Part shown: positions 1 through 64,000 of the stretch, piece by piece
Numbering within the stretch: position 1 is the stretch's first letter
Layout: every line of letters begins with the position of its first letter
Source: Synechococcus sp. WH 8101
GTDB lineage: Bacteria; Cyanobacteriota; Cyanobacteriia; PCC-6307; Cyanobiaceae
Assembly: GCF_004209775.1 (NCBI RefSeq)
Contig: NZ_CP035914.1
Span: 2,108,001 to 2,172,000, forward strand
Direction: 5' to 3'
DNA length: 64,000 bases
Program-made: the position numbers and the translations under genes
The notes under the pieces: model-generated
Seen by the model: the letters and a program-made list of their open reading frames with translations, nothing else
What the model was told of the DNA's origin: nothing
The model's database searches: none

Positions 1-974
1 AGGCGCTCCATGATCTCAGCGCTGAGACCGGGAATATTGACGGCGCTGCGGGCGGGCAGACCGAGCAAGACGTCACGGATCTGCTCGGCCACATCAATCG
101 CCACATTCTCCTGAGCCTCCTCGGTTGAGGCACCCAGGTGGGGCGTGAGCACCAGACCCCTCTCTACCGCACGAAGCGGAGAGTCCACCGCGAGGGGTTC
201 GCTGGCAAACACGTCGAGACCAGCCCCAGCAATCACACCGGTGTTGATGGCCTCAGCGATGGCCGCCTCATCGACGATGCCGCCCCGGGCGCAATTCACA
301 AGGCGGGCGGTGGACTTCATGCTGCGCAGCAACTCCGCATTCACCAGGTTCTCGGTGTCTGGAGTGCGCGGAATGTGCAGGGTGATGTAGTCGGCCGTGC
401 GAAACAGCTCGTTGAGCTGGGTGAGTCGCACCTGCATCTGCTGAGCCCGATCAGCGGAAATGAACGGATCGAAAGCGATCACATCCATGCCCATCGCCTT
501 GGCTACCCGGGCCACATGGGACCCGATTTTTCCGAGCCCCACCACCCCGAGGGTTTTCTTGTAGAGCTCGTTCCCCACATATTTCTTGCGATCCCAGGCG
601 CCCTCCCGCATCGAGGCATGGGCCTGAGGCACATGGCGGGACAGAGACAGCAGCAAGGCCAGGGCATGCTCCGCCGCCGCAATGGTGTTGCCCTCCGGTG
701 AATTCACCACCAGCACACCCCGTTGGGTGGCCGCCGGCACGTCGACATTGTCGACACCAACGCCGGCGCGGCCGATGATGCGCAGCCGATCGGCGGCAGC
801 GATCACGTCGGCGGTGACCTGCGTGCCGGAACGGATCATCAGGGCGTCGTAATCGCCGATGATCGCCTTCAGTTCATCGGGGCTGAGACCGGTGCGCTGA
901 TCCACCTGTGCCACCTGGCCAAGGATGTCGATCCCCGCCTGATCAATGGGATCGGAAACCAGAACTTTCGTCAT
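1..974 (-). CDS. serA: D-3-phosphoglycerate dehydrogenase (N-terminal part, cut by window edge)
   Basis: First enzyme of the phosphorylated serine pathway: it oxidises 3-phosphoglycerate to 3-phosphohydroxypyruvate with NAD+. The minus-strand reading frame from ATG at 974 gives 324 residues starting MTKVLVSDPI and runs off the left edge. The NAD-binding GLGKIG motif is at residues 146-151. The catalytic-arginine region (NCARGGIVDE) and the catalytic histidine region (LTPHLGAST) both follow. The missing C-terminal part would hold the intervening and ACT domains of the roughly 528-residue cyanobacterial enzyme. It is divergent from the next gene, with about 120 bases between them that must hold both promoters. 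Confidence 0.96.
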   Translation of the reverse strand, partial: MTKVLVSDPIDQAGIDILGQVAQVDQRTGLSPDELKAIIGDYDALMIRSGTQVTADVIAAADRLRIIGRAGVGVDNVDVPAATQRGVLVVNSPEGNTIAAAEHALALLLSLSRHVPQAHASMREGAWDRKKYVGNELYKKTLGVVGLGKIGSHVARVAKAMGMDVIAFDPFISADRAQQMQVRLTQLNELFRTADYITLHIPRTPDTENLVNAELLRSMKSTARLVNCARGGIVDEAAIAEAINTGVIAGAGLDVFASEPLAVDSPLRAVERGLVLTPHLGASTEEAQENVAIDVAEQIRDVLLGLPARSAVNIPGLSAEIMER

Positions 975-1093
975 CAACCGGCGGAACACAGCCACCCTTC
1001 ACTGTAGAGAGCGGCTCGCAAAGCTCCTGTTGTGCAGCGGACCATGACACAGCGGCCCACAGGCGAGACTTGGCGATTGGCGAGGGGATGGTC

Positions 1094-1612
1094 ATGCCGG
1101 TCTGCGTGCTGGTGCTGAAGGAGCTGAAGGACGCAACCAGCCTCAGGCAACGACTGGATGCTGAACCGTTCCCCCTGCGCCAATGTCTGCTCGTGGCACC
1201 GGAGGGGGAGGACAACGCCGCTGCCGTGGCGATGGATCAGGTGGATCTGCTCAATCCGAGTCTGGCCCGCCAACGGCGCCAACGGTCCATGGCCCGCTGG
1301 CTGATGCCCTTCGGCTTCTTCGCTGGCCTCACCTTCACCCAGATCACCAACCTGGAGACCTTCTCGGCCCTGGGCCCCTGGGGAGAACCGGTCGTGGGGG
1401 GCCTGCTGGGACTGGGCTCAGGCCTGATGGGCAGTTATGCCGCCGCCGCCAGCGTGCCGTCCGACAACGAAGACGGCGTGCGCATCCTGCGCAATCGCCA
1501 TGAGGAAAGACGCTGGCTGCTGCTGCTGGAAACCCCGAGCGGGGTTGAACCGCCCTGGCAGCTGCTGCAGAGCGCCCGTCCCCTGCAGGTGGTGCGCCTC
1601 AGCGAACTCTGA
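1094..1612 (+). CDS. conserved hypothetical membrane protein
   Basis: 172-residue protein that I do not recognise as a named family. Two hydrophobic segments lie at about residues 68-86 and 99-120. They are preceded by a basic stretch (RQRRQRSMARW) and followed by a soluble tail, so it is probably an inner or thylakoid membrane protein with cytoplasmic ends. I chose the ATG at 1094 because GAGGGG sits 6 bases before it; the in-frame ATG at 1088 lies only one base after GAGGGG, and an open frame continues upstream to 908. Its TGA overlaps the ATG of the S4-domain gene by one base, so the two are translationally coupled. Function unknown. Confidence 0.75.
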   Translation: MPVCVLVLKELKDATSLRQRLDAEPFPLRQCLLVAPEGEDNAAAVAMDQVDLLNPSLARQRRQRSMARWLMPFGFFAGLTFTQITNLETFSALGPWGEPVVGGLLGLGSGLMGSYAAAASVPSDNEDGVRILRNRHEERRWLLLLETPSGVEPPWQLLQSARPLQVVRLSEL

Positions 1613-2406
1613 TGCTCCCCCGCGCCGAACTGCTGCAGGGGGCCCGCAACCGGGAGGGCCTTGAACGCCTGCTCGATCAGGCGGAGGCGGTGCTGCGCAC
1701 CTGGCAGCCCCAGTGGAGCCCTTTTCTGGAGGCCCCCTTACAGGAGGAGGCCTTCGACCGTTTCTCCAGCCTCACCGAACTGTCCTGGCGGCGAGAGGGT
1801 GGATACCCCGGCGCTGAGCGCTGTCGCCTGCTCTGCCAGCGACGGGATCCCGACCTTGAACCGGGTTCGGAAGCGCAGGAGCCAGCTCCGATTGTGGGGC
1901 TAACGGTGGAGGGAAATTTCCTGTTTGACCCGATTGTTCCCGCCGACATCCGCCGGGCACTCGCCCCCCTGGGCGGTGCCCCTGAGCAACTCGGCGACGT
2001 CTGGATCCGTGGCGATCGTGGCGCCCAGCTGCTCTGCACTCCGGAGGCCGCCGATCGCCTGAACGGACGACAGGGCCGACTGCGCGACGTGGAGATCCAC
2101 TGCGAAACCATGCCGATCGATGCTCTTCAGCTGCCGGTGCGCCGCGCCATCAAGCGCTTCAGCAGCGTGGAGGCGTCCTGCCGACTCGATGCAATCGCCT
2201 CAGCCGGCTTCGGGTTGTCCCGCAGCAAGGTGAGCCAGGAGATCCGATCGGGGCAGCTGCGCCTGAATTGGGAGCCGATCCGTCAGGCCAGCAGGGAGCT
2301 CAAAGTGGGCGACCGATTGCAGCTCCAGAACCGAGGCAGCGTCGAGGTGCTGTCGCTGACGCTCACCAAGCGTGAACGATGGCGGGTGGAGATGGAGCGA
2401 CGATGA
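1612..2406 (+). CDS. photosystem II S4 domain protein (RNA-binding S4)
   Basis: 264-residue protein of the cyanobacterial and plant family called photosystem II S4 domain protein. The N-terminal two thirds is family-specific and starts MLPRAELLQGARNREGLERL. An S4-type RNA-binding domain lies at about residues 185-250, with the pattern GFGLSRSKVSQEIRSG followed by LNWEPIRQASRELKVGDRL. Members are linked to photosystem II function by name and phylogenetic spread; the RNA target is not known to me. It is coupled to the preceding membrane protein by a TGATG overlap. About 85 bases separate it from tRNA-Val. Confidence 0.88.
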   Translation: MLPRAELLQGARNREGLERLLDQAEAVLRTWQPQWSPFLEAPLQEEAFDRFSSLTELSWRREGGYPGAERCRLLCQRRDPDLEPGSEAQEPAPIVGLTVEGNFLFDPIVPADIRRALAPLGGAPEQLGDVWIRGDRGAQLLCTPEAADRLNGRQGRLRDVEIHCETMPIDALQLPVRRAIKRFSSVEASCRLDAIASAGFGLSRSKVSQEIRSGQLRLNWEPIRQASRELKVGDRLQLQNRGSVEVLSLTLTKRERWRVEMERR

Positions 2407-2492
2407 GACCTCATCACCACTCAACTGCTAGGTTCACTCTCACAGCAGTGCAACTGCTGGTCACGCCTCTCGCAGTGTTCGATGCGACGAGA

Positions 2493-2564
2493 GGGCGATT
2501 AGCTCAGAGGTAGAGCACTACCTTGACACGGTAGGAGTCACTGGTTCGATTCCAGTATCGCCCA
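2493..2564 (+). tRNA. tRNA-Val (anticodon GAC)
   Basis: A complete cloverleaf can be folded by eye. Acceptor GGGCGAT (2493-2499) pairs with ATCGCCC (2557-2563). The D arm contains AGCTC...GAGC. Anticodon stem CTACC/GGTAG encloses the loop TTGACAC, with anticodon GAC at 2525-2527. The T arm is CTGGTTCGATTCCAG. The discriminator base is A2564 and the CCA end is not encoded, as is common in cyanobacteria. It lies on the same strand just before murD. Confidence 0.96.
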
Positions 2565-2592
2565 CTTCCTTTCAACACGATCCAGCTCCATC

Positions 2593-3993
2593 ATGACGCG
2601 CACCGTGGTCGTGGGTCTGGGTCGCTCGGGAATCGGAGCGGCACGGTTGCTGCGGGCGCAGGGGAAAACCGTCACCGTGCTGGAACGGCTTGAAGGTGAC
2701 AGCCAGACCCGGCGAGCCAGAGATCTGATCGATCAGGGGATCGAGGTGCAGCTCGGTCGTCCGCTCACCCTGTCGAGTTTCGCGCCATGGCTCAACGACC
2801 TCGAAACGGTGGTGGTGAGTCCTGGGATCGACTGGAATCACCCCACCCTGGACGCCTTGCGGCAGCAGGGCGTGGCCGTGATCGGCGAAATGGCCCTGGC
2901 CTGGCAGTCCCTCAACGAAACGCCCTGGATCGGCATCACCGGAACCAACGGCAAAACCACGGTGACCCAACTGCTGCAGCACGTGCTCAGTTCAGGCGGG
3001 CTGCACGCCCCCATGGCAGGCAACGTGGGCCATTCCGCCGCTGAATTGGCCCTGAGCCTGAGTGCAGTGGCGCCCAACGGTGGAGACCCTGCAGCCCCGG
3101 ATTGGCTGGTGATGGAAATGAGCAGTTATCAGATCGAAGCTGCCGCGAGCGTGGCCCCTCGCATCGGCATCTGGACGACGCTGACGCCCGATCACCTGGA
3201 ACGGCACGGCACGCTGGAGGCCTATCGCGCCATTAAACGGGGGCTGCTCGAGCGCTCGCAGATTCGCATTTTCAATGCCGATGACTCCGACCTGCGCAGC
3301 CAGCGGGCGAGCTGGGACCACGGCCTCTGGATCAGTGCTGAGGGGGCTGGCGACGGAGCAACGGCCGCTGATCTCTGGTGCGATGCCATGGGCATTGTTC
3401 ACTGCAGGCGCCGAGGCCCCCTGTTTCCAGCCAGCGCACTGGCCATGCCAGGAGATCACAACCGCCAGAACCTGCTGATGGTGACCGCCGCGGCCCTGGA
3501 GGCGGGGCTGGAACCCGAGGTGATCGCCGCGGCCCTGCGCACCTTCCCGGGGGTGCCCCACCGCCTCGAACGGCTGGGAGAGCTCAAGGGCATGCAGGTG
3601 TTCAACGACAGCAAAGCCACCAATTTCGATGCGGCCGTGGTGGCGCTGCGCTCCGTGCCCAGGCCAGCGGTCGTGCTCGCCGGGGGCCAGACCAAACAAG
3701 GTGAGGCGGGCGAATGGCTCACCCTGATGGGCGAACGCAGCTGCGCGGTTGTGCTGTACGGCAGTGGCGCCGAGGAACTCGCCAACCTCCTCAGCTCCGG
3801 CGGTTACCCCGGCCAGATCAGACGCTGCGACGACCTTGAGGCAGCCGTGCCGATCGCCGTCGAACTCGGCCATCAGTTGCGCGCGGGCACGCTGCTGCTG
3901 TCGCCGGCCTGCGCCAGCTTCGACCAATACAGCGATTTCGAGGCACGAGGCGACCATTTCCGCACGCTGATTGCCACGCAGCTGAGCACCTAA
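2593..3993 (+). CDS. murD: UDP-N-acetylmuramoyl-L-alanine:D-glutamate ligase
   Basis: Cytoplasmic Mur ligase that adds D-glutamate to UDP-MurNAc-L-Ala with ATP during peptidoglycan precursor synthesis. The 466-residue protein is of normal length. The N-terminal Rossmann part starts TRTVVVGLGRSGIGAARLL. The ATP-binding loop GITGTNGKTT is near residues 113-122. The central domain carries the carbamylated-lysine/DHLERHGTLEAY region, and the C-terminal domain holds FNDSKATN and the LLSPACASFDQYSDFEARGD block typical of MurD. It starts 28 bases after the tRNA gene and is followed by an EVE-domain gene. Confidence 0.97.
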   Translation: MTRTVVVGLGRSGIGAARLLRAQGKTVTVLERLEGDSQTRRARDLIDQGIEVQLGRPLTLSSFAPWLNDLETVVVSPGIDWNHPTLDALRQQGVAVIGEMALAWQSLNETPWIGITGTNGKTTVTQLLQHVLSSGGLHAPMAGNVGHSAAELALSLSAVAPNGGDPAAPDWLVMEMSSYQIEAAASVAPRIGIWTTLTPDHLERHGTLEAYRAIKRGLLERSQIRIFNADDSDLRSQRASWDHGLWISAEGAGDGATAADLWCDAMGIVHCRRRGPLFPASALAMPGDHNRQNLLMVTAAALEAGLEPEVIAAALRTFPGVPHRLERLGELKGMQVFNDSKATNFDAAVVALRSVPRPAVVLAGGQTKQGEAGEWLTLMGERSCAVVLYGSGAEELANLLSSGGYPGQIRRCDDLEAAVPIAVELGHQLRAGTLLLSPACASFDQYSDFEARGDHFRTLIATQLST

Positions 3994-4019
3994 CCTCTGC
4001 TCAGGAAACGGACATCGCC

Positions 4020-4481
4020 TTGGCCTACTGGCTGATGAAAAGTGAGCCGGATGCTTACAGCATCGAGGATCTGGCCCGAGAAGGCACCACCCTCTGGGAT
4101 GGCATCCGCAATTATCAAGCTCGCAATTTCATGCGCAGCATGAACGTTGGCGATCGTGCTTTTTTCTATCACTCCAACTGCAAACCACCAGGAATCGTGG
4201 GGCTGATGGAAGTCGTGGAGACCGGCTTGGTGGATCCCAGCCAGTTCGATCCGAACTCGAAGTATCACGATCCGGCCTCCAAACCGGAGTCGCCACGCTG
4301 GGACTGCGTGAAGCTCCGCTATCTGGGGGTCTTCAGCGCGATCTTGAGCCTGGAGACCTTGCGCAACACCTACAGCGACGACGATCTGGCGGTGGTGCGG
4401 CGCGGCAACCGCCTCTCCATCCTGCCGGTGCCCGAAGCGATCGCCACGGATCTGCTGCAACGCCTTGGCGAGCTCCAGTAA
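4020..4481 (+). CDS. EVE domain-containing protein
   Basis: 153-residue protein made of a single EVE (PUA-like) domain, related to thymocyte nuclear protein 1 and its bacterial homologues. The opening AYWLMKSEPDAYSIEDL and the DGIRNYQARNFMRSMNVGDRAFFYHSN block are diagnostic. EVE domains are thought to bind modified bases in nucleic acids; the ligand here is unknown. The start codon is TTG at 4020, with an AGGAAACG ribosome-binding stretch a suitable distance upstream. Its stop lies inside the start region of the next gene. Confidence 0.92.
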   Translation: MAYWLMKSEPDAYSIEDLAREGTTLWDGIRNYQARNFMRSMNVGDRAFFYHSNCKPPGIVGLMEVVETGLVDPSQFDPNSKYHDPASKPESPRWDCVKLRYLGVFSAILSLETLRNTYSDDDLAVVRRGNRLSILPVPEAIATDLLQRLGELQ

Positions 4482-5202
4482 CGGCGCGGTGCCCAGCGGA
4501 AGGGAGGTCCTCCCGCTCGCCACGGTGTTGCCACGGGCCTGGATCGGATTCGGCAAAGCCCCCTGGCGCTGTGTGGGTCTGGCGGCCTTGATTCTGATCA
4601 CCCTGATGGGACCAGGGGTGCTGGCCAGCGACATGCAACGCAGTGGCTGGCCCCTGATCGCGAGCCTGGGCCACCTGCTCGTGGCCTGCAGTCTGCTGCT
4701 GCCGATCGCTCCCGCCATGGCGTTGCTGCAGCTGGCGGATCAACTGCTCCCAGGGTCAGGAGCCACTCCTGAAGGCCACAACCATCCCCAACCCATCACA
4801 AGGCTGTGGCTCTGGCGTCAGGGCGTAGCACTGCTGCTGCTCGAGCTGCTGATCCTGGCCGGCGGACTGACCGGCCTGAAGCTACTGAGCGCCCTCTTGA
4901 TCGCCCAGAGCGGCGTGTTGGCTGGAGCGGCGCTGCTCGCTGGCGGCCTTGCTCTGAGCGGCTGGACAGCCGGGCAGCTGCTGGCCTTCCCGTTGCTGGT
5001 CCATCACCGGCATCGACCTCTGGCCGCCATGGAGCACAGCAGGCGCCTGGTGAATAGCAACCGCCTCAAGGTGCTGGCCCTGATCGGCCTTCTTCTCGGG
5101 CTCAATGCCGTGGGACTGATGGGTGCCTGCCTCGGGCTGCTCGTGAGCATTCCCTTGAGTGCCTTGGTACTGATGGCCAGCTGCCGGACTCAGGCGTCCT
5201 GA
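4465..5202 (+). CDS. conserved hypothetical multi-pass membrane protein
   Basis: Up to 245 residues with about five or six hydrophobic spans: roughly residues 30-50, 63-85, 118-140, 145-172 and 205-240. No family is recognised with confidence. The ends are short, so it may be a small channel-like or accessory membrane protein. The TTG start at 4465 overlaps the EVE gene by 17 bases; a GTG at about 4489 would remove the overlap, and the start is uncertain. Its 3' end overlaps the convergent DUF2811 gene by 13 bases. Confidence 0.72.
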   Translation: MASSSNGAVPSGREVLPLATVLPRAWIGFGKAPWRCVGLAALILITLMGPGVLASDMQRSGWPLIASLGHLLVACSLLLPIAPAMALLQLADQLLPGSGATPEGHNHPQPITRLWLWRQGVALLLLELLILAGGLTGLKLLSALLIAQSGVLAGAALLAGGLALSGWTAGQLLAFPLLVHHRHRPLAAMEHSRRLVNSNRLKVLALIGLLLGLNAVGLMGACLGLLVSIPLSALVLMASCRTQAS

Positions 5203-5519
5203 AGCAAAGACTGTCGACAAAAAAGGTTGCCCACATAGAGACGGGTGATCGACCTGGAGCTGACCCCGTTCTGCACCAGAAAGCCAGCCAGTGCGGCCTG
5301 CACCAGGCGGTAGTGGTCCCAGTTGGGGTGTCGCTCGATGAAACGACGCATGGCCTGTTGGAGCGGTTCGGGAAGCTCGGTCTGAAAACTCACCGTCGCG
5401 GTTTCAGCCAGCTGGGGGGCGGGAGCTCGATGACCTGAGGGCGCCCCAACCGACACAGGCACCCGCGCTTCCGCAACCTCTCCGGTGTTCACCACCCCCA
5501 TGTCGTGCACTGACCGCAT
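5190..5519 (-). CDS. DUF2811 family protein
   Basis: 109-residue cyanobacterial protein. The C-terminal 65 residues match the DUF2811 pattern as I remember it: VSFQTELPEPLQQAMRRFIE, then HPNWDHYRLVQAALAGFLVQ, then a short tail ending in LYVGNLF. The N-terminal 40 residues are low-complexity and may be dispensable; an internal Met at 5501 is an alternative start. The function of the family is unknown. It is convergent with the preceding membrane protein and overlaps it by 13 bases. Upstream of it lies the intergenic region with DnaA-box-like motifs. Confidence 0.8.
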   Translation of the reverse strand: MRSVHDMGVVNTGEVAEARVPVSVGAPSGHRAPAPQLAETATVSFQTELPEPLQQAMRRFIERHPNWDHYRLVQAALAGFLVQNGVSSRSITRLYVGNLFCRQSLLQDA

Positions 5520-5827
5520 CCCAGACCCCTCAAACGCTCACTAGTTCTCCACACCCTGAGGGCCACGTCAAGCGACGAATTTGACGCCCTTCCAAGCGGT
5601 TCTCCCGATGAGACTCCAGGCGCAAAGCCCTTTCCTGGCCTGTGATGCGGTTAACAGCCTGAGACAAGTCGCCTCGCGCCGCCCGTCAAGGGAGCCAGAG
5701 CCAGAAAGCCAACTTTTCCACAGCCGAAGCCCAGGCGCGTCATTCCACGCAAAAACCTGTGGAAAAGCCCCTCAAGACCACGCGGTCGACCGTGGAAAAA
5801 CAAAACCAAGAAAATGATCAGTAGGGC
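5520..5827. other. 308-base intergenic region with clustered DnaA-box-like 9-mers
   Basis: No convincing gene lies in this gap; a plus-strand open frame at 5581-5817 has no protein-like pattern. It contains TTTTCCACA at 5714-5722 and its exact reverse complement TGTGGAAAA at 5758-5766. One-mismatch copies lie at 5545-5553 (TTCTCCACA) and 5791-5799 (CGTGGAAAA). TTTTCCACA is the DnaA-box form usually cited for cyanobacteria. The right end, 5793-5825, is richer in A and T than its surroundings. The region may be a DnaA-binding locus, a DnaA-regulated promoter for DUF2811, or chance. Confidence 0.5.
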
Positions 5828-6208
5828 TTATGAAGGCGGGGAGTCCCAGAGCGTTCTCACCGCTGCCGTCATCGCCTGGGCTGCGGGGGCCGGCCAGTGT
5901 CCCTCCACGCCCCGATCCCCCAGGGTGTCGCCCTGCAGAACCACCCGCAGATCCCATTGATCGCGATCACCATCGAGACACCCCCACCAGGGCAAGCGCT
6001 CCAACTCCAGGCTCAAAGCCTCTTCAGCCATCAACTGATCGACCAGCGCTCGATGCTGCTCCACCAGGGCGGTGATCAGGGAGACAAGCTCGCGCCACTC
6101 GTCTCCGGTCAACTCAAAGGCCCATCCCTCACCACCAATCAAGACGGGATAGCGACGGCGGGCAGGATCCCAGGCCAGGCGCCAACCCGGACCCTCGCGC
6201 TGAATCAT
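5828..6208 (-). CDS. DUF1818 family protein
   Basis: 126-residue soluble protein matching the cyanobacterial DUF1818 family: [20 protein letters not shown] at the N-terminus, then [21 protein letters not shown] helical segment and the [19 protein letters not shown] strand region follow, ending in a GHWPAPA motif. The fold is compact alpha+beta; the biochemical role is unknown to me. Its ATG overlaps the rpoZ stop by four bases (ATGA), so it is co-translated with the RNA polymerase omega subunit. Confidence 0.82.
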
Positions 6209-6429
6209 CCAGGCAGAAGGTCAGGTTGGTCCTGCTCGTCGCTCAGTTCAACAATGGCCCGTTGCACCGGCTTGACACTGGATTCCTCCAACAAACCATC
6301 GAAATCGTCGAAACGACGCTGCTTGGCGCGGAAGGCAATGCGCACCGTGGTGAGGTAGCGATTACTCGACTGGCGGATCAGACTTTCGCCCCGTTTGGCG
6401 AGATCCTGGGCACTGACACCGGCACTCAT
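6205..6429 (-). CDS. rpoZ: DNA-directed RNA polymerase omega subunit
   Basis: Small subunit that helps fold and hold the beta' subunit (beta'/gamma in cyanobacteria) and supports sigma use. The 74-residue protein contains the conserved [20 protein letters not shown] core and the cyanobacterial tail [21 protein letters not shown] chose ATG 6429; GTG 6432 and TTG 6438 are in frame just upstream. It lies between a 94-residue unknown gene and DUF1818 on the same strand. Confidence 0.93.
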
Positions 6430-6462
6430 CACGCGCAATCAACCGAAGCTTGATCTTTCACC

Positions 6463-6747
6463 TTAATTGAGCAGGTCGCTGTGAAAGGGAACGTGCATGG
6501 GATAGCTGCGCTGCAACGACCCCGGAACCCTGAGCACGATCTGACGGCCGAGCCCCATGGCCGCCAGGGGGCGGCGCACCAGCTCCAACAGACCACTGAT
6601 CTCCTCGAGATGACTGGCATCAAGGCACTCGATCCGAACACTGCCCCAGCTGCGCGAGATCCTGCAATCCCGCAGCGGTTCGAGCTTCGCCTCCAGCAGC
6701 GGCTCCTCGCGGTAAAAGGACAACACCAGACGCTGCAAGCGGTCCAT
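6463..6747 (-). CDS. conserved hypothetical protein upstream of rpoZ
   Basis: 94-residue soluble protein starting MDRLQRLVLSFYREEPLLEA at ATG 6747. It has an alternating strand/helix look (RISRSWGSVRIECLDAS, then HLEEISGLLELVRRPLAAMG, then QIVLRVPGSLQRSYPM) without hydrophobic spans. I do not recognise the family. The stop is 33 bases before rpoZ, so it is probably the first gene of a rpoZ-DUF1818 unit. It is divergent from the Hsp70-like gene with only 39 bases between start codons, so the promoters must overlap. A longer frame upstream exists but runs into the Hsp70 gene and is not credible. Confidence 0.72.
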   Translation of the reverse strand: MDRLQRLVLSFYREEPLLEAKLEPLRDCRISRSWGSVRIECLDASHLEEISGLLELVRRPLAAMGLGRQIVLRVPGSLQRSYPMHVPFHSDLLN

Positions 6748-6786
6748 ACCGATCCTCTTTAGTCTCACCACTTCTCCAACCTGCCC

Positions 6787-8421
6787 ATGGCAGCGGATCC
6801 CCCCCCGGCGGACGAAGAAAACCTTCAGGTTTCCCCCCGCAGCGGCACCCTGGCCATCGACCTCGGCAGCACCACCACCGTGGTGGCCTTCCAGGCGGAT
6901 GGCTCCAGGCACCTGGAACCGGTCGATCTGCCACCGATCAGCCGCACACCAGGCGAAGTTCCCAGCCTGTTGTGGCTCAAAGACAGCCATGACCCCCACC
7001 CCCTGGTGGGCCGCCAGGTGATCGACAGTGGCCTGAATGCCTGGGACGGGCCGGAACTGCTCAGGGATTTCAAACGCTCGATCGCAGGCAGCTGCCCAGA
7101 ACCAGGCGAGGCCCGCCGCAATCTCTCGGCGCAGGAGGCGGCGGAACGGTTACTGGCAGAGATCTGGCGTCGCCTACCGAACCGACTGAACGTGCACCGC
7201 TTGGTGCTGACAGCGCCGATCGACCATTACCGCGGCTATCGCCACTGGTTGGTGCGTGCCTGCCAGGCGCTGCCCGTCGACGCCATCGCCCTGGTGGATG
7301 AGCCAACGGCAGCGGCCCTCGGCGCGGGATTACCTCCCGGCTCCAAGCTGCTGGTGGTGGATCTGGGGGGGAGCACCATCGACATGGCGTTGGTGGCCCT
7401 AGAGGGGGGCGAAGGACGGGCAGCGCCTCTGGCCCAGCTGCTGCGCTTCAACGGCCGGATGCTGGGAAACAGTCGTCAGGCCCTTCGCTGCGCCAAGGTG
7501 CTGGGAAAAGCAGGCTTGCGCCTGGGCGGCAGGGATCTGGACCACTGGATCCTCGATCACCTCACAGGCGCGAGCCCTACCGCTGAGGGCGTGTTGCCGA
7601 TGGCCCTGCTCAATGCGGCGGAGCGGCTGAAATGCCGCCTGAGCGACCCTGACCTCGATGGGCAGACCACCGTCACGGAACTCGCCGTCGCCGGCGATGG
7701 TGCGGCGCCCTGTGAGCTGCGTCTGAACCGAGAGGAACTGAACCGTTTGCTCCATGAGCGCGGCCTGGTTGAAGCCCTGGATGATCTGCTGGAGCAGACC
7801 CTCGCCGGCGGCCGCCGCCACGGGGTGAACCTGGAGGACCTTCAGGGGGTGATGGCGGTTGGAGGCGGCGCTCGACTGCCCCTTCTGCGCGACTGGCTGG
7901 AACGACGCACCAGGCCCGTTCCCCTGCTCACTCCCGCCCCGGTGGAGGCGGTCGCCCGTGGTGCCCTGGCCCTGACCCCGGGTGTTCAGATCCGGGACGT
8001 GCTGCGTCACGGTGTCTCCCTGCGCTGCTGGGACCGACGCAGCAACCGCCATCATTGGCACCCGCTGTTCATGGCTGGACAGACCTGGCCCACCACCACG
8101 CCCCTGGAGATCGTCCTCGCCGCAGGATGTGACGAACAGAGACAGGTGGAGCTTGTGCTGGGGGAACCCGAGGTGGTCGCACACCACGACGTGGTGTTCC
8201 GCCACGGCTTGCCGACCCTGCAGTCCAGTGATCGCGCCCCCCGCATCCGTGCCTGGGATGGCGACCCTGTCGCCGTGCCGCTCCAGCCAGCGGGAACAGC
8301 AGGGGAAGACTGCCTGCGACTGCGTTGGTCTCTCGACGATGCATCTCAGCTGCGCGTGGAGATCGAGGATCTCCGCAACGGCAAGGCCCTGCCGTCGCTC
8401 GTCCTCGGCACCGTGAGATGA
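6787..8421 (+). CDS. Hsp70-like (DnaK-family) ATPase, divergent and short
   Basis: 544 residues with the actin-like ATPase fold of Hsp70. Phosphate-1 loop LAIDLGSTTTVVAFQ is at about 23-37, connect-1 LVDEPTAAALGAG follows, phosphate-2 LLVVDLGGSTIDMALV is near 190, and the adenosine motif MAVGGGARLPLLRDWL is near 358-373. The C-terminal part, about residues 395-544, is only 150 residues, shorter than the substrate and lid domains of DnaK (about 610-640 residues overall). There is no EEVD-like tail. This suggests a specialised Hsp70 relative and not a housekeeping DnaK. No grpE or dnaJ is adjacent. The next gene encodes a membrane-anchored helical protein in the same direction, a possible partner. 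Confidence 0.88.
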   Translation: MAADPPPADEENLQVSPRSGTLAIDLGSTTTVVAFQADGSRHLEPVDLPPISRTPGEVPSLLWLKDSHDPHPLVGRQVIDSGLNAWDGPELLRDFKRSIAGSCPEPGEARRNLSAQEAAERLLAEIWRRLPNRLNVHRLVLTAPIDHYRGYRHWLVRACQALPVDAIALVDEPTAAALGAGLPPGSKLLVVDLGGSTIDMALVALEGGEGRAAPLAQLLRFNGRMLGNSRQALRCAKVLGKAGLRLGGRDLDHWILDHLTGASPTAEGVLPMALLNAAERLKCRLSDPDLDGQTTVTELAVAGDGAAPCELRLNREELNRLLHERGLVEALDDLLEQTLAGGRRHGVNLEDLQGVMAVGGGARLPLLRDWLERRTRPVPLLTPAPVEAVARGALALTPGVQIRDVLRHGVSLRCWDRRSNRHHWHPLFMAGQTWPTTTPLEIVLAAGCDEQRQVELVLGEPEVVAHHDVVFRHGLPTLQSSDRAPRIRAWDGDPVAVPLQPAGTAGEDCLRLRWSLDDASQLRVEIEDLRNGKALPSLVLGTVR

Positions 8422-8508
8422 GGGGACCGTGCGGTGAGGCGTCCGTCCACAGGACAATCAGAACCGATGCACCTCTACATAGAAAGATGGTGATTCCGCC
8501 TGATCGCT

Positions 8509-9351
8509 TTGGCGCTGCGCCGCCACACCCTGCCCCGTTACTGGCTCGGGCTGACCCTGGGAGGTGTCGCCCTGCTCTGTGGTGTCGCCTACTGGTGGGA
8601 ACAGCAATTACCCCTTCGCCTGCGTGACGCCGCCCAGCGGGGCGACCTGGAGGCCTGCCTCCGTTACAGCGAACAGCTTGCGGCGCTGCGCTGGCTGGGG
8701 CAGAAAGCTCCGAGCGAACAGGCGACCTGTCGCCGCCGCCAGGCCGAACTGGCCTGGGAGCAAGGCGACCGATCGCAAGCCCTGCGCCTCCAGGAACAGC
8801 TGGTGAATTCGGCGATCGGCAGCAGCAGCGAACAACAACAGGATCGCCAACGTCTGATGCTTTGGCGCGATCAGCTCCGCAATCAGGCGCTTCTCCGTTT
8901 CCGGGAAGGCGATCTCGATGCCGCCATCACCCTGCTCCAACCGGTCGAGCAAGGGGATGGTCGCCCCGGCACGCGCCTCAGCGACAGCTTGAGGGAAACC
9001 TGGAACCGCAACCGCCTCAACCATGAGCGGTTGCTGGAGATGGTGCAAGACCAGAAATGGTGGGAAGCCCTCTCACTGCTCAATCAGCTCGACCATCCCT
9101 GGTGGCAGCGCAAAGCTCTTCCCGAGAGAACCAAGGTGGAGGCCTCGATCGATGCGCTCCGCGATCGGGAGGAGCACCACAGCCACGGTGAGCTGCCGGC
9201 CCACACCGTTCCCCAGGCGGAACTCGACGCTGCCGTGCAACAACGCATTCGGATGGGCATGGATCCCTGGCAGGCCTTCATCTCAGGCTGCGCCGATGTG
9301 GGTGGCACGGTGATCGAAGACGGGCCGGAAAGCCTCTGCCGCAGGCCCTGA
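8509..9351 (+). CDS. membrane-anchored helical (TPR-like) protein
   Basis: 280 residues. One transmembrane helix lies near residues 12-28 (WLGLTLGGVALLCGVAYW). A long soluble alpha-helical region follows, with repeated helix pairs rich in Leu/Ala/Gln/Arg, such as LRLRDAAQRGDLEACLRYSE and LRFREGDLDAAITLLQPVE. These resemble degenerate TPR units. The C-terminus is less helical. The start is TTG at 8509; there is no strong ribosome-binding site and the start is uncertain. It follows the Hsp70-like gene by 87 bases. TPR proteins often bind Hsp70, so a chaperone/anchor pair is plausible but inferred only from context. Confidence 0.72.
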   Translation: MALRRHTLPRYWLGLTLGGVALLCGVAYWWEQQLPLRLRDAAQRGDLEACLRYSEQLAALRWLGQKAPSEQATCRRRQAELAWEQGDRSQALRLQEQLVNSAIGSSSEQQQDRQRLMLWRDQLRNQALLRFREGDLDAAITLLQPVEQGDGRPGTRLSDSLRETWNRNRLNHERLLEMVQDQKWWEALSLLNQLDHPWWQRKALPERTKVEASIDALRDREEHHSHGELPAHTVPQAELDAAVQQRIRMGMDPWQAFISGCADVGGTVIEDGPESLCRRP

Positions 9352-9406
9352 TCAGGGCAGACGCCCCCTGGTGCATGACACAATGCGCCCCAGCGACGAC
9401 GGACCC

Positions 9407-9628
9407 ATGCAAGCGGGAGACAAAGTGACGGTCTCAACCAGCGTCGTGGTCTACAACCACCCCCAGCACCGCGGTGAAGGCTTCGATCTGCAGGGGCAGG
9501 AAGGTGAGGTGGTGAGCCTGCTCGGGGAATGGAAAGGCCGCCCAATCAGCCCCACCTTGCCGGTGGTGGTGGCCTTCGGGCGCTACAAAGCCCACTTCCG
9601 GGAAGACGAACTCACTGCGCTGAACTGA
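9407..9628 (+). CDS. ftrV: ferredoxin-thioredoxin reductase, variable chain
   Basis: Non-catalytic subunit of the ferredoxin-thioredoxin reductase that passes electrons from photosystem I ferredoxin to thioredoxins. The 73-residue protein starting MQAGDKVTVSTSVVVYNHP matches the SH3-like beta-barrel chain. It has HRGEGFDLQGQEGEVVSLL, WKGRPISPTLPVVV and the [12 protein letters not shown] end. I chose ATG 9407 because it gives the usual length of about 73; ATG 9383 and 9371 lie in the same frame. Its 3' end overlaps the convergent pyrR by 17 bases. The catalytic chain is not in this window. Confidence 0.92.
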   Translation: MQAGDKVTVSTSVVVYNHPQHRGEGFDLQGQEGEVVSLLGEWKGRPISPTLPVVVAFGRYKAHFREDELTALN

Positions 9629-10181
9629 CCGACTCGTCACGGCGCAGATACACACCTTCCTCACCATCGAGGTCAAGCAAGCGCAGCTCAATGGTCTCCG
9701 TGCGTCGTGTCGGCACAACCCGTCCACAGAAGTCGGGTTGGATTGGAAGTTCACGATGGCCGCGATCCACCATCACCAGCAGCAGCACGCGACACGGCCG
9801 CCCCCAGGTCTGGATCGCTTCCAGAGCAGCCCGCACCGTGCGACCCGTGAAGATCACATCGTCAACGAGCACCACCGTGCGGCCCTCGACAGTCATCGGG
9901 AGATCGGTGGCCTGCACCAGACGGGTGCCAACCCGATCGAGATCATCGCGATGAAAGGTGGGATCCAGCGTGCCCTGGGCAATGGTGCGACCCGTCAGAT
10001 CCTCCAGCTGCCGGGCCAGAACCCTGGAGAGATGAACACCACGGGTGGGAATGCCGAGCAACAACAGATCATCGATGCTGTCGACCACTTCCAGCACTTG
10101 CGATGACAGGCGGGCCAGTGTGCGTGCCAGCTCCTGGGCCGAGAGAATCTCAATCCGATCGGATTCAAAAGAACCGGCCAT
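9612..10181 (-). CDS. pyrR: PyrR-type uracil phosphoribosyltransferase / pyr regulator
   Basis: 189-residue phosphoribosyltransferase-fold protein. It has the PRPP-binding loop [18 protein letters not shown], the flexible loop region around [16 protein letters not shown], and [19 protein letters not shown], all features of PyrR. In Gram-positives PyrR binds pyr mRNA and also has UPRTase activity; in cyanobacteria the regulatory role is less certain. I took ATG 10181; a TTG at 10187 is also in frame. It is convergent with ftrV and divergent from gpmI. Confidence 0.9.
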
Positions 10182-10324
10182 TCTCAACTGCTCGGTTGGC
10201 GCTCAGTGTATGGCCGAGGCATGGGCGAAAGCTGACGCATGCAGGGTTCAAGACTCGAGAGGATGGGCCTCGCGGTAACTTGAATCTGGAGAAGCCCTTA
10301 AGAACTGATCGTTGCGGAGTGAAC

Positions 10325-11947
10325 GTGCCGAACACCAGTGAGAAGAGCTTTCGTCACTCAGGCGGCATCGCCCCTGTTGTGCTGACCATTCTGGACGGTT
10401 GGGGATATCGGGAAGGATCGGATCACAACGCGATCCGCAGCGCGCAGACACCGGTGATGGATGCGCTCTGGCACGCCTATCCCCATGCTCTGATCGAAGC
10501 CAGCGGGGCCCATGTGGGTCTCCCGGATGGGCAGATGGGGAACTCAGAGGTGGGCCACCTCACGATCGGAGCCGGTCGGATCATCCGCCAGGAGCTGGTG
10601 CGCATCAGTGAAACCGTGCGCGACGGTCAGCTGGGGGAGCGAGAGGCTCTGCGGCAGCTGGCCGCAGACCTGCGCCGCAGCGGCGGCACGCTCCATCTGC
10701 TCGGGCTCTGCTCCGATGGAGGCGTTCACAGCCACGTGGATCATCTCTGCGGCCTGCTGCGCTGGGCCGCCGCCGAAGGGTTGGAGCGCGTGGCCATTCA
10801 TGCGATTACCGACGGTCGCGACACCCCCACCGACAGTGCGCCCCGCTACATCCGCCAGGCGGAAGAGGCGATTCACTCCTGCGGTGTGGGCGAACTGGCC
10901 AGTCTCTGCGGTCGCTACTGGGCCATGGATCGGGATCATCGCTGGGAGCGCACCAGCAAGGCCCATACCCTGCTGACCGATCCCACGCTCTCCAGCAGCG
11001 GCCTGAGCGCCGCCGAAGCGGTGGCAGCGAGTTATTCCCAAGGCACCACGGATGAATTCCTCGAACCGTTGCGCCTGAAGGATCAGTGCCTGCGCGATGG
11101 GGATGGCCTGGTGGTGTTCAACTTCCGCCCTGACCGGGCCCGTCAACTGGTTCAGGCGCTCTGTCTCGAGCACTTTGATGGCTTTGAGCGCGGGCATCGC
11201 CCCAAGCTGAACGTGGTGACGTTCACCCAATACGAAGCCGATTTGCCCGTGGCTGTGGCCTTCCCGCCGGAATCGCTCGATCAGCTGCTCGGTCAGGTGG
11301 TGGCGGAGCACGGCCTGAAGCAATACCGCACCGCTGAAACGGAAAAATATCCCCACGTCACCTATTTCATGAACGGGGGGATCGAACAACCGCTGGACGG
11401 GGAAGATCGTCACCTGGTGCCTTCACCGCGGGTAGCCACCTACGACCAGGCTCCCGCCATGGCCGCGGCCAGCCTCACCGACAGCTGCATTGCCGCCATC
11501 GAGAAGGGTATGTATTCCCTGATCGTGATCAACTACGCCAACCCAGACATGGTGGGGCACACCGGCGTGATGGCCGCAGCCACCGAAGCGATCGAGGAAG
11601 TGGATCACTGCATCGGCCGCCTGCTGGATGCGGTGGGCCGCATGGGTGGCACGATGCTGATCACCGCCGACCATGGCAACGCTGAAGTAATGCAGGGCCC
11701 TGATGGTCAGGCCTGGACCGCCCACACCACCAATCCGGTGCCGGTGATTCTGGTGGAAGGGGAGCGGCGCAAGGTGCCCGGCCTGGGGAATGCGATCCAG
11801 CTGCGTGACAACGGTGGCCTCGCTGACATTGCGCCAACGCTGCTGCAATTGCTTGATCTGCCCAAGCCCGACGCCATGTCGGGTGCGAGCCTGATTGAAG
11901 CGATCGATGCCGTCGCCTCGCGCTCCCGCCTGCCCCAACCCGTCTGA
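10325..11947 (+). CDS. gpmI: 2,3-bisphosphoglycerate-independent phosphoglycerate mutase
   Basis: Cytoplasmic glycolytic enzyme that interconverts 3- and 2-phosphoglycerate through a phosphoserine intermediate using two metal ions. The 540-residue protein from GTG 10325 begins MPNTSEKSF and has the alkaline-phosphatase-like metal site LTILDGWG. The nucleophilic serine is in [15 protein letters not shown], with [11 protein letters not shown] and [11 protein letters not shown] following. GGAG lies 6 bases upstream of the GTG. The open frame continues upstream to 10103, but that part reads into the pyrR promoter region. secG follows 11 bases after the stop. Confidence 0.96.
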
Positions 11948-11958
11948 TCCCCCATTTC

Positions 11959-12189
11959 ATGCTTACTTCCGTTCTCTCCTGGATCTGGATCGGCAGCGGC
12001 GTGCTGCTCATCCTGCTCGTGCTGCTGCACAGCCCGAAGGGCGATGGCATGGGAGGGCTGGCTGCCAGCGGCAGCTCGATGTTCACCAGCGCCAGCAGCG
12101 CTGAAGCCACGCTGAACCGCTTCACCTGGACCTGCCTGGCGATCTTCCTCAGCCTGGCGGTGATCCTGAGTGCTGGCTGGCTGCGCTGA
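11959..12189 (+). CDS. secG: preprotein translocase subunit SecG
   Basis: 76-residue membrane subunit of the SecYEG translocon. Two hydrophobic helices lie at about residues 5-24 and 54-73, with the conserved cytoplasmic loop LHSPKGDGMGGLAASGSSMF between them. It lies directly after gpmI in the same direction, the usual cyanobacterial order before groL. Its 3' end faces the groL terminator. Confidence 0.94.
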   Translation: MLTSVLSWIWIGSGVLLILLVLLHSPKGDGMGGLAASGSSMFTSASSAEATLNRFTWTCLAIFLSLAVILSAGWLR

Positions 12190-12254
12190 CGTGCATCGGC
12201 GCCAGACTTCGCGCCATGCAAGAGCCAAGCGGTTCGAATGAAACAATCATCATG

Positions 12255-12279
12255 AAAAAACCCCCGCCGCAGCGGGGGT
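12255..12279 (-). terminator. rho-independent terminator of groES-groL
   Basis: On the minus strand CCCCCGC-TGCG-GCGGGGG forms a 7-bp GC stem with a four-base loop, followed directly by six T residues. It lies about 30 bases beyond the groL stop codon. On the plus strand, where it would face secG, there is no T-run after the hairpin. Confidence 0.9.
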
Positions 12280-12307
12280 GAACTGTTGATGGTTGCGGAG
12301 TCGTCGA

Positions 12308-13975
<1,668 letters not shown>

Positions 13976-14029
13976 TCAGTCAAACGATCAGGCCTTCGCC
14001 GCGAGGGCTAAGCCTGTGGGGCAAAACCC

Positions 14030-14341
14030 TCAGTCCACGACGGCGAGAATGTCTTTTTCAGACAGCAGCACATACTCATCGCTGCCGAGCTTGATGTCGG
14101 TGCCGGCGTACTTGCTGTAGAGGACCTTGTTGCCCACGCCCACTTCCGGGGCTTGACGGGAGCCGTCGTCGTTGCGCTTGCCGGGACCCACCTGGACCAC
14201 CTCGCCCACCTGGGGCTTTTCCTTGGCGGTATCAGGCAGAAGGATGCCACCGGCGGTCTTCTCCTCCGACTCAGACACTTTGACGAAAACGCGATCTCCA
14301 AGGGGTTTGACGGTGGAGACGCTGAGGGAAACAGCTGCCAT
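14030..14341 (-). CDS. groES: 10 kDa chaperonin GroES
   Basis: 103-residue co-chaperonin that caps the GroEL ring. It contains [20 protein letters not shown] with the mobile loop, then [20 protein letters not shown] and the C-terminal [15 protein letters not shown] chose ATG 14341 because it gives the normal length; the open frame upstream to 14422 crosses the CIRCE operator. It is the first gene of the groESL operon. Confidence 0.97.
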
Positions 14342-14396
14342 GGGTGAATGCAGGAGCAGGAACAGGAGGCGCGAGGCGCCACGGGCCGGCACGAGC

Positions 14397-14421
14397 TGGC
14401 ACTCGGGGCCGACGAGTGCCA
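14397..14421 (-). promoter_or_regulatory. CIRCE operator (HrcA site) upstream of groES
   Basis: Perfect inverted repeat TGGCACTC-N9-GAGTGCCA, which matches the CIRCE consensus TTAGCACTC-N9-GAGTGCTAA at most positions. It lies 55 bases before the groES start codon. CIRCE is bound by the HrcA repressor and links groESL expression to heat shock. It lies in the divergent gap before atpD, but on position it serves groESL. Confidence 0.93.
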
Positions 14422-14435
14422 ACCTATGCCTCTGA

Positions 14436-16043
<1,608 letters not shown>

Positions 16044-16114
16044 TCGGTCGGGGGGTGTGATGCACACCCCTTGATTGCGATCCCTCGCCTGCTCACCCCT
16101 CCGATTCAAGGTTC

Positions 16115-16516
16115 ATGTCACTCACCCTTCGCGTTCTGGCCCCAGACCAGAACGTTTTTGATGGACGTGCTGATGAGGTGATCCTCCCCAGCACCACCGG
16201 TCAACTCGGCATCCTCCCCGGCCATGTGTCGTTGCTTGCGGCACTGGATGTGGGAGTCTTGCGCGTCCGCGACACCAATGGCTGGCAATCCATCGCGTTG
16301 ATGGGAGGCTTTGCCGAAGTGGAAGCCGATGAAGTGACGGTGCTCGTGAATTCGGCCGAACTAGGCAGCAGCATCAATGCCAGTGAAGCTGAAGCCGATC
16401 TGGAGCAAGCCCGAGCGGCCGTGACTCGCATGGAAGGTCAGTCACCGTCTCCAGAGAAGGTAAAGGCACAGCAGACCCTCGATCGAGCCCGCGCCCGCGT
16501 TCAGGCAGCCAAATAA
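16115..16516 (+). CDS. atpC: ATP synthase F1 subunit epsilon
   Basis: 133-residue subunit of the central stalk that couples rotation and inhibits ATP hydrolysis. The N-terminal beta-sandwich holds LRVLAPDQNVFDGRADEVIL, LPSTTGQLGILPGHVSLLAA and LMGGFAEVEADEVTVL, and the C-terminal helix pair is Ala/Arg/Glu-rich. It forms a two-gene operon with atpD that ends in a clear terminator. Confidence 0.96.
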   Translation: MSLTLRVLAPDQNVFDGRADEVILPSTTGQLGILPGHVSLLAALDVGVLRVRDTNGWQSIALMGGFAEVEADEVTVLVNSAELGSSINASEAEADLEQARAAVTRMEGQSPSPEKVKAQQTLDRARARVQAAK

Positions 16517-16521
16517 AGTCC

Positions 16522-16547
16522 AATCTCCCTCCGGGGAGATTTTTTTT
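16522..16547 (+). terminator. rho-independent terminator of atpD-atpC
   Basis: AATCTCC-CTCC-GGGGAGATT forms a short stem followed by eight T residues, six bases after the atpC stop codon. Confidence 0.88.
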
Positions 16548-16582
16548 GCCCTTGGGTCGCGATCAGCAGTTGCGATCAGCCA

Positions 16583-16608
16583 TTAAAAAACCGCCCGAAC
16601 GGGCGGTG
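16583..16608 (-). terminator. rho-independent terminator of the PSRP-3 gene
   Basis: On the minus strand CACCGCCCG-TT-CGGGCGG is followed by six T residues. It lies about 45 bases beyond the PSRP-3 stop and faces the atpC terminator, so the two convergent units are insulated from each other. Confidence 0.88.
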
Positions 16609-16652
16609 ATGACTTGGTCGATGTATGCCCAAGAGGCAATGGCAATCCAAAC

Positions 16653-17210
<558 letters not shown>

Positions 17211-17216
17211 TCACCC

Positions 17217-18044
17217 TTGCTGAACCGTCCCAAGGATCGGCCCCGCTGCCTTCTTCTCTTTGACATCGATGGCGTGGTCCGCGATGTGGCCGGCAGCTAT
17301 CGGCGCGCCCTGCAGGCGACCGTGGAGCACTACTGCGGCTGGCGACCGGAGCCAGGAGTGATCGATGCCCTTAAAGGAGAGGGGCGATGGAACAACGACT
17401 GGGATGCCAGTCTGGAGCTGCTGCGACGGCGCCAGGATCAGGCTGGTGGGAACAACGCCTTCACCCTGCCACCCAGACCGGATCTGGTGGAGGTGTTCAG
17501 CCGTTTCTATTTCGGCGACCAGCCGGATGGCGATCCCCGTGCCTGGACCGGTTACATCACCGATGAACCCCTGCTGGTGGAACGGCAGTTCTTCAGCAAC
17601 CTCACAGCGATGGCCGTGACCTGGGGCTTCGTGAGCGGCGCTGAGCCCCCCTCAGCCCGTTTTCTGCTCAGCCAGCGGCTGGGGCTGGAGTCTCCACCCC
17701 TAATCGCCATGGGCGATGCCCCCGACAAGCCGGATCCCACTGGCCTGCTCCGCCTGGCCCAGAGCCTTCTTCAGGCGCCCCTGGGTGCCGGCAGCCCCCC
17801 GATCGCCTACCTGGGCGACACCGTCGCCGACGTGCAGACGGTGGTTCAGGCACGCGAACGTTGCCCAGACCAGACCTTCGTGAGCCTGGCGGTGGCACCA
17901 CCCCATCTGCATGGAGCGGAGCAGACCTCAGCGCGACGCCACTACGAACAACGCCTGCAGGATGCGGGTGCGGATCGGGTGCTGCCCAGCACCACGGCCG
18001 CCCTGGCCTGGTGTCACGCTCTGGAATCGCCATCAGCGCCATGA
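17217..18044 (+). CDS. HAD-superfamily phosphatase (TIGR01548-like)
   Basis: 275-residue HAD-fold hydrolase. Motif I is LLLFDIDGVVRDVAGSY near residues 12-28, with both nucleophilic Asp residues. The motif III lysine region is DAPDKPDPTGLLRLA, and motif IV is IAYLGDTVADVQTV. The overall pattern fits the subfamily IA group called TIGR01548, whose substrate is not established; relatives are sometimes fused to histidinol-phosphate aminotransferases. The start is TTG at 17217. Its TGA overlaps the ATG of the antiporter gene (ATGA), so the two are coupled. Confidence 0.85.
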   Translation: MLNRPKDRPRCLLLFDIDGVVRDVAGSYRRALQATVEHYCGWRPEPGVIDALKGEGRWNNDWDASLELLRRRQDQAGGNNAFTLPPRPDLVEVFSRFYFGDQPDGDPRAWTGYITDEPLLVERQFFSNLTAMAVTWGFVSGAEPPSARFLLSQRLGLESPPLIAMGDAPDKPDPTGLLRLAQSLLQAPLGAGSPPIAYLGDTVADVQTVVQARERCPDQTFVSLAVAPPHLHGAEQTSARRHYEQRLQDAGADRVLPSTTAALAWCHALESPSAP

Positions 18045-19198
18045 ACGGAATGCCTTGGAGCGTGTTGCGCAGGGAGTGGTCCCTGCTGATCGGCACCGTC
18101 CTGCTGGTGACTCTGGAGGTCAGCCATGTTCTGGACTGGTTGGTGCTTCAGAACTCCGCGCTGGTACTGGGCGGGCTGCTGCTGCTCAGCCTGAGCGTGC
18201 TGTTGCTCGCCCGCCGAATCGCCCACCACGCCGATCACCTGGCGGAACACCTCGGCGAACCCCTGGGAACCCTGGTGCTCACCGGATCGGTGATCGTGAT
18301 TGAACTGGCCCTCGTCTCCAGCACGATGCTCACGGGTGAGCGCAACCCCACCCTGGCGCGCGACTCGATGTTTTCCGTGCTGATGATCGTGCTCACCGGC
18401 GTCAAAGGGATCAGCCTGATCCTGGCGGCACGGTTCCAGAAACAGGGCCGCACCGTGCCCATGCAGCTGGAAGACATGGCCTCGCTGAATCAGGGCGGTA
18501 GCAGCGCTTACATCAACCTGATCACGACCATGAGTGTGCTGGTGCTGATCCTGCCCAACTTCAGCACCGACAGCAGCGAGGCCAACTACTCCGTACCGAT
18601 CAACTGGCTGCTCACTGCAGTGTCTTTGGGGCTCTATGCCGCGTTCCTGCGTTTCCAGGTGGGCAGTTATCGCAACCTGTTCATGGAGATGCCTGAGCAA
18701 CTGGCCCTCAGCCGGGAGACAACGTCCCAGGCGCCTGAGGGTGGATCCGGATCCAGCCCTGCGCTGCATCACGGTCTGCTGATGCTGATCGGCCTGGTGG
18801 TGCTGGTGCTGATCGCCGAATCCATGGGTCTGCTGATCGAAACCGGAATCACCGATCTGGGGCTTCCCAGCTCCCTGGGCGGGCTGCTGGTGGGTGTGCT
18901 GGTGGTGGCTCCAGAAGCGCTCAATGCCTTTCAATCCGCCAACCGCGGCGAGGTGCAGCGCTCCCTCAACACCCTCTACGGCTCATCACTGTCGACGCTC
19001 TGCCTCACCGTTCCAGCCGTGCTGATGCTCGGCGAATGGATTCACACCGATGTGGTGCTGGGGCTCGAACCGATGGAATCGCTGCTCCTGGCCCTGACGC
19101 TGGTGCTGGTGCGCCCGATCAGCGGCAGGGTGAGCGAATTGGATGGCCTGATGCTGCTCACCGTGGGGGTGGTGTGGGTTGCCCTGCAGGTTGTGTGA
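18041..19198 (+). CDS. Ca2+/H+ antiporter (CaCA family, ChaA-like)
   Basis: 385-residue integral membrane protein with about 11 hydrophobic spans arranged as two halves. The first alpha repeat holds EHLGEPLGTLVLTGSVIVIE and the second VLVVAPEALNAFQSANRGE, the acidic ion-binding repeats of the calcium/cation antiporter superfamily. The soluble loop at about residues 225-245 separates the halves. It probably exports Ca2+ (or Na+) in exchange for protons. ATG 18041 overlaps the HAD gene stop by four bases; the longer open frame upstream is the HAD gene in another frame. Confidence 0.88.
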   Translation: MNGMPWSVLRREWSLLIGTVLLVTLEVSHVLDWLVLQNSALVLGGLLLLSLSVLLLARRIAHHADHLAEHLGEPLGTLVLTGSVIVIELALVSSTMLTGERNPTLARDSMFSVLMIVLTGVKGISLILAARFQKQGRTVPMQLEDMASLNQGGSSAYINLITTMSVLVLILPNFSTDSSEANYSVPINWLLTAVSLGLYAAFLRFQVGSYRNLFMEMPEQLALSRETTSQAPEGGSGSSPALHHGLLMLIGLVVLVLIAESMGLLIETGITDLGLPSSLGGLLVGVLVVAPEALNAFQSANRGEVQRSLNTLYGSSLSTLCLTVPAVLMLGEWIHTDVVLGLEPMESLLLALTLVLVRPISGRVSELDGLMLLTVGVVWVALQVV

Positions 19199-19221
19199 TC
19201 GCCAGATGGTGGAATCGCCCC

Positions 19222-20598
19222 TCAGCGCTCCATCGCCGCCAGGCTCTTGGCGGCTGCGGCCGTGAGCACCTCATAGCCGCAGGCCACCTCAGCGCGATCG
19301 CGCACGGCCACGTCATCTTCAATGCGGATGCCGATGCCCTTCCAGCGCTCCTCGATCGCCGGCTGCCCCTCCGGCACGGGCAAGCGATCGCTCACGTAAA
19401 GCCCCGGTTCCACCGTGAGCACCATGCCCGGCTCCAGTTCCACCGGATGCTCACCGAGGCGATAGGCCCCCACATCGTGCACATCCAACCCGAGCCAATG
19501 GCCGGTGCGATGCATGTAGAGGTGGCGGTAGGCGCCCTGCTCAATCACGCCATCGACCTCGCCACACAGCAGACCGAGCTCCAGCAAACCCTCCACCAGC
19601 TGCCGCAGGGCGGTCTGATGCACATCCTCCGCGGTCGCACCCGGTTGCACCGCCGCCACTGCGGCCTCCTGGGCCGACAACACGAGTTCATACAACTGCC
19701 GCTGCTCCGCACGGAAGCGCCCGTTCACTGGAAAAGTGCGGGTGATGTCGCCGTTGTAGTAATCGGGAAGGGAACAGCCCGCGTCGATCAGCAACAGATC
19801 CCCGTCGCGCAAGAGATCCCGATTGTCGATGTAATGGAGCACGCAGGCATTGTCGCCACCGGCCACGATCGAGCTGTAGGCCGGCCCGCGGGCCCCGGCA
19901 GCGAGAAAATGCTGTTCGATCAGGGCCTGCACCTGTCGTTCGCCCATCCCCGGCTCCACAGCAGCGCGGGCCAGCTCATGGGCCTCCGCCGAAATGCAGC
20001 AGGCCTGCCGCAGACGCACCAGCTCCTCCGGCTCCTTGCGCAATCGCAGCCGATGCAGCATTGGGCAGGGAGCCACCAACCCGAGGGCAGCCGCACCGCT
20101 GCGCGGCGCCCGATCCAGCTGCTGGGCCCAGGCCTTCAGCACCAGGGGTTCCACGGCGGGGTGCCGCCCGACCCGAAAGGCGATGCCCTCCGCACCCTTG
20201 AGATACTCCGGCAGCCGCTGTTCCAGCTCATCACGGGGGTGGGCGATGTCCGCCCCGTAGTGCTCTACCGCTCCTTCACAGCCCCAGCGCCGCCCGGTCC
20301 ACACCTCGGCGCCGGGCTCGCGCGGATTCACAAAAAGCACGTAGCGCTCACCCTCCGCGCGGTGGGGCAACAGCAGCGCCACGGCATCGGGTTCGTCGAA
20401 TCCGGTGAGATACCAGAAGTCGCTGTCCTGCCGGAACGGCCACTCGCAATCGGCATGGTGGGTGACCAGCGTCGCCGCTGGGATCACCGCCGCCGCACCA
20501 CCGAGCTCAGCGAAACAGCGCTCACGTCGCTGGGCATGACGCTGCTGGTCGATCACGGCGGAGACAGAGTGACAGGGAACCGTCAGGATGGCAGGCAA
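19222..20598 (-). CDS. pepP: Xaa-Pro aminopeptidase P (M24B)
   Basis: 458-residue metallopeptidase that removes N-terminal residues before proline. The N-terminal domain (about 1-175) includes FWYLTGFDEPDAVALLLP. The C-terminal pita-bread domain carries the metal ligands: LIDAGCSLPDYYNGDITRTF (two Asp), YMHRTGHWLGLDVHDVG (His), LTVEPGLYV (Glu) and GIRIEDDVAV (Glu). Length and motifs fit bacterial PepP. Divergent from the CNNM gene with only 11 bases between start codons, so the annotated start may be too long; an internal start is possible. Confidence 0.94.
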   Translation of the reverse strand: MPAILTVPCHSVSAVIDQQRHAQRRERCFAELGGAAAVIPAATLVTHHADCEWPFRQDSDFWYLTGFDEPDAVALLLPHRAEGERYVLFVNPREPGAEVWTGRRWGCEGAVEHYGADIAHPRDELEQRLPEYLKGAEGIAFRVGRHPAVEPLVLKAWAQQLDRAPRSGAAALGLVAPCPMLHRLRLRKEPEELVRLRQACCISAEAHELARAAVEPGMGERQVQALIEQHFLAAGARGPAYSSIVAGGDNACVLHYIDNRDLLRDGDLLLIDAGCSLPDYYNGDITRTFPVNGRFRAEQRQLYELVLSAQEAAVAAVQPGATAEDVHQTALRQLVEGLLELGLLCGEVDGVIEQGAYRHLYMHRTGHWLGLDVHDVGAYRLGEHPVELEPGMVLTVEPGLYVSDRLPVPEGQPAIEERWKGIGIRIEDDVAVRDRAEVACGYEVLTAAAAKSLAAMER

Positions 20599-20609
20599 AG
20601 CACCCCGGC

Positions 20610-21623
20610 ATGACCACCGACTTGCTGATCCTGCTGTTGATGGTGCTGGTGGTGCTGGCTGGATCCGCCGTCTGCTCGGGGGTTGAAGCGGCCCTGCTCA
20701 CGGTCAATCCCGTGCGCGTGCACGAGCTGGCCGCACGGACAGGCCCGCCAGCGGGGGCACGACGGCTAGCCCAGTTGCGTCAACGCCTCGGCCGCACCCT
20801 CTCGGTGTTGGTGATCGCCAACAACGGCTTCAACATTTTCGGCAGCATGATGCTCGGCGGCTACGCCGCCTGGGTGTTTCAGAAAAACCAGTTCAGCGAC
20901 GTGGCCCTGCCGCTGTTTTCAGTGGCCCTCACCGTGCTGGTGATTCTGCTGGGTGAAATTCTTCCCAAGGCGATCGGCACCCGTCTCGCCCTGCCCGTGG
21001 CCCTGGCCAGTGCGCCGGTGCTGCACTGGCTCGGGGTGCTGATGCGCCCCCTGGTGCTGCTGCTGGAGCGCTTGCTGCCGGCGATCAGTGAAGAGAACGA
21101 AATCAGCACCGACGAGAACGAAATCCGTCTCCTGGCACGCCTCGGCTCTCAGAAAGGACAGATCGAAGCCGATGAGGCGGCGATGATCGCCAAGGTGTTC
21201 CAACTCAATGACCTCACCGCCAGGGATCTGATGACCCCCCGCGTGGCCGCACCCACCCTGGAGGGTGCGGCCACGCTCGAGGCCCTCCGCCCCCAGCTGC
21301 TGGCAAATCCCTCGGCCTGGTGGGTGGTGCTCGGCGCCGAGGTGGATCGGGTGCTCGGGGTGGCCAGCCGCGACCAGCTGCTGAAAGCCCTGCTGGAGCA
21401 ACGCGGTCAGCTCAGCGCCGCTGATCTCTGCGAGCCGGTGGAGTTCGTGCCCGAAATGATTCGGGCCGACCGCTTGCTCACCAGCTTCCGACGCGACAAC
21501 AGCGGTGTGCGCGTGGTGGTGGATGAATTCGGTGGCTTTGTGGGCGTGATCGGGGCCGATGCGGTGCTGGCGGTGCTGGCCGGCTGGTGGCGCAAGGGTG
21601 CGGGCGTGGGGATACCGGAATGA
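20610..21623 (+). CDS. CNNM-domain membrane protein (hemolysin/CorC family)
   Basis: 337 residues. The N-terminal CNNM membrane domain (about 1-150) includes CSGVEAALLTVNPVRVHELA and LGEILPKAIGTRLALPVALA. A CBS-pair region follows, with FQLNDLTARDLMTPRVAAPT and VVVDEFGGFVGVIGADAVL. Such proteins are magnesium or cobalt efflux-related transporters or regulators. It lacks the CorC-HlyC C-terminal domain of full-length members, so the protein is short. The stop overlaps the next ATG (ATGA), coupling it to the GTPase gene. Confidence 0.87.
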   Translation: MTTDLLILLLMVLVVLAGSAVCSGVEAALLTVNPVRVHELAARTGPPAGARRLAQLRQRLGRTLSVLVIANNGFNIFGSMMLGGYAAWVFQKNQFSDVALPLFSVALTVLVILLGEILPKAIGTRLALPVALASAPVLHWLGVLMRPLVLLLERLLPAISEENEISTDENEIRLLARLGSQKGQIEADEAAMIAKVFQLNDLTARDLMTPRVAAPTLEGAATLEALRPQLLANPSAWWVVLGAEVDRVLGVASRDQLLKALLEQRGQLSAADLCEPVEFVPEMIRADRLLTSFRRDNSGVRVVVDEFGGFVGVIGADAVLAVLAGWWRKGAGVGIPE

Positions 21624-22966
21624 AAGCCAGCGATCCCAGCCATGGCAGCGAAAGGAGACCATCCACCCTGAAACGCTGCCTGCAGCTGCTGGAGCAGTGG
21701 CGTGCGGAGCTGCACCTCACCCCGAGGGAAACCACGCTGCTGGCCGGCAACCTCAAGGCGCTGGAACGCCAACTCGATCGGCTGGCTCAGCGACGGCTGC
21801 GGGTGGCGGTGTTCGGGCGCGTGGGTGTGGGGAAATCGAGCCTGGTGAATGCACTGGTGGGGGAGGCCGTGCTGGCCACCGACGTGGCCCATGGCTGCAC
21901 CCGCCAACAGCAGGCCGTGCCCTGGCCGATCGCTGTGCCGGGGCTGACGGGCGTGGATCTGGTGGACACCCCAGGCATCGATGAGGTCGCCGCCGCCGGC
22001 CGAGCCCGGCTGGCCGCTCGGGTGGCGCTGCAGGCCGATCTGGTGCTGTTGGTGCTGGATGGCGACATCACCCGTGTGGAACTGGAGGCCCTCGAGACCC
22101 TGCGCGACGGTGGCAAACCCGTGCTGCCGGTGCTCAACCGCAGCGATTGCTGGCCCCCACACGAGCTCGACGCCTTGCTGCAGAGCATCCAGCAACGGCT
22201 GCCCAAGGGAATGGTCCCCCCCGTGGCGGTGGCCGCCGCACCTCGAGAGGCGGTGCAGCTGGAGGACGGCCGGGTGCGCAGTCGTGCCGTGACCGCCCGG
22301 ATCACGGCACTGGCCACAGGCCTGCAGCAGTGGCTGGAGGCCCAGGGGCCGGCCCTGCTCGCCCTCAACGCCTTGCGCCAGGCGGAACGACTGCAACAGG
22401 CGCTTGAGGCTGGTCGCCTGAAGCGCAGGCGTCAGGCGGCCCAGGGGCTGATTGGTCGCTACGCCGCCCTCAAGGCGGCGGGTGTCGCCGCCAATCCCTT
22501 GGTGCTGCTGGATCTGGCCGGAGGTCTCGCCTGCGACACGGCCCTGGTGGTGCAGCTCTGCCAGCTCTATGACCTGCCCATGGGGGGACCCGCCGCCCGC
22601 CGGCTGCTGCAGCGGCTCTCCGGCCACAACGCCCTGATCGGCGGGGCCCAACTGGGCATTCAGGTGGCCCTCAGCGGCGTCCGCCAGCTGCTGCTGGTGG
22701 CGGCCCCATTTACGGCCGGGCTCTCCCTGGCGCCAGCGGCACCGGTGGCCATGGCCCAGGCGGCTCTCGCCGTCCACACCACCCGCCGCACCGGACGACT
22801 CACTGCTCGCTGGCTGCTGGAGCAACGGGGCCGAGGCCGGCGGAGCCAACCACAACCCACCAGCCTGCTGAAACGGCTCGCCTGGCAGGACGCCACGCTG
22901 GGGAGACTTCTGATGGCGTGGCCCCAGCGCCAGGATCGGGGAAGCCTGCGAGAGCTGCTGCCATGA
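21620..22966 (+). CDS. GTPase with membrane C-terminal domain (Era-like, DUF697-type)
   Basis: 448 residues. The G domain, residues about 58-230, has G1 FGRVGVGKSSLVNALVG, G3 VDLVDTPGIDEV and G4 VLNRSD (an NRSD variant of NKxD). The C-terminal half, from about 275, is helical with hydrophobic segments like the DUF697 region of cyanobacterial small GTPases: LIGGAQLGIQVALSGVRQLL and AAPFTAGLSLAPAAPVAMAQ. Role unknown; membrane remodelling or ribosome-related roles are known for relatives. It sits between CNNM and nadD, overlapping both by four bases. Confidence 0.85.
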   Translation: MKASDPSHGSERRPSTLKRCLQLLEQWRAELHLTPRETTLLAGNLKALERQLDRLAQRRLRVAVFGRVGVGKSSLVNALVGEAVLATDVAHGCTRQQQAVPWPIAVPGLTGVDLVDTPGIDEVAAAGRARLAARVALQADLVLLVLDGDITRVELEALETLRDGGKPVLPVLNRSDCWPPHELDALLQSIQQRLPKGMVPPVAVAAAPREAVQLEDGRVRSRAVTARITALATGLQQWLEAQGPALLALNALRQAERLQQALEAGRLKRRRQAAQGLIGRYAALKAAGVAANPLVLLDLAGGLACDTALVVQLCQLYDLPMGGPAARRLLQRLSGHNALIGGAQLGIQVALSGVRQLLLVAAPFTAGLSLAPAAPVAMAQAALAVHTTRRTGRLTARWLLEQRGRGRRSQPQPTSLLKRLAWQDATLGRLLMAWPQRQDRGSLRELLP

Positions 22967-23547
22967 CGGCAGCTCCTGGCCTTGCCCTGTTCGGCACCAG
23001 CGCCGATCCGCCCACCTGCGGGCATCAGGCCCTGCTGGAGGGACTAACCGATCGCTTTGCCCAGGTGGCCACCTGGGCGAGCGACAACCCCTCCAAGCAG
23101 CACGCCATCCCCCTGGAGCAGCGCCTCGAATTGCTCAGCACCCTCGTGCAGTCGATGCAGGCCCCCCGGTTGCAGCTGGTGCAGGAGCTCAGCAGCCCGT
23201 ATGCGATCACCACCCTGCAACGCGCCGAAGCGCGCTGGCCCGGTTGCCCCCTCAGCTTTGTGGTGGGCAGTGACCTCACTGGCCAGATCCCCCGCTGGAA
23301 AGACGCGGCATCGCTGCTGCAACGCTGCCAGCTGGTGATCGTGCCCCGCCAAGGCTGGCCGATCCAGCACCAGGATCTCGATCAACTGCGCAACCTGGGC
23401 GGCCAGGTGGAGATCTTGCCGCTCACGATTCCAGCAACGGCCAGTTCGAGCATCCGGCAACGGCCGGCAGCGGACCAGATTCCAGCGGCCCTGCACCCCC
23501 TGCTGCTAAAGCACAATTTCTATGGTTTTGCCCCCGGCTCGGGCTGA
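22963..23547 (+). CDS. nadD: nicotinate-nucleotide adenylyltransferase
   Basis: 194-residue nucleotidyltransferase that adenylates nicotinate mononucleotide to give deamido-NAD. The HxGH-type motif appears as LFGTSADPPTCGHQALLEGL near residue 8. The rest of the family pattern follows: SFVVGSDLTGQIPRWKDA and the C-terminal TASSSIRQRPAADQIPAAL (ISSTxIR-type). Its ATG overlaps the GTPase stop by four bases, and nadE follows after six bases, so the two last steps of NAD synthesis are adjacent. Confidence 0.92.
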   Translation: MTAAPGLALFGTSADPPTCGHQALLEGLTDRFAQVATWASDNPSKQHAIPLEQRLELLSTLVQSMQAPRLQLVQELSSPYAITTLQRAEARWPGCPLSFVVGSDLTGQIPRWKDAASLLQRCQLVIVPRQGWPIQHQDLDQLRNLGGQVEILPLTIPATASSSIRQRPAADQIPAALHPLLLKHNFYGFAPGSG

Positions 23548-23553
23548 GGATCC

Positions 23554-25311
23554 ATGCGCATCGCCCTGGCCCAGATCAATCCACTGGTGGGCGATCTACC
23601 GGGCAATGCCGCGCGCATCTTCGCCGCCTGCCAACAGAGCCAGCAGCAGAGCGAACCGGCGGATCTGCTGCTGACGCCGGAACTCTCGCTCTGGGGCTAT
23701 CCCCCGCGCGACCTGCTGCTCAACCCCAGCGGTGTGGCGCAGCAACAGACGGTGATGGACCACCTGAGCCAAGACCTGCACGACCTCGCCCCGGCGCTGG
23801 CCGTGCTGGTGGGCGTGGTGGAACCGGCCGGCGACAGCGCTCTGCCCCATCTGTTCAATGCCGTGGCCTTGATCCAGGGGGGACGGTGGCGGGTGGTGGG
23901 CCGCAAACAGCTGCTCCCCAGCTACGACGTATTTGATGAAAGCCGTTATTTCCGCGCCGCCAGCGGCCCCTCCTGCCTGACCCTCAACCTGGCCGGGCAG
24001 CCCTGGCGCCTGGGACTCACCATCTGCGAAGACCTCTGGGTGGAGCCCACGCTCCAGAACCAGCGGCTCACAGGCCCCGATCCTGTGGCAGCCCTGGAAC
24101 CGCTCGGCGTGGATCTGCTGCTGAATCTTTCCGCCTCCCCGTTCGCCCAGGAGAAATCCCCCCTGCGCCGCGAGCTGGCCGCACGGGCCGCCGCCCGCCT
24201 CAACTGCCCGGTGATCTACGTGAATCAGGTGGGCGGCAACGATGAACTCATCTTTGATGGCGGCAGTTTTGTGATCGACCGCCCCAGGGATAAGGCCCAG
24301 GCCGCACCCACGCTCACCCTGCAGCTGCCGATCTGCAGGGAAGCGCTGGACCTCTGGGATGCCGGCAGCACAGCCGCCGCTTCTGAGCTCAGCCGCAAAG
24401 GTGCCGCAGCGATCGGGCACGATCACGTCGCCATGAGCCGCGAAGAGCAACTGCTCCGCGCTCTGGTGCTGGGGGTGCACGACTACGCCGGCAAATGTGG
24501 CTTCCAGCGCGCCCTACTCGGCCTGAGTGGAGGCATCGATTCCGCCCTGGTGGCCGTGATCGCCTGCGCTGCCCTCGGGGCCGATCGGGTGCAGGCCCTG
24601 CTGATGCCCTCCCCCTGGAGCTCCAGGGGCTCAATCGAGGATGCCGCTGCCTTGGCGCAACGGCTGGGCCTCCACACCGACACCACACCGATCGAGGCGC
24701 TCATGGACGGCTTCGCCGCCACACTGACGCCGGTGCTCCAGGGGCCGCCGGCGGATGTGACCGCCGAAAATCTCCAATCGCGCATCCGCGGCACCCTGCT
24801 GATGGCCGTGGCCAACCAGCAGGGCCAGTTGCTGCTCTCCACGGGTAACAAGTCGGAACTTGCGGTGGGGTATTGCACCCTCTATGGCGACATGAACGGA
24901 GGCCTGGCGGTGATCGGCGACCTCTACAAATCCACCGTCTTCGCGCTCTGCGACTGGCTCGACAATCCCGCCAGCCAGGCCTGCCGCCGCGAGCTGGGGC
25001 TGCCAGCCAGCGGTGAACTGGTGGGGCGCGCGATCCGGGAGAAACCCCCCAGTGCCGAGCTAAGGCCCGACCAGAAAGACAGCGATTCCCTGCCCGATTA
25101 CGCCGTGCTCGATCCGCTGCTGCGCGACCTGATCGAAGAGCACTGCGGAGAGGAAGCGTTGCTGCAGCGTGGCCATGCCCCCGACACGGTCACCCGGGTG
25201 CTGCGCCTGTTCCGCCGGGCCGAATTCAAACGACGCCAGGCGCCACCGCTCCTGAAGGTGAGCCGTCAGGCTTTCGGCACAGGCTGGCGGCTGCCGATCG
25301 CCGCCGTCTGA
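23554..25311 (+). CDS. nadE: glutamine-dependent NAD+ synthetase
   Basis: 585-residue two-domain enzyme that amidates deamido-NAD to NAD. The N-terminal nitrilase-like glutaminase domain shows the Glu-Lys-Cys triad in LLTPELSLWGYPPRDLL, VVGRKQLLPSYDVFDE and LTICEDLWVEP. The C-terminal synthetase domain has the PP-loop LGLSGGIDSALVAVIACAAL near 323-342 and LLSTGNKSELAVGYCTLYGD. The length matches the eukaryote-like glutamine-dependent form. Operon with nadD. Confidence 0.96.
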   Translation: MRIALAQINPLVGDLPGNAARIFAACQQSQQQSEPADLLLTPELSLWGYPPRDLLLNPSGVAQQQTVMDHLSQDLHDLAPALAVLVGVVEPAGDSALPHLFNAVALIQGGRWRVVGRKQLLPSYDVFDESRYFRAASGPSCLTLNLAGQPWRLGLTICEDLWVEPTLQNQRLTGPDPVAALEPLGVDLLLNLSASPFAQEKSPLRRELAARAAARLNCPVIYVNQVGGNDELIFDGGSFVIDRPRDKAQAAPTLTLQLPICREALDLWDAGSTAAASELSRKGAAAIGHDHVAMSREEQLLRALVLGVHDYAGKCGFQRALLGLSGGIDSALVAVIACAALGADRVQALLMPSPWSSRGSIEDAAALAQRLGLHTDTTPIEALMDGFAATLTPVLQGPPADVTAENLQSRIRGTLLMAVANQQGQLLLSTGNKSELAVGYCTLYGDMNGGLAVIGDLYKSTVFALCDWLDNPASQACRRELGLPASGELVGRAIREKPPSAELRPDQKDSDSLPDYAVLDPLLRDLIEEHCGEEALLQRGHAPDTVTRVLRLFRRAEFKRRQAPPLLKVSRQAFGTGWRLPIAAV

Positions 25312-25339
25312 GCCAGATTGAAGCAACAGCCCCGCAGCC

Positions 25340-26479
25340 ATGGCACACTCCGTTCTCACCGCTCCGATGGCGAGCATCGGGGTTCCCACCGAAATCAAGG
25401 CGGATGAGCAGCGGGTAGCCCTCACCCCGGATGGCGTCAGGGATCTGGTCACCCAGGGGTTGGAGGTGCGCGTGCAGGCCGGCGCCGGTGATGGCGCAGG
25501 CATCGCCGATGCAGCCTTTGCAGCGGCCGGCGCCCAGGTGGTGGATCGGGACACGGCCTGGGCGGCCCATCTGGTGGTGAAAGTGAAGGAACCGCAGGAG
25601 GAGGAGTTCCGGTTCCTGCGGGATGACATGGTGCTGTTCACCTACCTGCACCTGGCCGCCTACCCGAAGGTGGGCCAGGCCCTGCTGGATGCGGGCACCA
25701 CCGGCGTGGCCTACGAGACGGTGCAACTGGAAAACGGCAGCCTGCCCCTGCTGGCACCGATGAGCGAAATCGCCGGACGCCTCGCGGCTCAGGTGGGCGC
25801 GCGGCTGCTGGAGAGGCCGAACGGTGGTCGCGGCGTGCTGATCGGTGGCTGCACCGGCGTGCGCCCGGCCCGGGTGGTCGTGCTCGGAGCCGGCACGGTG
25901 GGCTGGAATGCGGCCCGGCTGGCGGCGGCGATGGATGCGGAGGTGATGCTGCTGGATCGCTCCCCCGAGCGGTTACGCAGCCTGGAAGCCGACCGGCGCG
26001 GGCGGCTGATGAGCGTGGTGAGCAGCCGAGGCCTGCTGGAACGGCTAGTGCCCACCGCCGACCTGCTGATCGGTGCCGTGCTCACCCCCGGCGGCCGTGC
26101 CCCCACGCTGGTGGATGAGGAGATGGTGCAACAGATGCAACCCGGCTCGGTGATCGTCGATGTGGCGATCGATCAGGGGGGCTGTGTGGCCACCAGCCGG
26201 GAAACAACCCACACCGATCCCACAGTGACCATCCATGGCGTGCAGCACTACGCCGTGGGCAACATGCCCGGTGCGGTGCCATTCACCTCCACCGAAGCAC
26301 TGGTCAGCGTCACGCTCCCCTACATCCTCGGCATCGCCGGTCGCGGCTTGGAGGAAGCCGTCACCGAGCGGCCAGAACTGCTCTCCGGCCTGAACACCGT
26401 CCAGGGGGCGGTCTGCCATCCAGGCGTTGCCAAGGCGCTGGGCGTTCCCCCGAGGCACCCGATGGCTTGCCTGCGCTGA
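25340..26479 (+). CDS. ald: alanine dehydrogenase
   Basis: 379-residue NAD-dependent enzyme that interconverts L-alanine and pyruvate plus ammonium. The core begins SIGVPTEIKADEQRVALTPD. It has the substrate-site histidine in YLHLAAYPKVGQALL, the NAD motif VVVLGAGTVGWNAARLAAAM near residues 177-196, and VIVDVAIDQGGCVATSRETT. ATG 25340 gives a 9-residue leader; ATG 25367 would start MASIGVP, nearer to family norms. It follows nadE after 28 bases in the same direction and is convergent with DUF3326. Confidence 0.94.
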   Translation: MAHSVLTAPMASIGVPTEIKADEQRVALTPDGVRDLVTQGLEVRVQAGAGDGAGIADAAFAAAGAQVVDRDTAWAAHLVVKVKEPQEEEFRFLRDDMVLFTYLHLAAYPKVGQALLDAGTTGVAYETVQLENGSLPLLAPMSEIAGRLAAQVGARLLERPNGGRGVLIGGCTGVRPARVVVLGAGTVGWNAARLAAAMDAEVMLLDRSPERLRSLEADRRGRLMSVVSSRGLLERLVPTADLLIGAVLTPGGRAPTLVDEEMVQQMQPGSVIVDVAIDQGGCVATSRETTHTDPTVTIHGVQHYAVGNMPGAVPFTSTEALVSVTLPYILGIAGRGLEEAVTERPELLSGLNTVQGAVCHPGVAKALGVPPRHPMACLR

Positions 26480-26480
26480 G

Positions 26481-27554
26481 TCAGCAACTCTCCTGCAGTG
26501 CCCGCAGCGGCCGCTGCAGCGCCGCAGGGGCAATCCCCTCCCGAAGGCTGAGCACCAACCCCGCCGCCTCGGCGTAACTCGCCGCCGGCAGCACCCGGTC
26601 CGCCAGGCCGAGCGCCGCCGCAGTCACCTGCAACAGAGAGGCATTGGCGACGGTGATCACCGGGATGCCTCGCTCAATACACGCCAGCACCGCCTCGCCG
26701 CCCAGGGCTCCTTCAGGCACCACCACCGCACCGAGATCCTCAGCCTGCAGCTGCAAGCCAGTCACGCCAGCGCGACCGGTTGGCTCCACCAGATCCGGCG
26801 CCCGGCTCAGTCCCACCAACACACAGGCCAAAAACGTGTACCCCAGCTCCTCTCCCGCCGCGCGGGGATCGAGCTGCGGATCAAGGGGCAATGGCGACAA
26901 TGCCGGCGCGTGGGCGCAGGGGATCCGAAGGTGACGCACAAGCCCATGGCTGATCACCGCCTCCGCACCGGCGAGGGCATCCACACCACTGCCGTGGCGA
27001 TAGGCCGCCAGAGCCTCGCTGTCGGGGTCCTCGGGAAAGCGCGCCACCACAGCGATCGCCGTGGCACCAGCATCTTTCAGGCGCTCTCCTGCCCGTAGCA
27101 GGGCATCGGGATGCTCCAGGCTTCCCCAGCTCACGCCGCTCTCCCCCAGCTCCAGATGGACCCCGAGCGGTTGGTCGGTGCTGAGCACAGGTCCGATCTC
27201 CAGCCCCAGCGTGGCCCGGCAGCCATCCGCCACCTGAAGATGGCGCTGGCGCAACTCCGGCTCAATCCCGGCATCCAGCAGGAGGCCAATCCGTTGCTGA
27301 CGCACGGGTTGCAGGGCCCAGTCGCCGGCGGCAAAGCGATCGAGGGCGTAGCCCTCCACGTAATGGATACGGGGATCGCTCCAGTAGAGCGCGGCTCCGT
27401 TCATCACATTCGGATGGGTCACCAGGCAGCCAGAGGCCGCCGCCAACAGTCGCGCAGTGGGCAGGGCATCCCCGGCAAACCCACCGATCGCACAGCCGAT
27501 GCCTGTGGGCACCACCAGCAGGGTGGGCAGAGACGCTGCCGTCACTGGATCCAC
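26481..27554 (-). CDS. DUF3326 family protein
   Basis: 357-residue soluble protein of the cyanobacteria/plant DUF3326 family. It shows LVVPTGIGCAIGGFAGDALP near the N-terminus, LVTHPNVMNGAALYWSDPRI, and a C-terminal LGAVVVPEGALGGEAVLACI then GIPVITVANASLLQV. The start is GTG at 27554. The biochemical activity is unknown to me. It overlaps the 62-residue upstream gene by 13 bases and shares its direction with the 2Fe-2S ferredoxin, so it may be redox-linked. Confidence 0.85.
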   Translation of the reverse strand: MDPVTAASLPTLLVVPTGIGCAIGGFAGDALPTARLLAAASGCLVTHPNVMNGAALYWSDPRIHYVEGYALDRFAAGDWALQPVRQQRIGLLLDAGIEPELRQRHLQVADGCRATLGLEIGPVLSTDQPLGVHLELGESGVSWGSLEHPDALLRAGERLKDAGATAIAVVARFPEDPDSEALAAYRHGSGVDALAGAEAVISHGLVRHLRIPCAHAPALSPLPLDPQLDPRAAGEELGYTFLACVLVGLSRAPDLVEPTGRAGVTGLQLQAEDLGAVVVPEGALGGEAVLACIERGIPVITVANASLLQVTAAALGLADRVLPAASYAEAAGLVLSLREGIAPAALQRPLRALQESC

Positions 27555-27730
27555 ACGGCCTCGAGACGCAACAGGCGGCTGTCGCCCTCGGCAGTGGGTG
27601 CCGCCGAGGTGATCGCCCAGCGCAGCGGCTCACCGTGGCGGCGCAGCTGATCATGCAACCAAGGCCTCAGCTGCGCTGCCGGCAACCCAGGAGGACTGAC
27701 CAGAGTGACGTGACGGTGCAGCAGCGTCAC
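27542..27730 (-). CDS. small conserved-looking protein (62 aa)
   Basis: 62-residue soluble protein, MTLLHRHVTLVSPPGLPAAQ then a helix and an ITSAAPTAEGDSRLLRLEAV strand end. Not recognised. It is wedged between ferredoxin and DUF3326 with overlaps at both ends: the GTG start overlaps the ferredoxin stop by four bases, and the stop overlaps DUF3326 by 13. That coupling is the main evidence that it is real. Confidence 0.65.
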   Translation of the reverse strand: MTLLHRHVTLVSPPGLPAAQLRPWLHDQLRRHGEPLRWAITSAAPTAEGDSRLLRLEAVWIQ

Positions 27731-28065
27731 TTCTGATACTGACCGAACTGGGCCTCATACAGCGCATCCTCCTGACCAGCGATCACCTTGAGATCGGAAC
27801 GGGGGTAGGACACACAAAGAAGCGCAAATCCATCCTTGCGCAGCTCTTCTTTCACACCCATAGCGTCGGGCTGATGCACCTCGCCCTCAGTGATGCGGGC
27901 CGCACAGGTCGTGCAGACCCCGGCGCAGCAGGAACTGGGCAGCTGAACACCCGCCGCTTCGGCAGCGGCGAGCACCGTTTGCTCAGGGGTGCACGGAAAG
28001 GCGTGCTGCTGACCATCCAATTCAACGGTGATGGCGAAGGAGGGGGCCGCAGTGGAATCGCTCAT
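27727..28065 (-). CDS. 2Fe-2S plant-type ferredoxin
   Basis: 112-residue ferredoxin-fold protein. The cluster ligands lie in LPSSCCAGVCTTCAARITEG (C-x4-C-x2-C) with the fourth Cys in FALLCVSYPRSDLKVIAGQE about 30 residues later. The N-terminal TVELDGQQHAFPCTPEQTVL is the usual beta-grasp opening. The C-terminal extension after the fourth ligand (YEAQFGQYQK) is longer than in PetF, so this is probably a specialised ferredoxin and not the main photosynthetic one. ATG 28065 was chosen over an upstream extension. It heads a three-gene overlapping run. Confidence 0.9.
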   Translation of the reverse strand: MSDSTAAPSFAITVELDGQQHAFPCTPEQTVLAAAEAAGVQLPSSCCAGVCTTCAARITEGEVHQPDAMGVKEELRKDGFALLCVSYPRSDLKVIAGQEDALYEAQFGQYQK

Positions 28066-28129
28066 CCTTGTTGAAACAGTGCCGGAAAGCAGCATCCTCT
28101 CAGGAGGGAGGGTCGGCGCGGCACGCTTG

Positions 28130-28858
28130 TCAGCTCTCAGGGCGCGGGCAGCGCTGCCAGTGCCCGGGATGGGGCGCCAGATATTCCGGGGGTTCGCCGC
28201 TGGCGGGTGCCGTCAGCACAAAATCAAAGCTGATCGACACCCGTAGCGCCTCGGCCTCCCCGTTCTCCTCAACACTGTGATCGAGGCGGGAGGGAAACAA
28301 CACCAGCAACCCGGGCTTGGGCGCCAAGGTCCAACGGGATTGATTGCAGGGGTGATGGGGCGCAATCGGCGCGTCATGCCCCACCGCCAGGCCGGGAACG
28401 AGCTCATTGCACTGGCTCGGCGCATGCAAACAGAGGCAGCCATCGGCACCGGTGCCATCGCCACTGAGATACAGCACGGCACTGAGGTGGGCATTGGGAT
28501 GGTGGTGGCGCCCCACCACCTGGCCCCAGTCACTCAGCACAGGCCAGCAGCGCTGGAGATGCAGCTCCAAACGGGTCAGGTCGAAACCGGTCGCGTCCAG
28601 ATACCCCCAAACCCGTTGGATCACCTGCTCCATGATCAGCCGACAGGCGGGATGCTGATGCAGCTGCCACACACCGTTCAGATCGCCGGTCCAGGCACAG
28701 CCTGGATCGGGGTTGCCGCTGGCCTCGGCTCGACACTGCAGCACCGTCTGCAGGAGAGCCGCAAGCTCCAAAGGGTCGAGATCGAGATGATCGGTGGCGA
28801 CCACGGTGGGGAAAAGGGCATGCAGCTCCAAGCAACTCCACCGGCAGATCCCCATCAT
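28130..28858 (-). CDS. putative 2OG-Fe(II) oxygenase (TIGR02466-like)
   Basis: 242-residue protein resembling the TIGR02466 group of 2-oxoglutarate/iron oxygenase-like proteins. The double-stranded beta-helix part has HHHPNAHLSAVLYLSGDGTG and PGLLVLFPSRLDHSVEENGE followed by ALRVSISFDF. This supplies a candidate His near the start and His plus Arg at the end of the metal and 2OG sites. Substrate unknown. The start is ATG 28858 or 28855, just downstream of the atp operon terminator. It is followed by the ferredoxin unit on the same strand after 64 bases. Confidence 0.78.
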   Translation of the reverse strand: MMGICRWSCLELHALFPTVVATDHLDLDPLELAALLQTVLQCRAEASGNPDPGCAWTGDLNGVWQLHQHPACRLIMEQVIQRVWGYLDATGFDLTRLELHLQRCWPVLSDWGQVVGRHHHPNAHLSAVLYLSGDGTGADGCLCLHAPSQCNELVPGLAVGHDAPIAPHHPCNQSRWTLAPKPGLLVLFPSRLDHSVEENGEAEALRVSISFDFVLTAPASGEPPEYLAPHPGHWQRCPRPES

Positions 28859-28896
28859 CCACGGGCCTCGCACGCGAGTGCCACCACTCCACAGCA

Positions 28897-28925
28897 ATAA
28901 AAAAGCCGACCCGAAGGTCGGCCTC
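28897..28925 (-). terminator. rho-independent terminator of the large atp operon
   Basis: On the minus strand GCCGACC-TTCG-GGTCGGC forms a perfect 7-bp stem with a stable TTCG tetraloop, followed by six T residues. It lies about 31 bases beyond the atpG stop codon. Confidence 0.92.
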
Positions 28926-28955
28926 TTGGAGAAGAACTGTCAGTGGAACCCTGGG

Positions 28956-29906
28956 TCAGACCATCGCAGCGGCACCGCCCACCACCTCAAGGATCTCCTG
29001 GGTGATCGCCGCCTGACGGGCCTTGTTGTAATCAAGAGTCAGGGTCTTGGCGAGGGCCTTGGCGTTGTCGCTGGCGTTGTTCATCGCCGTCATCCGGCTG
29101 GCGAGCTCAGAAGCAGCGGCTTCCTGCAGGGAACGCAGCAGCTGATTCTGCAGATAGAGCGGCAGTAGAGCATTGAGCAACTGCTCCGGGCTCTGCTCAA
29201 ACACGATGTCGGACGGGAGGCTCGGCTGAGTGTTGGCAGGACCCGAACCCGTTTCCACCGTGAGGCGACCTTCCTTAGTGGTGAGACGGAAAATTTCGTC
29301 GTCGGCCTCAGCAATCCCCTGGGGGTCGAGGGGAAGCAGGGTCTGCACCACAGGCTTGCAGCTCACCAGATTGATGAATTTGGTGTAAATGATCTCCACA
29401 CGATCAGTGGTATCAGAGAGAAACTCTGCAAACACTTCGTTGGCGATCGCACCGGCTTCATCGGCCGTGGGCACCTGCTCCAGACCAGTAAAGGTGGCCT
29501 GAATGGGGTACTGCCGATTGGTGAAATAGCTGATCGCCTTACGACCGATCAACACCAGATCAACTTTGTAACCCTGACCCTTCAGCTCTGCGAAGCGTTG
29601 TTCCGTGCGCTTGATGATGTTGGCGTTGTAGCCGCCACACAAGCCACGATCACCGGTGACAGCCACCAGGGTGATGGTGTCAACGTCGCGTTGCTCCAGG
29701 AGAGGAGCGTCGGCGTCTTCAAAACGCATGCGCGACTGGAGGTTTTCCAGCAGGCGTGCAAGCCGATCCGCGAAGGGACGGCTACGCAGCACCTGTTCCT
29801 GGGCCCGACGCACTTTGGCCGCAGCCACCAGACGCATGGCCTCGGTGATCTTGCGAGTGTTTTTGACCGATTTGATCCGGTCTCGGATCTCCTTCAGATT
29901 TGCCAT
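28956..29906 (-). CDS. atpG: ATP synthase F1 subunit gamma
   Basis: 316-residue central-stalk subunit. The N-terminal helix [20 protein letters not shown] and the C-terminal helix with [20 protein letters not shown] and [20 protein letters not shown] form the rotor coiled coil. An insertion around residues 195-235 relative to E. coli is seen, as in cyanobacteria and plastids. It lacks the pair of regulatory cysteines of the chloroplast protein. Last gene of the atp operon, 11 bases after atpA. Confidence 0.97.
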
Positions 29907-29917
29907 GGCTCAGGCCC

Positions 29918-32042
<2,125 letters not shown>

Positions 32043-32043
<1 letters not shown>

Positions 32044-32561
32044 CAGGCGTCCTCCAGATTGGCGATGGAGGCATCGATGAGACGGGATTGACCGTTGGCA
32101 TCAAGGCGACCAGGCAATTCGGCCATGACCTTGTCGATCGCGGCCATGGCGGCTTCACGGCGAAGTTGCTCACTCAATCGGGCACCCTCGGCAGTGAGCT
32201 CGGAAAGAGCGTCCTGCTTGAGAGCAGCCATGGCTGAAATTGTGCGCTTCTCGCCATCCAGACGGATTGCCTCTGCACGGGCCTTGCCGTCGGCAAGAAT
32301 CGTTTCAGCTTTCTGCTGAGCCGCAGCGAGGTCGGCCTGCGCCTTGGCGAGATCAGCCGTTGCTTTCTTCAGACGGGTCTCGGCATCGTCGAGATCGTGA
32401 AGGATCGCCTGGCGACGGCGTTCAAGAATGCCGCCGAGGAATCCCTTCAGGAACCAGCCCAGCACCCCGATCACAATGATCAGGTTGATCAGGTTGGTCT
32501 CGAACAGGTTCCGGTTGATCCCGAAACCTTCAGACGCGAAAAGCAAAGAGAACGTCATCAT
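32043..32561 (-). CDS. atpF: ATP synthase Fo subunit b
   Basis: 172-residue peripheral-stalk subunit. A single N-terminal membrane helix (about residues 22-45, NLINLIIVIGVLGWFLKGFL) is followed by a long charged coiled coil with ILERRRQAILHDLDDAETRL. It overlaps the genes on both sides by one base, so the three stalk genes are translated together. There are two start ATGs in a row. Confidence 0.95.
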
Positions 32562-33025
32562 CAGGCCGCCAGCAATCGTTGAATGATCTGGGAGCTGAGT
32601 TGATCGACCTGGGCCATCAACTGGGCTGAAGCCTGCTCACGCTGTGACTCGATCTCGCGACGGGCCTGCTCGCGCGTGCGATTGGCTTCCGCCTCCGCTT
32701 CAGCGAGAGCTTCGCGATACAGACGGTCCACCTCCTGCTCGGCCTCCACGATGGCGGCCTGAGCGGCCTGTCGAGCGCTCCGAAGCTGCTCGGTGAGGTC
32801 GGCTTCCAGACGCTCAACCTGGGCCAGCTTCTGCTTGGCCTCGGCGCGGCTGGTGGAAATGTAACCCTCACGATCTTCCACGACCTTGCCGACCGGACGG
32901 AAGAAAAGGGAGTTGAGCAGGAAGGTGAGGAGCACCACCTGAACCGCCATCAGCGGCAGGGTGGCATCGAGGTCAAAAAGACCTCCCTCCGGTACCCCTG
33001 CTTCAGCGAGCAGAAGCCAGGTCAT
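32561..33025 (-). CDS. atpG': ATP synthase Fo subunit b' (second b-type subunit)
   Basis: 154-residue b' subunit, found in photosynthetic bacteria and plastids where b and b' form a heterodimer. It has an N-terminal membrane helix ([20 protein letters not shown]), then [20 protein letters not shown] and a long coiled coil rich in Arg, Glu and Gln. It is followed by atpF with a one-base overlap. A strong hairpin precedes it, between atpE and this gene. Confidence 0.95.
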
Positions 33026-33072
33026 GAAAGAGGAGCGCTGGGTGGAAGCGAAACAGTGAACTCAGACGAAAC

Positions 33073-33105
33073 CGCGGATCGCATCCCGGAGGATGGCGAT
33101 CCGCG
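33073..33105 (-). other. strong intergenic hairpin between atpE and the b' gene
   Basis: CGCGGATCG at 33073-33081 and CGATCCGCG at 33097-33105 are perfect reverse complements, and the inner CATCC/GGATG continues the stem with a small bulge. There is no T-run on the minus strand, so it is not a simple terminator. It lies just downstream of atpE, whose product is needed in many copies, so it may protect or process the atpE 3' end. Confidence 0.65.
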
Positions 33106-33114
33106 CTGCCTGAA

Positions 33115-33474
<360 letters not shown>

Positions 33475-33514
33475 TTAGCAGATCGCCGGGGACCGGCGAA
33501 AGCGATAGGGAGAC

Positions 33515-34243
33515 CTAGTGGGCCTCTTCGTGAACGGCTTCGCCGATGTAATTGGCGGCGAGAGTGGCAAAAATCAGAGCCTGGATCGCACTGGTGAACA
33601 GGCCGAGGAACATGGCGGGCAAGGGAACCAGGACAGGAACCAGGAAAGCCAGCACAGCCACAACCAGTTCATCCGCCAGAATGTTTCCGAACAGACGGAA
33701 GGACAGCGATAGAGGCTTCGTGAAATCTTCGATGATTTTGAACGGAAGCATGATCGGAGTCGGATCCACGTAGTACTCGAAGTAGCGCAGACCTTTACGA
33801 CTCAGACCGGCATAGAAGTAAGAGAGAGACACCAACAGGGCCATGGCCACGGTGGTGTTGATATCAGCCGTTGGGGCGCCAAGCTCGCCGTTGGGAAGCT
33901 CAACAAGCTTCCAGGGAATCAGAGCGCCGCCCCAGTTGCAGACAAAAATGAACAAAAACAGGGTGCCGACAAAAGGCAGCCAGTCGCGGTAGGCCTTTTC
34001 GCCAATCTGCTCCCGGGCAAGATCGCGCAGATAATCCCAAAGGAACTCGAGGAGGTTCTGCACACCCCGGGGATCACGCTCCATTTTGCGGGTGCCGACG
34101 ACCACGAGGGCCAGCAGCACACCGATCACAACCCAGGAGCTGAGAAACACCTGGCCGTGGAGGTTGAGATTGCCGATCTGCCAGTACAGATGCTGGCCCA
34201 CCTCCAGTTCGGCGAAGGGAAGGGGGAGGGGCAACAGAGCCAT
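33515..34243 (-). CDS. atpB: ATP synthase Fo subunit a
   Basis: 242-residue channel subunit with about five membrane helices. It includes [20 protein letters not shown] near the N-terminus and the conserved arginine helix region [20 protein letters not shown], then [20 protein letters not shown]. It lies 22 bases after the atpI gene. Confidence 0.97.
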
Positions 34244-34265
34244 GAAGTCAGGGGGTTGCGCGGAC

Positions 34266-34706
34266 TCAGGCGTCAGTGACGGCCTGAAGGATCAAGGCGG
34301 GCTTGTAGAGAAGAAAACCGAAGAAGGCGGGAAGCAAGTCGAGCTGGGGAAGCCTGGCCGAGGCGACGATCAGGAGCATCGGCACAACCAGCTGAAATCG
34401 CCCCACCTGACGGGATCCTCCGCCGAGCCGGGCCACGCTGCGGGCGAGCAGACGCAGGTACAGAAGACCGGCGGCTGCTCCCACCAACAGGCTGCGGGCC
34501 ACAAGGAGATCGAAACGGATGGCTGCGACAAGGGCCGCAACCAGTGAAACGATCAAGGTGGCCAGCATCAGTCGCCGTTGCAGTCGGGCGTAATCGTCCA
34601 TTCCGTTGTCGGCTGGGCCGGAGGCCAGAGCCGCATCAGTGGAAGACAACGCCTGCAAACAGCTTCTGAGAAAGCGCGCGGAATCTATCACGCGTGCTCG
34701 GCTCAT
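34266..34706 (-). CDS. atpI: ATP synthase subunit I (AtpI/Atp1)
   Basis: Small membrane protein with several hydrophobic helices ([37 protein letters not shown] and [15 protein letters not shown]) that helps assemble the c-ring. Translation from ATG 34706 gives 146 residues and overlaps the methyltransferase stop by four bases. An internal ATG at 34601 ([12 protein letters not shown]) gives 111 residues, closer to the family length. The true start is uncertain. Confidence 0.85.
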
Positions 34707-35911
34707 CCCCCTTGGGGAGCACGCAGGAGCAGCAGTCTCCGCCGCCAGAGATCCCGAACGATGGAGGCGTTGATCTCCAGGCCGGCCAGGGATTGCAGGG
34801 GCACCCCGGGCTGAGCTTCCACAGCACGCAGCACGGCGACCTCAGCGTCGCTGAGCGACAGGGGCTCGAGGTCCGGACCGAGCAGGCTCCCGGAAGGCCA
34901 GCCCCAGAGGCAGGGCTGAAGCTCAGCAGAAGCATTCAGCAACAGCCGATCGTCCAGCCATTGATTTGGCACCACCGGGCGCCGCGTCAGAAAAAACTCA
35001 AAATGACTGATGTCGGGATCGAGCTCCTCGACAAGAGCCCACTGCTCGCGAGGAGAGAGCGCAACGGCTCTCTCCAGGAGCTCACCGGTGAGAAGGCGGG
35101 ATGGGTCCCACACCGCAGGATTGGAGAAACCGGCGAAATGAAGCCCCGCCGCTTCGATCAGAGCCATCAGCCGCTCCAGGTTGTAACTGGTCTCCTGGGG
35201 ATGCAGATACATATCGGCGAAGTTGGCATCCGCGGCCGTGTCAAGCGCCCATCGCTGCTCGTGATGGCGCCGGAGCCGATGCTCTTCGGGAAGCACCTGA
35301 AAGAGTTCTCGGCCCAATCTCAGACCGCTCTCCCCCGTGCCCACCCCCAGGAGAGCGAGGGCCCGCTGACAGCGATGAATTTCCCAACGCCCCGCATCGG
35401 CGTAAAGAAACAGATGCAGAATTCCGTCCTCCGCCATCAGGTCAGCCAGGGAGCGCAGTCCGGCGAGGGGATCCCGGAGATGGTGGAGCACTCCCACGGA
35501 ATTGATGTAGTCAAACGGCCCCTCGCCAGCGAGATCCAAGAGGCTGCGTTGTTCCTGGCGCAGTGCCACCACGCGCTCGCCTCCTCCGGAACGACGCAGG
35601 CGCTCCCGCGCCACCTCCAGGGCGCCGGCGCTGATGTCCACCGCCAGCACATCCGCCCCCGGATTGAGATGGCAGAGGTAATCCGTGCTGACCCCGGTGC
35701 CGCAACCGGCATCGAGTAAGCGCACGGGATGGGGGGCACCGCCGGACGGGCTCGGCAACTGCCCCCGCACAGCGGACTGGACGCTGGCCCAACACCAACG
35801 CCAGTTGTAACCAGGCGGGGGGCCATCCTGGAGCGGATCACCCGGGTAGGGGAAGCGGTCATAAAAGGCGCTCACCACTGGCGTGGCAGCGTCGCGGCGG
35901 GAGTCGGACAT
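34703..35911 (-). CDS. SAM-dependent methyltransferase upstream of the atp operon
   Basis: 402-residue class I methyltransferase. The AdoMet site is VRLLDAGCGTGVSTDYLC near residues 61-78; DVLAVDISAGALEVARERL and FDYINSVGVLHHLRDPLAG are motifs II and III. The C-terminal 200 residues are not a catalytic fold that I recognise; they include MYLHPQETSYNLERLMALIE. I chose ATG 35911 (MSDSRRDAATP). Substrate unknown. It is coupled to atpI by an ATGA overlap, so it is transcribed with the ATP synthase genes. Confidence 0.85.
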   Translation of the reverse strand: MSDSRRDAATPVVSAFYDRFPYPGDPLQDGPPPGYNWRWCWASVQSAVRGQLPSPSGGAPHPVRLLDAGCGTGVSTDYLCHLNPGADVLAVDISAGALEVARERLRRSGGGERVVALRQEQRSLLDLAGEGPFDYINSVGVLHHLRDPLAGLRSLADLMAEDGILHLFLYADAGRWEIHRCQRALALLGVGTGESGLRLGRELFQVLPEEHRLRRHHEQRWALDTAADANFADMYLHPQETSYNLERLMALIEAAGLHFAGFSNPAVWDPSRLLTGELLERAVALSPREQWALVEELDPDISHFEFFLTRRPVVPNQWLDDRLLLNASAELQPCLWGWPSGSLLGPDLEPLSLSDAEVAVLRAVEAQPGVPLQSLAGLEINASIVRDLWRRRLLLLRAPQGG

Positions 35912-36075
35912 GCGGATGGGAGCAGACGGCAACACCGCTGGGGTGTGTCGCGAGCTTTTCATGCGCCATGGCGCCATTCCGGGCGCGCAGCCACGGCCTG
36001 CAAACATTTGTTCATGCCCTTCCTGGAGCCCAGAAGGCGACCCGTAACCTGGCCGGATCCGGCTTGCTTTCGTTC

Positions 36076-39000
36076 ATGACCGTGACCGCCAGCAGCGGCA
36101 GCCCCAGGGTTTCCCCTCAGCTGTTCGACACCCTGCCGCTCTCCAGCGTTCGTCAGGCTGAACAACAGGACCGCTTTCCCGATGGAGCGGAGCTCGACAA
36201 CCTGGTCACCTTCTTCCGCAGCGGTCAGGATCGTCTTGCTGCTGCCCAGGTGCTGGCCGCCAACGCCGAAGCGATCGTGGCTCGAGCCGCCAACCGGATT
36301 TTTGCTGGCGGTACGCCGCTGTCGTTCCTCGACGCACCCCTGAGCACGGGTGAGACCAGCGCAGCCGACGGCACACCGCTGGCATCGGATCAGGTGGCAT
36401 TCGCTCAGTCAGTGCGCACCTTCACCGGTGCTGACGGCTCGGCCGGACGCGGCAACTTCCTCAGCCGCCTGCTCCAGGGCAGTGGAGAAGACGCTGACGT
36501 CCGCGTGGTGCTGCCGACCGGATTTGCTCCGATCAGCGTTGCGAAATACGGCCCTGATCGAATGCGGAAATCCATCCGCGATCTCGGCTGGTTCCTGCGC
36601 TACGTGGGTTATGCCCTCGTGGCGGGTGACCCCAGCATCCTTGCCGTGAACACCCGCGGCCTGCGCGACGTACTGGAAAAGGGCTGCTCCCTCGCCGCCA
36701 CCAACGTGGCACTTCAGGAAATGCGTGCTGCCGCAGCCAGCCTGCTCAAGCAGCAGCCGGAAGCGCGACGCCTCACCGTGCAGTGCTTCAACGTGCTGCT
36801 CGAAGAACTGGCGATTCCAACACCTTCGGCCCGACAGCGCCTGGGCAGCCCCGAAAACCAGGGCCTGCAACTGCCGGCGATCTATGCCCTAGCCGCCAAA
36901 GGCAAGGCTCTGCGCTACACCATGAAGCCGGCCATGACCGGCGCCCAGAAAGCCGAGGTGGTTCGCGCCGCCTATCGCCAGGTGTTCGAACGCGACATCA
37001 CCAAGGCCTATTCACAGAAGCCCTGCCCTGTGGAGGCCACCCAGGTGCGTCAGGGTGACATCTCCATGCGCGAATTCATCCGTGCCCTGGGCCGCAGCAA
37101 GGAGTACCGCCAACAGTTCTACGCACGCTTCTCTAACAGCCGGGCCGTGGAACTCGCCTTCCGCCACTTCCTCGGACGCGGGATCAGCTCCCGCGAGGAA
37201 TTCACTCGTTATTTCGACATCGTCAGCACCCAGGGGCTGAACGGTCTGGTGGATGCGCTGATCAACACAATGGAGTATGCGCGCGTCTTCGGCGAGGAAA
37301 CCGTTCCCTTCCTGAGGGATCTGGGCGAGGAAGCCCAGGAGAGTGCCGGCTGGGGCTCGAACCGCAAGCTCTTCCGCTTCAGCGCCCCCTTCGAAGGTGC
37401 ACCCCAATACGTCACTCTCTATGCCTCCTACCGCCAGCCCTGCGGCGACCAGCATGCCTACGGCGGCGGCAATGACCCGCTAGGCATTCAGTACGGCGCC
37501 ATCTTCCCCTCCGCCACCGCATCGGTTGCCACCCGCCCGGCCCCAGCCGGCTACGACAACCGCAGGATCCTCGTGGGTAATGGCATGCGGGAGCCCGGTC
37601 AGATGGCCAGCCCCCAGTTCCGTGGCAGCACGCCTCGCCGTGTTGGCCCCAGGGTCATGCGTCTCCAGCAGATCGCCACCGGCGGGAATTCCATCCCTCG
37701 ACGGGCCGGCCAGCCAAGCATTCGCGGCACCGAATCCAGCACCCAGGCGGTGATCAACGCCGTTTACGTCCAGGTGCTGGGCAGCGCCGGCTACGAAGGC
37801 GAGCGCAACAAGGTGGAAGAGATCAAGCTGGAAAACGGCGACATCAGTCTGCGTGAATTCGTGCGCCAGGTCGCCCGCTCCCAAGCCTTCCGCCGTCGCT
37901 ATTGGAGTGGCCTTTACCTCACCAAAGCGATTGAGGTGATGCATCGCCGCCTGCTCGGCCGTCCCACCTTCGGGCGCTGGGAGATCGATGCTCTGTTTGA
38001 TACGGCAGCGCAACATGGTTTCTACGGCGTGGTGGATGCGCTGATCAACAGCAGCGAATACAACGACTGCTTTGGTGAAGACACCGTGCCCTATGAGCGG
38101 TTCATCACCCCCACCGACCTGCGCACGCGTCGGGTCCCGGCCCTCAAGCGTCCCGTTGACCTGATTGCAGCGGGCGTCGCTACCACCTATCAACGCCCCA
38201 ACGTGTTGAAGCCGAAGGGCTTCCGTTCCAGCGCCGATCTCACGCGCCGCAATCTGGCCGACCGCCCAACCGTTCGCGGCAGCTGGACTGCCCAGCTCAC
38301 CGGTGGCCAGGTGCAGGAGACGCGCCCGGCGCAACAGCAGGGCCCCGAAAGCCTGCGCAGCCAGCCCATACCCCGCCGGCGCTGGAGCGCACCGCGCTGG
38401 CAGCCCGGCGGTGGCCAAGCGCCCAGCTGGAGCAGCGCTTCTGCAACGGCGGCACCGATCGCGCCCAAACCCAGCGCCCTGGCAGGTGCAGTCCCCAGCT
38501 GGAGCAGCACCAGCAGCAGCGTCGGCTTCGGCCTCCCCGAAACGGCCGAAACCGCCATGCGCAAGGCTCTCGCCGGTGCCATCCCCACCGGGCTCCGCCG
38601 GCGTGAGGGGCTCGATCGCCCCCTGCGCCTGGCGGAGGCTGCGACCGGGAACGAAATCGACGCCGCGATTCAGGCGATCTATCGCCAGCTGCTCAACCGC
38701 ATGCCAGTGGAGTCGGAACGTCTCAGCGATGCGGAATCCCTGTTCCGTCAACGCCGCCTCAGCGTGGCCGAATTTGTTGGCCGCGTGGCCGCCAGTGAGC
38801 TTTTCCAGCAGCGTCTCTGGCGCATGGCCCCACTGCGGGCCGCGACGGCAGCTCATCTGGCGCTACTAGGTCGGGCGCCGCTGCCCCGCGAAGTGAGCGT
38901 GTTCCTGGCCACGCGCGTCAAGCAGGGCCAGCAGGCCGCTATCGATCGCTTGCTGAGCTCCGAGGCTTACGCCAATGCCTTCGGTGCCGATCAGATTCCG

Positions 39001-39114
39001 AGCTACCAGGGCATGAACAGCCAGGACGGCATCACGATGGCCAGCTTCAACCGTGGCGCAGCGCTGTATGGCGGCAACGCCGGCCTCAATCCTCCGCTCA
39101 AAGGCGCCATCTGA
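36076..39114 (+). CDS. apcE: phycobilisome core-membrane linker (ApcE, Lcm)
   Basis: 1012-residue protein that anchors the phycobilisome to the thylakoid and acts as terminal energy emitter. The N-terminal phycobiliprotein-like domain has the bilin-linked cysteine (DVLEKGCSLAATNVALQ, about residue 204) and the usual long loop insertion near residues 75-155. Three linker (REP) repeats follow, starting near residues 285, 558 and 865: YRQVFERDITKAYS, VYVQVLGSAGYEGERN and IYRQLLNRMPVESERL, joined by basic/Pro-rich arms. Three REP domains fit a three-cylinder core. ATG 36076 gives MTVTASSGSPRVSPQLFDTL. A strong terminator separates it from apcA. Confidence 0.97.
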   Translation: MTVTASSGSPRVSPQLFDTLPLSSVRQAEQQDRFPDGAELDNLVTFFRSGQDRLAAAQVLAANAEAIVARAANRIFAGGTPLSFLDAPLSTGETSAADGTPLASDQVAFAQSVRTFTGADGSAGRGNFLSRLLQGSGEDADVRVVLPTGFAPISVAKYGPDRMRKSIRDLGWFLRYVGYALVAGDPSILAVNTRGLRDVLEKGCSLAATNVALQEMRAAAASLLKQQPEARRLTVQCFNVLLEELAIPTPSARQRLGSPENQGLQLPAIYALAAKGKALRYTMKPAMTGAQKAEVVRAAYRQVFERDITKAYSQKPCPVEATQVRQGDISMREFIRALGRSKEYRQQFYARFSNSRAVELAFRHFLGRGISSREEFTRYFDIVSTQGLNGLVDALINTMEYARVFGEETVPFLRDLGEEAQESAGWGSNRKLFRFSAPFEGAPQYVTLYASYRQPCGDQHAYGGGNDPLGIQYGAIFPSATASVATRPAPAGYDNRRILVGNGMREPGQMASPQFRGSTPRRVGPRVMRLQQIATGGNSIPRRAGQPSIRGTESSTQAVINAVYVQVLGSAGYEGERNKVEEIKLENGDISLREFVRQVARSQAFRRRYWSGLYLTKAIEVMHRRLLGRPTFGRWEIDALFDTAAQHGFYGVVDALINSSEYNDCFGEDTVPYERFITPTDLRTRRVPALKRPVDLIAAGVATTYQRPNVLKPKGFRSSADLTRRNLADRPTVRGSWTAQLTGGQVQETRPAQQQGPESLRSQPIPRRRWSAPRWQPGGGQAPSWSSASATAAPIAPKPSALAGAVPSWSSTSSSVGFGLPETAETAMRKALAGAIPTGLRRREGLDRPLRLAEAATGNEIDAAIQAIYRQLLNRMPVESERLSDAESLFRQRRLSVAEFVGRVAASELFQQRLWRMAPLRAATAAHLALLGRAPLPREVSVFLATRVKQGQQAAIDRLLSSEAYANAFGADQIPSYQGMNSQDGITMASFNRGAALYGGNAGLNPPLKGAI

Positions 39115-39163
39115 TCCAAAGCCTGCGCCACATGCGCCGGCGTCGGATCTGCCGAACAAATCA

Positions 39164-39195
39164 CCCCATGCACTCACCTGTGCATGGGGCTTTTT
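39164..39195 (+). terminator. rho-independent terminator of apcE
   Basis: CCCCATGCAC-TCACCT-GTGCATGGGG forms a perfect 10-bp stem, followed by C and five T residues, about 50 bases after the apcE stop codon. It should stop most apcE transcripts before apcA. Confidence 0.93.
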
Positions 39196-39463
39196 CTTGG
39201 GTTTGTTGTCATCAATAGAGCGCAAAATTGATGGCGATTGTGTTGATCAATGCTGCGATCGCCCCATGGACAGCCCCCCCGCAGACTCCTTGCGCTGCAA
39301 TGACTCTTAAGGATTCAGGGCGGAGTGAAGAACTGTTACCGGCTCCGGGGGAGATTCTCAACGCTGCCACAGAATGCTGGGGCGATCAGGCACACTGGTC
39401 GCGTCAACCACTCACCGGATATCGGTCTCCTTCGGGCGGCCGCTTGTTTCGAGGCAGAACTGC

Positions 39464-39949
39464 ATGAGCATCGTCTCCAACTCGATCATCAACGCGGACG
39501 CCGAAGCCCGCTACCTCAGCCCTGGCGAACTCGACCAGATCAAGGCGTTCGTCGCCGGCGGTCAGCGTCGCCTCCGCATCGCCCAGGTTCTCAGCGAAAG
39601 CAGGGAGCGCATCGTCAAGCAGGCCGCTGGCCAGCTCTTCCAGAAGCGCCCTGACGTCATCTCCCCCGGCGGCAACGCCTATGGCGAAGAAATGACCGCC
39701 TCCTGCCTGCGCGACATGGACTACTACCTGCGTCTCGTCACCTACGGCGTGGTCGCTGGAGACGTCACCCCGATCGAAGAGATCGGCGTGATTGGCGCTC
39801 GCGAGATGTATCGAGCCCTGGGCACTCCCCTCGAAGCCATGGCTGAAGCGATCCGCGAAATGAAGGCGGTGGCCATGGGCATTCTCACCGGCAGTGATGC
39901 CGAAGAAGCTGGCACCTACTTCGACTACGTGGTGGGCGCTCTCGCCTGA
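39464..39949 (+). CDS. apcA: allophycocyanin alpha chain
   Basis: 161-residue core phycobiliprotein. It has the phycocyanobilin cysteine in [20 protein letters not shown] (about residue 81) and the N-terminal [21 protein letters not shown] chose ATG 39464, which gives the standard length; an upstream open frame to 39374 lies in the leader. The 268-base gap between the apcE terminator and this start holds no gene and should contain the apcABC promoter. First gene of apcABC. Confidence 0.98.
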
Positions 39950-39991
39950 CCTTCGTCGACTTCTCGCCTTCTCGCCCCCCTTCACGGATCC

Positions 39992-40480
39992 ATGCAAGAC
40001 GCCATCACCAACGTCATCAACAAGTCTGACGTTCAGGGTCTCTATCTCGACTCTGCGTCGATGAGCAACCTTGAGAGCTATTTCGCCAGTGGCGAACTGC
40101 GCGTCAAGGCCGCTGCCACCATCAGTGCCAACGCCTCCACCATCATTAAAGATGCGGTCGCCAAGGCTCTTCTCTACTCGGACATCACCCGTCCTGGTGG
40201 CAACATGTACACCACGCGCCGCTACGCCGCCTGCATCCGCGATCTGGATTACTACCTCCGGTATTCCACCTACGCCATGCTCGCCGGCGACACCTCCATC
40301 CTGGATGAGCGTGTGCTGAACGGCCTCAAAGAGACTTACAACTCTCTGGGTGTGCCCATTGGCGCCACTGTGCAAGCCATCCAAGCCATGAAAGAAGTCA
40401 CCGCTTCGCTGGTCGGCCCCGATGCCGGGCGTGAAATGGGCGTGTACTTCGATTACATCTGCTCCGGCCTCGGCAACTAA
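39992..40480 (+). CDS. apcB: allophycocyanin beta chain
   Basis: 162-residue partner of ApcA. The bilin cysteine is in [20 protein letters not shown] (about residue 82), and a conserved Asn ([12 protein letters not shown] region) precedes it. It begins [20 protein letters not shown]. 42 bases after apcA. Confidence 0.98.
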
Positions 40481-40485
40481 GTCCC

Positions 40486-40686
40486 ATGCGGTTGTTCAAA
40501 GTCACCGCCTGCATTCCAAGCCCTGAAAAGACTCGGAGTCAGCGCGAACTTCAAAACACCTTCTTCACGAAGTGGGTGCCTTACGACAGCTGGTTCGCTG
40601 AACAGCAGCGCATCATGAAGCAAGGTGGACGCATCCTGAAGGTCGAACTCTGCAGTGGGCGTCCTCAGGTGAACGTCGGCAATTGA
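40486..40686 (+). CDS. apcC: phycobilisome small core linker (Lc 7.8)
   Basis: 66-residue linker that caps allophycocyanin cylinders, matching the conserved opening MRLFKVTACIPSPEKTRSQR and the KVELCSGRPQVNVGN end. Starts 5 bases after apcB. Ends the apcABC operon. Confidence 0.97.
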   Translation: MRLFKVTACIPSPEKTRSQRELQNTFFTKWVPYDSWFAEQQRIMKQGGRILKVELCSGRPQVNVGN

Positions 40687-40717
40687 GCCTCCATCAGTCC
40701 ACCAATTTCAAGGTGTT

Positions 40718-40745
40718 AAGCCCGACGCCAAGTCGGGCTTTTTTG
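40718..40745 (+). terminator. rho-independent terminator of apcABC
   Basis: AGCCCGAC-GCCAA-GTCGGGCT forms an 8-bp stem followed by a run of T residues, 32 bases after apcC. Confidence 0.92.
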
Positions 40746-40794
40746 TGGCTTGGCAAAGTCGCCCTCAGGCGTCTGAATGGGAGGTCATGACTCG

Positions 40795-42045
40795 ATGGCG
40801 TTGCGCAGTTCCCGTGTCCTCACCCGTAGAAGCCAGCCAGCCGAACGGGCAACCGAGCGGTCTGCCGGTTTCTGGCAGCGTCATCTGCCCCTCGATTGGT
40901 CGCTCTGGCCTGCTGAAGCCAGGCTATTGATCAGCCTCACCGCCATCTGGAGCATCGCCGGCCTGCTGATCCTGGCCTCCGCCAGCTGGTGGGTCGCAAG
41001 CCGGGAAATGGGCGAAGGGGCCTACTACGTGAAACGCCAGCTGATCTGGATGGGTGCCAGCTGGATGCTGCTGATCAGCGCGATCAGCACCGATCTCCGG
41101 CGCTGGATGAAGATCGCCGGTCCTGCGCTCTGGCTGGGAATCCTGCTGGTGGGAGCGACCCTCGTGTTCGGAAGCACGGTGAACGGCGCCAGCCGCTGGC
41201 TGGTGATCGGCCCGATTCAGATCCAGCCCTCCGAATTGGTGAAACCGTTTGTGGTGCTCCAGGCCGCCAGTCTGTTTGCGCACTGGAAACGCAGCGCCGC
41301 TGATCAGAAACTGCTCTGGCTCGGCAGCTTCGGAGCCCTCATCCTGCTGATCCTCAAACAACCGAACCTGAGCACCGCAGCACTCACCGGACTCCTGCTG
41401 TGGCTGATGGCCTTCTCAGCCGGTCTCCGCCTGCGAACCTTGTTCGGCACAGCGCTTCTGGGAGGGGTGCTGGGCTGCGCCAGCATCATGATCAATGACT
41501 ATCAGCGTCTCCGGGTGATCTCCTTCCTGGACCCGTGGCAGGACCCCCAGGGCGACGGCTATCAACTCGTGCAGAGCCTGCTGGCGATCGGCTCGGGTGG
41601 TCTGTTTGGCGAAGGCTTCGGCCTCTCGACCCAGAAACTGCAGTATCTGCCGATCCAAAGCACCGATTTCATCTTTGCCGTGTATGCCGAGGAATTCGGC
41701 TTCATTGGCTCCTTGATGCTGATCCTGTTTCTCATGCTGGTGGGCTTCCTCGGCCTGCGGGTGGCACTGCGCTGCCGCAGCAATCAGGCCAGGCTCACGG
41801 CGATCGGCTGCACCAGCCTGTTGGTAGGGCAGTCGGTGATGAACCTGGCCGTGGCCTCCGGCTCGATGCCCACGACCGGTCTGCCTTTGCCAATGATCAG
41901 TTACGGCGGCAATTCCCTGCTGTCGAGCCTCTTGATCGCTGGGCTGCTGATCCGCTGCTCCCTCGAGTCCACCGGTCTGGTGGGATCGCGTCGATTGAAA
42001 CGATCGAGCGACAGGTCACCCCAGGGCGGTCCTGCTGCTCGATAA
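40795..42045 (+). CDS. ftsW: FtsW-type SEDS peptidoglycan polymerase
   Basis: 416-residue SEDS-family membrane protein with about ten helices that polymerises lipid II at the division septum with a class B PBP. It has NGASRWLVIGPIQIQPSELV, the family loop STDFIFAVYAEEFGFIGSLM and the GLPLPMISYGGNSLLSSLL signature. FtsW is preferred over RodA on that end signature, but the two are close. I chose ATG 40795, which GGGAGG precedes by 10 bases; ATG 40777 is an alternative. Confidence 0.9.
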   Translation: MALRSSRVLTRRSQPAERATERSAGFWQRHLPLDWSLWPAEARLLISLTAIWSIAGLLILASASWWVASREMGEGAYYVKRQLIWMGASWMLLISAISTDLRRWMKIAGPALWLGILLVGATLVFGSTVNGASRWLVIGPIQIQPSELVKPFVVLQAASLFAHWKRSAADQKLLWLGSFGALILLILKQPNLSTAALTGLLLWLMAFSAGLRLRTLFGTALLGGVLGCASIMINDYQRLRVISFLDPWQDPQGDGYQLVQSLLAIGSGGLFGEGFGLSTQKLQYLPIQSTDFIFAVYAEEFGFIGSLMLILFLMLVGFLGLRVALRCRSNQARLTAIGCTSLLVGQSVMNLAVASGSMPTTGLPLPMISYGGNSLLSSLLIAGLLIRCSLESTGLVGSRRLKRSSDRSPQGGPAAR

Positions 42046-42161
42046 GGTGAATTTTCCTCCCTCAGGCGATCATCAACCTCGATCTCCCCGGACTTGCCCA
42101 AAGCAGTGAGCAGCTGCTATCTCAGGCCCTCACCCAGCCGGGTCCGGTCACGGTAGGCCTG

Positions 42162-42782
42162 GTGTTCGCCGGCGGTGCCCTCACCAGCCTCGGCCCCTGC
42201 TCCCTCTCACTGCTGCCGGTGACCCTCGCTTACCTGGCGGGCTTTGAAGGGCGCCAAGCCCCCTTGCAGCGCAGCCTGCTCTTCTGCTCCGGCATCGTGT
42301 CGGCGCTGGTGATTCTGGGGAGCCTGAGCGGCCTGCTAGGGCGCATCTACGGACAAGTGCCCGATGCGCTCCCCACCGTGGTGGCCGTTCTCGCCCTGGT
42401 GATGGGCCTGAACCTGCTCGGCCTGGTCCGGCTCCCCCTTCCGGCAGGGCCCGATCCCCAGCACTGGTCCGAGCACGTGCCGGCCCCTCTGGCTCCGATC
42501 GCGGCAGGACTGGCCTTCGGCCTGGCCGCATCGCCCTGCACCACCCCCGTGCTCGCCGTGTTGCTGGGCTGGATCGCCACCAGCGGCAGCCCCCTGATCG
42601 GTGTGGTGTTGCTCACCAGCTTCGGCTTCGGCCAGGTGATGCCCTTGCTCCTGGCTGGCAGTGCCGCCGCCAGTGTTCCGGGGCTGCTCGCCCTGCGGCC
42701 GATCGGCCGCTGGGTTCCCCCCATCAGCGGCATGGTGCTCATCGCCACCGGTGCTCTCACCTTGTTCTCTCACTGGATCTGA
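42162..42782 (+). CDS. ccdA: cytochrome c biogenesis protein CcdA (start unclear)
   Basis: Membrane protein that moves reducing equivalents across the membrane for cytochrome c assembly. It has six helices and the paired redox cysteines in [19 protein letters not shown] and [18 protein letters not shown]. The first usual start codon is GTG 42162, which begins inside the first membrane helix. The same frame is open from just after a stop at 42048-42050 and encodes a credible leader (IINLDLPGLAQSSEQLLSQ). The true protein therefore probably starts upstream at ATT or ATC. It ends four bases before ccs1. Confidence 0.88.
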
Positions 42783-42786
42783 ACCG

Positions 42787-44079
42787 ATGCCTGCCTTGCG
42801 CCGCCTGGCTGCCCTGCTGTCAGACCTGCGACTGGCGATCGGACTGCTCCTCCTCATCGCCCTGGCCAGCGCCATCGGCACGATCCTGCCCCAGGGCGAG
42901 GCCCCTGAGCTCTATCTGGAGCGCTTCAATGCCAGCCCCTGGCTGGGCCTGATCAACGGCGACTGGATGCTGACCCTCCAGCTCGACCACGTGTACAGCA
43001 GCACCTGGTTTCTGAGCCTGCTGGCCTGGCTGGGATTGGCGCTGATGCTCTGCAGCTGGCGCCGGCAGTGGCCGGCCCTGCAGGCGGCTCTGCGTTGGGT
43101 GGATTACAGGGAACCACGCCAGTTGAGCAAGCTGGCGCTGGCACAGAGCATCAGCCTGCCCGATCCCGATGCGGCCCTTCTGAGGCTCAGCCACACGTTG
43201 CGGCAATCGGGCTGGCAGGTGCAGGAGGGAGAGAAGCGCATCCAGGCCCGTCGCGGCACCATGGGTCGGGTCGGGCCACTTCTGGTGCACACCGGCCTGG
43301 TGCTCCTCATGCTGGGTGCCGCCTGGGGATCCCTGGCGGGTCACCGGCTGGAACGGTTCCTGGCTCCGGGCCGCAGTCTCGACCTGCTCGACCGCTCCGG
43401 CAACAGTCAACTCACTCTCACGCTGGAAGACTTCGCGATCGATCGGGACCCGGCCGGCCGGCCGGAACAATTTCGTTCGCGGCTGCTTCTGCAGGGCCCC
43501 GACGACGTCAACAGCGAACGGCAGATCAGCGTCAACCATCCGCTGCGCTACCGCGGCATGACGGTGTACCAGGCCGATTGGTCACTGGCCACAATCACCG
43601 TTCAGCTTGGCAACAGCCCGAAGCTGCAGCTGCCCCTGCAGAGCTTTCCCGAGCTGGGAGAGCAACTCTGGGGCCTGGTGCTGCCGACCCGGCCGGATGG
43701 CAGCGAACCAGTGCTGCTGACAGTGAGCAGCGAACAGGGACCAGTGCAGGTGTTCGGCGCAGGAGGAGAGGCTCTCGCGACCCTGCGCCCTGGAGGCGAG
43801 GCCACAGAGATCAACGGTCTGCCGATGCGAGTGTGGAGCATTCTTCCCGCCAGCGGGCTCCTGCTCAAGCGCGATCCAGGTGTGCCCCTGGTGTATTTGG
43901 GCTTTGGCATCACCCTGCTCGGGGGCGGCCTGAGCATGGTGGCCACCCGACAGCTGTGGGCGATTCAGGATGTTGATGGGCACCAGCTGCATGTGGCTGG
44001 CCTCTGCAACCGCAACCTTGGGGGCTTCGCCCGGGAGCTGCCGGAACTGATCAGCACGGCTGTCGCGAGCCGTGCGTGA
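42787..44079 (+). CDS. ccs1: cytochrome c biogenesis protein Ccs1 (CcsB/ResB)
   Basis: 430-residue membrane protein of system II cytochrome c assembly, which delivers heme and keeps apocytochromes reduced. N-terminal helices hold [20 protein letters not shown] with the [13 protein letters not shown] segment, and a large lumenal domain follows with [20 protein letters not shown]. It ends in a C-terminal helix [23 protein letters not shown] 42787 lies 4 bases after ccdA, so ccdA and ccs1 act and are transcribed together. Its 3' end overlaps the convergent queF by 29 bases. Confidence 0.94.
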
Positions 44080-44506
44080 CGCGCACCACGGTGTGCACAT
44101 TGCCGCGCGGATGAAAATCTGCCTCAAGCTGCATCCAGACCGGGTCGCAGGCCGCCACCAGGTCGTCGAGGATCCGATTCGTCACTTCCTCATGGGAAAT
44201 CGTGCGATCGCGATAGCTGTTCACGTAGAGCTTGATCGCCTTGAGCTCCACCACGCGGGGCCCGGGCTGGTAGAGCAGGCGCAGAACGGCGAAATCGGGA
44301 TAACCGGAAAACGGGCAGAGGCAGGTGAACTCCGGCAGCTCAATCGCAATCTCATAAGGCCGGCCGGGCCGGGGGTTCTCAAAGCAGATCAACTCGGCTT
44401 CAGCGATGGCGCGTTCGCCATACAGGGGCGTGCGCGTGGAGGAGGAGCCAGAGGGGACGTTGGCAGGGGAGTTAGACGCGGAGTCGGAGGCGGTGGACAA
44501 ACGCAT
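44051..44506 (-). CDS. queF: NADPH-dependent 7-cyano-7-deazaguanine reductase
   Basis: 151-residue enzyme that reduces preQ0 to preQ1 in queuosine tRNA modification. It has the nucleophilic cysteine block [20 protein letters not shown], the glutamate-rich [20 protein letters not shown] loop and the basic [14 protein letters not shown] end. I chose ATG 44506 with GTG 44509 as an alternative. The first 30 residues are Ser/Asn-rich and unconserved-looking. Confidence 0.94.
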
Positions 44507-44570
44507 CACGTAGACGCAAGAGCATCATCACGCTACAAACTCACAAACTTTTCACAAACAAACAGGCAAA

Positions 44571-44587
44571 CTGTTCACCATGAACAG
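44571..44587. repeat. 17-base palindrome in the DUF4278 leader
   Basis: CTGTTCA-CCA-TGAACAG, a perfect 7+7 inverted repeat with a 3-base spacer. It lies in the AT-richer gap between the divergent queF and DUF4278 starts (44507-44753), after a stretch with repeated CACAAAC words. It may be an operator for either gene. It does not match the cyanobacterial LexA or NtcA consensus. Confidence 0.5.
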
Positions 44588-44753
44588 CGTTGGTGGGGTA
44601 GAAATGCATTGAAGGACAAAACGTTGAGCTTGACGGGTGCTCCGCATCTGTCGTTCAGCTGGAAGTAGCCCCTCCGCAAGGCGAAGCAACGCTCCTTCCA
44701 TCGAAGCGGCCCCGATCCATCGGGGACTTTCCAACCCCTTCGAGGCTCCCACC

Positions 44754-44972
44754 ATGACTGTTCAACAACGCACCTACCGCGGCGTCGCCTACGACGCCAG
44801 CCAGCACGAGCAACCCAGCAAGCAGGCGGTGGATCACACCTACCGCGGTCAGCACTATGACGCCCCCCTGCGTCATGACGCCGCCGCTGCCGAGACCGGC
44901 GTTGAGCTGCACTATCGCGGCGCCACCTACGAGCACCGCCAGGCTGAGGCCCAGAACCAGGTCAACTCCTGA
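44754..44972 (+). CDS. DUF4278 protein with three YRG repeats
   Basis: 72-residue protein made almost entirely of three repeats of a short motif: RTYRGVAYDASQ, HTYRGQHYDAPL and LHYRGATYEHRQ. This is the DUF4278 pattern of small cyanobacterial proteins of unknown function. ATG 44754 follows an about 245-base leader that I do not see as coding. A terminator follows at 44997-45041, so it is probably a one-gene unit. Confidence 0.85.
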   Translation: MTVQQRTYRGVAYDASQHEQPSKQAVDHTYRGQHYDAPLRHDAAAAETGVELHYRGATYEHRQAEAQNQVNS

Positions 44973-44996
44973 TTCGGTTGCAAAAAGCACAACTCA

Positions 44997-45041
44997 GACC
45001 TGGGTGAAGCGCCGTAATGGACACATCACCCGGGTCTTTTC
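44997..45041 (+). terminator. terminator of the DUF4278 gene
   Basis: GACCTGGGTGA at 44997-45007 pairs with TCACCCGGGTC at 45026-45036 (11 bp with one G-T pair) around an 18-base loop. Four T residues follow at 45037-45040. It lies 24 bases after the DUF4278 stop codon. Confidence 0.75.
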
Positions 45042-45104
45042 ATGGATCTTTGCCTTTACAGCTCCAGCCCATCGATCCGCCTGCGCCCGGGGACCATTCA
45101 CGGC

Positions 45105-45648
<544 letters not shown>

Positions 45649-45658
45649 GCGTCAACCG

Positions 45659-46474
45659 TTACCCAGCCAGCGTGGTGCGCACGAGCGTCTCGATGGCCTG
45701 GAGCTGAAGGGGAGTCTGGGGCTTCCCTTCAGACAACCAGAGCAGATATTCATGGTTGCCGGCGGGGCCGGTGATTGGGGAAGCCACCAGACCGTGGGGG
45801 CTCCAACCCAGCGGCTCTGCTGCTGCGATCACCCCCTTCAGGGCCACAACGTGGGCGTCGGGATCACGCACAACACCACCTTTACCGACCCGCTCTCGCC
45901 CCACTTCAAACTGCGGTTTCACCAACACCACAGCCTCGGAGCCCTCAGCTTGCAGCAAGCCGCGTAATGCCGGCAGCACCAAACCCAGTGAAATGAAAGA
46001 CACGTCCGCCACCGCCAGGGTCGGTCGCGGATCCCCTGGGTCGAACAGATCCTCCGGCGTCAACCGCCTGAGGTTGGTGCGTTCCCGCAGGATCACCCGA
46101 TCGTCGGTGCGCAGGCTCCAGGCCGTCTGCCCGTAGCCCACATCAATGCCATAGACCCGAGCGGCCCCATGCTGAAGGAGGCAGTCGGTGAAGCCGCCGG
46201 TTGAGATGCCGCCATCGAGGCAGATCCGACCCTCGAGCTTCAGGGGAAAGGCTTCGAGGGCAGCCAGAAGCTTCTCCCCACCGCGGGAGACAAAGCGTGG
46301 TGGCTGCTCGACGTGCACCTCCAGATCCGTCGGCACATCCTGGCCTGGTTTATCGAGCAGCTGACCGCGGCCATCCCGCACCCGACCGGCACGGATCAAC
46401 TGCTGGGCCTGCTGTCGGGACGGCACCAGCCCCAGCGTCAGCAGATGTAAATCCAGGCGGTTCTTACGGGCCAT
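45659..46474 (-). CDS. tlyA: TlyA-family rRNA methyltransferase (S4 + FtsJ)
   Basis: 271-residue protein. An N-terminal S4 RNA-binding domain (RLDLHLLTLGLVPSRQQAQQ, about residues 5-65) is followed by an FtsJ-like methyltransferase domain with the AdoMet site CLDGGISTGGFTDCLLQ. TlyA enzymes 2'-O-methylate rRNA; the old name hemolysin A is misleading. I chose ATG 46474 over the upstream extension to 46507. Convergent with glnB after 10 bases. Confidence 0.93.
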   Translation of the reverse strand: MARKNRLDLHLLTLGLVPSRQQAQQLIRAGRVRDGRGQLLDKPGQDVPTDLEVHVEQPPRFVSRGGEKLLAALEAFPLKLEGRICLDGGISTGGFTDCLLQHGAARVYGIDVGYGQTAWSLRTDDRVILRERTNLRRLTPEDLFDPGDPRPTLAVADVSFISLGLVLPALRGLLQAEGSEAVVLVKPQFEVGRERVGKGGVVRDPDAHVVALKGVIAAAEPLGWSPHGLVASPITGPAGNHEYLLWLSEGKPQTPLQLQAIETLVRTTLAG

Positions 46475-46573
46475 TTCGTCATAAAAGCAGAGGGGAAAAC
46501 CGAACAAAACCAGAGGTTCCCCCCAGCGCTGCAGGAACCGCCAGGAAGATCAGTCCAAGCCGCCCGCAGGGAC

Positions 46574-46837
46574 GTGTCCGCTCAACAGCCCCCCCGATCC
46601 AACCAGCGTCGTCGCTCGTCCCATCGGCCCCATCTGCAGAGCGTGCCGAAGCAGGACGCCACACCCGTTCTCGAGCTGCTCGCTCCAGGCACGTTCGTGA
46701 CTCTCGACAACCATCCCAATGATCTCCCCCCTTTTCAGGTGATCCAATGCCGGGGAGGGCGGTGCTGGGTGCGCCAGCAGGCCTGGGGACAACATGTGCA
46801 ATGGGAGGTGGAGCACAACCGCCTCACCTCGGCCTGA
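46574..46837 (+). CDS. small conserved-looking hypothetical protein
   Basis: 87-residue protein. The N-terminal 30 residues are Arg/Ser/Gln-rich. The C-terminal half is ordered-looking: LELLAPGTFVTLDNHPNDLP, then FQVIQCRGGRCWVRQQAWGQ and HVQWEVEHNRLTSA. I believe it is a picocyanobacterial protein of unknown function, but I cannot name a family. Divergent from tlyA; purB follows in the same direction. Confidence 0.72.
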   Translation: MSAQQPPRSNQRRRSSHRPHLQSVPKQDATPVLELLAPGTFVTLDNHPNDLPPFQVIQCRGGRCWVRQQAWGQHVQWEVEHNRLTSA

Positions 46838-46906
46838 CGTCACAGCCACGATCGTCCGCCTCAGGCCACGCCATACATTGGTTGGGTTGTTGTCACGCGC
46901 TGGCCC

Positions 46907-48202
46907 TTGATCGAGCGCTACACCCTGCCCGAGATGGGCGAGCTCTGGACGGACAGGGCCAAATATCAAAGCTGGCTCGACGTGGAAGTCGCCGCCTGCG
47001 AAGCCAATTGCAGCCTCGGTCGCGTTCCCGAGTCAGCCATGCAGGAGATTCGCGCCAAAGCGCGTTTCGAGCCCGAGCGGATCCTCGCCATCGAAGCGGA
47101 GGTACGTCATGACGTGATCGCCTTCCTCACCAACGTCAACGAACACGTTGGGGATGCAGGCCGTTACATCCACGTAGGGATGACCAGCAGTGACGTGCTC
47201 GACACCGGTCTGGCGCTGCAGCTGAAAGCCTCCGTCGCCCTGCTGCGCAAGGAGCTGTCAGCACTGGATCAGGCCATTGCCGCGCTGGCTGCCGAGCACA
47301 AGGGCACCGTGATGATCGGCCGCTCCCACGCCATCCATGGCGAACCGATCACATTCGGCTTCAAGCTGGCCGGCTGGCTCGCGGAGACGCGGCGCAACGC
47401 CGAGCGCCTCGAGCGGCTGGAACGGGATGTGGCCGTCGGCCAGATCAGCGGCGCGATGGGCACCTACGCCAACACCGATCCCGAGGTGGAGCGCCTCACC
47501 TGCGAGCGCCTCGGTCTCAGCCCAGACACCGCCAGCACCCAGGTGATCTCCCGTGATCGTCACGCCGACTATGTGCAGACCCTGGCATTGGTGGGCGCAT
47601 CCCTGGATCGCTTCGCCACCGAAATCCGCAACCTGCAGCGCACCGACGTTCTTGAGGTGGAGGAAAGCTTTGCCAAAGGCCAGAAGGGCAGCTCGGCCAT
47701 GCCCCACAAACGCAACCCGATCCGCAGTGAACGCATCAGCGGCCTGGCCCGGGTGCTGCGCAGTTATGTGGTGGCAGCCCTCGAGAACGTGGCCCTCTGG
47801 CACGAGCGTGACATCAGCCACAGCTCCACCGAACGCATGATGCTTCCCGACTGTTCGGTGACCCTGCATTTCATGCTGAGGGAAATGACAGCCGTTGTGG
47901 CGGGCCTCGGGGTCTACCCCGACAACATGCGCCGCAATATGAATGTCTACGGCGGTGTGGTGTTCAGCCAGCGCGTGTTGCTGGGCCTAGTGGACGCCGG
48001 CATGAGCCGGGAGGACGCCTATCGGGTGGTGCAACGCAACGCCCACAGCGCTTGGAACAGCAACGGCGGCGACTTCCGCGCCAACCTGGCGGCGGATCCG
48101 GAGGTGACCGGCAAACTCAGCGCCGAGCAGCTAGCTGACTGCTTCAGCACCGACCTCCATCAGGCCAATCTCGGCGTGATCTGGGATCGCCTCGGCCTTT
48201 GA
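46907..48202 (+). CDS. purB: adenylosuccinate lyase
   Basis: 431-residue homotetrameric lyase that acts twice in purine synthesis: on SAICAR and on adenylosuccinate. It has the fumarase-superfamily signature KGSSAMPHKRNPIRSERISG near 263-282, VGMTSSDVLDTGLALQL and the catalytic His loop GRSHAIHGEPITFGFKLAGW. The start is TTG at 46907 (MIERYTLPEMGELW). A 33-residue microprotein gene follows. Confidence 0.97.
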   Translation: MIERYTLPEMGELWTDRAKYQSWLDVEVAACEANCSLGRVPESAMQEIRAKARFEPERILAIEAEVRHDVIAFLTNVNEHVGDAGRYIHVGMTSSDVLDTGLALQLKASVALLRKELSALDQAIAALAAEHKGTVMIGRSHAIHGEPITFGFKLAGWLAETRRNAERLERLERDVAVGQISGAMGTYANTDPEVERLTCERLGLSPDTASTQVISRDRHADYVQTLALVGASLDRFATEIRNLQRTDVLEVEESFAKGQKGSSAMPHKRNPIRSERISGLARVLRSYVVAALENVALWHERDISHSSTERMMLPDCSVTLHFMLREMTAVVAGLGVYPDNMRRNMNVYGGVVFSQRVLLGLVDAGMSREDAYRVVQRNAHSAWNSNGGDFRANLAADPEVTGKLSAEQLADCFSTDLHQANLGVIWDRLGL

Positions 48203-48215
48203 GTCGCACAAGGCG

Positions 48216-48313
48216 ATGTTCTGGACCCCCTACGCCGACTGGATCTACGTGGGCATCAGCCTGAGCGGCCTGCTGCTGATCATCACGCTGGTGCTGCGGA
48301 GCAACCCGAAGCC

Positions 48314-48317
<4 letters not shown>
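48216..48317 (+). CDS. 33-aa single-span membrane microprotein
   Basis: Open frame from ATG 48216 encoding 33 residues: MFWTPYADWIYVGISLSGLL followed by LIITLVLRSNPKP. One hydrophobic helix (about residues 8-27) and a basic tail give an Nout/Cin-like single-span protein. AAGGCG sits just before the ATG. Its TGA overlaps the fumC ATG by four bases, so it is coupled to fumC. Not PetM, PetN or a Psb subunit that I recognise. Function unknown. Confidence 0.7.
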
Positions 48318-49711
<1,394 letters not shown>

Positions 49712-49727
49712 CCCCTGAAGCGGCCCG

Positions 49728-52496
49728 TCAGGCGGCCCGTTCCGTCGCCGGATTGAGGCCACCCGCCTCCGCCGCCTTGAGCAGATCCTCGGCTTCCGCC
49801 ACCGGGAAACGGTTGATCGCTTTTAACGCCTGGCGGGCATGGCGCCGCAGCTGCTCACTGATCGCTTCGCAGTAGGGCACCTGGGCGAGCAGATCCACCG
49901 TGCGCCGCATGATCCTCACCACATCCCCCTCATCCAGGGAGGTATTGGCAATCAGATCGTTCCAGGCCGTGCCGCTTGCCCAGGCCTCCACCAGTCCCAT
50001 CAGCTCCGGTTCCCACCAGGCGGGCACCACCACCTGGGCCCGCTCCTGGGCCCGCAGCAGCTCGCGACGGATCCCCATCAGGTCATGCAGAGCCTCCTCA
50101 GCCCGCGGCGGCGGCGGAAAACCGCTCCAGAGATCGGGGCGGTTCACCTCCGTGCTGATCACCTCGAACACCGCTGCCAGTTCCGCTGGCTGCAGCTCAT
50201 CCAGGTGCCCACTCATTAGCGCCAGCCCCAACCAGAGTTCGTTATCACCGCGCAGGGCCGCCACGGTCCGCCCGATTTCGGTGGGTTCCAGATCATCCAA
50301 GCAGCCGAAGTGCTGCAGGATCTCAATCAAGGCCAGAAAGGTCTCCCAGTGCCGGTTGGCCCGGTGGTGAAGCATCTGCTGTCGCTCACGGATTTCCAGC
50401 TCCAGTTCCTCCATGCGGCGCCGGTGCTTCTTCAACTGACGGCGATCACCCCAGCGATGGGCGGGATGGGCCTCCAGGTCAGCCTCCAGCTCCTGCACCA
50501 GACGCGCCTGGGAAAGCACCTCACCGGCCAGGTCGTACTGGGGCGTGGTCATGTCGTGGCGTTGGGCCATGTGCCCCACCGCCAGGGCCAACCCACCGCT
50601 CTGCTGATCACCATGCCGCAGTTCACCGGCACGGCGCAGCTCCGGTGGACTCACCCCCTCCACCTGAAGGCAGCTCAGTTCCGCATGCAGGCTCACCACG
50701 GCCTGGCAGGGCAGCAGCAGCCAGACGTTGTCGTCGGTGAGGCACAGCAGCAGGGGGAACTGACCGGGGCCATCGCATTTCTCGACGATGACCGCGGGCG
50801 TAACCCCCCCCCGAAGCTGGGGCGCCTTGAGGCTCACCAGGGTGCCGACACTGGCGAACTGCAGCGCCAGCGTGAGCTCGTGGGCCAGGGTTTCTTCCGC
50901 TTGTTGCTGCAGGATCCTGAGCAAGCGACGCTCCTCGCGTAAGCGACCACGCCGTTTCTCGTACTCCTCGAAGTCTTCCCAGGGCACATCCCCCGCCGTG
51001 CCCTGCAGCTGACCGAGCTGGAGGCGCAGCTGGGTAAGGATCTCTTCCTCCTCGACCAGATCGAGGCTGGCGAGGTAACGGCCGAAACTGCGCTCCACCA
51101 GCTCCCGCGCCTTCGCCAGATCGTGGCGCTGCAACAGATTCAGCACCATGCCGTAACTCGGGGTGAACTGACTCACGAGCGGATCGGAGGGGCTGGTGGC
51201 CAGCTGCCCGGCCTCACGCACCCCCTCAAACCGGCTCTGCACCGTCACCACATAGCCCTGGGAATCGAGACCTCGCCGACCGGCGCGACCGGCCATCTGC
51301 AGAAACTCGCTCGCCATCAGCGGCCGATGGCCCCGCTCGGTGCGCTTGGACAACGCCGCGATCACGGTGCTGCGTGCCGGCATGTTGATACCCGCCGCCA
51401 GGGTTTCTGTGGCAAACACCACCTTCACCAACCCCTCCTGGAAGAGCTCCTCGATCAGCTCCTTCCAGGCGGGAAGCACGCCGGCATGGTGAGCGGCGAT
51501 GCCGCGCAGGAGAGCGTCCGCATGCACCCCATCACGCACCGCCTCCGGATTGGCACTGGCGTAGGCCTTGAAGCGCTCGCGAATCCTCGCCTGCTCGTTC
51601 TCATTCACGAGGCATTGCGCACCGAGATCGCGCACCGCCTTGTCGCAACCGCGCCGGCTGAAAATGAAATAGATGGCCGGAAGCATGTCCCGTTCGGCCA
51701 TCTGAGCGACCACGAAACTGATCGGCGGTGGCTCGGGCTGGGGCGGCTTGGGGGAGCGGCCTTTGCGTTTGCTCCCCTTCGGAGCACGCCAGACCTTGCA
51801 GTTGGGATGAAGACCGGTGCCCTGATCGTTCAGCAGCGGGTGCAGACCCTTGGCACTGCAGAAACTGAACTGCAGGGGAACGGGCCGATGATCACTCAGA
51901 ACGAGCCGGGTGGGGCCATGCACCCGCTCGATCCAGTCGGTGAGTTGCCCGGCATTGGCCACCGTGGCGGAAAGGGCCACCAATTGCACCGAAGGCGGGC
52001 AGTGAATGATCGACTCCTCCCAGACCGTGCCCCGCTGGGAGTCGTTCATGTAGTGGCATTCATCGAGCACCACCGCCTCCACATCCGCCAACGGATCGTC
52101 ATGCTCATCCGCCTCGGCGTAGAGCATGTTGCGGAAGATCTCGGTGGTCATCACCACGATGGAGGCCTCCCGGTTGACGCTGAGATCACCGGTCATCAGG
52201 CCCACGTTCTCCGCCCCGAACTGGGCGCGGAAATCGCGCAGTTTCTGGTTGGACAACGCCTTGAGCGGCGTGGTGTAAAACACTTTCTGGCGATGCGCGA
52301 TCGCCCGATAGATGGCGTATTCGCCCACCAGGGTCTTGCCCGATCCCGTCGGTGCACTCACCACCACGGAATGGCCCTGATTGAGGGCCTCAATGGCCTC
52401 CAGCTGGAACCCGTCGAGAGGGAAGGGGAAAATCTGCGCCGGATCCGGCGACCCCACGCTTGCGGGCTCAGCAGCCAGGGTGTCGGTCTCGGCCAT
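49728..52496 (-). CDS. Ski2-like DExH RNA helicase with DSHCT C-terminus
   Basis: 922-residue superfamily 2 helicase. Q-like and Walker A motifs read FPFPLDGFQLEAIEAL and VSAPTGSGKTLVGEYAIYRA (about 45-65). Motif II is LDECHYMNDSQRG (DECH), motif III LVALSATVANAGQL, and motif VI QMAGRAGRRGLDSQGYVV. The second half has arch-like and DSHCT-type helical regions as in Mtr4/Ski2 and plant/cyanobacterial relatives. It probably acts in RNA decay or rRNA processing. I chose ATG 52496; a larger frame upstream runs into the BASS transporter gene. Confidence 0.92.
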   Translation of the reverse strand: MAETDTLAAEPASVGSPDPAQIFPFPLDGFQLEAIEALNQGHSVVVSAPTGSGKTLVGEYAIYRAIAHRQKVFYTTPLKALSNQKLRDFRAQFGAENVGLMTGDLSVNREASIVVMTTEIFRNMLYAEADEHDDPLADVEAVVLDECHYMNDSQRGTVWEESIIHCPPSVQLVALSATVANAGQLTDWIERVHGPTRLVLSDHRPVPLQFSFCSAKGLHPLLNDQGTGLHPNCKVWRAPKGSKRKGRSPKPPQPEPPPISFVVAQMAERDMLPAIYFIFSRRGCDKAVRDLGAQCLVNENEQARIRERFKAYASANPEAVRDGVHADALLRGIAAHHAGVLPAWKELIEELFQEGLVKVVFATETLAAGINMPARSTVIAALSKRTERGHRPLMASEFLQMAGRAGRRGLDSQGYVVTVQSRFEGVREAGQLATSPSDPLVSQFTPSYGMVLNLLQRHDLAKARELVERSFGRYLASLDLVEEEEILTQLRLQLGQLQGTAGDVPWEDFEEYEKRRGRLREERRLLRILQQQAEETLAHELTLALQFASVGTLVSLKAPQLRGGVTPAVIVEKCDGPGQFPLLLCLTDDNVWLLLPCQAVVSLHAELSCLQVEGVSPPELRRAGELRHGDQQSGGLALAVGHMAQRHDMTTPQYDLAGEVLSQARLVQELEADLEAHPAHRWGDRRQLKKHRRRMEELELEIRERQQMLHHRANRHWETFLALIEILQHFGCLDDLEPTEIGRTVAALRGDNELWLGLALMSGHLDELQPAELAAVFEVISTEVNRPDLWSGFPPPPRAEEALHDLMGIRRELLRAQERAQVVVPAWWEPELMGLVEAWASGTAWNDLIANTSLDEGDVVRIMRRTVDLLAQVPYCEAISEQLRRHARQALKAINRFPVAEAEDLLKAAEAGGLNPATERAA

Positions 52497-52506
52497 AAAG
52501 GCGATC

Positions 52507-53469
52507 CTAGGGACGCCGCCGCCACCAGGCCGCCAGGGCACTGCCAAGCAGGGAATGCACCACAGCGGAGATCGCCCCGGGCAGGGCCGTGAGCGGACTG
52601 GCGAACCCACCCGCCCGGGCCAACACCACCGCCAGGCCTGAGTTCTGCATCCCCACCTCCAGGCTGATCGTGCGGCGTGACGACGCCCCGTCTCCGAGCA
52701 GAGCCGGCACCAACAGCCCCAAGGCGAAGCCGCCGGCATGGAGCAGCACTGTGGCCAGAAGCAACAGCAGGCCCTGACTGAGCAACGCCTGGCGCTGGCC
52801 TGCCAGGATCCCGGCCACGATCAAGGCGATGGCGACCACGGCAATGGGCGGCATCAACGGTTCGATCCGCCGCGCCAGCCCCGGCTGCCCCTGCTTCAAG
52901 GCAACACCGAGTGCCACCGGCACCAGCACCACCTGCAGCACATTGATCAACAGGGTCCAGCCCTCCACGGGCACATAGCGCCCGGCCAGCAGGCTGGTGA
53001 GCAATGGCGTCAGCACCACCGCCAGACCCGTGCTCAGGCTGGTCATCACCACTGAAAGGGCCACATCAGCCCTGGCGATCAAGGCCACCACGTTGCTGGC
53101 CGTGCCACCGGGGCAACACCCCACCAGAATCAACCCCACCGCCAGAGGGGGGTCCAACCGCAGCCCCCAGGCCAGCAGGGCCGCCAACGACGGCATCACC
53201 AGAAACTGCAACGCCACACCGATCAGGGCGGAGCGGGGCCGAACCAGCACCCGGCGAAAGTCAGCCGGGGCAAGCCCAAGTCCCATGCCGAGCATGATCA
53301 GGGCAAGGCCCCAGGTGATCACGGGCCCCGCCACCCAGGCGAACAAGCCCGGCACCGCCAACGACAGTCCTGCCGCCAGCAGGGTCCAGAGCGGGAACAA
53401 CAGGGTGAAACGCTCCAGCGACGGCAGCGATGGGGACGACGACACGAGCTCGGAGCGGCGACACGCCAT
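52507..53469 (-). CDS. bile acid:sodium symporter (BASS) family transporter
   Basis: 320-residue integral membrane protein with about ten helices. It has LVGCCPGGTASNVVALIARA, the characteristic BASS segment, and SLEVGMQNSGLAVVLARAGG. Plant plastid members carry pyruvate or glucosinolate precursors; bacterial substrates vary, and the substrate here is unknown. I chose ATG 53469. Start-to-start gap with the divergent bioF is only 34 bases. Confidence 0.9.
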   Translation of the reverse strand: MACRRSELVSSSPSLPSLERFTLLFPLWTLLAAGLSLAVPGLFAWVAGPVITWGLALIMLGMGLGLAPADFRRVLVRPRSALIGVALQFLVMPSLAALLAWGLRLDPPLAVGLILVGCCPGGTASNVVALIARADVALSVVMTSLSTGLAVVLTPLLTSLLAGRYVPVEGWTLLINVLQVVLVPVALGVALKQGQPGLARRIEPLMPPIAVVAIALIVAGILAGQRQALLSQGLLLLLATVLLHAGGFALGLLVPALLGDGASSRRTISLEVGMQNSGLAVVLARAGGFASPLTALPGAISAVVHSLLGSALAAWWRRRP

Positions 53470-53503
53470 CCTGCAGGCCGCGGTGATCGCCAAACTGGTC
53501 GGC

Positions 53504-54640
53504 ATGTCGATCCCTCCGGCCCGTCGTCGTCGCTTGCGCAGCTTCACCAGCCCGCCCGGCAGCAGCCGTCTGCAGGTTGAAGGCTGCCATGACAGCGACT
53601 CCGGGCTCGTGGATCTGGCCAGCAACGACTATCTGAACCTGAGCCGCGACCCAGCCCTGATCGCCGCGGCCCAGCGCGAACTGGAGTGCAGCGGCGTCGG
53701 CGCAGGAGGATCGCGTCTTATCAGCGGCAGCAGGCCGGTGCATGCCCGCCTGGAATCGGCCTTGGCCGATTGGCTCGGCCGGGAGCGGGTCCTGCTCTTC
53801 CCCAGTGGCTTCCAAGCCAACCTGGCCGCCATCGCCGCCCTCGCTGACCGGCACACCACCGTGGTCGCCGACCGGCTGATTCACCATTCCCTGCTGGTGG
53901 GGGTTCGCGCCAGCGGCGCCCGGCTGAAACGCTTCGACCACAACGACCTCCAGGCCCTGGAGCGACGACTGCAGGTCTGTGGACCTCACCACCATGGGCA
54001 TCCGCCCCTGGTGGTCACCGAAAGCCTGTTCAGCATGGAGGGCACGAGCCCGCCCCTGGGGGCCATGCTGAATCTCTGCCAGCAGCATGGAGCACGCTTG
54101 CTGGTGGACGAGGCCCATGCCCTCGGCGTGCTCGGCCCCGAGGGGCGAGGGCTGACCCATGGCCTCCGCGAGGTGGCGATGCTCAGCGGCACCTTCGGCA
54201 AGGCTTTCGGCAGCGGGGGAGCCTTTCTGGCCTGTGATGGAGACCTCGGCGAGGCGCTGCTGCAGAGCAGCGGCGCCTTCCGCTACACCACGGCCCTGGC
54301 CCCGCCCCTGGCGGCGGCCGCCCTGGCGGCGCTCAGCCAGATCCAGGCGAACCCCCAATGGGGTGCGCAGCTGGTGACCCGGAGCGAGCAATGGCGAGAC
54401 CGACTCCAGATCGCCGGCTGGAAGCGCCCTGATGGCCAGGGGCCGATCCTGCCACTGCTGGTGGGCGATGACCAGGCAGCCCTCGATCTCCAGGCGCAGT
54501 TGGAGCAGGCCGGACTGCTCACGGTGGCGATCCGGCCACCCACCGTGCCGGAGGGAACGGCACGGCTGCGCCTGGTGCTGCATCGCCGCCAGAGCGATGA
54601 GACATTGGAGATCCTGCTGAAGGCGCTTGCGTGTGGCTGA
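53504..54640 (+). CDS. bioF: 8-amino-7-oxononanoate synthase
   Basis: 378-residue PLP enzyme of the alpha-oxoamine synthase family that condenses pimeloyl-ACP with L-alanine. It has LVDLASNDYLNLSRDPALIA, the cofactor region LLVDEAHALGVLGPEGRGL, and the PLP-lysine motif MLSGTFGKAFGSGGAFLACD. First gene of bioF-bioK-bioC-bioD. ATG 53504 is the conserved-looking start; the open frame upstream belongs to the BASS promoter and gene region. Confidence 0.96.
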   Translation: MSIPPARRRRLRSFTSPPGSSRLQVEGCHDSDSGLVDLASNDYLNLSRDPALIAAAQRELECSGVGAGGSRLISGSRPVHARLESALADWLGRERVLLFPSGFQANLAAIAALADRHTTVVADRLIHHSLLVGVRASGARLKRFDHNDLQALERRLQVCGPHHHGHPPLVVTESLFSMEGTSPPLGAMLNLCQQHGARLLVDEAHALGVLGPEGRGLTHGLREVAMLSGTFGKAFGSGGAFLACDGDLGEALLQSSGAFRYTTALAPPLAAAALAALSQIQANPQWGAQLVTRSEQWRDRLQIAGWKRPDGQGPILPLLVGDDQAALDLQAQLEQAGLLTVAIRPPTVPEGTARLRLVLHRRQSDETLEILLKALACG

Positions 54641-55379
54641 TCCAGCGCACAACCAGGTGATCGCCATGCACGGCTGGAGCGGCGACAGCTCCGCCTGGCA
54701 GCCATGGCAACGCCATTTCGAGCAGCATGGCTGGCATTGGCAGAGTGGCGAACGGGGCTATGGAGCCTCCCGCCCCGTCCGGCCCCGCTGGCAGGAGACG
54801 ACTGGATGCACCGCAACGCGGAGGGTGGTGATCGGCCACTCCCTGGGCCCCCATCTCGTGGAGGCGGAGGTTCTCGGCAGTGCCACGGATGTGGTGTTGC
54901 TCACTAGTTTCGGCCGCTTCGTGCCAGCCGGCACCGCCGGTCGCCCGCTGCGCGCCGCCCTGATGGGGATGCACAACGCCCTGGGGAGCGATGGGGAGCG
55001 AGCCATGCTCGAACGCTTTCTGGCGCGTGCGGCCCTGCCCGCCCCGGCCTCGGCCCTGCCGCCGGGTCCACTGCAGACAGGGCTGACCCCGGACGGGCGG
55101 CGACGCCTCGATCAGGACCTGCTGCGGCTGCTGCACACCAGCGGTTTACCGGCGGGATTCCCCAGGACGGCTCGGGTGCTGGTGGTGGACGCAGCGGATG
55201 ATGCGATTGTGGCGCCGGAGGCCCGTCTGGAGCTACTCGAGCGACTTCAGGACCATCTCGACAGCCCCCCCGTGCACTGGACATTGCACGATGCGGGCCA
55301 CGCTCTGCTGGTGCCCGACCTGCTGGTTCGGGTGCAGCACTGGCTGGACGCACCGCCGGCGACGGGGCCGACGACGTGA
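54627..55379 (+). CDS. bioK: alpha/beta hydrolase, likely pimeloyl-ACP methyl ester esterase BioK
   Basis: 250-residue alpha/beta hydrolase. The nucleophile elbow is VVIGHSLGPHLVE, with acid and His candidates in LVVDAADDAIVAPEARLE and TLHDAGHALLVPDLLV. BioK is the known picocyanobacterial functional replacement of BioH (pimeloyl-[ACP] methyl ester hydrolysis), and its position between bioF and bioC fits that. The identification is by family and context. Start TTG 54627 (GTG 54633 is close); it overlaps the bioF stop by 14 bases. Confidence 0.82.
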   Translation: MRVADPAHNQVIAMHGWSGDSSAWQPWQRHFEQHGWHWQSGERGYGASRPVRPRWQETTGCTATRRVVIGHSLGPHLVEAEVLGSATDVVLLTSFGRFVPAGTAGRPLRAALMGMHNALGSDGERAMLERFLARAALPAPASALPPGPLQTGLTPDGRRRLDQDLLRLLHTSGLPAGFPRTARVLVVDAADDAIVAPEARLELLERLQDHLDSPPVHWTLHDAGHALLVPDLLVRVQHWLDAPPATGPTT

Positions 55380-56149
55380 TGGAGCTCTCCCCCGGGGAGC
55401 AACCCTGGCGACACCAGGTGCTGCAGCGTTTTGACCGCGCTGCGCCTGATTACGTCGAGCATGCTGGACTGCAACGGGCCGTGGCCTGGCGTCTGGCCGG
55501 CCTCTGCCGGCGCCAACCGTTGCCACGAGGACGCTGGCTGGATCTCGGGGCGGGTACGGGGATGCTGGCCGATGCCCTCGAGACCTTGCATCCGGGCCAG
55601 TCCGTTGGCCGCCTCGATGGCAGCGAAGCGATGCTGGCGCTCCAGAGCCAGCGGCAAGACACGCTGACGTGGGACCTGCAACAGGGGCTCCCATCCTGGC
55701 CTGAACGCCCCCAGGTGCTGGCCTCCAGCTTCTGCCTGCACTGGCTCGACGATCCCTGCCTGCGCATGCAGCAATGGTATGGGGCGCTCGCCCCTGCCGG
55801 CTGGCTCGCCCTGGCCCTGCCGGTGCACGGCAGCTTCCGGCAGTGGCATCAGGCAGCCAGTGCATCCGGCCAGACCTGCACCGCCCTGCCTCTGCCAGCC
55901 GCCACCAGCCTGCTCGAAGCTGTCCCGGCCAGAGCCGTGCGGCACCGGTCCCTGCATCGCTTCACCACACAGGCCCGAACCGTGGCCGCCCTGCTTCGAC
56001 CGATGCGCCGCGTTGGAGCCGGCAGCACCCCGGTGGAACCGCTGGGGGTGCGTGCCTGGCGACAGCTGAGCCGTCACTGGCCCGTCCCGGAGTCCGACGG
56101 ACAGTTCAGACTGACCTGGACGATTCAGATCCTGCTGCTGCAGCGATGA
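55379..56149 (+). CDS. bioC: malonyl-ACP O-methyltransferase
   Basis: 256-residue AdoMet-dependent enzyme that methylates malonyl-ACP to disguise it for two rounds of fatty acid elongation. AdoMet site RWLDLGAGTGMLADALETL (about 51-69), LDGSEAMLALQSQRQD (motif II) and QVLASSFCLHWLDDP (motif III). A GTG at 55376 directly precedes the ATG. One-base overlap with bioK and four-base overlap with bioD. Confidence 0.9.
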   Translation: MELSPGEQPWRHQVLQRFDRAAPDYVEHAGLQRAVAWRLAGLCRRQPLPRGRWLDLGAGTGMLADALETLHPGQSVGRLDGSEAMLALQSQRQDTLTWDLQQGLPSWPERPQVLASSFCLHWLDDPCLRMQQWYGALAPAGWLALALPVHGSFRQWHQAASASGQTCTALPLPAATSLLEAVPARAVRHRSLHRFTTQARTVAALLRPMRRVGAGSTPVEPLGVRAWRQLSRHWPVPESDGQFRLTWTIQILLLQR

Positions 56150-56805
56150 GTGAGCGCCCTCGCAGTGCACGCCGGCTGGTGGTGTGCGGCACCGACACCG
56201 ATGTGGGCAAAACCGTGGTGAGCGCCCTGCTGGTGCAGGGGCTGGGGGCCTGGTATTGGAAACCGGTGCAGAGCGGCCTGGAGCAGGGGGGGGATCGCGC
56301 CTGGCTGACGACTGTGCTCCAGCTACCGATGGAACGACAGCTGCCGGAGGCCTATGCCTTTCAAGCGGCCGTCTCGCCCCACTGGGCTGCCGAGATGGAA
56401 GCGCAAACGATCGATCCGGACCGCCTCGTGCCACCCGAGACGAACGGCCACCCCCTGGTGATCGAAACCGCTGGGGGACTGCACGTGCCCCTCAATCGCC
56501 ACTGGCTGCAGATCGATCAGCTGGAACGGTGGCAACTGCCGGTGGTGCTGGTGGCGCGCAGCGGACTCGGCACGCTGAACCACACACTCTTGAGCCTGGA
56601 AACGCTGAAGCGACGCGCGATCCCGGTGCTGGGCCTGTTCCTCAACGGCCCGCTGCATGCCGACAACCCGCGCACCCTGGAACAGTTCGGCGGCGTTCCG
56701 GTATTGGCCCAGATGCCCAGGCTTGATCCTCTCGATGCCGCCAGCCTGCAGGACACATGGCACCGACAGGAGCTGGGGCCTAAGTTCGAGCGACTTCTGC
56801 TCTGA
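56146..56805 (+). CDS. bioD: dethiobiotin synthetase
   Basis: 219-residue P-loop enzyme that closes the ureido ring of dethiobiotin from DAPA, CO2 and ATP. It has VVCGTDTDVGKTVVSALLVQ (about 13-32), YWKPVQSGLEQGGD and VIETAGGLHVPLN. ATG 56146 overlaps the bioC stop. bioA is not found after it in this window, although bioF-K-C-D-A orders are common in related genomes. Confidence 0.94.
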   Translation: MSERPRSARRLVVCGTDTDVGKTVVSALLVQGLGAWYWKPVQSGLEQGGDRAWLTTVLQLPMERQLPEAYAFQAAVSPHWAAEMEAQTIDPDRLVPPETNGHPLVIETAGGLHVPLNRHWLQIDQLERWQLPVVLVARSGLGTLNHTLLSLETLKRRAIPVLGLFLNGPLHADNPRTLEQFGGVPVLAQMPRLDPLDAASLQDTWHRQELGPKFERLLL

Positions 56806-56819
56806 CAGCACCCCCTTCC

Positions 56820-56975
56820 ATGACCAGCCGCCAGACCTGGGCCACCGTGGCCGTGATCCTTCTTTGCGGCGGCATTCTGGTGCTGTTCACCGACGTGGAG
56901 GTTGGCCTGGTCCGCTGGTTCAACTGTGGGCCGCTGTCAACCAGCTCCGAAGACAGGAGCGAAGTCTGCCGCTGA
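56820..56975 (+). CDS. 51-aa single-span membrane microprotein after bioD
   Basis: Open frame from ATG 56820 with 51 residues: MTSRQTWATVAVILLCGGIL, then VLFTDVEVGLVRWFNCGPLS and a polar, acidic/basic tail. One hydrophobic helix (about residues 8-24). It starts 14 bases after bioD in the same direction and ends five bases before the convergent gene. I do not recognise the family. Confidence 0.6.
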   Translation: MTSRQTWATVAVILLCGGILVLFTDVEVGLVRWFNCGPLSTSSEDRSEVCR

Positions 56976-56980
56976 AGCGG

Positions 56981-57301
56981 TCAGCCCAGAGGCCTGGACC
57001 GCAGTGGACAGGCCCCATGGCGCATGGCCACGTGACGCACCGCCATCGGCAGCGTCCAGCCCTGGCGGAGCTGTTCATGGATCTGGTCGATCTGGGACGG
57101 TGACCAACCGGCCATTTCCAGGCGCACCTTGATCGAGGGCCAGAGGCCTTCAGCAAAAAGATCCCGCCGTCCGTAGACACCAGATTCCAGAGGTCGTGCT
57201 GTGCTCGCCACCCGGGCAGCGGGCGTGATGAACCGCTTGGACAGGCGGGGGGAGGTTGTGGTTGCGGCCATGACGATCGGCCCGGTCAACGCCCCCATCA
57301 T
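56981..57301 (-). CDS. hypothetical protein (106 aa)
   Basis: 106-residue protein from ATG 57301, or 96 residues from the in-frame ATG 57271. It has a Thr/Ser/Arg-rich N-terminus and a folded-looking C-terminal part, GLWPSIKVRLEMAGWSPSQI then DQIHEQLRQGWTLPMAVRHV. Not recognised. It lies downstream of the DUF3143 gene on the same strand. A longer frame (to 57502) overlaps DUF3143 and is unlikely. Confidence 0.6.
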   Translation of the reverse strand: MMGALTGPIVMAATTTSPRLSKRFITPAARVASTARPLESGVYGRRDLFAEGLWPSIKVRLEMAGWSPSQIDQIHEQLRQGWTLPMAVRHVAMRHGACPLRSRPLG

Positions 57302-57311
57302 GACGCCCCGA

Positions 57312-57578
57312 TCAGGGACCGGCCCGCATCGCCGCCTCCACATCCAAACGGGGCAATCCGTAGGGGAAGGTTCGCTGTGAGCTATGGCCCGAGGCCTGCC
57401 AACTGACGCAGAGATCCTCCTGCTCAAGACGAATCTCCGCCGACCACTCCGGCTGATGCCAGCTCCATACGCAGGGATCGTCACCGCTGCGGCTGGCCCC
57501 AAGGCTCTCCAACCAGAGTTCTAGAGAGCGCAAGGAATGCTGATTCAGAGGGGTCTGGCCCGGCGGCAGGGCGGTCAT
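57312..57578 (-). CDS. DUF3143 family protein
   Basis: 88-residue cyanobacterial protein of the DUF3143 pattern: [40 protein letters not shown], and QRTFPYGLPRLDVEAAMRAG. Function unknown. Its start (ATG 57578) overlaps the preceding J-domain gene by 98 bases in a different frame. DUF3143 genes beside J-domain genes are seen in other cyanobacteria as I recall, so the pair is probably functional. Confidence 0.8.
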   Translation of the reverse strand: MTALPPGQTPLNQHSLRSLELWLESLGASRSGDDPCVWSWHQPEWSAEIRLEQEDLCVSWQASGHSSQRTFPYGLPRLDVEAAMRAGP

Positions 57579-58050
57579 CACGTAGGGAAAGCGGTTCCAA
57601 CTGATCCCAAGTCTGCTCCTGCTGCAGCCAACTCGGCGCCACTTGGAGCTCCACACCCCGAAGCCAGGCACCGCCCACACCGAGCAGCAGGCAAAGCAAC
57701 AGAGCCGCCACCAACATCACAATCGACAGCCATTCCCCTCCCGAGAGAGGGCGGCGCACGCCGACGCTCCCCCAGCCGGAATCCGCAGAGGCAGCATCGG
57801 GAGACGGCACAGGGGCAACGCTGACCGTTGCCTGCAGACCCGCGTCGTAACGGCGGCGCTGCACCGGATCGGAAAGCTGGGCGTAGGCCTCACAGAGGCG
57901 CTGAAACTCCCGTGCCGCCTGCTCCTGGGGTAATGCGGTGGTGTCGGGGTGCAGCGCCTTGCTGCGGCGGCGAAACGCACGGCGCAAAGCATCAGAATCG
58001 GCCTCTGGAGGCACGGCCAACACGTCGTAGAGGGTCCGGTTGTCTGCCAC
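57481..58050 (-). CDS. membrane-anchored J-domain protein
   Basis: 189-residue protein from GTG 58050. The N-terminal J domain has [20 protein letters not shown] and the HPD tripeptide in [19 protein letters not shown] membrane helix lies near residues 106-127 ([20 protein letters not shown]), followed by a short soluble tail. J proteins stimulate an Hsp70; this one would recruit it to a membrane. ATG 58119 gives a longer frame but would run into the rsmG start, so GTG 58050 ([10 protein letters not shown]) is preferred. Confidence 0.8.
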
Positions 58051-58109
58051 GCCCGGCTCAGAGCCTTCCACCGGCAGGCATCCTAGGGAGAACCGCCGTA
58101 CGGAACGCC

Positions 58110-58862
58110 ATGGCGACACCGTCCCGTTTTGACGGTCCCGGTCCCGATCTGTGGCAAGCCCTCGGCTGGACGCCGTCTCCCCAGCAGCTGGAGCAGTTCG
58201 TCACCTTGCAGGAGGAACTGCGCAGCTGGAATCAACGCGTCAATCTCACCCGCCTGGTGGAGGGGGCTGATTTCTGGGTGGCCCAGGTGCTCGATAGTCT
58301 CTGGCCCCTGCTTAACGAACTTCAAGCCCCCCAGACCCCGCTGCGCTGCATCGATGTGGGAACTGGCGGTGGCTTTCCCGGCCTGGCGGTGGCGATCGCC
58401 CTGCCCGGAGCACGGCTCACCCTGGTCGATTCCGTCGGTCGCAAGACCGCCGCAGTGATGGCCATGGCCGACAGCCTTGGTCTGGCTGATCGGGTGCAGG
58501 TGCGAACCGAACGGATTGAGCGCACGGGTCAGGATCCCGCCTGCCGCGGCCGCTTCGACCTGGCGATGGCGCGGGCCGTCGCCTCCGCCCCCGTGGTGGC
58601 GGAATATCTGGTGCCTCTGCTGCAGAAGGACGGCGAAGCGCTGCTCTACCGCGGTCGCTGGAGCGAAGCCGATGCCCACCAACTCGGCAACGCCCTGCAG
58701 CCGCTCAACGCCAGCCTGCTGGCCTGTCAACAACGCGACCTTCCAGCCGACAAAGGACCGCGCCACCTGTTGCGGCTGCGTCCGCTGGCGACCTGTCCAG
58801 CCACCTATCCGCGCGCCGTGGGGATGCCTGCCAAGCTGCCTCTCGGCACCTCAGCGGATTGA
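58110..58862 (+). CDS. rsmG: 16S rRNA (guanine-N7-) methyltransferase G
   Basis: 250-residue class I methyltransferase that modifies G527 of 16S rRNA. It has the AdoMet site [20 protein letters not shown] near 82-101, [20 protein letters not shown], and the [20 protein letters not shown] motif IV region. I chose ATG 58110; the upstream frame reads through the J-protein promoter. Convergent with the aldo/keto reductase gene. Confidence 0.94.
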
Positions 58863-58891
58863 CACCCCGACAAACGACGGTGCGGCGGTGC

Positions 58892-60112
58892 TCAGGCGCT
58901 GGACAGCCTCTCGCTCACGGCACCACCCACCCGGGTCCGTAGAGACCGGAGGATGGAGGGGATTTCCCTAGCCCAGGGACTGGCGCCGAGCACAGCGAGC
59001 AACTCCGCTTCCGACACGTTCTGATCGAGCGGATCAGCATTGGCACCGGGAAACCAATGGCTGCCTTGGCCGAGGAGGCCATAGCGGGCGCGGGCATAGC
59101 CCTCCAGCCCCCAGGCCTCCACCAGCCCATGCAGCCAGAGCAGCACCGGCACATTGATGCCTCCAGGTGTCTGATCCCAGGGCGGCAGGCCCCGATGCCA
59201 GCTCTCCAGCCAGGCGGATCCGAGGGCCTGCCTGGCGGCATCCTCCAGGCGTCGCTCCACCGGGGGCAGCAGCTGATCCACCTGATCGAGCCGGGCCACC
59301 GCCTCCAGATGGAGGTCGAGATCATCGGGGCGGGCGGCGCCAACGCTGATCGTGTGGACACGGGGATCCCGCAGGCAGAACAGATCGTTGAACACGATCG
59401 GATGCAGCGGTTCACACAACGCCTGAAGACGGGCCGATGGCGTGTGCAGATGCCCGCCTTTGTCGGTGGGGCTGATGATGAACACCCCCATGTCGTGCTG
59501 CGCTGCCGCCTCGATCGCCGGTTCGTTGTCCTGGCGGATGTAATACCAATGCAGATTCACATAGTCGAAGGCATCGGTGCGAATCGCCTCGACGATCAGA
59601 TCGGTGGGTCCATGGGTGGAGAACCCCACATGGCCCACCCGGCCCAGCTGTTGCCAACGCCGCACCACCTCCAGACACCCACCCGGGCGGAGGGTGTGCT
59701 CCAGGTGGTCCGGCCGGTTGATGCCATGAATGGCCAACAGATCGATCCGGGCACCGCCCAGTCGTTCCACGCTCAGGCTGAGCTCCTGCTCGAAGGCCGC
59801 CGCATCCTCTCCGGGGGTAATCTTGGTCTGCAGAATCCGTTCCGCATCGGGCACCTGAGGCAGCGCCCAGCCCAGCTGGCGCTCGGAGCTGCCGTAATGG
59901 CGCGCCGTCTCCACATGGTGAAATCCGCAGGCCACGGCCCGGCGCAGGGTGGCCTCCAGCTGTTGCTGCGACGCATGCGTGATCGCATCAGCGGCCAGAT
60001 CGGTCCAACTCTGCTGAAAGCGCATGCCTCCCAGGGAGAGGATCGGCATCGGCAGCTCCGTCCGGCCGAAACGCCGGGTGGGCAGAGCGTGACACCCCAC
60101 GGTGTCGCTCAT
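58892..60112 (-). CDS. aldo/keto reductase family protein
   Basis: 406-residue protein. A TIM-barrel aldo/keto reductase domain (about 12-290) has TRRFGRTELPMPILSLGGMR, HHVETARHYGSSERQLGWAL (Glu where Asp is usual, plus Tyr), LQTKITPGED (Lys) and LLAIHGINRPDHL (His). The 115-residue C-terminal extension resembles the helical extension of 4Fe-4S aldo/keto reductases but has no cysteine cluster. Substrate unknown. Its start overlaps the ferredoxin stop by four bases, so electron input from that ferredoxin is a reasonable inference. Confidence 0.85.
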   Translation of the reverse strand: MSDTVGCHALPTRRFGRTELPMPILSLGGMRFQQSWTDLAADAITHASQQQLEATLRRAVACGFHHVETARHYGSSERQLGWALPQVPDAERILQTKITPGEDAAAFEQELSLSVERLGGARIDLLAIHGINRPDHLEHTLRPGGCLEVVRRWQQLGRVGHVGFSTHGPTDLIVEAIRTDAFDYVNLHWYYIRQDNEPAIEAAAQHDMGVFIISPTDKGGHLHTPSARLQALCEPLHPIVFNDLFCLRDPRVHTISVGAARPDDLDLHLEAVARLDQVDQLLPPVERRLEDAARQALGSAWLESWHRGLPPWDQTPGGINVPVLLWLHGLVEAWGLEGYARARYGLLGQGSHWFPGANADPLDQNVSEAELLAVLGASPWAREIPSILRSLRTRVGGAVSERLSSA

Positions 60113-60504
60113 GAGGCTCGGGGCCGTTGACGCTTCGGGCGCGCCGGCGAAGGAAGTCCCATCGGTAGCAGCTCCATGGCATCGAGGCGGGCCTTGAGCG
60201 CATCAAGCTCTTCAAAGGCGACCCAATGAATGCAGTCCACCGGACAGGTGTCGATCGCCTCCTGAATGCAGGCGGTGCTGTCGCCGTCCTGCCGGATCGC
60301 GCGGGAGCGTCCGAGCCGCGGTTCAATCGCAAACGTATTGCTAGCGACGTGGGCGCAATAACGACAGCCGATACACACGGCTTCATCCACCCAAACGGCT
60401 TTCTCTCGAAGCGCTCCCCCCAGCAGCGGCTCATGACCGCTGCGGGACTCAGGAACAGTGACCGGGGCGCGATAGGCAGCCGATGGCTCGATCGAAGAGG
60501 ACAC
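60109..60504 (-). CDS. 4Fe-4S ferredoxin-type protein
   Basis: 131-residue protein. The cluster site is VCIGCRYCAHVASNTFAIEP (C-x2-C-x2-C) with the last ligand in EAIDTCPVDCIHWVAFEELD, giving one [4Fe-4S] cluster. The first 35 residues are Pro/Arg-rich and the last 25 are basic. It matches the ferredoxin-like proteins of cyanobacteria found beside Ycf35. It is in the same direction as Ycf35 and DUF2997 and overlaps the aldo/keto reductase gene. Confidence 0.9.
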   Translation of the reverse strand: MSSSIEPSAAYRAPVTVPESRSGHEPLLGGALREKAVWVDEAVCIGCRYCAHVASNTFAIEPRLGRSRAIRQDGDSTACIQEAIDTCPVDCIHWVAFEELDALKARLDAMELLPMGLPSPARPKRQRPRAS

Positions 60505-60519
60505 CGAGGAAAAGCCGGC

Positions 60520-60912
60520 TCAGGCGTCCCAACGGGTCACCACCAGCTCGATGGAACCGTCCTGACAGCTGCGCTGTTCACTCACCGTGAAGCCTTCATC
60601 CGTGCTTGCCGTCAGCACGGTGTTGAGGGCATACCGCTGAGTGAGCCGGGAGAGGAAGCGCTCCACCGGCACGGGCTGGCGCCAGAGGTCGAGGTCTGTG
60701 ACCAACTCGTAGGCCCCGGTCGCCGCATTCCAACGGAAACCGAGATCGCCACCATCCTGCAGGGTCACGGCCAGGTCAGCGTCGATGGTCTGGCCGCGAT
60801 AGCCGCGCACAGGGCGGGACCCGGCTTCCGGCTCGTAACCCAGATCGCGCAGGGCAGCCATCAGCGGTTCACGCTGACGGAGCTCGGTTCTGACGGTGCT
60901 GAAGTGGGACAT
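60520..60912 (-). CDS. ycf35: Ycf35 / DUF1257 family protein
   Basis: 130-residue protein of the DUF1257 (Ycf35) family shared with red-algal plastids. It starts MSHFSTVRTELRQREPLMAA, then LRDLGYEPEAGSRPVRGYRG, and has the central VTLQDGGDLGFRWNAATGAY. Function unknown. The ATG overlaps the DUF2997 stop by one base, and the ferredoxin follows 15 bases later. Confidence 0.88.
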   Translation of the reverse strand: MSHFSTVRTELRQREPLMAALRDLGYEPEAGSRPVRGYRGQTIDADLAVTLQDGGDLGFRWNAATGAYELVTDLDLWRQPVPVERFLSRLTQRYALNTVLTASTDEGFTVSEQRSCQDGSIELVVTRWDA

Positions 60913-61115
60913 CAGACGTGCTCGACAGGGACGGTTTGGATCTGTTGGGCGTTGGTGCTGTAGGCCTCAGGGGTGGATTCACGACGCACCACCGAGCCAA
61001 GTGCCGCTTCAAGGCGTTCCGTGAGAGCGAGGCAGGCCTCACCCTCCACTCCTTCGACTCGCTCTTCGACCCGACCATCCGCATGGATCCGGAATCGGAG
61101 TGTGCGCTGGGGCAT
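60912..61115 (-). CDS. DUF2997 family protein
   Basis: 67-residue protein starting MPQRTLRFRIHADGRVEERV, with the family pattern GEACLALTERLEAALGSVVR and a Thr/Pro-rich tail. DUF2997 genes commonly sit before ycf35 in cyanobacteria, as here. Function unknown. One-base overlap with ycf35. Confidence 0.85.
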   Translation of the reverse strand: MPQRTLRFRIHADGRVEERVEGVEGEACLALTERLEAALGSVVRRESTPEAYSTNAQQIQTVPVEHV

Positions 61116-61219
61116 GCACCATCACCATGTCAGCCAGGATGCTAGGCAAACTCAATCCGGGCTGACGCTCAGCTGTAACAGGAGCAGGCTTCAACGCCAT
61201 CCGGCTTCTTCCTGTTGAG

Positions 61220-62026
61220 TCAGAGCAACCCTTCGTCCACCAAAGTTTGCAGCCGTTCGAGGATGTCAGGGTTCTCGAGCTGCTCTAGAGCCGTCCGGGC
61301 CTCATCACGCACCGACGTTTCCTGATCGTGAAGCAGGGCATTCACCAAGGCTTCCACCACATCGGCGCGACGCGGTTCCACCAGCTGATCCACCAGACGA
61401 CCGAGCGCCCAGATGCAGTTGCTGCGCACCACCGGTTCACTGTCGATCCGCAGACTGATGAGCAGCTGCCCTGCGGCCAGATCGGCCTTGGCGGGTGAGG
61501 TGATGCCCGCCTCCGCCAATGACACGGAGGCCCACAGACGCACCGAGGCCACATCCACCTGCAGGGAACGGATCAGGGGATTAAGGACGGGAGCATCGGG
61601 GTAGTTCCCCAGGCTCCAGGCCGCGGCTTTGCGCACATAGGCGTTGCTGTCGACCTCCAACAGCTGGAGCAGTGAGACCACAGCCAGTGGCGATGGATTA
61701 CGCCCCAGGGCATACACGGCACTCATGCGCACCACCGGACAGGCCTCACGCAGCAGTGGCAAGAGCAGTGGTACGGACCGGGGATCCCGGTGTTCACAGA
61801 ACACCCTCAGACCCTGCAGACGCTGCTCATGCCCCTGCGCAAGCCAGAGCAGGCCTTCATCGCATTCTCGGGCGATGTGAAGCGCATCATCCTCAAGGTC
61901 TTCGACATCGATGTCGTCGAGGGGGTCCCCGAGGAGCTCCGCCGCCAACTCACGCGCCAACACATCGGGATCAATCGACAGGTTGGCCAACCCGTCATCA
62001 GCGTCTGCAGTGCGTCGCTCAGCCAT
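61220..62026 (-). CDS. HEAT-repeat (PBS lyase-like) protein
   Basis: 268-residue alpha-solenoid. After an acidic N-terminus (about 1-60) it has repeated helix pairs. VRMSAVYALGRNPSPLAVVS, VRKAAAWSLGNYPDAPVLNP, VRLWASVSLAEAGITS, VRSNCIWALGRLVDQL and VRDEARTALEQLENP are the HEAT units. This family includes cyanobacterial phycobilin lyase relatives, but no lyase residue evidence is visible, so it may be only a scaffold. Confidence 0.83.
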   Translation of the reverse strand: MAERRTADADDGLANLSIDPDVLARELAAELLGDPLDDIDVEDLEDDALHIARECDEGLLWLAQGHEQRLQGLRVFCEHRDPRSVPLLLPLLREACPVVRMSAVYALGRNPSPLAVVSLLQLLEVDSNAYVRKAAAWSLGNYPDAPVLNPLIRSLQVDVASVRLWASVSLAEAGITSPAKADLAAGQLLISLRIDSEPVVRSNCIWALGRLVDQLVEPRRADVVEALVNALLHDQETSVRDEARTALEQLENPDILERLQTLVDEGLL

Positions 62027-62042
62027 GGCGCTGATCGTAATC

Positions 62043-62189
62043 TCAGCCGATCGGGGCCGGAGCCAGCATGTCGCCGGGGAGCCAGATGCGAGCGCTCACG
62101 GCGAAAAGGGCCACAGCAAACAGGGCCACGATCAGCACGGGCAACAGGGTGGTGCGAAAAAAGGACACGGCGGCAATGTTTTCGACCAT
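62043..62189 (-). CDS. 48-aa single-span membrane microprotein
   Basis: Open frame from ATG 62189 with 48 residues: MVENIAAVSFFRTTLLPVLI, then VALFAVALFAVSARIWLPGD and MLAPAPIG. One clear membrane helix (about residues 14-32). The start is 24 bases from the divergent permease start, and the stop is 16 bases before the HEAT gene on the same strand. Not Psb30, PsbX or PsaM that I recognise. Confidence 0.65.
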   Translation of the reverse strand: MVENIAAVSFFRTTLLPVLIVALFAVALFAVSARIWLPGDMLAPAPIG

Positions 62190-62213
62190 TCTGCGCGGAC
62201 AGCGAGCAGCAGC

Positions 62214-63515
62214 ATGAGCGTCAGCACTGGCGAACGGCCCCCTTCCGAGGCACTTCAGGCGGGTGCCTGGCGTCGCATCCTGGCCGTCGGGGTGGAAGGC
62301 TTCGCCAGTGGGCTGCCCCTGATGTCGATCAGCACCCTGTTGCAGGGGTGGCTGACTGCCAGCGGTGTCCCCGTCGCCATGGTGGGCCTGCTGGGGCTGA
62401 CGGAGCTGCCCTACACCCTGAAGCTGTTCTGGGCCCCGTTGATGGATCGCTGGGCGATTCCCTGGCCCGACCGGCGGCGGGGCTGGATGGCCCTGCTTCA
62501 GGTGCTCCTGGGGATCGGTCTCCTCAGTTTCACCCGTCTGCAGCCAAGCGCCTCGCAGGCGGTCGTGCTGACGATCGGACTCACGGCCCTGGGGGTCGCC
62601 ATCCTCAGCGCCTCCCAGGATGTGGTGCTGGATGCCTATCGAACCGATCTGTTGCCTCAGGCGGAACGGGGAGGAGGAGCGGCGGCGGCGACGCTTGGAT
62701 ATCGCGGTGCGATGTTGTTTATCGGCGCCGGTGGGTTCCTGATCGCCGGCCGTTTCGGCTGGCAGGCCGCCTTCGCCACCGCCGGCCTTCTGATGCTGGT
62801 GATCGCACCGATCACCGTGCTGGCGCCTCGGTTGCAAGCGATTCACCATCCCGTGCCCAACCTGCGCGAAGCCGTGCTCGGGCCAGCCCGTGAATTTCTC
62901 GGCCGCACCGGACCACGACGGGCCCTCCAGATCCTGGTGCTGGTGATGCTCTATCGCTGGCCCGATGGACTGCTGGGGCTGATGGCGGTGCCTTTTCTGA
63001 TCCAGAGCGGCTTCGCTCCCGAAACCATCGGGGCCGTTCAGGGGGGCTGGGGGATCGGTGCCGCCATGGCCGGCACGGCGGTGGGCGGTGCCTGGTTCTC
63101 CCGGCTTGGCCTCAACCGGGCACTCTGGGTGTATGGCGTGATCGGTGCCTTCAGCAATCTGGCCTACTGGGCTCTGGCCCGTTTCGGAGGAGGCTTCAAG
63201 GGTCTGTTGGTCACCGTGAGTGTGGAGAACTTCTGCAGCGGCATGGTGGTGAGCGCCTTCCTGGCTCTGCTGATGAGTCTGTGCAACCCGCGCTTTTCAG
63301 CAGCCCAGTACGCCCTGCTCTCAGGGATCTATGCCCTCAGTCGCTCCGTTCTCTCCACTCCGGGAGGTCTGATCGCCTCTCAGGTGGGCTGGAGCAGCTT
63401 TTTCGGCCTCACGGTCGCAGCCGCGGTGCCCTCGCTGCTACTGCTCACGGTCGTGGCGCCCTGGCGAGAGCAGCTGCCGCGGGGAGCCTTCGATCCCAAT
63501 CGGGATGACACCTGA
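62214..63515 (+). CDS. AmpG-like MFS permease
   Basis: 433-residue major facilitator with about 12 helices. It has MALLQVLLGIGLLSFTRLQP and the AmpG-type motifs LPYTLKLFWAPLMDRWAIPW and LSASQDVVLDAYRTDLLPQA. AmpG carries muropeptides (anhydro-MurNAc peptides) for cell-wall recycling; in cyanobacteria the substrate is not established. I chose ATG 62214. Convergent with rlmN. Confidence 0.86.
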   Translation: MSVSTGERPPSEALQAGAWRRILAVGVEGFASGLPLMSISTLLQGWLTASGVPVAMVGLLGLTELPYTLKLFWAPLMDRWAIPWPDRRRGWMALLQVLLGIGLLSFTRLQPSASQAVVLTIGLTALGVAILSASQDVVLDAYRTDLLPQAERGGGAAAATLGYRGAMLFIGAGGFLIAGRFGWQAAFATAGLLMLVIAPITVLAPRLQAIHHPVPNLREAVLGPAREFLGRTGPRRALQILVLVMLYRWPDGLLGLMAVPFLIQSGFAPETIGAVQGGWGIGAAMAGTAVGGAWFSRLGLNRALWVYGVIGAFSNLAYWALARFGGGFKGLLVTVSVENFCSGMVVSAFLALLMSLCNPRFSAAQYALLSGIYALSRSVLSTPGGLIASQVGWSSFFGLTVAAAVPSLLLLTVVAPWREQLPRGAFDPNRDDT

Positions 63516-63522
63516 ACCTCGC

Positions 63523-64000
63523 TCAGAGCGAGCGACGGCGGAGTTGACCGCAGGCGGCGTCCTGGTCGAGCCCACGACTGGCCCGGAGGCTGACGGCGAC
63601 GCCTCGGCGCTCCAGAACCCGCCGAAACCCATTGATGCGCTCTGATGATGGGCGTTGAAAGTCACCCTCCTCAATCGGGTTGTAGGCGATCAGATTGACG
63701 TGGCTCTGAAAACCACCCACCCGGTCGGCCAGCTCCTCGGCATGGGCAGGAGCGTCATTGAGACCACCGAGGAGGATGTACTCGAAACTGACTCGTCGCC
63801 CGGTCAGCTCCAGGTAATGGCGACAATCCTGCAGCAGCTCGTCATAGGGGTAAGCGTGGGCGGTGGGGATGAGCTCCTCCCGCAGAGCCTGATTGGGGGC
63901 ATGCAAGCTGACCGCCAGCGTGAACTGGGCTCGGCCGAGGCGAGCCATCGCCAATTCAGCGAGCTGGGGCAGGGTGCGGGGCACCCCCACCGTGCTCACG
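63523..64000 (-). CDS. rlmN: 23S rRNA (adenine-C2)-methyltransferase RlmN (C-terminal part, cut by window edge)
   Basis: Radical-SAM enzyme that methylates A2503 of 23S rRNA and A37 of some tRNAs. The C-terminal 158 residues are seen: [73 protein letters not shown] and the catalytic-cysteine end [15 protein letters not shown]. The 4Fe-4S CxxxCxxC motif lies beyond the window. Convergent with the permease gene. Confidence 0.95.

Follow-up and report, generated by a model that had tools for sequence, protein, structure and literature searches.

DnaA-regulated genes that carry DnaA boxes upstream are known from the DnaA regulons of Bacillus subtilis and Escherichia coli, and among these we take B. 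subtilis sda, which encodes a small protein under DnaA-box control, to be the nearest parallel to the locus described in this study. Other box clusters, namely datA, DARS, and the DnaA-box clusters of B. subtilis, titrate or reset DnaA. The datA and DARS loci combine DnaA boxes with IHF (and Fis) sites and promote ATP hydrolysis or nucleotide exchange on DnaA. For cyanobacteria, the 9-mer TTTTCCACA is documented as the DnaA box in the accessible part of PMC4674748.

In the current study, an array of such boxes upstream of a gene of the uncharacterised DUF2811 family was compared with these systems, and it is predicted to be an extra-oriC DnaA-box cluster of the DnaA-regulon kind. Several boxes matching the organism's own DnaA box lie outside oriC, and they hold a consistent position upstream of DUF2811 (94 of 111 loci, 32 families; the exceptions are G043, G458, one G503 copy, and L388). 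As in the DnaA regulons of B. subtilis and E. coli, a cluster of closely set sites outside oriC precedes one gene. Unlike in these regulons, the array is kept across a whole bacterial class and tied to an uncharacterised family, there are often two or four helical turns between its boxes, and many arrays lie 250–550 nt from DUF2811, which is far for simple promoter occlusion. E. coli DnaA prefers box pairs 2–3 bp apart, as stated in the available portion of PMC11317965, and this corresponds to 11–12 nt from start to start.

The array resembles E. coli datA, DARS1, and DARS2 and the titration clusters in consisting of non-coding DnaA boxes away from oriC, at mid-replichore in the window's relatives; unlike datA and DARS, it is linked to a gene and its paralogues, and its position is not conserved outside the family Cyanobiaceae. 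With the cyanobacterial oriC at dnaN it shares the 9-mer and the tandem, phased boxes, whereas the DUF2811 locus has neither a skew switch nor dnaN.

The box cluster in the DUF2811–DUF1818 gap

The window, that is, the whole 64-kb stretch of DNA that was analysed, contains a gap of 308 nt between the DUF2811 and DUF1818 genes. The features of the gap and its neighbours are as follows:

5190..5519, minus strand: DUF2811 (PF10929) gene, 109 aa, Pfam E 4.6e-28; the boxes travel with this gene
5520..5827, no strand: predicted intergenic regulatory region, from the DUF2811 start codon to the DUF1818 stop codon, from the alignment of 30 loci
5545..5553, plus strand: DnaA-box-like site TTCTCCACA, present in 29 of 30 loci, columns 0.97–1.0 conserved
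5714..5722, plus strand: DnaA box TTTTCCACA, proximal member of the inverted pair, facing away from DUF2811; exact match, aligned
5758..5766, minus strand: DnaA box TTTTCCACA, distal member of the pair, facing DUF2811; exact match, aligned
5791..5799, minus strand: weaker box TTTTCCACG, columns 0.60–1.0 conserved
5828..6208, minus strand: DUF1818 (PF08848) gene, Pfam E 3.1e-37; its 3' end borders the gap
6205..6438, minus strand: rpoZ (PF01192), Pfam E 4.5e-8; a neighbour, untied to the boxes outside the family

As rpoZ, DUF1818, and DUF2811 are all on the minus strand, the gap lies upstream of DUF2811 and downstream of DUF1818. The initial annotation had placed four sites here, and all four were found as described: two exact copies of TTTTCCACA, inverted with 35 nt between them, and two one-mismatch copies, TTCTCCACA and TTTTCCACG. 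At TTCTCCACA, the distance to the start codon of DUF2811 is 26 nt and that to the main pair ~169 nt, while TTTTCCACG lies 33 nt from the 5758 box and shares its orientation.

The 9-mer is in excess within the cluster and not across the genome. For four boxes in 255 nt, 0.026 copies are expected (Poisson, P of four or more ~2e-8; ~2e-4 once the whole genome is allowed for). Genome-wide, the count is unremarkable, an outcome that the initial annotation had named as a refutation, with 10 exact copies of TTTTCCACA in 2.63 Mb versus 12 of the reversed 9-mer, and 265 versus 254 when up to one mismatch is accepted; the whole window holds seven matches with up to one mismatch versus a shuffle mean of 5.85.

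The box cluster is real, since it is conserved in 30 loci, and this conservation settles the question. The alignment comprised the window's own genome and 29 relatives retrieved via DUF1818 protein similarity, one locus per genome, of which 27 belong to the same genus and three to other genera of the family; DUF1818 itself was present in 58 of the 60 relatives' genomes. Contrary to a second refuting outcome named there, the boxes were kept throughout these relatives: at least one exact TTTTCCACA was present in all 30 loci, TTCTCCACA in 29, and the exact inverted pair in 27, at 44–45 nt from start to start. Each of the 27 columns in the three main boxes was at least 90% conserved, versus 31 of the 272 gap columns outside the boxes.

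Within the wider family, the exact pair with 30–40 nt between its members occurred in 158 of 400 genomes and 23 of 59 genera, and a relaxed pair (TTYTCCMCA ... TGKGGARAA, 34–37 nt) in 34 of 59 Cyanobiaceae genomes taken one per genus, with no control match in any row of these searches. The relaxed pair was found nowhere in the genome in the other 25 of the 59, although several of these retain boxes near DUF2811 that are single or mismatched. In some high-GC genera, the sequence has drifted to TTCTCCCCA or TTTTCCCCA, with the spacing about unchanged. Among 30 loci retrieved by means of the exact pair (L072–L101), which were selected for the pair and so excluded from its frequency, DUF1818 was present in 29 of the stretches and DUF2811 in 28. 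A count over 99 loci, in which loci of this kind were combined with others selected against the pair, was likewise set aside.

Two RNA readings of the gap were rejected. For a structured RNA, no Rfam match was found at E ≤ 1 in window positions 4800–7000. An RNA hairpin formed by the inverted pair is disfavoured by one-arm changes in L012, L024, and L009 that are unmatched in the other arm (alignment, by eye), and, as these changes are uncompensated, the inverted arms are taken as protein sites.

Other elements were also noted in the gap. The motif CGTCAAG occurs twice (5566–5572 and 5684–5690) with a TCTC-N4-TGAGA-like palindrome between (5601–5613), and parts of these elements are at least 90% conserved in the 30 loci. 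Read on the DUF2811 strand, CGTCAA is TTGACG, which is –35-like, with no –10 element recognised; a search for sigma-70-like promoters in window positions 5100–6500 found none. At window positions 5800–5830 (~1460–1500 in the aligned loci), many relatives have an inverted repeat rich in AT that borders the gap (AATCAAT...ATTGATT, followed by GATTAG...CTAATC over the DUF1818 stop codon) and is degraded in the window's genome. Its arms seem to co-vary, and it may be a terminator of rpoZ–DUF1818 or a protein site.

Linkage of the boxes to DUF2811 across the class

Among 146 sampled genomes of the class, 143 matched PF10929 and 144 matched the DnaA C-terminal domain; G424 and G529 carry dnaA and had no DUF2811 match. 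Outside the family, 127 genomes had a DUF2811 match; 111 of these, from 32 other families, supplied the 111 loci used here (16 not included), and in multi-copy genomes mostly the best-scoring DUF2811 copy was used. Within 700 nt upstream of DUF2811, at least one exact TTTTCCACA was found in the 94 loci mentioned above and at least two in 79 of the 111, and 26 of the 32 families had an exact box at DUF2811. In total, there were 220 exact copies upstream versus six downstream, and three of the reversed 9-mer. A second set, formed by the best 80 of 440 named loci and overlapping the 111 loci in part, gave an exact box in 72 of 77 and 134 exact copies upstream versus none downstream.

With a set of seven box variants, which was picked after seeing the data, the 111 loci contained 405 boxes versus 4.1 in mononucleotide shuffles; at least two boxes were present in 105 loci and at least three in 91, and 367 of the 405 faced DUF2811. 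In this set, 197 of 232 same-strand neighbour pairs had a spacing of 11, 21, or 22 nt, and 26 of 30 opposite-strand pairs one of 44–46 nt. The window's locus fits the class layout, as the boxes at 5791 and 5758 face DUF2811, 33 nt apart, and the inverted 5714 box follows 44 nt on.

A clear array near DUF2811 was absent, despite the presence of dnaA, in G043 (one TTTTCCCCA at –723) and G458 (one TTTTCCCCA at –457). In G503, which also bears dnaA, two DUF2811 copies were compared, and one had no box and the other had two. L388 (Baaleninema simplex PCC 7105) has four phased boxes 1.64–1.70 kb upstream of DUF2811, outside the 700 nt searched, and the sequence of G426 covered only 280 nt upstream.

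The boxes belong to DUF2811, because they stay upstream of it where the neighbours differ or where paralogues exist. DUF1818 was seen as a neighbour of DUF2811 only in Cyanobiaceae, as far as the loci seen extend. Pairs lie 251 and 254 nt upstream of two DUF2811 copies in G063, and 161 and 295 nt upstream of DUF2811 paralogues in G096 and G159, respectively; in G062 the pair is 209 nt upstream, although the distance between DUF2811 and DUF1818 has grown to 1.2 kb. Loci from three other families (L206, L209, and L211) also have the pair, exact or relaxed, 191–483 nt upstream of DUF2811.

The window's own genome has four DUF2811 genes. The three further paralogues (contig C1 of G000, 1152294–1152464, 1225093–1225263, and 1273526–1273696) have six boxes with up to one mismatch in 3 × 700 nt upstream, versus 0.21 expected, and in two of the three the boxes are phased at 21 and 11 nt. 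Three of this genome's ten exact TTTTCCACA copies lie upstream of DUF2811 genes, one of them at 1273980 before a paralogue, and two lie inside DUF2811 paralogues (1152454 and 1273686). A link of the boxes to rpoZ–DUF1818 was rejected, as the DUF1818 neighbourhoods of nine non-family genomes (L062 and L064–L071) were without the pair.

Based on the sequence comparisons, we read the gap as the picocyanobacterial form of a cyanobacteria-wide, predicted DnaA-binding regulatory region of the DUF2811 gene, with a probability of about 0.6. The candidate DnaA-controlled promoter proposed in the initial annotation is the best supported reading, and the gene that it would control is DUF2811, as the boxes stay with this gene where rpoZ–DUF1818 and other neighbours differ. 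Boxes on one helix face (11, 21–22, or 33 nt apart) would load DnaA cooperatively, and their helical phasing gives the one-face spacing expected for such loading; in some lineages, the array would be closed by an inverted box 44–46 nt nearer the gene. Occupancy of the array would depend on how much DnaA is present or on its nucleotide state and would change DUF2811 transcription, and our guess at the sign of this control is repression. The sequences show the boxes, how they are conserved and spaced, their linkage to DUF2811, and the parallel with the presence of dnaA; DnaA binding here, its effect on transcription, and a role of DUF2811 in replication or the cell cycle are what we infer.

The main rival, which we regard as rather unlikely, is a DnaA reservoir or activity-setting locus that titrates or resets DnaA, to which DUF2811 is adjoined through acting on the complex or through old linkage. 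The consensus, phased boxes away from oriC would suit such a locus, as would their better match, in the window's genus, compared with those at the dnaN origin, and the distance to dnaN, which in 16 family members amounts to 0.196–0.285 of the genome. According to the portion of PMC12371093 available, DnaA is titrated in E. coli by the chromosome, datA and DARS being part of it. However, the distance to dnaN varies outside the family (0.028, 0.264, 0.332, and 0.345 of the genome in four genomes), a single genome can carry boxes before several of its DUF2811 paralogues, and a reservoir requires no fixed gene, orientation, or paralogues. A regulatory region and a reservoir cannot be told apart by sequence; control of DUF2811 is favoured over a free-standing reservoir because the boxes are linked to DUF2811 and its paralogues.

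DnaA as the predicted reader and the position of the origin

Concerning the protein that reads the boxes, the box sequence was found to follow the organism's DnaA and to be lost with dnaA, as judged from one dnaN locus of family f16 and two related genomes without dnaA. In f16, TTATCCACA lies upstream of DUF2811 in all seven genomes, and the dnaN region, taken from one genome, contains nine TTATCCACA and no TTTTCCACA; in the one genome of family f30, TTATCCACA is likewise found at DUF2811. G528 has DUF2811 and no dnaA match; the 700 nt before its DUF2811 gene are free of boxes, and only two scattered box variants occur within 6 kb upstream. L335, a Halothece MAG, has also kept DUF2811 with no dnaA match and no box in 700 nt upstream. 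As their DUF2811 proteins are 86% identical, the two genomes are close relatives and probably represent one loss. G522 has neither DUF2811 nor a match to the DnaA C-terminal domain. The absence of the array parallels the absence of dnaA, which is a pointed observation in small numbers, from two related genomes, one of them a MAG, which can miss genes. Beside this, G528, the L335 genome, and G522 are possibly dnaA losses beyond the Geminocystis/Cyanobacterium group described in the accessible part of PMC7198777.

The second DnaA-binding locus suggested by the initial annotation gains support, as a prediction, from the conservation, the helical spacing, the box switch at both f16 loci, and the absence of the array in the two dnaA-less genomes. 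A reader other than DnaA, for example DUF2811 itself, is improbable. It would agree with the strict linkage of the boxes to DUF2811, whose sequence resembles a ribbon-helix-helix (RHH) protein by eye, but it is opposed by the 9-mer being the cyanobacterial DnaA box in the source cited above, by the f16 switch to TTATCCACA at both the DUF2811 and dnaN loci, by the two genomes that have DUF2811 without dnaA or boxes, and by a DUF2811 model without a convincing fold match. The first model of DUF2811 was poor (pLDDT 54.5); the second, of 72 residues (pLDDT 75.3, pTM 0.55), consists of helices only. This model had no Foldseek match with E ≤ 0.001, and its best VIA-align match (Z 3.9) was not an RHH protein; no RHH chain was among the matches listed, and DUF2811 may still have that fold. 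No solved relative of DUF2811 was found, and in NCBIfam none of the four proteins tried (DUF2811, DUF1818, and two more neighbours) had a match.

The gap was also proposed to be an unrecognised origin element, and a second or alternative replication origin at this place is very improbable. The phased boxes resemble oriC arrays, and AT-rich inverted repeats stand beside the boxes in many relatives. Against this, GC skew, followed in 20 sampled 20-kb stretches and the window, has positive values from base 1 up to 1.19 Mb and negative ones from 1.30 Mb onwards. Its sign switches at two places only, namely at dnaN (contig base 25) and in the 1.19–1.30 Mb interval, although the skew is low at some points (0.003 at 0.26 Mb). 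Over the first 5 kb of the window, the skew is close to zero, and after that it is mostly slightly negative, without switching sign at the locus. The gap does not adjoin dnaN, as the initial annotation had stated; dnaN is ~517 kb away. No dnaN was present in any of the 30 DUF2811 loci tested, and all seven dnaN loci examined outside the family had box arrays of their own. The oriC of Prochlorococcus was placed at dnaN from GC skew, in the order thrC-oriC-dnaN, in the part of PMC2836286 at hand, and the gene upstream of the window genome's own dnaN encodes a PALP-family enzyme, which is consistent with this order.

Finally, a chance cluster or another kind of constraint, which the genome-wide parity of the 9-mer and its reverse might suggest, is refuted by the 220 exact boxes upstream versus six downstream in the 111 loci and by the pair searches, in which no row had a control match.

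Upstream of the window genome's own dnaN there are two one-mismatch boxes and no exact TTTTCCACA, and the dnaN region is without an exact copy in 22 of 23 congeneric genomes, G017 having one, whereas the DUF2811 locus has exact boxes. The picocyanobacterial dnaN origin (G000 2629900–2630292 and 1–25; L051 and L001) contains almost only mismatched boxes, and the better matches are at DUF2811. The oriC of the window's genus may be a low-affinity origin. Because consensus boxes are found here and only mismatched boxes at the dnaN origin, the DUF2811 locus of this genus would fill at a lower level of DnaA than oriC, and it could be an early sensor.

DUF2811 as a possible DnaA partner

The predicted regulatory region gives the DUF2811 family its first functional lead and suggests a connection of this gene with replication control. 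The names 'DUF2811' and 'PF10929' were found in no paper in the literature covered, which was partial, most subscription papers being outside it. In the literature on DnaA in cyanobacteria, covered to the same extent, nothing was found on the DUF2811 locus; datA was barely covered, as the term also matches 'data'.

An array that precedes one gene throughout the class and is missing from the dnaA-less genomes that were found provides a concrete target for DnaA, and it suggests a sensor of DnaA level in Prochlorococcus-like cells. As a tentative suggestion, DUF2811 may be a cyanobacteria-specific partner of DnaA: DnaA bound to the phased array would set the level of DUF2811, which would in turn restrain or license initiation or another DnaA output, and this feedback loop would replace the known DnaA regulators. 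Where DnaA is dispensable for replication, control of DUF2811 could explain why dnaA is retained. The available text of PMC7198777 describes as unclear what role DnaA has in cyanobacteria whose replication does not need it, and the array together with DUF2811 is a direct candidate for this role.

In many other cyanobacteria, an ORF of the UPF0093 family, which we take to be HemJ, was seen by eye downstream of DUF2811, and both of the two ORFs tested matched UPF0093.
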